In this document: positions 1-41,813 of the stretch, in pieces
Numbering within the stretch: position 1 is the stretch's first letter
How the letters are laid out: every line of letters starts with the position of its first letter
Source: a virus
Direction: 5' to 3' (one strand)
DNA length: 41,813 nucleotides
Virus record (IMG/VR): IMGVR_UViG_3300040806_000308
Span: 1 to 41,813 of that record
Notes under the pieces: generated by a model
The model's input: the letters and a program-made list of their open reading frames with translations, nothing else
The model's database searches: none
Told to the model about the DNA's origin: nothing
Made by a program: the position numbers and the translations under genes

Positions 1-1463
1 ATTTGTAGTCGTGGCCTACCGCTTTGCTGTATCTTCAAGTATTCATGGATTTGAATTTTGCCTGCAATACGATTTTTGTCTGCAGGTCGTAATTTGTGAC
101 CAGAGCGTATAAGGGCTTCTGCAATGGTTGGGCCCGTGTGTCCCGTTCTTGACCAACAAGCCGTATCCAAAACTCCAGATATTGACATGGGGTCTTGAAC
201 TTCCATATTCGTTAGCATCATGGCTAACTCTTCGCCCGTCATCCCTTTTCTATAAAGTTCTCTATAGATGATTAGGGTACCATCACTGGGGTCTACTGCA
301 CCCCACACACAACAAGACTCAGAGGCGTAACCGTAATCAATGCCCTTAATCCTTTGCCAGTGCAGGGGGATTTCAAAGGGCGTAATAACATGCATAGGCG
401 GACTGAATTCAGTAAATGCTGCGCCTTCTGCTACGTCCCAATTCCCTTCTAGTAATTGTTTCCTTTGTACGTCTGGCAACGATTTGAGCATTTGCTCGTA
501 GCGGCCATCGGTGGCCAAGTACGGATTATCATCTAGTCTTGCTGGGATGAATTTCCGCGTGATTCCATCAGCGCCTTGAAAGCCACGGTTGGGGGGTGCA
601 GGATCAATGTATCGCTTTTTGACCCAGTGGGCCCCAACACCACCTGGGTTAGCCGTGCAACGCATGTACGGAACAATTTCGGGGTCTGTAGTCCGCAGTC
701 GGGATGCAAGATAATTCCAGCCAAATTCGGTTGCTTGGTGCGTAATTTCGTCAAAGCCGATCCAAGAATATGCTTGACCTTGGTAACGATAGACATCTGC
801 ATCACGCTCTAAAAAGCCAAATTCGATCTTGGCACCACTTGGGAACGTCCAAAGCTTCTCTACTTCACGGTACTTACAGCCAGGGAAAGCCCTGGGGTAG
901 AGTTCACGAGACTTATCAATTAATTCTCGCAACTCTGGCATAGAACGCCGCAGGATCAAGGCCCTATGGGCAGCCTTGTGTGCATATCGCAGAGGATCAA
1001 CAAGCATGGCGTATGACTTGCCACCCCCTGCCGCACCCCCATATAATACATCGGTCTCGCCTGCGGCTAAAAACTCTGTTTGCGGCCCTTCATTGGGCTT
1101 GAAGACTACTTTTTCTTCTAAGGCTTTACGAATGGTAGGGCCTTTGGCTTCAAGGTCTTTATCTTCTATGACGCCTGCTTTACCGTTAACTAGTTCTAGG
1201 TTTTCGGTTTTAAGCTTTAAAGCCGTCTTTTTATTATTTAGTTTTTCTTGGAGCTTCTTTACTTCTTTTTTCTTTTGAGAAACTTGGCGCCTTGCATTAA
1301 TTTGGGCCCTGGTCTTTGAATGATAATTATAACCACGACCTGCTGCGCCTTTGGGCCTCCCTGCTTTTTTCTTTGGGGTGCCATCTAGTTTTAATACAAA
1401 GTCCCCGTTCTCATCTTTTAGATAATTGTCGGGGTTAATTTCCCAATCAGGTTGTTGCGACAT
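1..1463 (-). CDS. terL: Large terminase subunit (TerL), partial at left edge
   Basis: ATPase-nuclease motor that packages DNA into the prohead. It runs off the window, so 487 codons are visible. Seen: Walker A GGAAGGGKS (res. 142-150), Walker B WIGFDE (D238, E239), first nuclease aspartate in GIDYGY (D376) and a second in VLDTA (D433); the third would lie outside. The ATG at 1463-1461 overlaps the preceding gene by 17 bases. Odd: the ATPase core starts only near residue 125. The preceding stretch is very basic, with GRPKG (35-39) resembling an AT-hook core, then a Lys/Gln-rich probable coiled coil (55-95). Family assignment is secure from the motifs; the role of the N-terminal extension is unknown. 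Confidence 0.94.
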   Translation of the reverse strand, partial: MSQQPDWEINPDNYLKDENGDFVLKLDGTPKKKAGRPKGAAGRGYNYHSKTRAQINARRQVSQKKKEVKKLQEKLNNKKTALKLKTENLELVNGKAGVIEDKDLEAKGPTIRKALEEKVVFKPNEGPQTEFLAAGETDVLYGGAAGGGKSYAMLVDPLRYAHKAAHRALILRRSMPELRELIDKSRELYPRAFPGCKYREVEKLWTFPSGAKIEFGFLERDADVYRYQGQAYSWIGFDEITHQATEFGWNYLASRLRTTDPEIVPYMRCTANPGGVGAHWVKKRYIDPAPPNRGFQGADGITRKFIPARLDDNPYLATDGRYEQMLKSLPDVQRKQLLEGNWDVAEGAAFTEFSPPMHVITPFEIPLHWQRIKGIDYGYASESCCVWGAVDPSDGTLIIYRELYRKGMTGEELAMMLTNMEVQDPMSISGVLDTACWSRTGHTGPTIAEALIRSGHKLRPADKNRIAGKIQIHEYLKIQQSGRPRLQ

Positions 1464-1689
1464 TGCGTTGTTTCAAGATTTTATCTAGGCCTTGGTGGCT
1501 AATGGGCCGCCCAGTCTTGTGGCTCAACCACAATGCACCTTCACGGAGCGATAGACTCTTTGAGGCTACCATGGGCAAAATAGATTCTAAAGCATCAAGT
1601 TCTTCGTCAACAGACAAAAGATAACGATTATCATCTTCATCTAGCTTATAGCCAAAAGGAATGGTACTCGTTTTCCTTTTAATCCGCAT
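1447..1689 (-). CDS. Small HTH-like protein between terS and terL
   Basis: An 80-residue protein lying between the two terminase genes and overlapping both. The C-terminal half (SLREGALWLSHKTGRPIS onward) looks like a helix-turn-helix of the kind that follows the catalytic domain in serine recombinases. No recombinase catalytic domain is present. Proteins of this type sit next to terL in other marine phages (family knowledge), so a DNA-binding role in packaging is a reasonable guess. Two in-frame ATGs compete, 1695-1693 and 1689-1687. The second has the better spacing (7 bases) from the GGGGAG ribosome site and is used here. Function is not proven. Confidence 0.75.
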   Translation of the reverse strand: MRIKRKTSTIPFGYKLDEDDNRYLLSVDEELDALESILPMVASKSLSLREGALWLSHKTGRPISHQGLDKILKQRNVATT

Positions 1690-2080
1690 CTTCATACTCC
1701 CCTTCGATAACATGCATCTCTTTGGCGGGAAGTATAAATAGGCCCTGTGAGCCTTGGACATCAACTTCAAGTTTATCTTTTTTACCTAGGCCCACACGGT
1801 CTAAAAGGGTCTGTGCGGCCTGTAGGCGAATGTTAGCCTGAGGCAATGGGTTATCACTAGTAACCATCTCAACGACCTTCATAGCGGCTTGTGGGGCGCT
1901 TGAGGCCATGATATTCTCTGCGATCTCGATTATTTCTTTTCGCAGGCCCTTTGCAATGGTGGTGTAGGAGCCTGGGGCATAGCCTGCAAGCTCTGCCGCT
2001 TCTTTTAAGTTACCATTACAACTAACAATGTTATCTAAGAATGTTTGTTGTTTGGTAGTTAATTCTTTTTTATTGTTCAT
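1679..2080 (-). CDS. terS: Putative small terminase subunit (TerS)
   Basis: 133 residues. The N-terminus (LTTKQQTFLDNIVSCNGN, then EAAELAGYA) matches the helix-turn-helix start typical of small terminase subunits, which recognise phage DNA and hand it to TerL. The gene is first in the leftward set, directly followed by the HTH protein and TerL, which supports the call. The ATG (2080-2078) sits 7 bases after a perfect TATAAT on the minus strand and has no Shine-Dalgarno sequence. The mRNA is therefore predicted to be leaderless or nearly so. No better downstream start exists before residue 58. Oligomerisation and TerL-binding parts cannot be identified by eye. Confidence 0.8.
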   Translation of the reverse strand: MNNKKELTTKQQTFLDNIVSCNGNLKEAAELAGYAPGSYTTIAKGLRKEIIEIAENIMASSAPQAAMKVVEMVTSDNPLPQANIRLQAAQTLLDRVGLGKKDKLEVDVQGSQGLFILPAKEMHVIEGEYEDAD

Positions 2081-2087
2081 GTATTAC

Positions 2088-2116
2088 ATTATAACGCTGG
2101 TTTACAGTTTTGTCAA
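2088..2116 (-). promoter_or_regulatory. Leftward sigma-70 consensus promoter
   Basis: On the minus strand: TTGACA (2116-2111), a 17-base spacer, TATAAT (2093-2088). Both hexamers are perfect consensus. The predicted start of transcription is at about 2081, on or next to the A of the terS ATG. It probably drives the terminase genes and what follows them. Confidence 0.88.
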
Positions 2117-2154
2117 GTCCTTTTTGACCGTTCGTCGGTTACACTTGACAAAAC
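2107..2154. promoter_or_regulatory. Inverted repeat linking the two divergent -35 boxes
   Basis: Perfect 12-base inverted repeat: GTTTTGTCAAGT (2107-2118) and ACTTGACAAAAC (2143-2154), separated by 24 bases. Each arm contains the -35 box of one divergent promoter. The symmetry may simply reflect two identical -35 regions back to back, or it may be an operator for one regulator acting on both promoters. Confidence 0.6.
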
Positions 2155-2173
2155 CTGTTTTTACCTGTATACT
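2145..2173 (+). promoter_or_regulatory. Rightward sigma-70 consensus promoter (early)
   Basis: TTGACA (2145-2150), a 17-base spacer, TATACT (2168-2173): perfect -35 and 5/6 -10. The start is predicted near 2180, giving an unusually long, highly structured leader of about 700 bases before the first rightward gene at 2895. It shares the control region with the leftward promoter. Confidence 0.88.
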
Positions 2174-2178
2174 ATATA

Positions 2179-2201
2179 GTGTAACGAAGGCCCCGTTACA
2201 C
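2179..2201. promoter_or_regulatory. Operator-like inverted repeat at the rightward start site
   Basis: GTGTAACG (2179-2186) and CGTTACAC (2194-2201), separated by 7 bases, overlap the predicted +1. A third copy of the half site, GTTACAC (2138-2144), abuts the rightward -35 box. Three half sites around -35 and +1 look like a repressor-binding layout. A short RNA hairpin at the transcript 5' end is the alternative. Confidence 0.5.
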
Positions 2202-2241
2202 CCATACATACCTGCCTCGGGCCATGAGGTATAGAGGCTTT

Positions 2242-2319
2242 AAAGCTGCGGAGAAATCTAGTAGACATCGAAGACCTTTGGAGAGGTAGTTCCAAAGCTG
2301 CGGCGGAAACTAGTGGACA
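2242..2319 (+). repeat. 26-bp imperfect direct repeat, two copies
   Basis: Copies at 2242-2267 and 2294-2319 match at 22 of 26 positions and both begin AAAGCTGCGG; starts are 52 bases apart. A related partial copy (AAGCTGCGGCC) lies at 2812-2822, inside the spacer of the promoter at 2807. Possible protein-binding iterons; function unknown. Confidence 0.6.
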
Positions 2320-2806
2320 ACCGCAACTGGCTCAAATTGTATACCCATGTATATATATACCATGGTCCCCCCCTGGCCTCCTGCCCACCCCTCCAAAGTC
2401 TCTAAAGACTTTGACATCTCCAGAAATCCTTATAGGATTTATCACCCATTGCGCCCATGTAAAAAATCTATAAAGATTTTTTTAAATTTCTCGAAAAGGC
2501 TCCAAAGTCTAGTAAGACTTTGAGGCCCCCTTCTAAAATTTCAAAGAAATTTCTAGTTGACTGGCTCCAGAGACTGTAAAAATCTTTAAAGAATTTAAAG
2601 ATTTTTAAAAACTTCTCTAAATTTTTTAAGTATTTAAAAAATTAACCCCACGCACACGCTACGAGAATCTCCAGAATCTCTCCATCCTTACAGGATGAGG
2701 AACCCCCTTTAAAATATTCTTCGAATATTTCTTGTTTTCTTCGCCTGTTTCAGCGCGAATTCCTTCGGAATTTTCCTGTGTGAGAAATCGCCCAGGAAGA
2801 AAAGTG

Positions 2807-2855
2807 TTGACAAGCTGCGGCCAAACCAGCCATAGTGGAATGGCATCGGCGGCAA
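2807..2855 (+). promoter_or_regulatory. Promoter module, copy 1
   Basis: TTGACA (2807-2812), 18 bases, CATAGT (2831-2836), followed by GGAATGGC and CGGCAA. The module is repeated at 4065-4112 with the same order and spacing of shared blocks (TTGACAAGCTG, TGGAATGGC, CGGCAA). It would drive the gene at 2895. The -10 matches consensus at only 4/6 positions; conservation between the two copies is the stronger evidence. Confidence 0.65.
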
Positions 2856-2877
2856 GCGGCCTTCGATCACACTCAAA

Positions 2878-2892
2878 CAATTCGGAGAATTG
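2878..2892 (+). promoter_or_regulatory. Hairpin presenting the ribosome-binding site in its loop
   Basis: CAATTC-GGA-GAATTG forms a perfect 6-bp stem with a 3-base loop, ending 2 bases before the ATG at 2895. The Shine-Dalgarno bases GGAG (2884-2887) are the loop plus the first stem base. Folding would partly mask the site, so translation may depend on structure or a bound protein. Confidence 0.6.
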
Positions 2893-2894
2893 CT

Positions 2895-3386
2895 ATGAAC
2901 GATACCTACGCTAATGTCCCTGGCAACAAAGTTGCAACCTACAAGCAACTCAAAGCCCTTGGCTTTCGGTTCGCAAAGCTCCATGGCTCCGACAATACCT
3001 ACGGTATGTCGAAGGTCTTCACGGCCATTCTGGTTAAATACCAGAATGAAAACCCTAAGACGCCTCTAACCCACACCGATGTTCAGAACTTCTTCGAAGT
3101 TCAGGAGATTCCTGCCAAATTTGTGAAACAAATTAAAATCAAGCCGAAGGCTTCCAAGACTGTTGCCAAGGTGACGAAAGTCACCAAGACCAAGCCGAAG
3201 GCTTCAGAGACTCCGAAGGAGTCAGAGGCTCCCAAGCCTTCGGCTTCTAGCCAGTCCGTCGAAGACTTCAAGAATTCTCTGAATTCTTTGAAGAACCGAG
3301 TGGTTGAAGTTGAAAAGCGCCAAGCTACGCTTGAAACCAAGTTTGACCTGCTCTGGGCCTTCGTCCAAGAAGAACTTGGCAAATAA
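2895..3386 (+). CDS. Early protein with basic linker and C-terminal coiled coil
   Basis: 163 residues, first rightward gene. The start is the ATG at 2895 with GGAG 7 bases upstream; an in-frame ATG at 2835 lacks a ribosome site and lies in the promoter. Residues 1-80 form a mixed domain I do not recognise. Residues 82-122 are a Lys/Pro/Ser/Thr/Ala linker with repeated KPKAS and KPSAS. Residues 125-163 form a probable coiled coil (EDFKNSLNSLKNRVVEVEKR). Eight short hairpins lie inside the coding sequence, several of them encoding the repeated linker peptides, so the linker may have grown by spread of the hairpin element. A nucleic-acid or host-factor binding role is a guess. Confidence 0.75.
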   Translation: MNDTYANVPGNKVATYKQLKALGFRFAKLHGSDNTYGMSKVFTAILVKYQNENPKTPLTHTDVQNFFEVQEIPAKFVKQIKIKPKASKTVAKVTKVTKTKPKASETPKESEAPKPSASSQSVEDFKNSLNSLKNRVVEVEKRQATLETKFDLLWAFVQEELGK

Positions 3387-3424
3387 GTCCCTTCGGGACT
3401 CTTTAAAGCCCCCTTCGGGGGGCT
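3386..3424 (+). terminator. Tandem hairpins, terminator-like
   Basis: AGTCCC-TTC-GGGACT (3386-3400) and AGCCCCC-TTCG-GGGGGCT (3407-3424) directly follow the stop codon of the upstream gene. The second has a UUCG tetraloop closed by C-G. Neither is followed by a good U-tract, so factor-dependent termination, transcript-end protection or processing is as likely as intrinsic termination. Confidence 0.55.
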
Positions 3425-3447
3425 AAATAAACTTAGCGGGAGTTATT

Positions 3448-4068
3448 ATGTATAACTTACATGCAACTGAAATTCAATCCTTTGCCCAGAAGTCTGCCGA
3501 TAATTTATTCCAAGTTATACTTATGGTGGCCCTAAGTATTCAGCAGCGATGGGATACCGTAGGTAAACAAATGGAAGATGTTAAGGCCAATGGTATTACT
3601 TCTAAATATTTATGGGGCAATAAAGTTAAAACTTATAAATACTTATTAACTAAAAAGCATTTTATATATGCTCAAGCCATGGCTGTTATTAATTCAAAGC
3701 ACGATAATGACACTAAAGCTTTGAAACTTATGGAGATTTTCCTTAGAGTAGATGGATTAGGTTTAGCTAAAGCTGGTTTTGTATGTCAATTATTTGCAGG
3801 TTTAGTTGGTTGTATTGATACTCATAATATTAGAATGTATCAATTAGATTCAAATAAACTTAAATATTCTAATAATATTAAATGTATTATAACTCGTAGA
3901 AGTAAAATTAATAGTTATATTAAACTCTGTGGGTTTATTGGCACCGAGAAACTTTGGAACAATTGGTGTAATTATTTGGCACTCCGCAATCCCAAGGCCT
4001 GGAAGGATGGTTATCATGTGAGCGCAGCCCACGTTGCATACGCTAAGGGCGAAGCCCTGGGGGGTTGA
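3448..4068 (+). CDS. Helix-hairpin-helix protein, DNA glycosylase-like
   Basis: 206 residues, ATG with GGGAG upstream. The middle (LRVDGLGLAKAGFVCQLFAG, then GCIDTHN) resembles the HhH-GPD core of base-excision glycosylases: a hairpin with GLGLAKA, followed by an aspartate in a D-x-H setting. The catalytic lysine seen in bifunctional glycosylases is not evident, so it may be monofunctional or only DNA-binding. Flanking parts are Lys/Asn/Tyr rich and the gene is more AT-rich than its neighbours, which hints at separate origin. It lies between two copies of the repeated promoter module; its stop TGA overlaps the TTGACA of the next promoter. Possible roles are DNA repair or attack on host DNA. 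Confidence 0.65.
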   Translation: MYNLHATEIQSFAQKSADNLFQVILMVALSIQQRWDTVGKQMEDVKANGITSKYLWGNKVKTYKYLLTKKHFIYAQAMAVINSKHDNDTKALKLMEIFLRVDGLGLAKAGFVCQLFAGLVGCIDTHNIRMYQLDSNKLKYSNNIKCIITRRSKINSYIKLCGFIGTEKLWNNWCNYLALRNPKAWKDGYHVSAAHVAYAKGEALGG

Positions 4069-4112
4069 CAAGCTGGACCGACCCGTGCTACCTTGGAATG
4101 GCTCGACGGCAA
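4065..4112 (+). promoter_or_regulatory. Promoter module, copy 2
   Basis: TTGACA (4065-4070), 18 bases, TACCTT (4089-4094) with an extended -10 TG at 4086-4087, then GGAATGGC and CGGCAA as in the copy at 2807. It would start transcription near 4101 and drive the operon beginning at 4143. Confidence 0.65.
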
Positions 4113-4142
4113 CACCATCAACACAACACGAGGATAACACAC

Positions 4143-4346
4143 ATGGATATTAACTTCAAGGTTTTTAATCGCTCTGTCATCATTCGTCGTCGTATTAAAC
4201 TTCGTCGGTTTGGTTTTGGCTCTGGTTCTTGTTTCAATAATGTTCATATGGGTAAATTGAGTATTTATATTCAACATCGTCGGTCCCGTGTTGTTGGCTT
4301 CCAAGCCATCGCCGATGACAAAGGCCGCGAATCTGTCGCGGTCTAG
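4143..4346 (+). CDS. Small basic protein, unknown
   Basis: 67 residues, ATG at 4143 preceded by GAGGA. An upstream in-frame start at 4065 would overlap the promoter and is rejected. The protein is rich in arginine (RRRIKLRR in the middle) and has no recognised domain. Its charge suggests nucleic-acid binding. It is the first gene after the second promoter module, a position typical of early host-takeover genes (inference). Confidence 0.65.
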   Translation: MDINFKVFNRSVIIRRRIKLRRFGFGSGSCFNNVHMGKLSIYIQHRRSRVVGFQAIADDKGRESVAV

Positions 4347-4359
4347 GGGGGATTAAACC

Positions 4360-4578
4360 ATGGAAGTATTCGATGCTATTCGCTTGGCCTTCGAAGTCTC
4401 AAAAGAAACTAAAGCCCCGTGCTATGTTACGAAAACTATTGACGGCGAGCATCAAGTATGGGATACTTCCATTGGTCCTGAAACTTTAGATATAGTTGTA
4501 GGTAAAACAAGTTTTAATGATGTACTAGAAGACGAGTGGGTTTTCAACTTCTTTGGTGAGGCACAAAACAATGACTAA
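4360..4578 (+). CDS. Small acidic hypothetical protein
   Basis: 72 residues, ATG with a G-rich ribosome site (GGGGGGA) 8 bases upstream. It is acidic, ends EAQNND, and has no recognised domain or membrane segment. Its last 8 bases overlap the start of the DUF932 gene (ATG inside ATGACTAA), so the two are probably translationally coupled. Confidence 0.7.
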   Translation: MEVFDAIRLAFEVSKETKAPCYVTKTIDGEHQVWDTSIGPETLDIVVGKTSFNDVLEDEWVFNFFGEAQNND

Positions 4579-5506
4579 CGTAACCAATCTGTTTCAAAAC
4601 GCAAGTGTTTTTGGCGACTATGGCCGCGCAGATTTTGACATTGCTACTGGGCCGCTCCAATACTTTGATGCCCATGGCAATGTTAAGCGGGCTTCAAAAG
4701 AAATTATTTACCGTACCGATACCGGCGAGGAGTTAGGTATTCATGGCTCTCGCTACAAGCCGGTAGCCCCTAAGCAAATGATTGATGCAACCCGCAAGAT
4801 CATTATGTGGAGCAACCTCAACACCGATGGCATTGAAGAAACTATTGCAACTTCTCATCATGGTTGCCGCACCTTTGTTAAATATAAGTTGCCTAGCCAT
4901 ACTTACACGACCCCTGACGGTGACACTGCGGCTCTTTGTCTGTTGGCCCTGACGAGCTTTGATTCTAAGTGGCCCTTCATGATCAGCGTAGCTGCCGAAC
5001 AGTTTGCATGTACTAATCTGCAAGTATTCACCACAGGTGAGATTGCAGTCTATAAATCTAAGCATGTTCAAAGTCTTGACATTGACCACGGCTCTCGTGT
5101 TATTGTCAAGGCTCTGGATGTTGTTAATGAACAACAGGAGCAATGGCACCAATGGTATAACACTCACATTCATGCTGGCCAAGCCGCCCGCTTTATTGCT
5201 AACTTTACTAATACCGGGGCTGAGCTTGATGAATTGTATGAAGGTGGCAATCTTTACGCCCCTTTGAATTACGGATATCATCTTAAGCGCAATAACACAA
5301 GTGTTAATTATCTTTGCGATGCTTACAAGGGTTATGCAGATCGGATGGGCCATAATCTTTGGGCAATGTACAATGCCTTTACTGACTGGTCCACTCATGC
5401 TAAGTTCTCTAAGCGTGTTAACTATGACACGATTGCTTCGGCAACCAATGACCGCCAAGAGAAAGTGCGGAAGTTTGTAACCACTAACTTCAGGATGGCA
5501 GCCTAA
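4571..5506 (+). CDS. DUF932-family phage/plasmid protein
   Basis: 311 residues. The ATG at 4571 is chosen because GGTGAGG lies about 9 bases upstream; an in-frame GTG at 4553 has no ribosome site. The pattern (two charged repeats around RTDTGEELGIHGSRYKPV, a central beta-rich part, and CTNLQVF) is that of DUF932, common in phages and plasmids and often next to recombination or replication genes. The biochemical function is not established. A 278-codon open frame on the opposite strand is a by-product of codon use. It overlaps the neighbouring genes on both sides. Confidence 0.8.
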   Translation: MTNVTNLFQNASVFGDYGRADFDIATGPLQYFDAHGNVKRASKEIIYRTDTGEELGIHGSRYKPVAPKQMIDATRKIIMWSNLNTDGIEETIATSHHGCRTFVKYKLPSHTYTTPDGDTAALCLLALTSFDSKWPFMISVAAEQFACTNLQVFTTGEIAVYKSKHVQSLDIDHGSRVIVKALDVVNEQQEQWHQWYNTHIHAGQAARFIANFTNTGAELDELYEGGNLYAPLNYGYHLKRNNTSVNYLCDAYKGYADRMGHNLWAMYNAFTDWSTHAKFSKRVNYDTIASATNDRQEKVRKFVTTNFRMAA

Positions 5507-5727
5507 TGAAACATTACGCAATAGACCAAGAGTTCCCTTACACTTTGTATGTTGCGGAAGATTCTTCAATGCCTACCATTAGGGTGGCTATCGACCGCAA
5601 CGCTTACTTAAACTTCCAGGGGGACCGCCCCCTTTATGACAAGCGGTCGCTGCTTCAGTTGTCTGATTTCCTTCGTGATGTTGCAGAAAATATGGAGACT
5701 TACGATGAACAAGACCCCCCGTTTTAA
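5506..5727 (+). CDS. Hypothetical protein, 73 aa
   Basis: ATG overlaps the upstream stop (TAATG) and has AGGATGG as ribosome site. The sequence is soluble and mildly acidic, with no recognised family. It sits in a run of overlapping small genes read as one transcript. Confidence 0.7.
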   Translation: MKHYAIDQEFPYTLYVAEDSSMPTIRVAIDRNAYLNFQGDRPLYDKRSLLQLSDFLRDVAENMETYDEQDPPF

Positions 5728-5881
5728 TGTCGATGAAATTGTTGAAGACTTGGTGTGGACTCACGTTTATTGTCGTAAGCACCCTGATTGGATGGGGCTT
5801 GCATTTGGTCTTGTAAACCTTGGGGTTTCTCCAAAGCGTCGGGACCAGATCATCGATAAAGCATTTGCGGCGGTCTCATGA
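5705..5881 (+). CDS. Hypothetical protein, 58 aa
   Basis: The ATG at 5705 is preceded by GGAGA and overlaps the upstream gene by 23 bases; an earlier in-frame ATG at 5636 would overlap far more and lacks a ribosome site. Mixed helical protein; no family recognised. The stop overlaps the next ATG (ATGA). Confidence 0.65.
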   Translation: MNKTPRFNVDEIVEDLVWTHVYCRKHPDWMGLAFGLVNLGVSPKRRDQIIDKAFAAVS

Positions 5882-6066
5882 GAGGCCGCTATCGATTGAT
5901 AACTGATGCTCAATACTACAAATGTTTTGAATGCCATCAAGACTATAATGAAATGTTGGACCCGCCAAGGGATCATCCCGACCACGAGCGTTGGAAGTTA
6001 TGTCCTGAGTGTGCCGCATCTTGGAAGTATATTGAAAGCCCGACCATCTACCCAGGAGATGCCTAA
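5878..6066 (+). CDS. Small zinc-ribbon-like protein
   Basis: 62 residues with two CxxC pairs (CFEC and CPEC) about 25 residues apart, a spacing suited to binding one zinc ion. Small zinc-ribbon proteins in phage early operons often bind nucleic acid or host polymerase (general knowledge); nothing here shows the partner. Start and stop overlap both neighbours (ATGA, TAATG). Confidence 0.7.
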   Translation: MRGRYRLITDAQYYKCFECHQDYNEMLDPPRDHPDHERWKLCPECAASWKYIESPTIYPGDA

Positions 6067-6302
6067 TGAATCCTTTAACTCACACTGATTCTTTTGAGAA
6101 CGATGCAGAGATTCAAATCTTTGTAGACCATACAGAGGCACCGGCACTTAGGATTCCTTTCTGGAATGACGGCGCCTATGACAATGACTTTCGTGAACGG
6201 GTGTTGTTAACTGCGGAGCAAATGGCAGCGGCCTATGCATATGCTGAAGATTTTTCAATTACTGTTAGGGTTATCTTGAATCATAGGGTTGTTAACTTTT
6301 GA
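6066..6302 (+). CDS. Hypothetical protein, 78 aa
   Basis: ATG overlaps the upstream stop (TAATG) and has AGGAG as ribosome site. Acidic protein with alternating hydrophobic stretches; no family recognised. Same coupled gene run as its neighbours. Confidence 0.68.
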   Translation: MNPLTHTDSFENDAEIQIFVDHTEAPALRIPFWNDGAYDNDFRERVLLTAEQMAAAYAYAEDFSITVRVILNHRVVNF

Positions 6303-6312
6303 GGAAGGTTCG

Positions 6313-6648
6313 GTGTCTAAACTTGACGAGCTTAAAGAAAGACTTAAGGAAGAAATAAAAAGATATGAAATAAAGTTGGAAGCATGGAAAAAAGAATGCG
6401 CAGAATCTGACTCACTTTATATTTTTTATAATGGTCCTCGCGACAACAGAATAAAAGCAGTCGAAGCTGAGATAGCTTTTACTGAGCGGGGTATTCCTTA
6501 CGAAGAACATTCTCCTGGCATTTATCTTTTAAAAGGCTGGATGTATTATGCTCCGGCCAGTGGAAAATGGAAAGCAAAAAGAGGACGCCATTGGAAAAAG
6601 AGTCCTGCTAAAATTAATACCTTTATAACAAATCATCTTGATCATTGA
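6313..6648 (+). CDS. Hypothetical coiled-coil protein, GTG start
   Basis: 111 residues. The GTG at 6313 is chosen because GAGGAAGG (6301-6308) fits it, whereas an in-frame TTG at 6289 lies upstream of that site and inside the previous gene. The N-terminus is a charged helix (LDELKERLKEEIKRYEIKLE), probably a coiled coil, followed by a compact C-terminal part rich in Lys, Trp and Tyr. Last gene before the regulatory gap at 6649. Confidence 0.62.
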   Translation: MSKLDELKERLKEEIKRYEIKLEAWKKECAESDSLYIFYNGPRDNRIKAVEAEIAFTERGIPYEEHSPGIYLLKGWMYYAPASGKWKAKRGRHWKKSPAKINTFITNHLDH

Positions 6649-6674
6649 GTGTATAATATACAAGCCTTCGATTT

Positions 6675-6720
6675 TATGCGCAGAAAAATGTGTCAATCAC
6701 CGCAAACTATGCGCAGAAAA
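6675..6720 (+). repeat. 13-bp perfect direct repeat TATGCGCAGAAAA
   Basis: Copies at 6675-6687 and 6708-6720, starts 33 bases apart, close to three helical turns and so on one face of the DNA. The core ATGCGCAGAA occurs once more at 6396-6405 inside the preceding gene. Looks like a binding site pair for a regulator or replication initiator. Confidence 0.6.
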
Positions 6721-6779
6721 GTGCAACTTGTAAGGAATCCTTTAGGGTTCGTTATCCCCGTTAAGGGGTCTTGATGGAC

Positions 6780-6807
6780 ACAAAGAAAAGCTTTGTCTAT
6801 CTTTTTT
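6780..6807 (+). terminator. Terminator or attenuator hairpin
   Basis: ACAAAG (6780-6785), loop AAAAG, CTTTGT (6791-6796), then CTATC and six T residues (6802-6807). The stem is only 6 bp and AT-rich with a 5-base gap before the T-run, so termination would be partial. It precedes the gene at 6855 by about 50 bases. Confidence 0.45.
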
Positions 6808-6854
6808 GAGATGTTGAGGTCAGATATTTCTTATCTAGCAACGGGAGAAGAGCG

Positions 6855-7157
6855 ATGGAAGAAATTACCCAAGACTTGCTGACACGCTACGGTTTTAAAT
6901 CAAAGCAGGCGCTTATGGCCTGGGCGGAGAGCATGGAAGACCCAGACTGGCGCTACTCTGAAGACTCTTGTTCTTGTCTTTACACTGACAGCGATAGTGG
7001 CATTGCTGAGATTGCACACTCTGAAATGTTTGACGATGATGGGTTTACCATTAGGCCAATCAATTGTCTTTATGTAGACTTCAATGTGTTAGACCTTTTG
7101 GTTGTTTACAAAGAACTTCACGACGAATGGAAGCATGCATATGAATACTCAGAATGA
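6855..7157 (+). CDS. Hypothetical acidic protein, 100 aa
   Basis: ATG with GGGAGA upstream. Strongly acidic, with a Ser/Asp/Cys stretch (DSCSCLYTDSDSG); no domain recognised. First gene of the second plus-strand run. Small acidic phage proteins often mimic DNA or bind host factors, but no specific evidence exists here. Overlaps the next gene by 17 bases. Confidence 0.7.
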   Translation: MEEITQDLLTRYGFKSKQALMAWAESMEDPDWRYSEDSCSCLYTDSDSGIAEIAHSEMFDDDGFTIRPINCLYVDFNVLDLLVVYKELHDEWKHAYEYSE

Positions 7158-7326
7158 ACAGTTTAATGTCGAAGTGGTAGAAGTAGTAGAGAACGAAGAC
7201 GGCAGCGCCACTCTTGTCCTTGACATGGACAGCAAAGCAGCGCAGGCTTTCCTTAGCTTGGGCGTGTTGCGGGCTATTCAGTTAGGGCTTGATGCTACGG
7301 AGAACAGTGATGAACAAAACTCCTGA
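7141..7326 (+). CDS. Hypothetical acidic protein, 61 aa
   Basis: The start is the ATG at 7141; an in-frame ATG at 7102 would add 13 residues shared with the previous reading region. The core (FNVEVVEVVENEDGSATLVL) recalls a short family common in phages, function unknown. Overlaps both neighbours. Confidence 0.65.
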   Translation: MNTQNEQFNVEVVEVVENEDGSATLVLDMDSKAAQAFLSLGVLRAIQLGLDATENSDEQNS

Positions 7327-7486
7327 AGAATACGAAGCCATAATCCAAAACCTCACTGCCCGTTACAACATCGCCATTGATGGTTTGTCTGAGGCCTATG
7401 GCCTGATCGAAGAAAAAAAATTCAAAGAAGCCCAGGATGCTTGTTGGTTTGCAATCCTTAACGCCGGGAGGTTGGCTTCACCATGA
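7310..7486 (+). CDS. Hypothetical protein, 58 aa
   Basis: ATG at 7310 preceded by GGAGA. Mostly helical composition (IIQNLTARYNIAIDGLSEAY); no recognised family. Its stop overlaps the ATG of the next gene (ATGA). Confidence 0.65.
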   Translation: MNKTPEEYEAIIQNLTARYNIAIDGLSEAYGLIEEKKFKEAQDACWFAILNAGRLASP

Positions 7487-7965
7487 ATATATTCTATCTA
7501 GACTCTGATCCTTTCGAAGCCGCAACACTTCAGTGTGATCGGCATGTAGTTAAGATGATTCTTGAAAGTGCGCAGCTTTTATCGACCGCCCACCATGAGC
7601 TTGGGTCTACTGCGCCCTACAAATCAACACACAAGAATCACCCTAGTGCTGTGTGGGCCCGTCAAAGTACAAAGCATTATGACTGGTTGTACCAACATTT
7701 CATCGGCCTGTGTGGTGAATACAAGGCCCGTTACAACAAGGTACACAAGAGCTTTGGTACCTGTGCTTTCACCCTTGACAGGCCGCCACAGGGCCTGCTA
7801 GACTGTGGTTTCGTTGAGCCGCCGCAGTGCATGCCCGATGACTGTAAGGTTCCGGGCGACAGCGTAGCTGCTTATAAACAATACTATGCTTTAAAGAATG
7901 AGGAGTGGACTAAAGCCGGGAGGCCTATGACATGGAAACCAATTGCATTGGAGTCTGCGAGTTAG
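7483..7965 (+). CDS. Conserved phage protein with CDRHVVKMILESAQ motif
   Basis: 160 residues. The N-terminus (LDSDPFEAATLQCDRHVVKM, then a helix with ESAQLLSTAHH) and the stretch THKNHPSAVWAR match a protein family I recall as widespread in phages and annotated only as hypothetical. The conserved Cys, His and Lys residues suggest an enzyme, but the reaction is not known to me. GGGAGG is about 10 bases upstream of the ATG. The end overlaps the DUF1289 gene by 34 bases. Confidence 0.75.
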   Translation: MNIFYLDSDPFEAATLQCDRHVVKMILESAQLLSTAHHELGSTAPYKSTHKNHPSAVWARQSTKHYDWLYQHFIGLCGEYKARYNKVHKSFGTCAFTLDRPPQGLLDCGFVEPPQCMPDDCKVPGDSVAAYKQYYALKNEEWTKAGRPMTWKPIALESAS

Positions 7966-8132
7966 ATAAAGTAACCAGAAAATGTAAAGGTTGTTATAGA
8001 TATGTAGATGAGATCGCTGGTTGGCGGCGCTTGACAGACCGACAGCGTGGCGATATCATGAAGCGGTGTTGGCTTGAGAAAAAAGAATACATTGAATTCT
8101 TTGGAGACTCTTATGAAAATCGAAATATCTGA
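7932..8132 (+). CDS. DUF1289-family small protein
   Basis: 66 residues with the family pattern CIGVC, TRKCKGCYR, EIAGW and LTDRQR-IM. Four cysteines probably bind a metal. DUF1289 proteins are common in proteobacterial chromosomes, so this may be a captured host gene; their function is not established. GGGAGG precedes the ATG. A promoter-like TTGACA-17-TATCAT lies inside this gene (8031-8059), but the same bases encode the conserved LTDRQR-IM motif. Confidence 0.82.
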   Translation: METNCIGVCELDKVTRKCKGCYRYVDEIAGWRRLTDRQRGDIMKRCWLEKKEYIEFFGDSYENRNI

Positions 8133-8334
8133 TGAATGTATTGAAGAAATCGTTCGTAAAGAAATGAAAAACATTATCAACTATAATCTTGATGATATCC
8201 GAGGGAGCAGGCTGGGTGCTTTCAGTACTTCTAATCTTACTTATAATGATTTATGCTTATCGCAACTAATCGCCGCAGCCTATGTAATTCATAATCACTA
8301 CTCAGCACCCGACCAAGAGATCAAAGATGATTGA
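8113..8334 (+). CDS. Hypothetical protein, 73 aa
   Basis: ATG at 8113 with TTGGAGA upstream; an in-frame ATG at 8074 lacks a ribosome site. The N-terminus (MKIEISDECIEEIVRKEMKN) resembles small unknown proteins of other phages. No domain assigned. Overlaps both neighbours. Confidence 0.68.
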   Translation: MKIEISDECIEEIVRKEMKNIINYNLDDIRGSRLGAFSTSNLTYNDLCLSQLIAAAYVIHNHYSAPDQEIKDD

Positions 8335-8668
8335 ACAAAAGGTGTTAGACGATGAAGGTAATGTTGCTGTGTTGGTTAGTCTCTACCACGGTTCAGGGTA
8401 TTTAACCTATAATGAAAAACATCCTTCATGTGTCTTCGATCCTTTTGTAATTGAGATAGTTAGTAAACCTAGGTGGTACCAAAACCCGGAAAAGCAAAAA
8501 GTAATTAAACATCACCTCAAGGACAAGTACGGTAAAGACTTCAACACCGGAGGCATCGAAGACCTTGTTGTTGAGTGGGTACCTGAAGGAACAAAGTTTA
8601 GGATTCATGAATATGATGGCGCTGAATACATTGAAATCATGCATGAAATCGATTGGCTTGAAGCTTAG
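8327..8668 (+). CDS. Hypothetical protein, 113 aa
   Basis: ATG overlaps the end of the previous gene; AGAGA upstream. Mixed alpha/beta composition with charged surface, and no family recognised. Confidence 0.7.
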   Translation: MIEQKVLDDEGNVAVLVSLYHGSGYLTYNEKHPSCVFDPFVIEIVSKPRWYQNPEKQKVIKHHLKDKYGKDFNTGGIEDLVVEWVPEGTKFRIHEYDGAEYIEIMHEIDWLEA

Positions 8669-8672
8669 TACC

Positions 8673-8777
8673 ATGCTCTACTTGATTTGGTTTGTATTGT
8701 TTGTTATCATGTTGGTCACTGGACGGGCCCTATTAAACTGGTTAGAAGGAGGACGCAATGCCCCACCGAAAGATTAA
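8673..8777 (+). CDS. 34-aa single-span membrane protein
   Basis: A very short frame with one obvious transmembrane segment (LYLIWFVLFVIMLVT) followed by Arg/Lys and a Pro-rich end. The ATG lies 4 bases after the upstream stop. The ribosome site is weak, so coupled translation is likely. The end overlaps the next gene by 20 bases and contains that gene's strong Shine-Dalgarno sequence, so translating this frame could open or block the next start. Could be a toxin-like or membrane-modifying peptide; no homology is claimed. Confidence 0.55.
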   Translation: MLYLIWFVLFVIMLVTGRALLNWLEGGRNAPPKD

Positions 8778-9063
8778 TGACATTACGCCGCAGGAATGGA
8801 GCGACATGGCAGCAAAGAGCAGGGCAGAAGATATGGCAGCGCGTGGTTTCAAAAGTCTTATCACCCAGGAAGGCGGTGATCACTACAAGAAACATGCAAT
8901 ACAGCCTATTGAGTATGCTATGATCAATGGCCTTGACGCCTGCCAAGCAAATGTGGTAAAGTATGTAACACGTTACAAGGACAAGGGGGGTATTCAAGAC
9001 CTGAAGAAAGCACGGCACTACATTGATATGTTGATTGACTTCTATCAGGAGAGTGAAGAATGA
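8758..9063 (+). CDS. DUF3310 protein (T7 gp1.7-like domain)
   Basis: 101 residues; strong ribosome site AAGGAGG. The C-terminal half (GGDHYKKHAIQPIEYAM to LKKARHYIDMLIDFY) matches the DUF3310 pattern. That domain occurs in T7 gp1.7, reported as a nucleotide kinase, but shorter DUF3310 proteins have not all been shown to share the activity. Company with MazG, ThyX and RNR supports a nucleotide-metabolism role (inference). Confidence 0.85.
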   Translation: MPHRKINDITPQEWSDMAAKSRAEDMAARGFKSLITQEGGDHYKKHAIQPIEYAMINGLDACQANVVKYVTRYKDKGGIQDLKKARHYIDMLIDFYQESEE

Positions 9064-9230
9064 GTGATAAAACCTATGTAGTAATAACCGAAGATGAAGA
9101 CTTCTGCGTAGGGACTATGGATGATATTACTGATTGGTTGTATATAGATGGCTCGCCTTTCGGAGGCTGTACTTTTTATGAGCTTGGAAAAAAGATTGAT
9201 GTTGTTATTGAAGTAGTGGACAAGAAATGA
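9060..9230 (+). CDS. Hypothetical acidic protein, 56 aa
   Basis: ATG overlaps the previous stop (ATGA) and follows AGGAGAG; the stop overlaps the next ATG at 9227. Acidic, beta-rich composition (KTYVVITEDEDFCVGTMDDI), no known family. The exact overlaps at both ends and the ribosome site support a real gene despite the small size. Confidence 0.7.
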   Translation: MSDKTYVVITEDEDFCVGTMDDITDWLYIDGSPFGGCTFYELGKKIDVVIEVVDKK

Positions 9231-9541
9231 ACATCGACAGCTATCAAGACCAAGCAGTTGAAACTGCAATCTTCAAGAATGATTTTTATCCCATTGCATC
9301 CTTGATGGTGGAGGCCGCAGAACTTGCAGACTTGTTTGTTAAACCTATGCTGCGTGGTGATAGCACTCAGCCTGACTTCAGAACCAAGGTTGTCTCCGAA
9401 GCCGGGGATGTCCTCTGGAACTTGGCTGTGTTACTCCGGCGTAACGGCATCAACCTTTCAGAAGTCGCAGAAATCAATCTCAAAAAACTCCAAGACCGGA
9501 AGATGCGTGGAGTTTTACTCGGCTCAGGAGGCGACCGATAA
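9227..9541 (+). CDS. mazG: MazG-like nucleotide pyrophosphohydrolase
   Basis: 104 residues, one MazG/all-alpha NTP pyrophosphohydrolase domain. The metal-binding pattern is present: E29-x-x-E32 in MVEAAELADLF and E58-x-x-D61 in VVSEAGDVLWNL. The family hydrolyses (d)NTPs to NMP and pyrophosphate; phage versions are thought to adjust nucleotide pools or stress signals during infection. The ATG overlaps the preceding stop (ATGA) and the TAATG junction couples it to the next gene. Confidence 0.88.
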   Translation: MNIDSYQDQAVETAIFKNDFYPIASLMVEAAELADLFVKPMLRGDSTQPDFRTKVVSEAGDVLWNLAVLLRRNGINLSEVAEINLKKLQDRKMRGVLLGSGGDR

Positions 9542-9798
9542 TGAGAGCAACGGACATTCTCCAAAAGACAGTGGACTTTATCAACGAATCTTTAGAGATT
9601 GTGAAGGGGCTGGGAGATACCTGGGTGGTTGCAGCTAACATCAAAGATGTTGGAGCCTTTACTAAGCCAGTTGTCTTAGCTTCAGGAACCTTTAAAGAAA
9701 TGTACGATGCACACAACATCTTCAAACAGATTACAAACCCCGAAGAAGCTAAAGCTATTCGGCTACTAACCATGCGAGAATTCAAGGCGGGAAATTAA
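9541..9798 (+). CDS. Hypothetical protein, 85 aa
   Basis: ATG in a TAATG junction with GGAGG 9 bases upstream. Helical composition; no recognised domain. The stop overlaps the next start. Confidence 0.68.
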   Translation: MRATDILQKTVDFINESLEIVKGLGDTWVVAANIKDVGAFTKPVVLASGTFKEMYDAHNIFKQITNPEEAKAIRLLTMREFKAGN

Positions 9799-10052
9799 TG
9801 CAAATCATTGAAGGTAGTTTTGGTAAGAAAGATGAACCGGCCAAGCGGCCCTTGATTGAAAAGATTCATGAGTGTTTAGAAAACTTAGAAGGTGCAGCCG
9901 AAGACCCTGAAGCTAACACAGGCTTTATACTTATAACCGAAGTAGACAACAACGTATACATTGCATCTGATATGACTGTTGATGAATTCAACTTTATGTT
10001 GGACACAGCTAAGATGAATATCCTGTTGTCATCTACCATGAGTATGGACTAA
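9798..10052 (+). CDS. Hypothetical acidic protein, 84 aa
   Basis: TAATG overlap with both neighbours. The central part (NTGFILITEVDNNVYIASDM) is beta-like and the rest is acidic. Similar short proteins occur beside MazG genes in other phages to my recollection; function unknown. Confidence 0.66.
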   Translation: MQIIEGSFGKKDEPAKRPLIEKIHECLENLEGAAEDPEANTGFILITEVDNNVYIASDMTVDEFNFMLDTAKMNILLSSTMSMD

Positions 10053-10270
10053 TGAACGACTACGAAGGCTTAACAACTGAAGAGATCATTGATGATATTT
10101 TCACACGGGCTTTCGTTATGATGCTAGGTGTGCAGCGACCAAGCGAGGAGGTGTTGACACGGTTCACGAGTTGGTGTAAAATGCAGTCGAGCAAGTCGGG
10201 AATGGCAGTAACAGAAGATTTTGTTCTTGCTCAGATTCCTTTGTTTATTGATCATCTTTATACGAGGTAA
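10052..10270 (+). CDS. Hypothetical protein, 72 aa
   Basis: TAATG start after the previous gene. Helical, no family recognised. A near-perfect sigma-70 promoter (10154-10182) lies inside the coding region, just ahead of the replication genes. Confidence 0.66.
   Translation: MNDYEGLTTEEIIDDIFTRAFVMMLGVQRPSEEVLTRFTSWCKMQSSKSGMAVTEDFVLAQIPLFIDHLYTR
10154..10182 (+). promoter_or_regulatory. Internal sigma-70 promoter before replication genes
   Basis: TTGACA (10154-10159), 17-base spacer, TAAAAT (10177-10182). Predicted start near 10189, about 87 bases before the SSB-like gene, so it could give the replication genes their own transcript. Confidence 0.65.
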
Positions 10271-10275
10271 ATGTT

Positions 10276-10704
10276 ATGGCAGTTATTGAAGGTTACGCTT
10301 ACTGGTCCTTTGTCACCACCCCCAACACCCGATTCACGCCCTGCTATTCTGTGAATCTTGTTGTTACCCCGGACCTTGCGGAAGACTTTAAGTCCCGTGG
10401 GTTTCCGGTAAAAGAAATGGACGAGGGGACGGCCCTTGTCATTAAGCGTAAGGTCAATAAGTCTAATGGTGAAATCAATTCAGCACCTGAGCTTGTTGAT
10501 CGTTACAAGAAGCCCATGAACGTTGAGGTAGGTAATGGTTCTCGGGTTAAGGTTCTCTGCAAAGAATGGGAAACCACATGGAAAGGACAAACCTTTAAGG
10601 GTCTAGACTTTCAGGCCATGCAGGTTATCGATCTTGTAGAGTATAATGGAGCTAGCTCAGCCGCTAGCGCTTTTGACGTCGAAGCAGAAGAGGAAGAACT
10701 TTAA
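10276..10704 (+). CDS. Putative single-stranded DNA-binding protein
   Basis: 142 residues. The N-terminal part is beta-rich with aromatic residues (YAYWSFVTTPNTRFTPCYSV), consistent with an OB-fold. The protein ends in an acidic tail (DVEAEEEEL), the hallmark used by SSB proteins such as T7 gp2.5 to contact polymerase and helicase. Location directly before primase-helicase and polymerase supports the call. It would coat single-stranded DNA at the fork. The sequence is too divergent for certainty by eye. Confidence 0.75.
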   Translation: MAVIEGYAYWSFVTTPNTRFTPCYSVNLVVTPDLAEDFKSRGFPVKEMDEGTALVIKRKVNKSNGEINSAPELVDRYKKPMNVEVGNGSRVKVLCKEWETTWKGQTFKGLDFQAMQVIDLVEYNGASSAASAFDVEAEEEEL

Positions 10705-10925
10705 TGAGCAACACTTATCATGTCGATGATAAAGCCTATGACGTTGATAAGTTTTCTGCCGAAGGTCAGCAGGCATTTCGCCTGTTGGCCATCGCCCAGC
10801 AAGACTTCAACGTTGTTCAAGATACCCTGACCCTACGGCAAGCAGCAGTTCTTGCGCTGCATTCCAAGGTTCAAGAGTATCTAACTGATGAAGCATTAAC
10901 CGAAGAGGCACAACCAGAGGAGTAA
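10704..10925 (+). CDS. Small helical protein, DUF6447-like
   Basis: 73 residues, TAATG junction with GAGGAAG as ribosome site. Pattern: a short beta motif (HVDDKAYDVDKFS), a long helix, acidic end. It resembles the small unknown family DUF6447 found near phage replication genes; the match is from memory and is tentative. Confidence 0.65.
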   Translation: MSNTYHVDDKAYDVDKFSAEGQQAFRLLAIAQQDFNVVQDTLTLRQAAVLALHSKVQEYLTDEALTEEAQPEE

Positions 10926-10930
10926 TACCT

Positions 10931-12592
10931 TTGCCTTTTGTCAAGACTCATGTTGCTTGTCCGAAGTGTGGTGGTCACGATCCGGTTGCAGTAAACGATG
11001 ATGGGTCGGCCAAGTGTTTTTCATGCGGCGAATTCATGAAGGATTATGAAGCCGCCATACGAGGTGAAGAAAACGTGACTGACTTCTCTACTTATCAGAG
11101 AAACAAGATGAATGACTCAACCGCTGGTGAGTTTTATGCCCTGAGTGATCGGGGCATTTCTTTAGAAACGGCAAAGAAATATGGTGTTCGGTCTGTCAAA
11201 GATTCAGGCGGCAAGATCGTTGAGCATAGCTATCCTTACTACGCTAACAACGAGGCCGTGAGCCATAAGGTTCGCAAGACAGCCGACAAAAGTTTTATTT
11301 GGAACGGTAGTCCCCGAGGCACGGGGTTGTTTGGTTCCCAGGCATTTCAGCAGGGCGGCAAATACATCACGGTTGTTGAAGGCGAGTGTGATGCAATGGC
11401 GGCCTATGAATTGATGGGGTCTAGGTGGCCCGTTGTTTCTGTTAAGAACGGTGCCCAAGCGGCTGACCGGGATGTCAAAGAAGCTCTAGAGTTTTTGGAA
11501 TCCTTTGACAACATCGTAGTTTGTTTTGATAACGACAAGCCGGGCCGTGAGGCAGCCCGAAAGGTTGCTAGAATCTTGAAGCCTGGGAAGGCGCGAATTG
11601 TTTCGTTGCCTGAAGACTACAAAGATGCTAACGACATGCTGCGCAAGGGCCAGAGCCAAGCCTTTATGAATGCTTGGTGGGGCGCTAAACTCTATACCCC
11701 TTCTGGCGTTATCAATGTCAGTGAGAACTTTGACAACTACATTAATCGACAGCGCAAGCCGTCTATTCCTTATCCGTGGCAAGGCCTCAATGATAAGCTT
11801 GAAGGGCTGCGCCAGGGTGAGTTGGTAACTCTGACGGGCGGCACGGGGCTTGGTAAGTCCAGCGTCACCCGTGAGATTGAACACTGGTTGGTCAAAAACA
11901 CCAAAGATAATGTGGGCGTTATCGCCTTGGAAGAAGACTGGCGCCGCACCATTGATGGAATTGTTTCCATTGAGGCTAACGCCCGCCTCCATATTGACAG
12001 GGTGCGAGAGCAATTCTCTCAAGATCAGTTGGGTGAATTCTACGGTAATATTTTTGCAGGTGAGAATGCCAATCGGGTGTGGGTCCATTCACACCACGGC
12101 ATGAACGACCTTGATAGTATCTTCAGCAAGCTTCGCTTCATGGCCATTGGCTGTGACTGCCGCTGGATTGTTGTTGATCACCTTCACATGCTGGTCCTAT
12201 CAACGCCAGAGAACGATGAGCGCCGTGCCATTGATAACATCATGCATCGGCTGCGGACCCTTGTTGAAGAGACTGGTTGCGGCATGATCCTTGTGTCCCA
12301 CCTTCGCCGCATTGACGGTAACCGTGGCCACGAGAATGGCATTGAGACAGGGCTTAGCCACCTGCGTGGTTCGCAATCCATTGCACAGTTGTCGGATTGC
12401 GTGATCAGCCTTGAGCGTAATCAACAATCCGAAGACCCCATTGAGGCTTCAACTACTAAGGTACGGGTGTTGAAGTCCCGATACACCGGGGATGTTGGAC
12501 TAGCTACCCACTTGCGTTATGATCAAGAAACAGGTAGACTAGGTGAGGTAGACATTGAGTCTGCCGAAGAACATTTTGAGGTAGAGCTATGA
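10931..12592 (+). CDS. Primase-helicase, T7 gp4-like, TTG start
   Basis: 553 residues. Zinc finger C10-C13-C29-C32 (CPKCGG, CFSCG) reads template; TOPRIM primase with E150 in VVEGECDAM and D200/D202 in CFDNDKPG; RecA-type helicase with Walker A GGTGLGKSS (303-311), E334/E335 in IALEEDW, Walker B WIVVDHLHM (D416) and VSHLRR (455-460). Length is close to T7 gp4 (566). The only start preserving the zinc finger is TTG at 10931, with AGGAG 8 bases upstream. An internal ATG (Met60, 11108) would yield a helicase without zinc finger, as T7 gp4B does from Met64. Unwinds DNA and primes lagging-strand synthesis for the adjacent polymerase. The stop overlaps the polymerase ATG. Confidence 0.95.
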   Translation: MPFVKTHVACPKCGGHDPVAVNDDGSAKCFSCGEFMKDYEAAIRGEENVTDFSTYQRNKMNDSTAGEFYALSDRGISLETAKKYGVRSVKDSGGKIVEHSYPYYANNEAVSHKVRKTADKSFIWNGSPRGTGLFGSQAFQQGGKYITVVEGECDAMAAYELMGSRWPVVSVKNGAQAADRDVKEALEFLESFDNIVVCFDNDKPGREAARKVARILKPGKARIVSLPEDYKDANDMLRKGQSQAFMNAWWGAKLYTPSGVINVSENFDNYINRQRKPSIPYPWQGLNDKLEGLRQGELVTLTGGTGLGKSSVTREIEHWLVKNTKDNVGVIALEEDWRRTIDGIVSIEANARLHIDRVREQFSQDQLGEFYGNIFAGENANRVWVHSHHGMNDLDSIFSKLRFMAIGCDCRWIVVDHLHMLVLSTPENDERRAIDNIMHRLRTLVEETGCGMILVSHLRRIDGNRGHENGIETGLSHLRGSQSIAQLSDCVISLERNQQSEDPIEASTTKVRVLKSRYTGDVGLATHLRYDQETGRLGEVDIESAEEHFEVEL

Positions 12593-14343
12593 CAACTATT
12601 GTATTCGATATTGAAGCAGACGCCATTGATGCTACTAAGATTTGGTGCATCGTTGGTATCGATAGCCGCACCAATGAGATTAGCTCTTTTGGTCCCGACA
12701 AGATTGCAGAAGGTATCGAATATTTGAAGACGGCTGACAAGATTGTTGGCCACAATATCATCGGCTATGACATTCCGGTTATCAAGAGACTGCACGGCAT
12801 TGACTTGAGCGTAGGCCGCCGAGTGATTGATACCCTTGTTCTTAGCCGACTTTTTAATCCGGTTCGTGAAGGCGGACACGGCCTTGAGTCTTGGGGTTAT
12901 CGCCTCAAGTCCCATAAAATTGAACACAATGAGTTCGATAGATTCACCCCTGAGATGCTTAAGTATTGTGAGCAAGATGTACAATTGAACCTCCGACTTT
13001 TCAATCATCTGAAGATGGAAGTCAAAGGCTTTAGCCGCGAATCAATTGATCTTGAACACGATACTTATCGCATCATTAATCAACAGCGGGACAACGGTTT
13101 CTTGTTGGATATCAAACATGCTACTTGCCTTGTTGCACAATTGAATGATGAGTTGGCTGCGGCAGAAAATGAAGTACACAAAACCTTCACGCCGAAGGAC
13201 GCATCCATTGAATTGGAACCTGTCCTGACTAAGGCCGGTAAGGTTTCGAAGATGGCTCAGGTTGTTGGCGGAACCAAGAAGGTGCGCCTCTCTGATGAAG
13301 AGTATGATAAGGCGTGTGCCAACCCTGACAAATCTTTTGTACGCTGTGATTCGATTCCCTTTAACCTAGGTTCTCGTAAACAGATTGGCGAATACTTGAT
13401 TGAGTTTGGTTGGAAGCCTAAGAAGTTCACGCCAACCAACCAGCCCATCGTTGACGAGACAACCCTAAGTAAGATTGACAACATCCCAGAAGCCAAAGTG
13501 ATTGCTCGTTACTTGATGCTTCAGAAGCGCCTAGCACAAGTTAACTCCTGGCTCAAGGAAGTACAGGACGATGATAGGGTTCGGGGCTATGTCAATGCCA
13601 ATGGTACAATTACAGGACGCATGACACATAGCAATCCCAATATGGCACAAGTACCTAGCACTAACAGCCCTTATGGCCACGAGTGCCGTGCTTGTTGGAC
13701 GGTTGCTGACGGCTACAAGCTAGTGGGTATTGACGCCTCTGGCCTTGAGCTGCGGATGTTGGCCCACTATATGGATGACGAGGCATTCACCTATGAAATT
13801 CTCAACGGCGACGTACACACAGCTAACCAAAGAGCTGCTGGACTTGAATCAAGAAATCAGGCAAAGACTTTCATCTATGCACTCCTATACGGAGCAGGAG
13901 ATGCAAAGCTTGGAAGCGTGGTTGGAGGAAACGCAGACAGCGGCAAAGAACTTCGACAACGTTTCTTCGATAATCTCCCATCATTTAAGACTCTTAAAGA
14001 TAGAGTTGGACGAGCGTCAACAAAGGGATGGGTCAAGGGGCTAGATGGCCGTAAGCTTTTTATTCGCTCTGAGCATGCTGCCCTTAACACTCTGTTACAG
14101 GGTGCCGGAGCCATCGTTATGAAGCAGGCCCTGGTCCTGTTCGAACGCAAGCTTAAGTTTCTTGATGCCAAGTTTGTCTGTAATATTCATGATGAATGGC
14201 AGCTTGAAGTCAAAGAAGATATTGCAGAACAGGTAGGTCAGCTTGGTGTTGAAGCCATCCGAGAGGCAGGCACTGTCCTTAAACTACGGTGTGAACTAGA
14301 TGGAGAATACAAGATTGGAAACAACTGGGCTGAAACACACTAA
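12589..14343 (+). CDS. polA: Family A DNA polymerase, T7-type
   Basis: 584 residues. 3'-5' exonuclease: D7/E9 (FDIEAD), N56 and D61 (GHNIIGYD), D130 (YCEQD). Polymerase: motif A D382 (IDASGLELR), motif B R422-K426-Y430 (RNQAKTFIYALLYGAG), motif C H534-D535-E536. Y430 aligns with T7 Y526 and E. coli F762; the Tyr form is common in virulent phages and makes the enzyme tolerant of dideoxynucleotides. T7 polymerase has 704 residues; the thumb region here (200-300) is short, so the thioredoxin-binding loop is probably missing and processivity must be arranged otherwise (inference). Starts by ATGA overlap with the helicase, with GAGG 7 bases upstream. Confidence 0.95.
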   Translation: MTTIVFDIEADAIDATKIWCIVGIDSRTNEISSFGPDKIAEGIEYLKTADKIVGHNIIGYDIPVIKRLHGIDLSVGRRVIDTLVLSRLFNPVREGGHGLESWGYRLKSHKIEHNEFDRFTPEMLKYCEQDVQLNLRLFNHLKMEVKGFSRESIDLEHDTYRIINQQRDNGFLLDIKHATCLVAQLNDELAAAENEVHKTFTPKDASIELEPVLTKAGKVSKMAQVVGGTKKVRLSDEEYDKACANPDKSFVRCDSIPFNLGSRKQIGEYLIEFGWKPKKFTPTNQPIVDETTLSKIDNIPEAKVIARYLMLQKRLAQVNSWLKEVQDDDRVRGYVNANGTITGRMTHSNPNMAQVPSTNSPYGHECRACWTVADGYKLVGIDASGLELRMLAHYMDDEAFTYEILNGDVHTANQRAAGLESRNQAKTFIYALLYGAGDAKLGSVVGGNADSGKELRQRFFDNLPSFKTLKDRVGRASTKGWVKGLDGRKLFIRSEHAALNTLLQGAGAIVMKQALVLFERKLKFLDAKFVCNIHDEWQLEVKEDIAEQVGQLGVEAIREAGTVLKLRCELDGEYKIGNNWAETH

Positions 14344-14995
14344 ACTGATTTGCCACAGCATTAGGCCCGACGAGGCCGCAAGCAGCATCGAGGACCTCGT
14401 TGCCTACTGTGCCCGAGTCAGCAACCCAAGCAACCAGAACAACAGCAAAACCGCTCCTAGGCTTATTAAGTATTTGATGAAACATAAGCACTGGTCGCCC
14501 TTTGAAATGGCTAGTGTTGGTATTGAGATCAAGACTACTAGGGATATTGCCCGTCAGATACTACGGCACCGAAGCTTCAGCTTTCAAGAATATTCGCAGC
14601 GGTATGCGGACCCTACCCAAGACTTGAACTTTGTTCACCGTGAGGTGAGGCTTCAAGACCCTAACAACCGCCAGAATAGTATCGAAGTTGAAGATGATTT
14701 CCTTGATCTTACTTGGCAGCACTACCAGTTGAATGTTCGCAAGGCAGCAACAGAAGCCTATGCCTGGGCAACAAAGAATGGTATGGCCAAGGAGGTTGCA
14801 AGGAGTGTGTTGCCTGAAGGCCTAACCGAATCAGTGTTGATGATGCATGGAACTGTTCGCTCTTGGTTACATTACATCGAAGTACGGACTGATGAATCAA
14901 CACAAAAAGAGCATAGACAAATCGCTGAAGAGTGTGCTATAATCATCGGACAATTGATGCCAAAGTTTATGGAGATTTACAATGAGCAAGGGTAA
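14300..14995 (+). CDS. thyX: Flavin-dependent thymidylate synthase ThyX
   Basis: 231 residues. ThyX motif RHRSFSFQEYSQRY (89-102) carries the RHRxxS dUMP/FAD-binding signature; the C-terminal RSWLHYIEVR is also typical. Converts dUMP to dTMP with methylene-tetrahydrofolate and FAD, giving the phage its own dTTP supply. Overlaps the polymerase gene by 44 bases, an unusually long overlap, and the ribosome site is weak, so translation is probably coupled. The last bases overlap the GIY-YIG gene, and a promoter candidate lies near its 3' end. Confidence 0.95.
   Translation: MENTRLETTGLKHTKLICHSIRPDEAASSIEDLVAYCARVSNPSNQNNSKTAPRLIKYLMKHKHWSPFEMASVGIEIKTTRDIARQILRHRSFSFQEYSQRYADPTQDLNFVHREVRLQDPNNRQNSIEVEDDFLDLTWQHYQLNVRKAATEAYAWATKNGMAKEVARSVLPEGLTESVLMMHGTVRSWLHYIEVRTDESTQKEHRQIAEECAIIIGQLMPKFMEIYNEQG
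14914..14943 (+). promoter_or_regulatory. Internal promoter with extended -10 in thyX 3' end
   Basis: TAGACA (14914-14919), 18-base spacer, TGC-TATAAT (-10 at 14938-14943). Perfect extended -10 and 5/6 -35. The start near 14950 would serve the gene at 14982 onward. Confidence 0.55.
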
Positions 14996-15497
14996 GAATG
15001 TTATCTTTCAAGATGGTGAGTGGTGGTATGTTGGATGTTCTGATGGTGGGCGTCGGCGTCTGTCGTCGCATCGGCGCAAAAATAAAAAGCGGATGTTTAT
15101 CAACGGCAACTATGTTAATGTCAATCATCCACTTCATAAACCCGGACGCTATGAGAACTTTGAGGACGCTGCCTTTGATTCTCTTAAGAACTATGCTAAG
15201 AGTAAAGAAGGTCAAGTGTACATTATCTCAAACCCCAACTTCAAAGGATGGGTAAAGGTGGGCATGGCTGTTGACGCCAACGACCGGCTCAATAATTATC
15301 AAACCTCTAGCCCCTTTCGAGATTACAAACTCAACTACACCTTTGATACTGAAGACCGCCGAGCCTCTGAGGCCGCAGCACACGCTGCTCTTGATTCTCG
15401 TTTCCCCCGGAACGGCGAGTGGTTTAAGTGTAGTCCCCGGCAAGCGTGGTCCATCATTGCCAATGTTCTTAACCAATCAAACAAGAAGGCAGCATGA
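14982..15497 (+). CDS. GIY-YIG nuclease-superfamily protein (T5orf172-like)
   Basis: 171 residues. The C-terminal domain has VYIISNP (Y80) ... WVKVGMA (G94) ... DRLNNYQT (R102) ... ASEAAAHAAL (E130, H134) ... NGEWF (E146), the T5orf172/Mug113 branch of GIY-YIG nucleases. The N-terminal 60 residues are basic (GGRRRLSSHRRKNKKR) and contain NHPLHKPGRY, probably a separate DNA-binding part. Could be a homing-type endonuclease or a resident nuclease acting in recombination or host DNA attack; it sits between ThyX and an exonuclease and is fully embedded in the operon (overlaps at both ends), which favours a resident function. GGAG is 7 bases upstream. Confidence 0.82.
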   Translation: MSKGKNVIFQDGEWWYVGCSDGGRRRLSSHRRKNKKRMFINGNYVNVNHPLHKPGRYENFEDAAFDSLKNYAKSKEGQVYIISNPNFKGWVKVGMAVDANDRLNNYQTSSPFRDYKLNYTFDTEDRRASEAAAHAALDSRFPRNGEWFKCSPRQAWSIIANVLNQSNKKAA

Positions 15498-16378
15498 AAA
15501 AACTAGACACGCTCGTTGAGGATATCTATGGAATGCTTGACGGCCTCTCTCACGGGAAGCCGTTAGGTATTAACGAGGAAGAATTAGATGTAACGCTAGC
15601 AAACATAAAGCAAAGCATCCTTGAATGGTCTAACCCTTCTGAGCGCAACAAGACTTTCACGCTTCGTATGTCTAACATTGGACGACCTGTGCGCCAATTG
15701 TGGTACGAAAGCCGCGCAGGTGATTCAAATCATGTACCCAAAGCTTCTGATCAAATCAAGTTCCTTTATGGCCACATCCTAGAAGAGATCGTCTTGATGT
15801 TGGCACGGGCCGCAGGCCACGCCGTTACTGATCAACAGAAAGATGCAGAGGTTGCAGGCATCACGGGCCACATGGACTCAAAGATTGATGGGGAGGTTGT
15901 GGATGTTAAGACTGCATCACGCTTTGCGTTCGCTAAGTTCCAGAATGGGGCGCTGTTTAACGATGATCCTTTTGGTTATCTTGCTCAGCTTTCTGCCTAT
16001 GAGACCTCAGAAGGAACCAGTAACGGTGGCTTCTTGGTTATCAACAAAGAGAGTGGCGAACTCTGTTTATATCGGCCCGTTGATTTAGAAAAGCCGAATG
16101 TGCCTGAGAAGATTGAGAGTATTAAAAAGGCTTTGAGTGTTGACGAGCCGCCTACCCGCTGCTATAATCCTGTTGCAGATGGTAAGTCCGGCAACATGAA
16201 GCTGCCTAAGAACTGCGTCTTCTGTCCCTTCAAGTTTGAGTGTCATTCAGATGCTAATGACTTCGATGGGCTTCGGGTCTTTAAATATTCTAGCGGCCCT
16301 GTATATCTAACTGATGTGGTTAATACCCCACGAGTAGAAGAGATAACAAATGAATTCAAAAAAGATGAAGCGTATTAA
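15494..16378 (+). CDS. PD-(D/E)XK exonuclease, Cas4/RecB-like
   Basis: 294 residues. Motifs of the RecB-like nuclease fold: H94/E97 in YGHILEE, D128 in GHMDSKI, D137-x-K139 in VVDVKTAS, and Q165 in GYLAQLSAYE. Three cysteines near the C-terminus (C241, C244, C250 in CVFCPFKFEC), with C223 as a possible fourth, could hold an iron-sulfur cluster as in Cas4/AddB enzymes. Likely replaces T7 gp6 as the 5'-3' exonuclease for primer removal, recombination and host DNA breakdown (inference from its place between polymerase and endonuclease I). A strong promoter candidate lies inside at 16140. Confidence 0.88.
   Translation: MKKLDTLVEDIYGMLDGLSHGKPLGINEEELDVTLANIKQSILEWSNPSERNKTFTLRMSNIGRPVRQLWYESRAGDSNHVPKASDQIKFLYGHILEEIVLMLARAAGHAVTDQQKDAEVAGITGHMDSKIDGEVVDVKTASRFAFAKFQNGALFNDDPFGYLAQLSAYETSEGTSNGGFLVINKESGELCLYRPVDLEKPNVPEKIESIKKALSVDEPPTRCYNPVADGKSGNMKLPKNCVFCPFKFECHSDANDFDGLRVFKYSSGPVYLTDVVNTPRVEEITNEFKKDEAY
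16140..16168 (+). promoter_or_regulatory. Internal promoter with extended -10 in exonuclease gene
   Basis: TTGACG (16140-16145), 17-base spacer, TGC-TATAAT (-10 at 16163-16168). Only one base differs from consensus over both hexamers plus the extended TG. Would start near 16176 and read the genes from 16350 through the RNR. Confidence 0.65.
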
Positions 16379-16625
16379 CCGCCATGTGGCTGACCTACTT
16401 GTACTATGGCTCAAGAGTCTATTGAACGAAGAGGATGCGGCGGGTGTCAATCTAAGCAACTACAAGGAATTGATGCCCGACCAAACCCATGTGTTCCTAC
16501 AGGGCAAGCTCAGCCTGAGCGCCTATTCCGAAAAATGGATGCGCAAGCGGCTTAAGAAGCTTGTTACCCTTCACCCTAACAGGGCCATTGAGTCCTTTGG
16601 ATTAGCGGATGTTACAGCAGCTTGA
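16350..16625 (+). CDS. Hypothetical basic protein, 91 aa
   Basis: ATG at 16350 with AGAAGAGA upstream; overlaps the exonuclease end by 29 bases. Basic helical protein (KWMRKRLKKLVTLHP); possibly nucleic-acid binding. No family recognised. Confidence 0.7.
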   Translation: MNSKKMKRINRHVADLLVLWLKSLLNEEDAAGVNLSNYKELMPDQTHVFLQGKLSLSAYSEKWMRKRLKKLVTLHPNRAIESFGLADVTAA

Positions 16626-16779
16626 AGATGCGGACTATCCCCTGGACCTGTTGATTGTTGGACTAGCCCAGTTGTTGACGACCGGCATGAAAGTAGATGA
16701 CATTGATCACTATACATTAAAGAAACTTAAAGATGCGGCCACAACACAACTGGAATTACTAGAGGCAAAAATACATTGA
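16609..16779 (+). CDS. Hypothetical protein, 56 aa
   Basis: A frame that overlaps the previous gene by 17 bases and the next by 4 (TTGA). Two helices, Leu-rich (YPLDLLIVGLAQLLTT, then a charged helix LKKLKDAATTQLELLEAK). Without it there would be a 150-base hole in an otherwise gapless operon, which supports it being real. Function unknown. Confidence 0.65.
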   Translation: MLQQLEDADYPLDLLIVGLAQLLTTGMKVDDIDHYTLKKLKDAATTQLELLEAKIH

Positions 16780-17213
16780 AGATTAGAAGCGGCTCACGGA
16801 AGCCAAGAGTTCAAAGGCCGGTTGAAAAAGACTTGGTTACTGGATACGATTCAAACTTTGAATACGAATTGCACCAAGGCGTGTTGAAGACTTGGGACTT
16901 CCATTCCGAGACAATTGATTATATAATTGAACACACCTACCATCCAGACTTTATCAAGCAGATAGACGGCAAGACAATCTTGGTTGAGGCTAAGGGCCGC
17001 TTCTGGGACAACGCAGAATTCAGCAAGTACATTTGGATTGACAAGGCTCTGCCTGACAACTACGAACTTGTGTTTCTTTTTGCTGAGCCTAACGCACCCA
17101 TGCCACAGGCCAAGCGCCGCAAGGACGGCACCAAACGTACCCACGCTGAGTGGGCAGATTCAAAAGGGTTTAGGTGGTATAGTGAATTTAGTTTTCCTGA
17201 GGAGTGGCAATGA
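16776..17213 (+). CDS. Endonuclease I / Holliday junction resolvase, T7 gp3-like
   Basis: 145 residues, matching T7 endonuclease I (149) in size. Catalytic pattern: E29 in SNFEYELHQ, D58 in YHPDFI, E71 and K73 in ILVEAKGRF, the PD-(D/E)XK set corresponding to T7 E20, D55, E65 and K67. Cuts branched DNA, resolving concatemer junctions before packaging and helping degrade host DNA. Starts at TTG in a TTGA overlap, with AGAGG about 10 bases upstream; no ATG occurs before the catalytic residues. Confidence 0.93.
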   Translation: MKIRSGSRKPRVQRPVEKDLVTGYDSNFEYELHQGVLKTWDFHSETIDYIIEHTYHPDFIKQIDGKTILVEAKGRFWDNAEFSKYIWIDKALPDNYELVFLFAEPNAPMPQAKRRKDGTKRTHAEWADSKGFRWYSEFSFPEEWQ

Positions 17214-17344
17214 TCGACCGGAAGCAAGAACGAATTGAACGCTTTCAACGCAAGAAAAAACCAAAGAACAACACGGCACCTAAGCCTAAGAAAGTTACCA
17301 AGCACTACAAAAACTTAGAAGATTACTACGAGGACTACGAATGA
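17210..17344 (+). CDS. Small protein, 44 aa, basic N- and acidic C-terminus
   Basis: ATG overlaps the endonuclease stop (ATGA), GAGGAG is well placed, and the stop overlaps the RNR ATG. Charge pattern: Arg/Lys-rich first 33 residues, then LEDYYEDYE. Too short to classify; likely disordered. The perfect junctions argue for a real gene. Confidence 0.65.
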   Translation: MIDRKQERIERFQRKKKPKNNTAPKPKKVTKHYKNLEDYYEDYE

Positions 17345-19242
17345 AAGATCAATACGGAATGGATGTTTATCAACAGTACATCCACAAAAGCCGCTATGCC
17401 CGTTACATTCCCGAAGAACAGCGCCGTGAGCGTTGGGATGAAACGGTCAATCGGTATGTGAATTACTTCAAAGATCGCGGAAGCCTTGAAGAATCTGAAG
17501 CTAATCGGCTCTCTAACGCTATCATGAATCTTGAAGTAATGCCTTCGATGCGGGCACTCATGACGGCAGGCAAGGCCCTAGATCGGGACAACGTGGCAGG
17601 CTTCAATTGTAGTTATATTCCTATTGATCATCCTCGTGCCTTTGATGAAATGATGTACATCCTTATGTGCGGCACGGGTGTTGGCTTCAGTGTTGAGCGC
17701 CAGTACATCACGAAGCTGCCTGAGGTTGCTGAAGAAATGCACCCTACTGAGACTGTCATCTACGTTGTTGATAGCAAGATTGGGTGGGCTAAGTCCTTCA
17801 GGGAACTAGTCACCTTGTTGTATGCTGGCCAAGTCCCAACTTGGGATGTGTCTGGTGTGCGGCCCGCTGGCGCCCCGCTTAAGACCTTTGGTGGCCGTGC
17901 CTCTGGCCCTGAGCCTCTTGTTGACCTGTTCAAATTTACGGTTGATCTCTTCAAGAATGCTGCAGGCCGCAAGCTAAGCTCCATCGAATGCCACGATCTT
18001 TGTTGCAAGATTGCACAGATTGTTGTGGTTGGTGGCGTCAGGCGCTCTGCCCTAATCTCTTTGAGTAATTTGACTGATGATCGTATTCGACGGGCTAAGC
18101 ACGGCTCTTGGTGGGAGACTAACCCCCATCGTGGCCTTGCAAACAACAGCGCCTGTTACACTGAGAAGCCGGACTTCGAAGCCTTCCTGAATGAGTGGGT
18201 CAGCCTTTATGAATCTCGCTCTGGTGAGCGTGGTATGTTCAGCCGTGTGGCAAGCCAGAAACAAGCAGCCAAGAATGGGCGCCGTGATGCGGACTGGGAC
18301 TTCGGAACCAACCCATGCTCAGAAATCATTCTGCGTCCCAACCAGTTTTGTAACCTGAGTGAGGTTGTTGTACGGCCTAACGATACCTATGAAACCTTGT
18401 TGGACAAGGTAGAAATTGCAACTATCATTGGTACGCTTCAAGCAACACTCACTGACTTCCGATACCTTCGGGCTATTTGGCGCCGCAACACAGAGGAGGA
18501 GGCTCTGTTGGGCGTTAGCCTGACTGGTATCCTTGATCATCCTGTACTGTCCGGCAAGAAGGCCAAGATGGACGGTAAGACTTTGCCTGAGATTCTTGAA
18601 GGCCTTAGGCAGCATGCCGTAGACATTAATGCTGATTGGTCCCAAAGGTTAGGCATCAATCAAAGTGCGGCCATCACCTGCGTTAAGCCCAGCGGTACGG
18701 TAAGCCAACTGGTGGATAGTGCTTCAGGGATTCATGGGCGCTTCGCTGAGCATTATATTCGGCGGGTGCGGGCTGACATGCGAGACCCCCTGTGTGGCGT
18801 CTTAGAAGCCGCTGGAGTGCCTTCTGAGGTGGATGTTATGTCCCCAACCACCAAGGTCTTTAGCTTCCCTAAGCAGGCTCCAGGGAACGCTGTGTTCGCT
18901 TCAGACCAGACGGGTGTTGAGCAACTTGAGATTTGGGACACCTATCAGAAACATTGGTGTGAACACAAGCCATCGATCACTGTTTACTATCGTGATGATG
19001 AATTCTTGACCATTGGTAACTGGATGTACAACCGCTTTGATGAAGTGTCGGGGGTTAGCTTCCTGCCATACAGTGATCATACTTATCAGCAGGCACCCTA
19101 CGAGGCAATCAACAAAGACCAATACACCGAATTACTCAAAGTTCAACCCAAGATTGTGGACTGGGATATTGTTGAGGAGTCTGATGTTACTGAAGGCTCT
19201 CAGGAGCTAGCGTGTGTGGGTGGCGCCTGTGAATTACCCTGA
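17341..19242 (+). CDS. Class II adenosylcobalamin-dependent ribonucleotide reductase
   Basis: 633 residues. Active-site loop NPCSEI: C326 (thiyl radical), E328; redox pair C90 (FNCSY) and C337 (FCNLSE); C-terminal shuttle cysteines C625 and C630 (CVGGAC). No small radical subunit is encoded nearby and the length fits the monomeric class II (Lactobacillus RTPR-like) group, which needs adenosylcobalamin rather than oxygen or iron. Reduces ribonucleotides to deoxyribonucleotides for phage DNA synthesis. The infection therefore depends on host or environmental B12. Overlaps neighbours at both ends. Specificity for di- or triphosphates cannot be read from the sequence. Confidence 0.95.
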   Translation: MKDQYGMDVYQQYIHKSRYARYIPEEQRRERWDETVNRYVNYFKDRGSLEESEANRLSNAIMNLEVMPSMRALMTAGKALDRDNVAGFNCSYIPIDHPRAFDEMMYILMCGTGVGFSVERQYITKLPEVAEEMHPTETVIYVVDSKIGWAKSFRELVTLLYAGQVPTWDVSGVRPAGAPLKTFGGRASGPEPLVDLFKFTVDLFKNAAGRKLSSIECHDLCCKIAQIVVVGGVRRSALISLSNLTDDRIRRAKHGSWWETNPHRGLANNSACYTEKPDFEAFLNEWVSLYESRSGERGMFSRVASQKQAAKNGRRDADWDFGTNPCSEIILRPNQFCNLSEVVVRPNDTYETLLDKVEIATIIGTLQATLTDFRYLRAIWRRNTEEEALLGVSLTGILDHPVLSGKKAKMDGKTLPEILEGLRQHAVDINADWSQRLGINQSAAITCVKPSGTVSQLVDSASGIHGRFAEHYIRRVRADMRDPLCGVLEAAGVPSEVDVMSPTTKVFSFPKQAPGNAVFASDQTGVEQLEIWDTYQKHWCEHKPSITVYYRDDEFLTIGNWMYNRFDEVSGVSFLPYSDHTYQQAPYEAINKDQYTELLKVQPKIVDWDIVEESDVTEGSQELACVGGACELP

Positions 19243-19420
19243 AATATCTCACCTATGTAACAGGTTTGGTGTTGTATGCAAAGAATATGGGGCTTCAGGG
19301 AAGATGGTCTCTGGCCCCATCACCAGCCAAGCACTTAAACCTGTTGACTTTTGCCCCGTATGTGGGTTAGCATCTAGGGAACGGGTACAACGACTCATTG
19401 AGGAAATTAGCCATGATTAA
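19214..19420 (+). CDS. Small cysteine-rich protein, GTG start
   Basis: 68 residues. GTG at 19214 has AGGAG 7 bases upstream, inside the RNR 3' end; a GTG five codons later is possible. Cys at 15 and 22 plus CPVC (47-50) could bind zinc. No known family. Overlaps RNR by 29 bases. Confidence 0.62.
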   Translation: MWVAPVNYPEISHLCNRFGVVCKEYGASGKMVSGPITSQALKPVDFCPVCGLASRERVQRLIEEISHD

Positions 19421-19649
19421 ACCTGACGATATTATTAATACCATGCTTGATTACTATGACTCAGATATAAACAAACACCTCATGAACATTGAGATTATGA
19501 TTACTAATCCAATGGCCTTTCATGACCACGACAAATTCAACGAGGCTATTGAGAGCCAACTAGACTTGATCACTGAGTCTAAGGATCGAAAGGAAGCTTT
19601 GCTTCTGGTGCGGGATTATCTTCTAGACTGGGATGAAAGCATTGCGTGA
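19413..19649 (+). CDS. Hypothetical protein, 78 aa
   Basis: ATG at 19413 with GAGGA upstream; an in-frame start at 19398 lies before that site. Acidic helical protein, no family recognised. Overlaps both neighbours. Confidence 0.68.
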   Translation: MIKPDDIINTMLDYYDSDINKHLMNIEIMITNPMAFHDHDKFNEAIESQLDLITESKDRKEALLLVRDYLLDWDESIA

Positions 19650-19875
19650 AGGTAACGTAGTAAGCTTTCGTATTTACTTCGACGGTAAGGGTGTGCTAGG
19701 CTCTGAGCTTAGCCGCCTTCCAAGTGAGGATGTTCATAAGGTCTTCAAAGATCAACACGATCAGCGCATCATAAACAAGATTCTTGATGTAGCCATGAGA
19801 AATTTTGAAGACCTTCATGAACGAATTGAAGCGGAGTTAGATGCTATTAACCACGGCGGGAACGAGCAGTCTTAG
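19633..19875 (+). CDS. Hypothetical protein, 80 aa
   Basis: ATG inside the end of the previous gene; weak ribosome site. Mixed protein with an acidic C-terminal helix. Its last 29 bases overlap the end of a minus-strand gene, marking the start of the convergent junction. Confidence 0.65.
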   Translation: MKALREGNVVSFRIYFDGKGVLGSELSRLPSEDVHKVFKDQHDQRIINKILDVAMRNFEDLHERIEAELDAINHGGNEQS

Positions 19876-20104
19876 CAGCAATCTTCTTAGGCTGCGCAGA
19901 ATGTTGCTTACCGGCCTTAGTGTCTTGGCGTTTCTTGCGGGATGTTGCGGCATACTCAGCAGCCGTCAGAGACTGTCGAGCCTTCTTAGGTAGGTAACGC
20001 TCTCCGGTTGCTTTAGGTCCTTGGGTACTGGGCTTGCCGGACTTCGTACCCCATTCTTCGTTCGTCCATTTCTTTAAAGACTTTTGAGGTTTTTTTAACG
20101 ACAT
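19847..20104 (-). CDS. Small basic protein, marine-phage type (SLKKW / GERYLPKKAR)
   Basis: 85 residues, very rich in Lys/Arg/Ala. The stretches SLKKWTNEEWGTKSGKPSTQ and GERYLPKKAR are ones I recall from small conserved proteins of marine T4-like and other phages. Function unknown; charge suggests nucleic-acid binding or packing in the virion. Last gene of the long leftward run; its ATG (20104-20102) overlaps the ATG of a plus-strand gene (20103). Confidence 0.78.
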   Translation of the reverse strand: MSLKKPQKSLKKWTNEEWGTKSGKPSTQGPKATGERYLPKKARQSLTAAEYAATSRKKRQDTKAGKQHSAQPKKIAAKTARSRRG

Positions 20105-20267
20105 GATTCACCAATTTTTTGAGTTTTGTGTGTATGTGCTGGAAGTGATTGGCTACCATACGGGTATGGGATACGAACTAGCCAACATTGTTATCTTTGT
20201 GTTCCTTCAACCAGCCCTTATTCTGTTGTTCTTTATTCTTTGGGTGCGGGCGCTAAGATCAACTTAG
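20103..20267 (+). CDS. 54-aa membrane protein set inside the leftward gene run
   Basis: Plus-strand frame filling exactly the gap between two minus-strand genes: its ATG overlaps the ATG of the left one, its stop overlaps the stop of the right one. One strong membrane span (ANIVIFVFLQPALILLFFILW), a weaker hydrophobic N-terminus, and a basic end (VRALRST). Similar short membrane proteins (ending LQPALILLFF) occur in marine phages as far as I recall. The lysozyme gene 470 bases away makes a holin-like role possible. It would be expressed as the last gene of the rightward transcript. Ribosome site is weak. Confidence 0.6.
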   Translation: MIHQFFEFCVYVLEVIGYHTGMGYELANIVIFVFLQPALILLFFILWVRALRST

Positions 20268-20479
20268 GTGTATCCGCCCCCTTTTTCTTTGTATTCTTTG
20301 GCAAGCATCTGGGCCTTTCGTGCCGACCATTGTCCGGCCTTGCCGCCTTTTGTACCGGCTTTAATTTTGTTGAAGAGGTTGCGCCGCATAGTCGGTTTTG
20401 TATAGTTACCAGCTTCATTGACTCGACTTTCTCCTCCCGTCTTTTTGGCTACCCTTTTCGTAGGTTTCTTCATTACCAT
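20264..20479 (-). CDS. Small basic protein, marine-phage type (GESRVNEAGNYTKP)
   Basis: 71 residues with GGESRVNEAGNYTKPTMR, NKIKAGTKGGKAGQWSARKA and YKEKGGGY, a strongly conserved pattern that I recall from many marine phages (DUF5872-like; name tentative). Highly basic; function unknown. Overlaps the upstream basic-protein gene by 7 bases. Confidence 0.8.
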   Translation of the reverse strand: MVMKKPTKRVAKKTGGESRVNEAGNYTKPTMRRNLFNKIKAGTKGGKAGQWSARKAQMLAKEYKEKGGGYT

Positions 20480-20754
20480 TTCACCTTATCGGCCCAGTAG
20501 GCCGCACTCATTTTACCCTTCTTAATGTTGCTAGCATGACGAGCTTTAAAGCTAGCCCGCTTCTTCTTCATGGCCTCAGACTCACCCGCCTTGGGTTTCC
20601 CCGCAGTCTTTGCGCCTTGCTCACCAAAACGAATAATCTTTTCTTTACCGTCTTCGCAGGCCTTAACCACATGGGATTTCTTGGGGTGGTTAGGAGTCCG
20701 CTTAGGTTTGTTGCACTTCATTTTATCCTTGTCTACACGATTAGACATACTCAC
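20473..20754 (-). CDS. Small basic protein, marine-phage type (KMKCNKP / AAYWADKVKW)
   Basis: 93 residues, with KMKCNKPKRTPNHPKKSHVV, IRFGEQGA and KGKMSAAYWADKVKW, again a pattern recalled from marine phages and some environmental sequences. Basic, one cysteine; function unknown. The three basic genes stand together after lysozyme and are co-transcribed. Overlaps the lysozyme end by 14 bases. Confidence 0.8.
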   Translation of the reverse strand: MSMSNRVDKDKMKCNKPKRTPNHPKKSHVVKACEDGKEKIIRFGEQGAKTAGKPKAGESEAMKKKRASFKARHASNIKKGKMSAAYWADKVKW

Positions 20755-21163
20755 CGCTCCTGATCATGTGCGTGACTTCAAGGGCCCTGGTGCCTACCTG
20801 CTTGGCCCAGCGGCTATCAAGGAACTCAACAGCCGCTTCCTCGTAGTTACCGGCCTCCATGGCCGCTAGGGCCTTTACAAACTTCTTGAGGCGGGGTAGC
20901 CCTAGATTGAAACAGAGGTTAATCATGGCGTCCCTGCGGGCTTCTGAGAGATTGCGGTACCATGTAAAATTGGAGTCTAACTCCTGAATACACCGGTTAA
21001 TATCATTCTGAAGTAGGTATTCAATCTCGTCGTGAGATAGACCCAACCCCACATTCTTTTCAATGCACCTGCCAACACCAATAGTGGCGTAGCCAAGGTG
21101 GTCATCATATACAAAGTGCTTCATGCCTTCGTGGCGCTTAAGCATATCCAATAGTTTTTGCAC
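20741..21163 (-). CDS. T4-type lysozyme (GH24 endolysin)
   Basis: 140 residues. Catalytic triad of T4 lysozyme is visible: E12 (KRHEG), D21 (VYDDHLGY) and T27 (ATIGVG). Cleaves the glycan strands of peptidoglycan. No signal peptide, so it needs a holin; the probable holins are about 15 kb away at 35.5-36.3 kb. Its position directly after the LysM/ADP-ribosyltransferase virion protein leaves open a role in entry instead of, or in addition to, lysis. Confidence 0.92.
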   Translation of the reverse strand: MQKLLDMLKRHEGMKHFVYDDHLGYATIGVGRCIEKNVGLGLSHDEIEYLLQNDINRCIQELDSNFTWYRNLSEARRDAMINLCFNLGLPRLKKFVKALAAMEAGNYEEAAVEFLDSRWAKQVGTRALEVTHMIRSGEYV

Positions 21164-23448
21164 TAAACCTCCTGGGTGTCAGCGTCTTGTTGATCCATGG
21201 CAACTTCAGGGCGTCCAAAGACTTCTTCTTCGGGGCCTAGATCAATACGAATCTTGTTGCCATCTTCTGGAAAGTAATCGCCTGCAAACTTGCGGACCTT
21301 GCCGTAGGCTCCAAGCTCTGAGTAATCTTTTTCAATGGGCGTAAAGTCATATTCATCGGTAAAGTATACACGACCATTCTCACGCACTAGGTTGCCTTGG
21401 CCCACAGTGACTGCGGCATTCAACACAGGGTCCGTAAACACGCCCCGGAGCTTGTCCAAGAAACCCCCACTGCGGCGACCCTTAACCCAATCATCAGCAG
21501 ACTCGCCGGATGCTAGTTGCGGATATTCTTTGTAGGTGATATAGTCTTGGCCCTTGCGATTTGCATTGCGGGCCGCATCCTTTAGAACACCCCGCAGCTT
21601 GTCGCTGAAGTCTTCGGTTTCTTGATCACCCGTCGCAAAGAAACCACGCACAAACTGCTTGGCAAAGTCAACGTTGAGGTTGAAGCCTTCGTCTTCTTTC
21701 TTAGGCTCAGGGGCCTTCTTAGGTTCCGGCTTCATAGCCTCTTCGACCTGTTGACCCAGGTTTAGTTTCTGGCCCGCATAGATTTTATTAACGTCTTCAA
21801 TGCCGTTGAGCCTTGCAAGCTCTGCTACGGTTGTGTTATTATCCTTGGCGATTTGAGACAGGGTGTCGCCGGATTTGATGACGTAGCCGCCTTCTGCAAA
21901 CTCTTTGCGGCTAGGATCAAAATCAGCAGCCGTGTAAGACTTGTATTGCTCTGGGCGAAACAACACATATGAATATTCGTTTTCAGATCTAAGAGAAGCT
22001 TCTGCTTGGTTTCTATATTTAATTGAATCAAAACCTAAACTTTCTAGCCAAGAACGAAAATCTTTTCCAAGCTCAGTTCCAAGTAGTTCTGTTTTCATGA
22101 ACTCGTATTCGCGCCCCTCAAGAGCAGGCTCTATGCTTGTTGAATTAGAAATATTTTCAGCACGTTCAATAAGCCCGTCTAGTTCTAGCTCTTGCGAATT
22201 AGTAATTTTTACATTTTGAGATTCAATAGCATCTAAAAATATTTGTACATTTACTGGGTCTGCTAAAATATCATGAGATTGCCATTTTCCAAAATCTTCT
22301 TGGATAACCAAAGGATTTTTTGTATTAATGTATCCTCGCATCATAGTTGCGGGAGGTATATTTATATCTTCACCATATGCTGCATATTCTTGAAGAGCTT
22401 CCCCCTCGTCTTCAAAGAAAACTGCCAAGTCCTTAGAGGTTGGTTTTTCTTTTCGATCTTTAGTATATAAATGGATGTCGGTTCGGTCAGGCTGTATTCC
22501 TCTTACAAGAATACTAGATGCTTGCCCACGAGTACCTACATGTGTTCCAATTTCTCTTGGCCATACAAAAGACAAATCATAAGTTAAATCATTAAAGCTA
22601 GTAACAGCCCGATAAAACTGTGGTAGTTTTTGAACAGAGTCAGCTACAAATTCTTCGGCGGAAACAATTTGCGCTTTGTCAGTAACTCGCTCTTTATATT
22701 CACGAGCTTTTGGAAGTTCGTCTAGCATATCATCTAAAATACGCTTAGTATTTTTATCACTCAGAAGTTCTATCAGTGCATTTCTTCCGGCTGCTGCAAC
22801 ACTATCAGGACTTAGATAGTCTTGATAGTCTAAATTTGTAGCAAACATCTCTCTAACAATAGGAAGGAATTTTTTATACTGTTCGGGCACAACAGCATCA
22901 TCTTCTGTTTTTCTTTTCAGCATAAAAAAACGATCTTTTAAGTCTTGAACGCCATTGGTAATGGTAAGCCCAATGTCTCCAGCAGGGTCAAGTTTTTCTT
23001 GTTGTTCCATTACAGTTTTAAAATCTTGAATATCTTCTTCAGAATATCCTCTAGCCCTACTAAAATCTTCCCAACTATAAGATTCAGAGTCTTTTTGAAA
23101 CTCTGGCATTTGCCTAAGTTCATCAAGAGTCTTATCATTCTTTTCCCTAAAAAGAATCTTAATTGATAAGTCAACATAGTCTTCTAGTTCTTCGATATTT
23201 TCAACATTATCACTAATGCTATAATAATCTTCAAGATCATCAAAAGGAATATCCATGTCTTGATATGGGTCTGTATAATCGGGCCCCTGAATATTAGCAG
23301 TGTTCATGTTTTCAAAAGAATCTTCTTCTTTTAATTTAAAATTAATATCTGCTTCAAGACGATCAGAAAGCTCATTTACTTTCTTAGCATCAAACATATT
23401 GTTGCTATATCTAGTAATTGCTTTTGAAATTAAAGAACTAAAGGCCAT
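21163..23448 (-). CDS. Virion protein with probable ADP-ribosyltransferase domain and LysM
   Basis: 761 residues. Residues 278-505 show the layout of the ART-like domain found in phage polyvalent proteins: FYRAV (278-282), IGTHVGTRGQA (H303), RGYINTKNPLVI (371-382), LGFDSIKYRNQAE (E483) and SYVLFRPEQYKS (493-504). Candidate catalytic residues are H303, Y373 and E483. Residues 521-565 are a LysM peptidoglycan-binding domain (GYVIKSGDTLSQIAKD). The rest is unassigned, with an acidic N-terminus. The size and place between ejected-protein genes and lysozyme suggest a protein injected at infection (inference). The ART half (about 21950-23448) is clearly more AT-rich than the LysM half, suggesting module exchange. 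Confidence 0.72.
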   Translation of the reverse strand: MAFSSLISKAITRYSNNMFDAKKVNELSDRLEADINFKLKEEDSFENMNTANIQGPDYTDPYQDMDIPFDDLEDYYSISDNVENIEELEDYVDLSIKILFREKNDKTLDELRQMPEFQKDSESYSWEDFSRARGYSEEDIQDFKTVMEQQEKLDPAGDIGLTITNGVQDLKDRFFMLKRKTEDDAVVPEQYKKFLPIVREMFATNLDYQDYLSPDSVAAAGRNALIELLSDKNTKRILDDMLDELPKAREYKERVTDKAQIVSAEEFVADSVQKLPQFYRAVTSFNDLTYDLSFVWPREIGTHVGTRGQASSILVRGIQPDRTDIHLYTKDRKEKPTSKDLAVFFEDEGEALQEYAAYGEDINIPPATMMRGYINTKNPLVIQEDFGKWQSHDILADPVNVQIFLDAIESQNVKITNSQELELDGLIERAENISNSTSIEPALEGREYEFMKTELLGTELGKDFRSWLESLGFDSIKYRNQAEASLRSENEYSYVLFRPEQYKSYTAADFDPSRKEFAEGGYVIKSGDTLSQIAKDNNTTVAELARLNGIEDVNKIYAGQKLNLGQQVEEAMKPEPKKAPEPKKEDEGFNLNVDFAKQFVRGFFATGDQETEDFSDKLRGVLKDAARNANRKGQDYITYKEYPQLASGESADDWVKGRRSGGFLDKLRGVFTDPVLNAAVTVGQGNLVRENGRVYFTDEYDFTPIEKDYSELGAYGKVRKFAGDYFPEDGNKIRIDLGPEEEVFGRPEVAMDQQDADTQEV

Positions 23449-23458
23449 GTTCTAATCC

Positions 23459-26400
23459 TTAAATAAGATTTTTATCAGGGTCTTCTTCGTCAACAAACGC
23501 AGAGCCTGCTTGAATGTTATAGGGTTGTCCAGTCATTTTGTCAATGCGCTCGTCTGGTTCTTTAGGAGCATTGGGAACATTAACTTCACCACCCTTAGCA
23601 AACATTTCTCGCCGGATATTTGAAGGCATAGGACTAATTCCAATGTCTCTAAGTTCCCTGTCAAGATTTTTTCCAGCATCTTTAATAGTATCCATCATTT
23701 CAGTGCCGGTGTACTTTTCTACCGCAGTGATTGCAGTACCAAAAGGAACTTTTGAAGAAGCAAACCTTCCAAGCCTTCCAGACCCTATATCCTGTATGTC
23801 TTGCGCAGCCGGTCCAAAAAACATCATAGAGTAGGGAGACAGGCTACGACGATACATTGCGCTTGTACGGGCGCGTTCTGCCGCATCAGCAACAAAAGAT
23901 AAACCACCTGCCCGTTGTAAAGCATCAAACGCAATCTCGTGTGCTTCTTTATCTTGGGCGCTTTCTCCCCGAGTCTTAATGTAATTAATCGCTGCTTGCA
24001 TTCCTACCAAACTTAAAGCACCAGCAGAAATCTTAGCTACATTTTCTTTTGTGGGGTTACGAACAAAAGTTTTAGCTGCTCCTTTTAGTACCGTATTTGA
24101 AAATGCCGCAGGATAAGAAAGTATTTGAAACAAGAAAGAAGTTGTTGGTTTAGTATATAGTCTGGGTTTTGTTCCTGACATTGCAGTAGGGTTAAGAATT
24201 ATATCATTAGTATACCTAGCGGCTGCAGCCTTAATCTCTTGAAAGAATGGATCGTTAGTCTTTCGACCACTGCCATACCAATTAAGAGCTTTAGGCAGAT
24301 CAATACCAAGCTCAGCTAATTCATCGCGCTTAGCTTGAATGCGCGGCGTAATGCGGCCCTTTCCGTGGCGCGCAATAGTCTCAATGTTTTCTTGAATCAT
24401 GTTGCGCCCAGAGTTATAGGCCACTAGCTGCGCAAAATTTGTCCATTGCTCCAACAAGTTTTTTCTAAAAAACCATTTACTAGCGTTTTGAATTTTTTCA
24501 TTTACAATTTCTTCACCACCAGTAAGACGGTTTCCCATTTGATCTAAGGTCTGATCCATTGCCAAACCAAAGCCTTGCATTTCATCCCAAGCTTCTTGGG
24601 CAGTCATGCCATGTCGAGACTGGAGCATTTTGTGTGCGTCTTTAGTAATAGTATTGTGTGAAATTTCAAAAGCTTCTTTGAAGCCTTTTACACTATTAAA
24701 CACACCCGCCCTGCCAATATTCAATAAAACTTCTGGAAAAGAAGTAAGCGTAGCAAGCGGTAAGTAAGCAAGCTGGTTTACAAGGGAAAGGCCTTCCGTA
24801 GCTGTTCTAAAGCTTTTGAGAGGCATTTCCATTAGCCCCTCTCCCGTTGCATGGGTGTAAGTAGCAAGAAGATTTTTTCTTTGACTTTCACTTAAGCCTT
24901 TTCCGGTCTTCTTAATCATTTCTTTTTCAATTTGATTCACCCATTTTTTTTCAAAGCCTTTAATGTTTTTTACACCCAATACACGTTTTTTAGCTAAGGC
25001 TCTTCCAGCTTGCGTAATGTAACCATAGAGCGAGGCGCTTACGTCTTGATTCAAAAATTCTTCATACTTAGAATCATCTTTAATTTTATCAAAGCTACGA
25101 CGGGCTGAAAAGAAATGGCCGGTCGTTCCAGAATCAATCTGGCTTTCTTTGTTGAGCATTCCAGTTACAATGTTTTCTGCTTCTCGCAAGGTTTTTGCTT
25201 CCCCGTCTTCAAGAAGAAGCTGAGCTAGCTTATCCGGGTTGTTTTCAATCCCAGCCCTATTCCACATACGAGGAATATAATTTTCAATTTTGTGCTTAAT
25301 AATTCCTTCGCGCTTTAAAATATCTCCAATGTCAGAATACATGCGCTTAATTTCAAGTGCAGCCCCATTAAGCTTTTTATCTTTAGCAGGTTTACCACGC
25401 ATAGCCAAACTTAAAAGATTATTTTCTTGATCCTTAAGTTTTCCTGCTAGGGTACCTAAACGATAAGGCTGCACAACAGACAGGTAACGGCGCCAATAGT
25501 GGCCCGTAATACGCCGCTGCGCTTCAAACAAATCTTCACCTATCGTTGCTTGTTCGCCTCTCCACTGCTTAGCAAACTCTCGACTTAGCTTTCCCTGAAG
25601 AACCTTTGCGGTCCCAGAAAAATCAGCAAACGGAGTCAATACTCCAGGGGCTTTGCCTCCAGCAAACCTAGACGTAAAGTTAGAAGCTATTTCATATAGA
25701 CTAAATGCAAAACGATTATAGGCATTATCTTTATTGGCATCATTGGCTGCAGCAATAGCCTCGTCGCGTATTTTTTTTCTGGTTTTTTCTCCACCACCGA
25801 TGTAAGAAACAAAAGCATCTAGTTCATTTTCATCCAACAACCTTTCTGGATCAAGATCAGCAACGTCCCTACCTTGAATATTTGCACCGAAACTATCTGC
25901 AAGCTTAGCAGAGCTACTAGGCATAGGAGGCATACCAAAATCTAGTTGCCCTTGAACAGGCGCCCCATCAAAGTCAAGAGCGCCCTGCTGCGGAACAGTC
26001 CTAGCTTCCTCAATAAGCGCCCGAGCCTTTGCTAAATTTTCAGGAGACTCTGAAGCAATCGTAGTGGTTGAGTTATAACCTTCAAGGGTTTCTGTGTTTT
26101 CTAAAGCTTTAGAGTCAATTTTAGATTTGCTAAGCTTTTTAATTCCTAGTCCCAAAGCTCCGCCAAAAGCGCCCCCAGCAACGGCCATTCCTGCTACTTG
26201 TGCGCCGCTAATATCTTCGCGTTCTCCTATAGCTACTTCTAAGTTTTGAGAAGCATAGTCATCAAGACCACCAAAAAGCGCGCCTTCGGCTGCTAAGCCC
26301 GCAGGCGTAGTAATAGCCCCCGCTGCACTTTTAATAGCCTTAGCAGCCGCTTGGCGGGCCCCTGTAGTTGCAGCTACTGTTGCGGCCCCAGAAGCGCCAC

Positions 26401-26878
26401 CAGTAAAAATAGAACCAATTAAACTAGCTACACTGAGAATCCCCTCTGGACCTGAAAGGACATCTCCAGTATAGTCTTTAATGAAACTGCCCCAATCATC
26501 TATTTTAGCACTGTCCATTCTTTGACGCAGATAACGCTGAGCAGCCTTAACATCTTCAGGAGCATCTTTAAAAATATTAGCACGGGTAAGCAGCGTACCT
26601 GTTTTTAAAGTTTCATCACGAAGATATTCAATAGGATCATCATTAGTTCCCCAGCCCGTATCTAAAATCCGAGAATAAGTATTTTCATTTTCATTTAAAT
26701 AACTGCTAACCTTTTCAAAGGCTTCAGTTATCCTAGGATCGTCACGCAACTCTGTTGTAGTATAGGTGCTATCTACATATTGTTGAACACTTTGAACATC
26801 AGGAGCATAAGAAAAATTTTGTTTTTCTTCTTCTTCCTGATCAAGGAACGGACCTGCTGGAGTGTAATCGTAATCCAT
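23459..26878 (-). CDS. Large probable internal (ejected) virion protein, 1139 aa
   Basis: Residues 137-250 form a Gly/Ala-rich hydrophobic stretch (ILSVASLIGSIFTGG, GMAVAGGAFGGALGLGIKKL) able to enter a membrane. The middle is helical with a run typical of large polyvalent/internal phage proteins (ENYIPRMWNRAG, GTTGHFFSARRSF), possibly the LPD38-type domain (tentative). The C-terminus (FAKGGEVNVPNAPKEPDERI, MTGQPYNIQAG) is one I recall from marine podovirus virion proteins. Likely ejected with the DNA and part of a trans-envelope tunnel like T7 gp15/gp16. No lytic transglycosylase motif seen. A promoter-like site lies near its 3' end. Confidence 0.72.
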   Translation of the reverse strand: MDYDYTPAGPFLDQEEEEKQNFSYAPDVQSVQQYVDSTYTTTELRDDPRITEAFEKVSSYLNENENTYSRILDTGWGTNDDPIEYLRDETLKTGTLLTRANIFKDAPEDVKAAQRYLRQRMDSAKIDDWGSFIKDYTGDVLSGPEGILSVASLIGSIFTGGASGAATVAATTGARQAAAKAIKSAAGAITTPAGLAAEGALFGGLDDYASQNLEVAIGEREDISGAQVAGMAVAGGAFGGALGLGIKKLSKSKIDSKALENTETLEGYNSTTTIASESPENLAKARALIEEARTVPQQGALDFDGAPVQGQLDFGMPPMPSSSAKLADSFGANIQGRDVADLDPERLLDENELDAFVSYIGGGEKTRKKIRDEAIAAANDANKDNAYNRFAFSLYEIASNFTSRFAGGKAPGVLTPFADFSGTAKVLQGKLSREFAKQWRGEQATIGEDLFEAQRRITGHYWRRYLSVVQPYRLGTLAGKLKDQENNLLSLAMRGKPAKDKKLNGAALEIKRMYSDIGDILKREGIIKHKIENYIPRMWNRAGIENNPDKLAQLLLEDGEAKTLREAENIVTGMLNKESQIDSGTTGHFFSARRSFDKIKDDSKYEEFLNQDVSASLYGYITQAGRALAKKRVLGVKNIKGFEKKWVNQIEKEMIKKTGKGLSESQRKNLLATYTHATGEGLMEMPLKSFRTATEGLSLVNQLAYLPLATLTSFPEVLLNIGRAGVFNSVKGFKEAFEISHNTITKDAHKMLQSRHGMTAQEAWDEMQGFGLAMDQTLDQMGNRLTGGEEIVNEKIQNASKWFFRKNLLEQWTNFAQLVAYNSGRNMIQENIETIARHGKGRITPRIQAKRDELAELGIDLPKALNWYGSGRKTNDPFFQEIKAAAARYTNDIILNPTAMSGTKPRLYTKPTTSFLFQILSYPAAFSNTVLKGAAKTFVRNPTKENVAKISAGALSLVGMQAAINYIKTRGESAQDKEAHEIAFDALQRAGGLSFVADAAERARTSAMYRRSLSPYSMMFFGPAAQDIQDIGSGRLGRFASSKVPFGTAITAVEKYTGTEMMDTIKDAGKNLDRELRDIGISPMPSNIRREMFAKGGEVNVPNAPKEPDERIDKMTGQPYNIQAGSAFVDEEDPDKNLI
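23516..23544 (-). promoter_or_regulatory. Promoter candidate upstream of the ART-LysM gene
   Basis: Minus strand: TTGACA (23544-23539), 17-base spacer, TATAAC (23521-23516). Predicted start near 23509, about 60 bases before the ATG at 23448. The bases also encode a C-terminal peptide that seems conserved in related phages, so chance coding cannot be ruled out. Confidence 0.5.
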
Positions 26879-26889
26879 AATTTTTCCCG

Positions 26890-28371
26890 TTACCTAAGAG
26901 TAGCAAAGTCAAGTTTAAACTGTTCTAAATAAGTATTGCCCGTATTCGCTACGCGGGCCGTCCCAAAAAACGGCGCGTTGTCTTTCATCCAATAAAGAAG
27001 TTTTTTACGTTGTACCATTGGAAGATTTTGAAAGGACTGTACAACATCCCTATTCATTCCAGCAGCAACCGTCCCAATTAGTTGATTGGTTTGCCTGCGC
27101 GACAAAGCAGCACGATCTTTATTTCCTAAGCTATCCAAAGCAGCAATAGCTAAGACAGGACTATAACCATCATCAGTGGCCAACAAATCAAAATCTAAAC
27201 CACTATTAAAATTCAAGGCCATCATACGGCTAGTAACTTGCCAAGCTTGTTGGCGGCTTAGCCCAGGAATGCGAGCAGTAACTGCCTTGTGAAGATGGTG
27301 CCCTGTTGCATAAAATGTTTTTAGGCGAGCATCTTTTATTTTCTGATCAATATCATCGGAACTTCCAAAGGTATCAATAAAACCTTCTTTAATTGCTTCG
27401 TGATCTTCTTCTAAACCATATTGTTGAATACTTTCTTTTGCAGCCATGGCTACCGTTAAGCTTGTCCGCAAAGGATTAACAGGACTGTTTGGATTCTGGC
27501 GAGGCGACAACGAAACAAGTTTTCCTTGATTAGAAAGGTCTTGAGTAAACACAGTCTGGCCTGCCCTGGTCTTAGCGGTTCTATAAGTCGCAGTATATCG
27601 TTCACCAGTGTCGGGGTCTAAAATACCTGACACATTGAAAGTATCATAAGTTAAAGGCTGCTCACTAATAGGACCAATGTTGGCATCAAGAATTTCACGA
27701 GCAGCATAGGGGTTTTGAATCTCCCTATAAATTTTCATGTATTCTTCGGCAGCACCTCCAAGATTTGCAAGGTTTGCATTATGCATGCTTTCATTAGCAT
27801 CGCCAGTAACCGCAGAAGTCATAGCTTTAATAAACGCAGACGGTACATCTGTTGGCCGCATTTTTAAAAGCTGGCGGTCGTAGGCTTCTACGCCGTCTGC
27901 TCCGGCTAACGTGGTTAATTTTTTTGCAGCCTCTAAACGCCGTTGGTGATTTTCATAGGCTTCTTGCGTTGCTGTTTCTAAATATTGCTCTGCAAAAGCC
28001 TGACGCTGTGCTTCGCTATAGTTGGGGTTTTCTTGCTGAAATTTCATTTTAGTATATCGTTCAACATCTGCTCGCCGCATTTCTCTAAAATACGACATGC
28101 CTTTTTGTTGAAAGTTTTGTTCGTCTAAAAATGCTTGGCGCCCATCGGCCATTGCCGTTCTAAATTGAACACGCTTATCTAAGTTTTCTTTATTGTTAAA
28201 AAACTGCTCAGCTTTATTTTTAAGATAGTTGTTACCAACAGTAAGCCCAGCAGTAACCCCCAACCCCATTAAAGCCCCTTGTTCTTGTTCGCGTTGAAGG
28301 CGCTTAGCTTGATTATCTCGACGCTCACGAACATTAGACAACAAAGAAGCACCATATTCTTCAATAGCCAT
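26890..28371 (-). CDS. Probable internal virion protein, 493 aa
   Basis: Soluble, mainly helical protein with a charged N-terminal helix (NVRERRDNQAKRLQREQEQG) followed by a short Gly-rich hydrophobic segment (ALMGLGVTAGLTVG). No enzymatic motif recognised. Its place in a block of five large structural-type genes, transcribed together with gaps of under 12 bases, makes an internal core or ejected protein the best guess. Confidence 0.65.
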   Translation of the reverse strand: MAIEEYGASLLSNVRERRDNQAKRLQREQEQGALMGLGVTAGLTVGNNYLKNKAEQFFNNKENLDKRVQFRTAMADGRQAFLDEQNFQQKGMSYFREMRRADVERYTKMKFQQENPNYSEAQRQAFAEQYLETATQEAYENHQRRLEAAKKLTTLAGADGVEAYDRQLLKMRPTDVPSAFIKAMTSAVTGDANESMHNANLANLGGAAEEYMKIYREIQNPYAAREILDANIGPISEQPLTYDTFNVSGILDPDTGERYTATYRTAKTRAGQTVFTQDLSNQGKLVSLSPRQNPNSPVNPLRTSLTVAMAAKESIQQYGLEEDHEAIKEGFIDTFGSSDDIDQKIKDARLKTFYATGHHLHKAVTARIPGLSRQQAWQVTSRMMALNFNSGLDFDLLATDDGYSPVLAIAALDSLGNKDRAALSRRQTNQLIGTVAAGMNRDVVQSFQNLPMVQRKKLLYWMKDNAPFFGTARVANTGNTYLEQFKLDFATLR

Positions 28372-28377
28372 AGTCTT

Positions 28378-28974
28378 TTAAACCTCTTCTTCTGCAACCA
28401 GGGGAGGAGCCAAAAGGCTTCCTTCTTCAGGCATAGGCTGTTCAGGCTCTTGCATTAAACTAGGGGAAGGAGCAATATCTTCAATTTGCTCTACAATTTC
28501 TTGAGGAAGAATTTTGTCAATTTTTCCTATATCCAAAGAAGCTGCAAGTTTTTTATACTGCTCTTGTTGCGGATTTAGGTCAGCATCAAAATCTTCATCA
28601 AATTCATCTTCTACTTGATCTCTATAAATAACAGGATCAATATCCGCACTTTCTGCAAGACCAAGAAGCATATATGCCGTAGGCTCAATTAACAACATAA
28701 GCAGGTCGGGATTCCACTTACCTTCTGTAAAACCTACAAAAAGCGTAGTTTGTACAACATCCATAATAGGTACGCCTTGATCAAGAACGCCCATTATTTC
28801 AGGATAAATTTCTTCATCAATAAATTTTTCAAACAAATATTCTGAAGCCTCATTAATGCTGGTAAATTCTGGAGGCTTTTCATAAGGAGCAGGATTGTTA
28901 GGATTAGACGTTAGGCTTTGGCCGGGAATAGGACGACCGCCGTTCATTACAGTTTTTAAATATTGTTCGTTCAT
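28378..28974 (-). CDS. Acidic structural-type protein, 198 aa
   Basis: Very acidic, Pro/Glu-rich at the C-terminus (EPEQPMPEEGSLLAPP) with a central helical part. Co-transcribed between larger virion-protein genes (TAATG junction with the gene at 28974). Could be a virion component, scaffold-like or chaperone for its very basic neighbour; no family recognised. Confidence 0.62.
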   Translation of the reverse strand: MNEQYLKTVMNGGRPIPGQSLTSNPNNPAPYEKPPEFTSINEASEYLFEKFIDEEIYPEIMGVLDQGVPIMDVVQTTLFVGFTEGKWNPDLLMLLIEPTAYMLLGLAESADIDPVIYRDQVEDEFDEDFDADLNPQQEQYKKLAASLDIGKIDKILPQEIVEQIEDIAPSPSLMQEPEQPMPEEGSLLAPPLVAEEEV

Positions 28975-30152
28975 TAAGCCACCCCAATCGCAGCGAACAT
29001 TTTCTTATAGTTGCTATAAGCAGCGCCCGCTCCATAAGCATAAGTTTGGGCTAGCGTAGGATCGGCTTCAAACTGCTGATAATAAAGAGGCATAGCTTCA
29101 CGGCTCATTACAGGCGTTCCATACACACCTACAATACCTTGGCCCAAGTAACCTTCTGATTCTTCTACAACCGGGGCTTCTTGAGGACTTAAAGCACTTA
29201 TAATATCTTTACCGGCGGAAAGAAGACTTTGCTGCTTACGGACGCCTCGTCCTTTAATACTAGTAGGCGTTAAAGCAGGATCGGTTTCAAAAGCGTTTTG
29301 ATAAAAAGTAGCTTCACTCATACCAAGATTTTCGGGAGGTGTTGCAGTTGCCGCAGCTTCAGCACCTTGTTGCGCGATTGCGGCTCCTCGCTGCTTAACA
29401 ACCTCCTGCGTCGAAACAGCCGGATCAGGCTGCAATACAGCATCAGGCATAAAAGAAGGCTGAGCAGTAGAAACACCCGTAACTTTTCCAACGCTAGGTC
29501 CAGTATAGTCGAGACCAGCATCAATAATATCATCTTGAGAAAGTGCAGGTGGTTTTTCTAAAAAGCTTAATTTAGAATCGTCCCAGGTGCTGGGGCCTTC
29601 AGTACCTGCAAGGGCTGCTTCGCCTGCACTAGCTGCTGCTTGAGTAATATACTTGTTAGGGTCGGTCAACGTTCCCATGCTGAACAGATCGCCGCCCTTA
29701 GTAGCAACGTCAGTAATAGCTGACTGAGCAGTCTTCCAAGCATCGGCAAAAGTTTTAGAAGTAATGTCAATGCGACCGCTGGTTACACCTTTAAGAAGAT
29801 TTCCAGCACCTGGAATTTTATTAAGGGTTGCTCCTACAATATCGCCCAAAACTTTACCTACACCTTCCGTAACACTTTTAAACATGCTGGTGGCTTTGGT
29901 TCCTACATTAACCGCAGCATTAAGAATTTGACCGGCGCCCCTAAAGACAGCACTTGAACTTCCCATCAATGTTCCTGCAAAGCCTCCTAGCATGCTTCCA
30001 ATCCCAGGCAATACAAGAGCAAGACCAATCTGACCTACAATTCCTACTTTCCCCATAAACTTGCCAACTTTTCTGGTAACCTTACGAATACCTTTACCAA
30101 TCTTGCTGACAACTTTTTTAAAACCTTTTTTAATCTTTGAGAAAAATCCCAT
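28974..30152 (-). CDS. Virion protein with cationic amphipathic N-terminus, 392 aa
   Basis: The first 35 residues form a Lys-rich amphipathic helix (GFFSKIKKGFKKVVSKIGKG), resembling membrane-active peptides, followed by a hydrophobic Gly-rich segment (GLALVLPGIGSMLGGFAGTL). The remainder is Ala/Thr/Pro rich. This layout suggests a protein that disturbs or crosses the host membrane during DNA ejection (inference). Proteins starting this way occur in other marine phage structural blocks to my recollection. Located 3 bases after the giant coiled-coil gene. Confidence 0.65.
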   Translation of the reverse strand: MGFFSKIKKGFKKVVSKIGKGIRKVTRKVGKFMGKVGIVGQIGLALVLPGIGSMLGGFAGTLMGSSSAVFRGAGQILNAAVNVGTKATSMFKSVTEGVGKVLGDIVGATLNKIPGAGNLLKGVTSGRIDITSKTFADAWKTAQSAITDVATKGGDLFSMGTLTDPNKYITQAAASAGEAALAGTEGPSTWDDSKLSFLEKPPALSQDDIIDAGLDYTGPSVGKVTGVSTAQPSFMPDAVLQPDPAVSTQEVVKQRGAAIAQQGAEAAATATPPENLGMSEATFYQNAFETDPALTPTSIKGRGVRKQQSLLSAGKDIISALSPQEAPVVEESEGYLGQGIVGVYGTPVMSREAMPLYYQQFEADPTLAQTYAYGAGAAYSNYKKMFAAIGVA

Positions 30153-30154
30153 TG

Positions 30155-33100
30155 TTATTCTCCAAGAATAATTTTAGTAATAGCATTAAGTAAACTAGCA
30201 GTAGTGCTAGAGCTTTGGTTGGCTGCGCTAGATTCATTACCAATAGCCGTAGCATAAAGAGTTGTTTTTCGATCTTCTTCACGCTCATAAGACTGTCTAA
30301 CATAATCAGCCTCATCACGCAGTTGCTGCCAAAGCTGTTGCTGTTCCATCATGTTCATGTTAAACAAATTCATAACGTTCTGTTGGTTGGCAGCATTAAT
30401 GGCTGCAGTATTAAAAGTGTTAGCCTGTCGGCGCCATGCAACGTCTGCCTGCTCAATAGCTTGGCGGTTAGAAACGTTGAATTGTTCACGCTGTTGTTCA
30501 AGCTGAGTGTTGAACTGATTAACAGAGTTAAGCATTTCAGCATTGGCCAGCGAAACCTGCGTAGCATTCTGAGCATTCTGCGCTGCAATGCGATTTTGTT
30601 CAGAAGCATTGAACTGGCCCATAGCGTTCACTTGAGATGCGTTAAACTGCTGAGTCTGAGAAGCTAGGCTAGCCATAAACTGATCAGCTTGTTGCTGGTT
30701 TGCAGCATTGAACTGACGAGCAGCATTCTCTGCAGCCTGATTAGACAACAAGGTCTGTTGCTGTTGTTGTTGATTCAACACTCGGGACTGCTGTTCGTTT
30801 TGCAGGTTTGCCATGTCCATCTGCAAAAAAGCTTGAGCGTTCTGAGCCGCAAGGCGCGTATTGGCATCAAGGTTTGCAAGGTCCATAGAGGCCATAGCCG
30901 TTGCATTCTGCATGATGGCCTGTTGATCGGCATCAAAGCTCTTAACCGTCATGGTCTGCATAAACTGACTGTTAGCCAACGCTGCCTGTTGATTGGCGTC
31001 GAATTGTTTCATGTCCAGATTAGCATCAATCTGTGCATTAAACATTGCAGCCTCTTGAGCATTCGAAAGGTTTTGGAGGCCCATCTGCTGTGCTAGCTGC
31101 GCGTTAACCTGAGCGGCCTGCATTTTCTTTTCGTAGGTTTGAAGCTCAGCGACGTTTTGGGCGCTCATGCTCTCAGAGTCTGCTTGATTCTTTGAAGTCA
31201 AGTTAGCTAGAGAGATTCGCTCTTCCATGCTTAGACGCGCAAGGTCGGCCTGCTGCTTAAGCTGCTCGTTCTGCGACATCACCTGAACATAGTTGTTTAG
31301 CTCTTGGAGCCGGAACTTGTTCTCTTCGGTGAAGTTTGCTGCATCTGCCGAAGCCCGCTCTTGAAGGTTTACAAGCTCCATTTGCTGTTCGTTAGCAAGG
31401 TTTGCAAGGTCCATCTGTTGAGCAAGCTGCGCATTAGTCTTGCGGAAATCAACAAGAGTATTGAGGTTTGCAAGGCGCGTCTGCTGCTCTGCGGTCATAT
31501 TGGCACGAGCAGTAGTATTCTTTTCGCTAAGCTCCGTCAATTCAACACGAAGAGCCGCATCAAGGTTAGCGGCATCAGCCTGTTGATTCAGTTCGGCCTG
31601 TCGAATCTTTCGATTGATCTGGGCGTTATAGGAGGTTAGGCGGGCCTGTTGATCGGCATTAAGGTTTTCGGAGCCTGCGCGATTCAGGGCCTCAAGGTTT
31701 GCAAGATCAGTCTGTTGTTGTTGAGAGAACGACTGAGTAATAATTTGCTGCTTGAGTTGTGCGTTCTGCGAAGCCTCTTGGAGCCGTGCATTAAGGTTTG
31801 CAAGTTCAGCCTGCTGCTGAGTATTTAAGTTATCAGCAGAGGCTTGGTTCAATGCAGTGAGGTTTGCAAGAGTAATCTTTTCACGAGAACTAAGGTTAGC
31901 CAACTCAGCCTGTTGGCGCAACTGGGTATTTTCGGACATAACCTGCGCATAGGTCTGAAGGCGCGTAAGCTCCATCCGGTTAGCTTCAGTGAAGTTTGCA
32001 GAATCTGCAGCAGCTTTTTCAGACAGATTAGCCAATCGAATCTGTTGATCATTAGACAGGTTGGCCATATCCATCTGCTGAGCCAACTGAGCATTAGTCT
32101 TCTTAAAATCAACAAGAGTCTGAAGGTTAGTCAGCCGCTCTTGGTTTTGAGCCGTCATAGTATCACGGGCTGCGGCATTCTGTTCAGACAGATTAGCCAA
32201 CTCAACCTGAAGACCCGTACTAAGATTAGCCTTCTCCATGTCCTGTTTTAGTTCAGCTTGGCGCATGGTGCGGTTGATTTGAGCCTGATAGGTAGCTAGG
32301 CGCAATTGTTGTTCGGCACTTAGGTTCTGGCCCGCAGCAGCATTGATGGCCTGAAGATTTGCAAGGTCCATCTGCTGAGCAGCACTAAGGTTCTGAACAG
32401 CCGCTTGCTGGCGCTGAGCAGATTCTTGTTGTGCTTGTTGTTGTTCGAACTGGGCTTGAGTAATTCGGGTTTGTTGTTCTTGTTGAGCAGTCAACATCCC
32501 GGCCTGCTGGCGGAACTCACCGGCCTGAACCTTAATCTGTTGAGCCATCTGAGCGGTCTGAGAAGCAGCCGTCTGGCGGTTAGAAAGGTTTTGAAGGCGC
32601 AGGTTAGCAATCTGTTGTGATTGAGCCAAATTAGCCTGTTGTTCGTTAGATAGGTTTTGAGAGGCACGTTGTTGAAGAGCCTGTGCGTTGCTTTGAGCAA
32701 TAGGCAAAGCACTCTGAATGATTGCATTAAACAATGCATCACGACCAACAGTAGAGGCGCTGAGACCCCTTTGAGCCATTTGTTGTTCGATAGCTGCAAC
32801 AGCCGGTCGGGCCCAAGCGGGCGTCTGGCCGTCTTCAAGACCCGCCAACAATCCTTCCATCTGAGTAGAAACAAGAGCCTCTTCAGGAAGAGCCGCAATG
32901 GCTGCAGGGACTTCGGGGTCAGCCCCGGTATCCAACTGAGCTTCGACAACTGCGGGGTCTTCGGTAAGAGCTGCCGTAACTTCCGGGGGCATTTCAACCA
33001 CTACGGTTGCCATATCGGCTGCGGCCATCTTGCGGGACTGGCCCGTTACGGCTTGCATCGAAGCGGCCTGGGCCGTAGGAATACCGCCGATCTGGGCTGC

Positions 33101-35218
33101 ATCACCCCTCGGAGCCTCTCCAAGAATTGCTTGGCGCCCTTCAAGATCAACAGCCGGTTGGCCACCTAGTTGTTGAGCAATGCCCTGAGCGGCTTCTGCA
33201 ACCTGTGCAGTCCGCTGAGAAACAAGACCAAAGGTCGGAAGCTTATCAAGATCAGTTTGTTCTGCAATGGCCTGAGGGGAACTAGAGGCCGTAATGGCTT
33301 GGCGACTAGCGGCCTGAGCCTGTCGAACAGATTCCATCTGAGCGGCTTCGGGGGCCGAAACACCCAAAGTCGTATAGGCTTCGCGGCGAGCAGGTGCCAA
33401 ATCTTCAAAGGTGCCGATTTGGGTTGCGGCCATTTCGGGCGTAGGACCAGCTTCAATGAATTGTGCTTGAGCCGCTTGAGCCTCAGGAGCTTGTCCAAGC
33501 ATGTCGCGGTATTGAGCCGTGGCGGCCTCACCTTGTTGAGCAACACGCTTTTGAATAACGTCCTTATATTCAGGAAGGTCTTGGAGGTTAATACCTCGTC
33601 CCTGAGCAATTTGACCTAGGCGCCCTACTTCGGCTTTAGAGATCGTAGCGCCTTCTCGCGTAATAACTGCGGGGCCTTCGATGTCTGCAACTTGAGCAGC
33701 AACGCCGCCCGTTACAGCTTCAGCATAGTCACGGGCTTCGGGACGCTGAGCGGCTTGAGCCATGGCAGCTTGTTCTGCGGCAGCATCGCGCTTAGCAGCA
33801 ACAGCAGGCTGAGTAATGGTGCCAGCATCAACAGAAGCCAAGGCTTGTTCACTTACTTGGCCCGTGGCGGCTTCCATGGCCGGAGCGGCTTCAGTGGCAG
33901 CAGCTTCCATGGTGGCTGCATTTACTTCTGCCGGAGCCTTTGCTTGAGCTACTTTACTCATACCTGCTTTAGCAAGGCCTACTTTGGCTTGGGAGGCTTC
34001 TACGGGCGCCTGAGCTTCCATCTGATATGCCGTAGAAGCGGGGCCTGCCTCAACCTGTGCAAGGTTAGCCGTATCAATTTGAGGGGTCTCTACAGCCGCT
34101 GGACGCCCCATGTAAGCCTGAGAAGCAGGATCACCCAAACCAGTAGGTGCGGGTTTTTTATCAGGAGTTTCTACCATAGTCGTCGTTCCAGGTTGTGTAG
34201 TTAAATCCTCTTGTACGGGTTCTTCTTCAAGAAGGGCATCAGCAGCTAGACCGGCGGCTCCAAGGCCTACAGCGCCCTTTGCAAGCGTTCCTAGAAGGCT
34301 TCCAGAGGCTGCCGTACCTGCAACACCTGCGAGGCCCGCAGTAGCAGCACCGCCGCTTAATGCCGCAGGAGTAGCAGCCGCAGCAGCCCCAGGAATACCA
34401 GAAGCACCCACACCGGCCAACGTAGCCGCAATAGGCTGAGTAGCTATTGGAGACATAGCAGCCCCTGCAGGAGCAACAACACCACCAGCAACTGCGGGGA
34501 TTGCCGTAGACACAGGAGCCAACCCAGCCGTTGAGGTTGCAGGAGCCATAAGAGAACTAGCTACAGGGGCTTTAATGCCTGCTAAGGTTCCGCCCGTCGT
34601 TGCAGCCGTCCCGCCCGTAGTGCCTCCAGCCGTTGCAGTACCAGCGCCCCCAAGGGCACCGCCCGCCAACAGAATCCCGCCAGCCGTCAAGGCAAAGAGG
34701 CCCGCAGGCCCACCAAGCTTATCTACAACTTTACCAACTGCCGTACTAGTATCACGGTATGCGCGGTTTTCAGGAAGATTCAACCACGCACCAAGGTTTT
34801 CTTTTAGGGTGTTGTATTCTTCGGGCGAAAGGCCTTGAGCAGCAACACCAGATTCTTTTAGAATTTGTTGTGAGCGCTTATCAATTAATGCTTGTTCTTG
34901 GCGAACCTCATCAGTAATAGGGCCCGTTTGAACCGGCTTAGGGTTTTCTTTGGTAGGAGGAACGTACTGGGTACCAGCCCCTTCAACAACTGGAGCAAAG
35001 TCACGAGCGCTTTGGGCACCGCCCGTCAAGTTATCAGCAATTGTTTTCTTGGCGGCTTGATCGGCACTGGAGGTAGTAGAGCCGGTGCTTGTTTTCTTAG
35101 AAGCTGCAATAACCTTTTGAATATTTGCAATCTGCTCAGGACTAAAAGTAGGCAAATTAATATTACCTATACCCCCAGTAAAATACCTTGCCCTCTTTGA
35201 GCCTTTCTTACGAGCCAT
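30155..35218 (-). CDS. Giant hendecad coiled-coil virion protein, 1687 aa
   Basis: Three parts are visible. Residues 1-165: soluble, basic start. Residues 166-330: Gly/Ala/Thr-rich hydrophobic region (LFALTAGGILLAGGALGGAG). Residues 335-830: Ala/Gln/Pro-rich. From about 835 to 1640 the sequence falls into an unbroken 11-residue (hendecad) pattern rich in Gln, Asn and Ala with recurring ANLS/ANLT motifs. Landmarks recur every 55 residues, and a 220-residue block (near 948-1167) is repeated in tandem (1168-1387). Hendecads form straight or right-handed helical bundles. Probably a long rod or channel in the virion or ejection apparatus, the membrane part entering the inner membrane (inference). 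It has its own promoter candidate; ATG with GGAG upstream. Confidence 0.78.
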   Translation of the reverse strand: MARKKGSKRARYFTGGIGNINLPTFSPEQIANIQKVIAASKKTSTGSTTSSADQAAKKTIADNLTGGAQSARDFAPVVEGAGTQYVPPTKENPKPVQTGPITDEVRQEQALIDKRSQQILKESGVAAQGLSPEEYNTLKENLGAWLNLPENRAYRDTSTAVGKVVDKLGGPAGLFALTAGGILLAGGALGGAGTATAGGTTGGTAATTGGTLAGIKAPVASSLMAPATSTAGLAPVSTAIPAVAGGVVAPAGAAMSPIATQPIAATLAGVGASGIPGAAAAATPAALSGGAATAGLAGVAGTAASGSLLGTLAKGAVGLGAAGLAADALLEEEPVQEDLTTQPGTTTMVETPDKKPAPTGLGDPASQAYMGRPAAVETPQIDTANLAQVEAGPASTAYQMEAQAPVEASQAKVGLAKAGMSKVAQAKAPAEVNAATMEAAATEAAPAMEAATGQVSEQALASVDAGTITQPAVAAKRDAAAEQAAMAQAAQRPEARDYAEAVTGGVAAQVADIEGPAVITREGATISKAEVGRLGQIAQGRGINLQDLPEYKDVIQKRVAQQGEAATAQYRDMLGQAPEAQAAQAQFIEAGPTPEMAATQIGTFEDLAPARREAYTTLGVSAPEAAQMESVRQAQAASRQAITASSSPQAIAEQTDLDKLPTFGLVSQRTAQVAEAAQGIAQQLGGQPAVDLEGRQAILGEAPRGDAAQIGGIPTAQAASMQAVTGQSRKMAAADMATVVVEMPPEVTAALTEDPAVVEAQLDTGADPEVPAAIAALPEEALVSTQMEGLLAGLEDGQTPAWARPAVAAIEQQMAQRGLSASTVGRDALFNAIIQSALPIAQSNAQALQQRASQNLSNEQQANLAQSQQIANLRLQNLSNRQTAASQTAQMAQQIKVQAGEFRQQAGMLTAQQEQQTRITQAQFEQQQAQQESAQRQQAAVQNLSAAQQMDLANLQAINAAAGQNLSAEQQLRLATYQAQINRTMRQAELKQDMEKANLSTGLQVELANLSEQNAAARDTMTAQNQERLTNLQTLVDFKKTNAQLAQQMDMANLSNDQQIRLANLSEKAAADSANFTEANRMELTRLQTYAQVMSENTQLRQQAELANLSSREKITLANLTALNQASADNLNTQQQAELANLNARLQEASQNAQLKQQIITQSFSQQQQTDLANLEALNRAGSENLNADQQARLTSYNAQINRKIRQAELNQQADAANLDAALRVELTELSEKNTTARANMTAEQQTRLANLNTLVDFRKTNAQLAQQMDLANLANEQQMELVNLQERASADAANFTEENKFRLQELNNYVQVMSQNEQLKQQADLARLSMEERISLANLTSKNQADSESMSAQNVAELQTYEKKMQAAQVNAQLAQQMGLQNLSNAQEAAMFNAQIDANLDMKQFDANQQAALANSQFMQTMTVKSFDADQQAIMQNATAMASMDLANLDANTRLAAQNAQAFLQMDMANLQNEQQSRVLNQQQQQQTLLSNQAAENAARQFNAANQQQADQFMASLASQTQQFNASQVNAMGQFNASEQNRIAAQNAQNATQVSLANAEMLNSVNQFNTQLEQQREQFNVSNRQAIEQADVAWRRQANTFNTAAINAANQQNVMNLFNMNMMEQQQLWQQLRDEADYVRQSYEREEDRKTTLYATAIGNESSAANQSSSTTASLLNAITKIILGE
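30300..32716 (-). repeat. Hendecad-encoding repeats with 660-bp tandem duplication
   Basis: 33-bp (11-codon) periodicity throughout; 165-bp (55-codon) super-repeats marked by QLAQQMDMANL, QLRQQAELANL, QLKQQADLARL and relatives; and a 660-bp tandem duplication, copy 1 about 32374-31715 and copy 2 about 31714-31055. The spacing between matching codons of the two copies is exactly 660 bases. Confidence 0.85.
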
Positions 35219-35247
35219 AGACGCTCTCCAAAATAATACTGTTATAT

Positions 35248-35276
35248 ATTATAACACAATTACTGTAAAAAGTAAA
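35248..35276 (-). promoter_or_regulatory. Promoter with extended -10 before the giant coiled-coil gene
   Basis: Minus strand: TTTACT (35276-35271), 17-base spacer, TGT-TATAAT (-10 at 35253-35248, TG at 35256-35255). Perfect extended -10, weak -35. It overlaps the palindrome GTTATATATTATAAC (35241-35255), which could be an operator or an RNA hairpin at the transcript start. Drives the gene starting at 35218. Confidence 0.6.
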
Positions 35277-35532
35277 CCCCTAAAGAAACAAATGCTGAAA
35301 AAATAATCCAGAAAATTCTTTCAGAGGCCTTGACAGTTACAGTGTTTAGGCTTACAATACCTTTTAAGTTGTCTAGCTCGCCTTCATTTACATCTAGTCT
35401 GTATTCAAGTCGATCTATTTTTTGACTTGATGCATGTATTTTTTCTTCAACACGAGCAATAGCAGTTACTGCTTCAGTTAATTTATCTAGTTTAATTTCA
35501 ATGCGGTCTAGGCGTTGATCTTCCATGGTCAT
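35260..35532 (-). CDS. XhlA-like coiled-coil membrane protein
   Basis: 90 residues: charged coiled coil (RLDRIEIKLDKLTEAVTA, then RLEYRLDVNEGELDNLKG) followed by one C-terminal membrane span (FWIIFSAFVSLGVYF). This is the layout of hemolysin XhlA-type accessory lysis proteins. Its ATG overlaps the stop of the holin gene (ATGA). Probably works with the neighbouring holins in lysis. Confidence 0.72.
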   Translation of the reverse strand: MTMEDQRLDRIEIKLDKLTEAVTAIARVEEKIHASSQKIDRLEYRLDVNEGELDNLKGIVSLNTVTVKASERIFWIIFSAFVSLGVYFLQ

Positions 35533-35924
35533 CGTGCAAGTCCTTTTGATTTTTCAAAGGTTCTAAGGCCGCCTAAACCCAACATACCTAGAAGAACAGT
35601 CATAAGACTATCCATATCAAATGCGGGTAATTCAGGAACTTCAAAACCTGCAAAGCTTGTAATAAACAGTGTAACTGGAAGCAAAATAAAATGCCAAGCC
35701 ATGGCAGCCCCACAGGACCAACCAACAAAGGGGCGCCAACCCGCTACCCACATGCTACGATGGGCGGCTTCGGCTTTGTTGACTTCAAGCTGAGCAAGGA
35801 CTTGTTCTTGAGCATGGCGTTCGGCCATGGTAGCAATCTCATGAGCAAGAGCGGCCTTTTTATCTTTATCCTCAATGAATTTATCAAGGATGTTTGACAC
35901 TGGCCCAACAAGAAGTTCTAGCAT
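35529..35924 (-). CDS. Holin, GTA-type 3TM family
   Basis: 131 residues. N-terminal amphipathic region, charged middle with Q/E-rich helix ending EVNKAEAAHRS, then MWVAGWRPFVGWSCG and hydrophobic segments at about 63-95 and 103-122. The EVNKAEAAH plus GWRPFVGW pair is the signature of the 3TM holin family first named from gene transfer agents. Would permeabilise the inner membrane to release lysozyme. Overlaps both neighbouring small membrane-protein genes. Confidence 0.85.
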   Translation of the reverse strand: MLELLVGPVSNILDKFIEDKDKKAALAHEIATMAERHAQEQVLAQLEVNKAEAAHRSMWVAGWRPFVGWSCGAAMAWHFILLPVTLFITSFAGFEVPELPAFDMDSLMTVLLGMLGLGGLRTFEKSKGLAR

Positions 35925-36085
35925 TATTTGTCTCGACTGTTCCAGAGATCAAATAAGACCCTTACTTTTTCTTTAAGGGTTTCTTGATCTGAGTGCATTT
36001 TGGCTAAAACGATAACAAGGCTGATGAAGCCTGCAAAGATTGGCCACAAAGAAACAAGAATTTCTAGTTGGTCTGGGCCGTCCAT
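35924..36085 (-). CDS. 53-aa single-span membrane protein
   Basis: One membrane segment (ILVSLWPIFAGFISLVIVLA) followed by a charged cytoplasmic-type tail (KMHSDQETLKEKVRVLFD). The start is 5 bases after the previous stop and its own stop overlaps the holin ATG (TAATG). Position between two holin candidates suggests a lysis regulator or antiholin-like role. Weak ribosome site; coupled translation likely. Confidence 0.68.
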   Translation of the reverse strand: MDGPDQLEILVSLWPIFAGFISLVIVLAKMHSDQETLKEKVRVLFDLWNSRDK

Positions 36086-36090
36086 AGTCT

Positions 36091-36291
36091 TTAGGGCTTT
36101 TCGTCATCAGCATTGCGGTTAAAACCGACGTTGCCCGCAACGGTGTTAAGAACCTTCAACACCAAGGCAACGGCTTTGTCGTCAGCCTGGGTAGGCGTTA
36201 GAGCCGTAATAGCCGTAGCAGCCGTTACAAGGGACGTAATAGCCGTCAGCCAAGCAGGAAAGGCTTCAAAGAATGCGAAGAAAGTTTCCAT
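36091..36291 (-). CDS. Putative small holin, 66 aa
   Basis: N-terminal hydrophobic segment ([20 protein letters not shown]), then a second amphipathic helix ([18 protein letters not shown]) and a polar end. Proteins with the ITALTPT-DDK pattern are annotated as holins or membrane proteins in other phages (from memory). Sits in the lysis/membrane gene cluster. Confidence 0.65.
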
Positions 36292-36307
36292 GGTTTTTAG
36301 TCCTTAT

Positions 36308-36634
36308 TTACCAAGGGGTGCCAGCAGCACTGGTGGGATTTTTAGCGGCGTCAAGCTGAGCCGCAAGCGCCTCTTCGGTTGCTTCTTTATCGACAGACTC
36401 CCACACCCACGCCAGTACATCAGTTTCCGTAAGGTCTTCGTAGGCTACAAAGTCTTCGGAGCTTGCGTCGTAGGTAAAGCCCGCCGTGCCGTAAGAAGAT
36501 GCAGAATAATCCACCGCATCATCGCCGGTTCCAACGGTCTCTGAAGCATTGCAGCGCCAGTGCGCCACAATCACTCCGCCGTCAGAAAGCTCGCGCTCAA
36601 GGGTGGAGATGGTCCAGTTCATCGTTGCTGCCAT
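36308..36634 (-). CDS. Fibre-associated conserved protein, 108 aa
   Basis: Pattern WTISTLERELSDGGVIVAHW followed by YGTAGFTYD and EDLTETDVLAWVWESV and ending KNPTSAAGTPW. This short family is common beside tail-fibre genes in marine myo- and podoviruses; the function is unknown, possibly a fibre tip, chaperone or attachment protein. Two nearby ATGs exist (36634 and 36622); the first has AGG 8 bases upstream. Confidence 0.75.
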   Translation of the reverse strand: MAATMNWTISTLERELSDGGVIVAHWRCNASETVGTGDDAVDYSASSYGTAGFTYDASSEDFVAYEDLTETDVLAWVWESVDKEATEEALAAQLDAAKNPTSAAGTPW

Positions 36635-36636
36635 GG

Positions 36637-36858
36637 TTATGCCTCGTTAGCAGCAATCGCTGCGTTCAGCGGCCCGAGGTCTTCGTCGGTCCAGAAGTCC
36701 TTCGCCACCATGATCTTGAGATGTTCGACGTTGCGGGACACGGTATCGGCCCAGTCAGCATCATCCATCCCTTCCGGCTGGCCTGCGCTCAACAGGTCCA
36801 CGCTGTCCATAGCGGCGCTGTAGTGCTGAGCGATTTGCTCGGGGGTTAGGTCGTCCAT
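36637..36858 (-). CDS. Small acidic fibre-neighbour protein, 73 aa
   Basis: Acidic helical protein (DDLTPEQIAQHYSAAMDSV; DDADWADTVSRNVEHLKIMV) immediately after the fibre gene. Similar pairs of short genes follow fibre genes in other phages, suggesting assembly or accessory roles. No domain recognised. Confidence 0.68.
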   Translation of the reverse strand: MDDLTPEQIAQHYSAAMDSVDLLSAGQPEGMDDADWADTVSRNVEHLKIMVAKDFWTDEDLGPLNAAIAANEA

Positions 36859-39800
36859 TTAGTTTGCCTCCAGTGCTGCGATGCGAGCTTCAAGCTCTTT
36901 GATGGTTGCTACAAGTAAGGGCACCAACTTGGACTGGTCAATGCCCTGATAGATCGGATTGCCTTCGTCGTCTACTGCGTCCTTCTCGCCCGTAATAGCC
37001 TCAGGGACAACGCTTTGAACCTCATGGGCAAGGAAGCCATCCACGGTCTTGTCAGGGTCAGCGATGAAATTAAACCGGCTGGGCTTGAGCTGCTTTAGCC
37101 GCTCCGTCGCTCCCGTGATTTCCACCACGTTTTCTTTTAGGCGGTAGTCGGAGGAGGTGTTGTAGGAGGTTGATGAAGTATTAAAAGTTATACTGCCAAC
37201 TTGGGTTGCGTTATATTGATCAAAGAAACGCATCGCGACTTGAGAATAACTAAACGCATTTCCAGAGCAGACAATGCCATATTGAGTTGATGCGCTCAAA
37301 TAACCATAAACAGCAAGCCTATCGACAAAATAATTAGCTAATGAGGCATCCCCAAGAGTTGCTCGGCCAGAAGCATTAACAATAAATCGCGGATTCCCAT
37401 CCCCATCCGACAGCACGATGTTGTTGCTGGAGGTGCGGATATCGAGACCGCCTTGGTTGCCGTTGTAGCGACCGAGGATGGTGTTACCGGCGCCGGTCGT
37501 TATTTGCTGGCCTGCCTGCTGACCAACAAACGTATTAGTGCCGCCTGTGGTGAAATAGCCGCAAGAATTACCTAAAAATGTGCTGTATTGTCCAGTCGTG
37601 TTGTTATATCCAGCCTGATGACCAACAGCCGTGTTGTAAGAGGCGGTGGTGTTGGACTGAAGCGCGTAATACCCATAGGCCGTGTTGTAAGAGCCGGTCG
37701 TGTTTTGGTACAGCGTACCGTAACCAAAGGCGTCGTTATTTGCGCCGGTAGTGTTGCCTTCCAAGGCGAAATAACCAAAAGCGTTATTGTTACTAGCGGT
37801 GGTGTTGGATGCAAGGGCTTGGCGGCCTACTGCAACGTTGCTACTGCCAGTAGTATTAACCTCAAGCGCAGAGCGACCCAAGGCGACGTTGCTCGTCCCG
37901 GTCGTGTTGAGCTGCATGGCGTTGATGCCGACAGCGACGTTATTATCCGCCGTGTTTGCTCCAAGGGCGTCTTGGCCGATAGCGACGTTGTAGTTTCCCG
38001 AGACATTGGCGTCTAGCGCCTGAAGGCCAACAGCAGTATTGCCCAAGCCGATAGTGTTTGACGCCATAGCAGACTTGCCGATGGCCGTGTTGCTTACTCC
38101 GGTGGTGTTTGCAGTTAGCGCCTGATGCCCCACTGCCGTGTTGTTTGAGGCGGTTGTGTTGGAGGAAAGGGCCTCGCGCCCAATAGCTATGTTGTAGTTT
38201 CCTTCCGAGTTTGCATAAAGAGCCGCATGGCCCATTGCGACGTTTGAGTCACCTACGGTATTGGTAAACAGCGCCTGATAGCCAATACCGATATTGCGAG
38301 AAGCTGTAGTATTTGAACTTAGTGCTTGATAGCCCATACCTACATTGTATGAGCCAGTGGTATTTGCGTCTAAAGCTAGACCGCCAACAGCCACACTCTT
38401 CAAACCAGTCGTATTTGCGCCTAAAGCACTTCTGCCTATTGCGGTGTGATAGTCGCCGGTGGTGTTAGAGCTAAGAGCCGCATACCCCAAAGCGGTGTTG
38501 TTGCTGGCGGTGGTGTTGGCATTTAAAGCACTGTGACCAACGGCGGTGTTAAAATCGGCGGTAGTATTGGACTGTAAAGACCGATTTCCCACGGACACGT
38601 TATATCCGCCCGTGGTGTTGGAGTTTGACGACAAGTCACCAACGGCTACGTTTTCAAAACCAGTGGTATTACTTTGGAGCGTTCTTGCTCCTAGAGCAGT
38701 GCTGTAAGTGTCGCCGGAGTTGGCGTAAAGAGCTTGGTAACCAACTGCGGTTAGAAGTTGTCCAGTAGTGTTTGAATAAAGCGACTGATAACCAACTGCC
38801 GTGTTACTAGGGCCGGTGGTGTTGAAACGTAAAGAGGCATCGCCAATGGCAGTGTTATACGAACCAGTCGTATTTGCCGCCATAGACACGTTACCCATAA
38901 CGGTATTGCTGGCCCCTGTCGTGTTGGTATTAAAGGCTTCGTTGCCTACCGCAGTGTTAGGGCCAGCAGTTGTGTTTTTGCCGGAAAGGTAACCAACAAA
39001 CACCTGACCTGTACCAGTTGCGTTTGCATACCCAGCCTGATATCCCACAGCCGTATTGCTGGAGGCGGTGGTATTGTTGTAGAGAGCGGAGTAACCAAGT
39101 GCCGTATTGGCGCTTGCTGTTGTGTTTGAAGCCAAAGCCCCAGAGCCAACAGCCACGTTCACTGAGCCAGTTGTGTTTGATTTAAGAGCCGCATTGGCGT
39201 TGCCAGCGTAGTACCCACCAACAGCAGTGTTACCGTTCCCTGTCGTGTTGGCGTTTAGTGCTTCTGCGCCCACTGCAACCAAACCAATGCCAGTCGTATT
39301 GCTATACCCAGCCTGATACCCCACAGCAGTGTTGTAAGAGGCAGTGGTGTTGGAGAAGAGCGCGTCACGCCCAAAAGCAGCGTTATTGTTTCCGGTTGTG
39401 TTGAAGCGAAGCGCGCGACTACCAAATGCAGAGTTCTCAGCGCCAGTGGTGTTAGCCTCCATTGCGCCATTCCCAACAGCAGTATTGTTTGCGCCAGTGC
39501 TATTTATAGCCAGCGCATAATTTCCAACACCTGTGTTTGAACCGCCTGTAAGGCTTCCACCACTAAGCGCCACATTTCCAAGCGCCACGTTGCTAGTCCC
39601 AACCGGATAGTTCCCATCCAGCTTGATCGTGCCGCCATCTACAGAAAGACCTGCCGCATTAGCCGTGCCTGAGAGGTAGAGGTCTTTGAAGCGTCCTGAT
39701 GTTCCAGAACGTCCTAAATCAATTGCTCCGTCTCTTGGTGTACCGTCAGCTTCAATAGGATATACAGCATCTAAACCATCATTAACGGCTAAAGCAGTAT

Positions 39801-41813
39801 CACCTCTACCAAATATAATTGAACCACCAACAACACCAATACTCCCCACCGTGGTGCCGTCTTTGCGGAACTGAACAATGGCACCGTCTGACAAACGGTT
39901 AAAATTCGCCGTTACGCCATCTCTTGCGACTGAAATCTTGTTAGATAAAATATTTACGCCTTCTCCAGACGATGACGTTTCTATAGAGCTATCAGTAGTC
40001 CCCACCAACAAGTTGCCGCTGGCATCGAGCCGCATGGCTTCGGCGTTGTTAGTGCCGAAGATTAATGGCGTGTTAGCACGGTTATAAACCCATGCGCTTG
40101 CGTCAGCGACACCGCCAAGGAGGCCGATATTAAAATTGCCGCCCGCAGCATTAGTGAAGCCCATGCCGGTGCCGGGGTCAGATACCGTTAGCCTATATCC
40201 CGGCGAACTCGTCCCAATCCCGACGTTGCCGCTGGAGTCGATGCGCATGCGTTCTGCCGCGCCGTTACCAGTAGCAAAGATAATGTCACGCAAAGCACCT
40301 GATGAGCGAGCCTGTAATATCAAGTGACCTGCTTCGTTGAATGGAGCTGAACCGCCTGCGCCTGTAGAATAAATAGCGCAATAGCCATCTGTTATATAAG
40401 CGTTTTGATCGTTAGCTGTTAAAAAGATAGGCGATCGCAACGACTCAGCACTCGCATCCCAGAAGAACTTCGGCGTCGTGCCCGTATCCTCATACAGCGA
40501 CACATCCCCGTTTGAGGCAACGCGGAAAGCGGTATTTGTCAGCGAGCCGTTTCTAAGCGCATAGTTTCCGCCGTCCACCACTTCGTAAAAGGTGTTTACG
40601 CCGGTTTCTTCTAGCGTAAGGATGACGGCAGTTGAGTTTTCTATCTTCAGCCCATCAGCCGTGACGGTGCCGGTTACGTCGATGCCGGTGGCGGTGGTTT
40701 GAAACTTCTGCGCATCATCGTAATAAACACGCACCGCACCATTAAGGTCGGCAGTTAAATAGTTTTCACCACCAGATGCGGACTGTAGGCGCAAGTTGGT
40801 AGCTTGAATTTTTAGCTCACCCGTCCCTGTTTCATTAATAATGCTGTGAGTGCCTGAGTGATAAATCTCTAGGTCCGACCCAGCACCGAAGATGGCCTTG
40901 TCGTTGTCGCCGAAGGTGATGTCCGCAGTGGTCGAGGCGCCTGCGAGGCTAACGCTACCGGTAGCAGTAAGCCCCGCAAAGCTCGGGCTGTCCGTCGTGG
41001 CAACGCCTTGGTTTAACGCTTTAACAGCCGCAATGTCCGCTAGCTCGCTGTCCATCAAGGCCCCAGCAGCCGTTACGTTAGCCGTATCAGTTACGTCAGC
41101 GCCTGCTTCAACGCCATCAAGCTTCGTGCCGTCAGCGGCTACGTCACGCCCATCAACCGTTCCGCCAACCGTAATGTTTCCGGTAGCGCTAACAGTCGTA
41201 AAAGAACCCGCAGCGGGAGTAGCGCCGCCAATGGTGGTGCCATCGATAGCGCCGCCGTTGATGTCTGCTGTGTCAGCAACAAGGCTATCAATGTTGGCAG
41301 TGCCATCAATGTATAGGTTTCGCCATTCCTTCGTAACGCTGCCTAAGTCGTAGGTGTCGTCTACATCGGGGAGAATATGGCTGCTAACATCAGCAGAAAA
41401 ACTAACAGTGTCGGTATCGGCATCACCAAACGTAAGGTTTCCTGAGATGGTCGCGTCACCAGTAACAGTAAGGTTACCGCCAATAGACACGTTACCAGTA
41501 GTTGTGATAGCATCGATATAACCTGCGGACCAATAGTTTGAAGAGTCTCCAAGCGTATAGGTACTGTCGGCACTTGGAATAAAATTAGAACTAACATCAG
41601 CCGTAATGGTTACGGTATCCGTTGCGGCGTTACCAATGGTCGTATTGCCGTTAAGAACAGTGTTTCCTGCAACCGTAAGATTGTTGCTTAGGGTTGCGGC
41701 GCCCGTAATGGTTGCAGTTTCATCAACAACAAGGGCATCTACCTTGGCCGTCCCGTCCAGATAAAGGTTTTTAAACTCTAAAGAACTCGTACCCAGATCA
41801 ATGTCATTGTCAG
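36859..41813 (-). CDS. Giant tail fibre with 17-aa repeats and S74 chaperone, 5' end outside
   Basis: At least 1650 codons; the frame stays open to the right edge. A GTG at 41490 is in frame but lies in the middle of homologous repeats, so the true start is outside. Order: beta-type fibre repeats (SIGGNLTVTGD, STYTLGD; 39540-41813); about 41 tandem 17-residue repeats of the form NTAVGxQALxxNTTGxx (37448-39537); a short linker; and a C-terminal intramolecular chaperone of the Peptidase_S74/endosialidase type beginning at SSDYRLKE (about 37150). That domain helps the trimer fold and then cuts itself off at the serine. It ends in a coiled coil (IKELEARIAALEA). Recognises the host surface. Confidence 0.9.
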   Translation of the reverse strand, partial: DNDIDLGTSSLEFKNLYLDGTAKVDALVVDETATITGAATLSNNLTVAGNTVLNGNTTIGNAATDTVTITADVSSNFIPSADSTYTLGDSSNYWSAGYIDAITTTGNVSIGGNLTVTGDATISGNLTFGDADTDTVSFSADVSSHILPDVDDTYDLGSVTKEWRNLYIDGTANIDSLVADTADINGGAIDGTTIGGATPAAGSFTTVSATGNITVGGTVDGRDVAADGTKLDGVEAGADVTDTANVTAAGALMDSELADIAAVKALNQGVATTDSPSFAGLTATGSVSLAGASTTADITFGDNDKAIFGAGSDLEIYHSGTHSIINETGTGELKIQATNLRLQSASGGENYLTADLNGAVRVYYDDAQKFQTTATGIDVTGTVTADGLKIENSTAVILTLEETGVNTFYEVVDGGNYALRNGSLTNTAFRVASNGDVSLYEDTGTTPKFFWDASAESLRSPIFLTANDQNAYITDGYCAIYSTGAGGSAPFNEAGHLILQARSSGALRDIIFATGNGAAERMRIDSSGNVGIGTSSPGYRLTVSDPGTGMGFTNAAGGNFNIGLLGGVADASAWVYNRANTPLIFGTNNAEAMRLDASGNLLVGTTDSSIETSSSGEGVNILSNKISVARDGVTANFNRLSDGAIVQFRKDGTTVGSIGVVGGSIIFGRGDTALAVNDGLDAVYPIEADGTPRDGAIDLGRSGTSGRFKDLYLSGTANAAGLSVDGGTIKLDGNYPVGTSNVALGNVALSGGSLTGGSNTGVGNYALAINSTGANNTAVGNGAMEANTTGAENSAFGSRALRFNTTGNNNAAFGRDALFSNTTASYNTAVGYQAGYSNTTGIGLVAVGAEALNANTTGNGNTAVGGYYAGNANAALKSNTTGSVNVAVGSGALASNTTASANTALGYSALYNNTTASSNTAVGYQAGYANATGTGQVFVGYLSGKNTTAGPNTAVGNEAFNTNTTGASNTVMGNVSMAANTTGSYNTAIGDASLRFNTTGPSNTAVGYQSLYSNTTGQLLTAVGYQALYANSGDTYSTALGARTLQSNTTGFENVAVGDLSSNSNTTGGYNVSVGNRSLQSNTTADFNTAVGHSALNANTTASNNTALGYAALSSNTTGDYHTAIGRSALGANTTGLKSVAVGGLALDANTTGSYNVGMGYQALSSNTTASRNIGIGYQALFTNTVGDSNVAMGHAALYANSEGNYNIAIGREALSSNTTASNNTAVGHQALTANTTGVSNTAIGKSAMASNTIGLGNTAVGLQALDANVSGNYNVAIGQDALGANTADNNVAVGINAMQLNTTGTSNVALGRSALEVNTTGSSNVAVGRQALASNTTASNNNAFGYFALEGNTTGANNDAFGYGTLYQNTTGSYNTAYGYYALQSNTTASYNTAVGHQAGYNNTTGQYSTFLGNSCGYFTTGGTNTFVGQQAGQQITTGAGNTILGRYNGNQGGLDIRTSSNNIVLSDGDGNPRFIVNASGRATLGDASLANYFVDRLAVYGYLSASTQYGIVCSGNAFSYSQVAMRFFDQYNATQVGSITFNTSSTSYNTSSDYRLKENVVEITGATERLKQLKPSRFNFIADPDKTVDGFLAHEVQSVVPEAITGEKDAVDDEGNPIYQGIDQSKLVPLLVATIKELEARIAALEAN
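37448..39537 (-). repeat. About 41 tandem 51-bp (17-aa) repeats in the fibre gene
   Basis: Consensus NTAVGYQALYSNTTGSY. All but a few units are exactly 17 codons; three are 16 codons, one carries a 7-codon insertion (GGYYAGNANAALKSN region), and the last lacks its end. Varying positions are 6-7, 10-11 and 16-17; N1, G5, A8 and N12-T-T-G are nearly fixed. The pattern suggests a beta-roll or triple-stranded beta-helix rod with one turn per unit. Confidence 0.9.

Follow-up and report, generated by a model that had tools for sequence, protein, structure and literature searches.

The window, i.e. the whole 41,813-nt stretch of viral DNA that was analysed, carries two divergent sigma-70 promoters next to the element described here. 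The leftward (late/TerS) promoter (2088-2116, minus strand) reads TTGACA-17-TATAAT, matches the consensus at all 12 positions and is kept in relatives, while the rightward early promoter (2145-2173, plus strand) reads TTGACA-17-TATACT (11 of 12). Downstream of the latter, and likewise on the plus strand, lies a conserved leader free of dense hairpins (2174-2393), in which AAGCTGCGG occurs twice alongside a TGTATATATATAC block and which is shared with relatives that have no array. It is followed by a row of short perfect hairpins. The non-coding part of this array (2394-2772, plus strand), delimited by hairpin count and matched by a homologous array in the related locus L006, has its hairpins at 2394-2413, 2424-2440, 2461-2482, 2503-2522, 2536-2552, 2577-2607, 2620-2643, 2683-2697, 2712-2730 and 2758-2772. 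A promoter-like site (2807-2836, plus strand; TTGACA-18-CATAGT, 10 of 12) precedes the gene, and a further plus-strand hairpin, CAATTC-GGA-GAATTG (2878-2892), whose loop contains the likely ribosome-binding site, adjoins the start codon. The array-linked gene itself (2895-3386, plus strand) encodes 163 aa, and the coding part of the array (2952-3288, plus strand), delimited by hairpin count and by its excess over synonymous-codon shuffles, has hairpins at 2952-2966, 3026-3048, 3086-3102, 3118-3134, 3141-3153, 3170-3185, 3192-3204, 3209-3223, 3234-3246 and 3270-3288. Two end hairpins on the same strand, AGTCCC-TTC-GGGACT (3386-3400) and AGCCCCC-TTCG-GGGGGCT (3407-3424), close the array. The next gene (3448-4068, plus strand), a neighbour outside the array, has an HhH-GPD / 8-oxoguanine-glycosylase-like fold.

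Two other features of the window may be mentioned here. The 9-mer AAGCTGCGG is found around the early promoters (at 2243, 2295 and 2812), with 5 occurrences in the window against 0.5 expected; it is kept in relatives both with and without an array and is a possible regulator site. On the minus strand there are two very long low-complexity proteins (30155-35218 and 36859-41490): one of 1687 aa, repetitive and rich in Q/A/N, for which PHROGs gave no match, and one of 1543 aa with repeats of the NTTG type.

An earlier note, made from the letters of the window, had described about 21 short perfect hairpins within 1 kb that cross from non-coding DNA into a gene, with nothing similar elsewhere. Hairpins with perfect arms of at least 6 nt and loops of 3-5 nt were counted by script over the full 41,813 bases and in dinucleotide shuffles. 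The region 2390-3424 contains 20 non-overlapping hairpins, where 200 shuffles averaged 1.09 and reached 4 at most, 27 once 5-bp stems are included, and 8 with stems of at least 8 bp (0.08 expected). Both halves are enriched (11 against 0.71 in the non-coding half, 9 against 0.47 in the coding half). The cluster is unique in the window, because the remainder (3425-41813) is near background with 37 hairpins against 29 expected. The comparison with shuffled sequence, which the note itself had proposed as a check, thus gave no comparable hairpin density at the same composition, and chance or composition is ruled out as the cause of the array both in the window and across the related loci described below. 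Smaller details agreed as well: the hairpins at 2394-2413 and 2503-2522 share the arm CAAAGTCT, no triloop is more frequent in the window than TTC and GAA, and hairpins encoding KPKAS or KPSAS peptides are present at 3141-3153, 3192-3204 and 3234-3246 (5-bp stems). One detail found no support, namely the terminator-like nature of the two end hairpins: both lack a T-run, and a terminator scan of the plus strand in 2000-4200 found no intrinsic terminator, i.e. no G+C-rich stem followed by a T-run. Rfam gave no match above the gathering score in 2050-4400.

The hairpins within the gene are not a by-product of its protein sequence. Codons were shuffled among identical amino acids in 36 loci (100 rounds), so that the protein and its codon use were preserved, and the coding region showed 116 hairpins with stems of at least 6 bp where the shuffles gave 17 (maximum 28), an approximately sevenfold excess. 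In the first 240 nt of the gene, which encode the folded domain, 61 hairpins were found against 8 in the shuffles. The KPKAS repeats can be ruled out as the cause on these grounds, the N-terminal domain being equally loaded with hairpins.

The 163-aa product is predicted to consist of a helical N-terminal domain (residues about 12-77, predicted with good confidence, 80-90), a disordered basic linker of the KPKAS type and a long C-terminal helix of coiled-coil character. It has no match in PHROGs or among solved structures, whether compared in sequence or in fold; against Pfam it gives weak coiled-coil-type scores only, with no detectable similarity to DNA-binding families. A tblastn search of 50,697 phage records with the protein of locus L034 detected no homologue of the gene, nor did the genome collection contain one. 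The protein family is new and has no known relatives outside this phage group. The next gene encodes an unannotated protein whose fold is that of a helix-hairpin-helix glycosylase (8-oxoguanine type) and which has an IDTHNIRMY motif; remote homologues of it occur in ParKuw1, Microcystis phage Mwe-JY26, CRP-9 and DSS3 phages.

Related loci were collected in several searches. The gene at 2895-3386 retrieved three close relatives and the next gene retrieved 40 loci; a detectable homologue of the former is present in 40 loci (the window and the loci of the first gene search counted), and the loci without one end before it. Two more searches with distant versions of the gene gave 87 loci, in which some contigs are repeated. 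The contigs are metagenomic, and since many loci are near copies, the main counts are based on a set of 37 non-redundant loci, where 146 perfect hairpins were found against 16 expected. Every locus that has the hairpin gene and sufficient upstream DNA carries an array, mostly with different stems. Typical groups have 5-14 hairpins (stems of at least 6 bp) per 800 nt and a few groups have 3-4, the expected number being 0.5-1.3. In five genomes scanned along their length the array is the sole strong hairpin cluster. As arrays recur in many independent metagenome contigs, an assembly artefact is an unlikely source.

The array follows the gene rather than its surroundings. Loci L009 and L011, which are relatives with 72-80% identity in a neighbouring protein, have the same promoter and, as far as the array, the same leader; other genes replace 2895-4068 there, and there is no hairpin array. 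Nor is there an array in the named phages ParKuw1, CRP-9 and DSS3_VP1, which share no more than a remote version of the next gene, and it is also absent from the named relatives HTVC115P, CRP-804, Eistla and SIO1. Because L009, L011 and the phages with remote homologues lack it, the array tracks gene 2895-3386 and not the promoter or the next gene. The collections searched contained no cultured phage of close similarity that has an array; it is a family of uncultured bacterial viruses that retains a row of tiny hairpins after its first strong early promoter and through the next gene.

Other repeats and palindromes were observed in the same set of loci. In L028 (3269-3392) a hairpin, AAGGCT-GTAA-AGCCTT, lies inside a 27-bp tandem repeat of five copies within the linked gene. 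One subgroup, represented by L034 (2413-2530 and 3940-3985), has long hairpins with arms of 18 to nearly 30 bp directly 5' of early genes, with the ribosome-binding site apparently within the stem; these could be RNase III sites or translation switches. In Microcystis phage Mwe-JY26 (L060, 2487-4429) G+C-rich palindromes of the form GGGGCGCGA...TCGCGCCCC are dispersed between genes, and they are copies of a single sequence, unlike the array.

The position of the array relative to transcription is very regular. In all 83 loci with enough flank, a sigma-70 promoter matching at 11-12 of 12 positions lies upstream of the gene and points at it, and a divergent leftward promoter lies near this early promoter. 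The array sets in some 200-300 nt past the near-perfect promoter, continues through the gene and then fades. Hairpins per kb, counted over the 37 non-redundant loci, number 0.4 at 200-600 nt to the left of the promoter, about 4 over the first 200 nt past it, 21.9 at +200 to +300, 14.7 in the remaining leader, 7.4 in the gene and thereafter 4.5 falling to 1.8. The array is thus limited to the rightward-transcribed side, to one transcription unit, and overlaps a coding gene, a layout that would suit an RNA as well.

It is natural to ask whether the hairpins act as RNA. As an RNA-level element, the first early transcript would be a chain of hairpins folding right behind the polymerase, which would block Rho loading, R-loops or nucleases, or would serve as the autoregulatory binding site of the linked protein. 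The orientation of the array downstream of a near-perfect promoter and its fading after the gene fit this explanation, as do the conservation of the stems and the ribosome-binding site that lies inside a hairpin in the window. The pairing statistics point the other way. Perfect stems are ninefold enriched, though in the 37 loci stems with one G-T pair number 21 against 25 expected and stems with one A-C pair 33 against 34; at seven pairs both types are enriched to the same degree, about twofold. There is thus no sign of G-U tolerance on the transcribed strand, and an excess of perfect stems without an excess of G-T or A-C stems is expected of DNA pairing, not of relaxed RNA pairing. Only loops of 3-4 nt (strongly) and 5 nt (weakly) are enriched as hairpins, and the longer loops typical of RNA are absent. 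Most loops are about as frequent as their reverse complements (GAA 5 and TTC 7, TTA 4 and TAA 4, CTAA 4 and TTAG 3), with some strand-biased exceptions (TAC 6 against GTA 0, TTTA 13 against TAAA 5). A preference for GNRA or UNCG loops is also missing, unlike in rRNA, where such loops outnumber their complements by a factor of 8-66 (PMC8794818). The missing G-U excess and the near symmetry of the loops are taken as evidence of constraint or repair at the DNA level; this is short of proof, because the layout of the array exactly matches one transcription unit. Selection for a heavily folded RNA, as the earlier note had suggested, has the confinement to one transcription unit in its favour, and the G-U pairs and the near symmetry of the loops against it. 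An RNA-level element, rather unlikely in itself, is a serious rival that we rank as nearly as likely as the DNA reading.

Grouping by inner arm and loop gives 166 unique non-coding hairpins, among which common motifs are short only, e.g. AAGACTT/AAGTCT. A repeat family of the REP, MITE or iteron type is ruled out, the stems being different and not copies of one sequence.

The stems are kept as pairs while their letters drift, in favour of the earlier note, which had proposed to compare related phages for such changes. In L006 the hairpin at 2536-2552, AAATTTC-AAA-GAAATTT in the window, reads AAATTAC-GAA-GTAATTT, and that at 2503-2522 has another stem, likewise perfect; the hairpin after the stop codon (3386-3400), with the loop TTC in the window, is replaced by TAACCC-AAA-GGGTTA in L005 and TAACCC-GAA-GGGTTA in L006. 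Between close pairs the stems change 2-4 times slower than the linkers (about 0.03 and 0.08 changes per site, respectively, at 90-95% identity). Among unique internal changes, compensated changes of one pair (9) and of two pairs (2) are about as numerous as single broken pairs (10), the cells of these pairwise counts not being independent events. Hairpin gains and losses between close relatives are few, and recent gains are rare.

The loops show a further pattern. At 2712-2730 the stem is the same in L006 and the loop TTC has become GAA, its exact reverse complement. Where the stem is the same and the loop differs, 10 of 21 changes, a small set, are exact inversions, against 1.25 predicted by random changes of the same size (P of about 0.0004 even under a null three times as generous). 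Inversions are seen even at 99.7% identity, where single flips between near-identical contigs could in part reflect population mixtures. Loop inversion together with coupled changes is the described footprint of template switching during DNA replication, inversions being rare in the cases described (PMC8794818). Both exact loop inversions and coupled double changes are found at the array, and a template-switch-like DNA process is active there.

One may then ask whether the array is simply a mutational hot spot, in which strong transcription and RNA-DNA hybrids promote template switching, so that small palindromes arise and become perfect without serving much purpose, if any. The inversions and double changes are the footprints that such a process leaves (PMC8794818), quasi-palindrome mutations are raised in highly transcribed yeast DNA with RNA-DNA hybrids (PMC3820800), and hairpin density drops with distance downstream. 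However, L009 and L011 have the same promoter and leader and no array, the stems evolve slowly and rarely arise anew, and the hairpins in the conserved coding domain exceed codon shuffles. We consider a hot spot without function improbable. The idea of the earlier note that some mechanism creates or spreads small palindromes is partly borne out by the inversions and double changes, but it leaves unexplained why relatives with the same promoter and without the gene have no array. It is still less probable, and in our view very much so, that the hairpins, as DNA or RNA, are decoys that titrate a host defence or nucleic-acid-binding protein: a sponge would profit from being expressed early and strongly and from its many heterogeneous copies, but no defence family was matched in the linked or neighbouring genes and a tight tie to one gene is not predicted. 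Finally, N4-type hairpin promoters that serve a virion RNA polymerase, suggested by the similar stem size and 3-nt loops (PMC4496689), are disfavoured to the point of being hardly credible, as no N4-type or T7-type RNA polymerase was found among the large and replication proteins searched (the record is perhaps incomplete), the triloops are mixed, with GNA about as common as its complement and not of the C(GNA)G type (PMC4496689), the stems have no conserved bases, and sigma-70 promoters are present.

What is conserved, then, is pairing rather than sequence, in an element of 10-25 perfect mini-palindromes (arms mostly 6-10 bp, loops 3-4 nt) that accompanies one new protein family. We tentatively propose, as a possibility to be held with some reserve, that it is a structure-defined element acting mainly as DNA, likely a replication origin or early assembly site bound by the linked protein. 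Strong early transcription and supercoiling would open the duplex, and the strands would fold into a row of hairpins, a structured and partly single-stranded platform for binding and loading. This platform would most likely be the phage replication origin or an early nucleoprotein assembly site, and its shape would be what the basic coiled-coil protein recognises. As the phage replicates, template switching would help to keep the stems perfect and would flip the loops, and broken stems would be eliminated by selection. Somewhat more readily, though still short of calling it probable, we speculate that the sequence-free array of mini-hairpins and the new, shape-recognising protein family form one unit perfected by template switching. 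The replication or packaging structure envisaged in the earlier note is compatible with the sequence data. A strong promoter followed by an A+T-rich region, as in a transcription-opened origin, is found at the array, which is among the A+T-richer parts of the window; the unwinding itself is putative. The GC skew also switches at the array, and this minimum is weak evidence because gene direction switches at the same place. Nor would the array be a universal origin of the phage group, because the array-less relatives presumably replicate.

It is useful to compare the array with known systems. The early promoters of phage N4 are alike in being small, perfectly paired DNA hairpins that have 3-nt loops, serve early and depend on structure, and the N4 hairpins extrude in vivo under gyrase (PMC4496689). 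They differ in that N4 has a giant RNA polymerase and three promoters whose bases are conserved in stem and loop, whereas the array has 10-25 mostly unrelated hairpins and consensus sigma-70 promoters, and no such polymerase was found. The T4 origins oriF and oriG resemble the array in that a promoter is followed by an opening A+T-rich region defined by structure and not by sequence (the opening of the array being putative), and oriF requires the promoter plus a downstream unwinding element (PMC3016281). The T4 origins, however, are about 100 bp long and have no described hairpin array. Together, N4 extrusion and T4 oriF make a DNA origin plausible, not proven.

Palindrome clusters of herpesviruses are linked to origins. 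They resemble the array as non-random groupings of palindromes in the genome of a DNA virus, and are the subject of a title cited in PMC13155455. Herpesviruses are unrelated to the viruses that bear the array. To our knowledge, they have no dense series of 6-10 bp mini-hairpins running through a coding gene. In lambda-type origins iterons lie within the initiator gene, and iterons are repeats of one sequence. The likeness is a cis element inside and beside the gene of its presumed binder; the difference is that the hairpins of the array share structure, not sequence. Loop inversion and compensatory changes are also known from template-switch hairpins (PMC8794818), and loop inversion from chloroplast hairpins. 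Those are scattered events, whereas here nearly half of the loop changes are inversions and they fall in one conserved array. We found no described element of this kind in the open-access literature, and none is known to us; the novelty of the array rests on its anatomy, its function being putative.

The array shows that a dense nucleic-acid structure can be evolutionarily kept while its sequence drifts, in non-coding as well as genic DNA, across a group of uncultured phages. Loops have flipped even between near-identical phages, which makes the array a natural setting in which to study how hairpins arise and persist through template switching. It also leads to a new protein family whose target is probably shape-specific. 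If the array were proven to be an origin, it would represent a new architecture for the start of phage replication.
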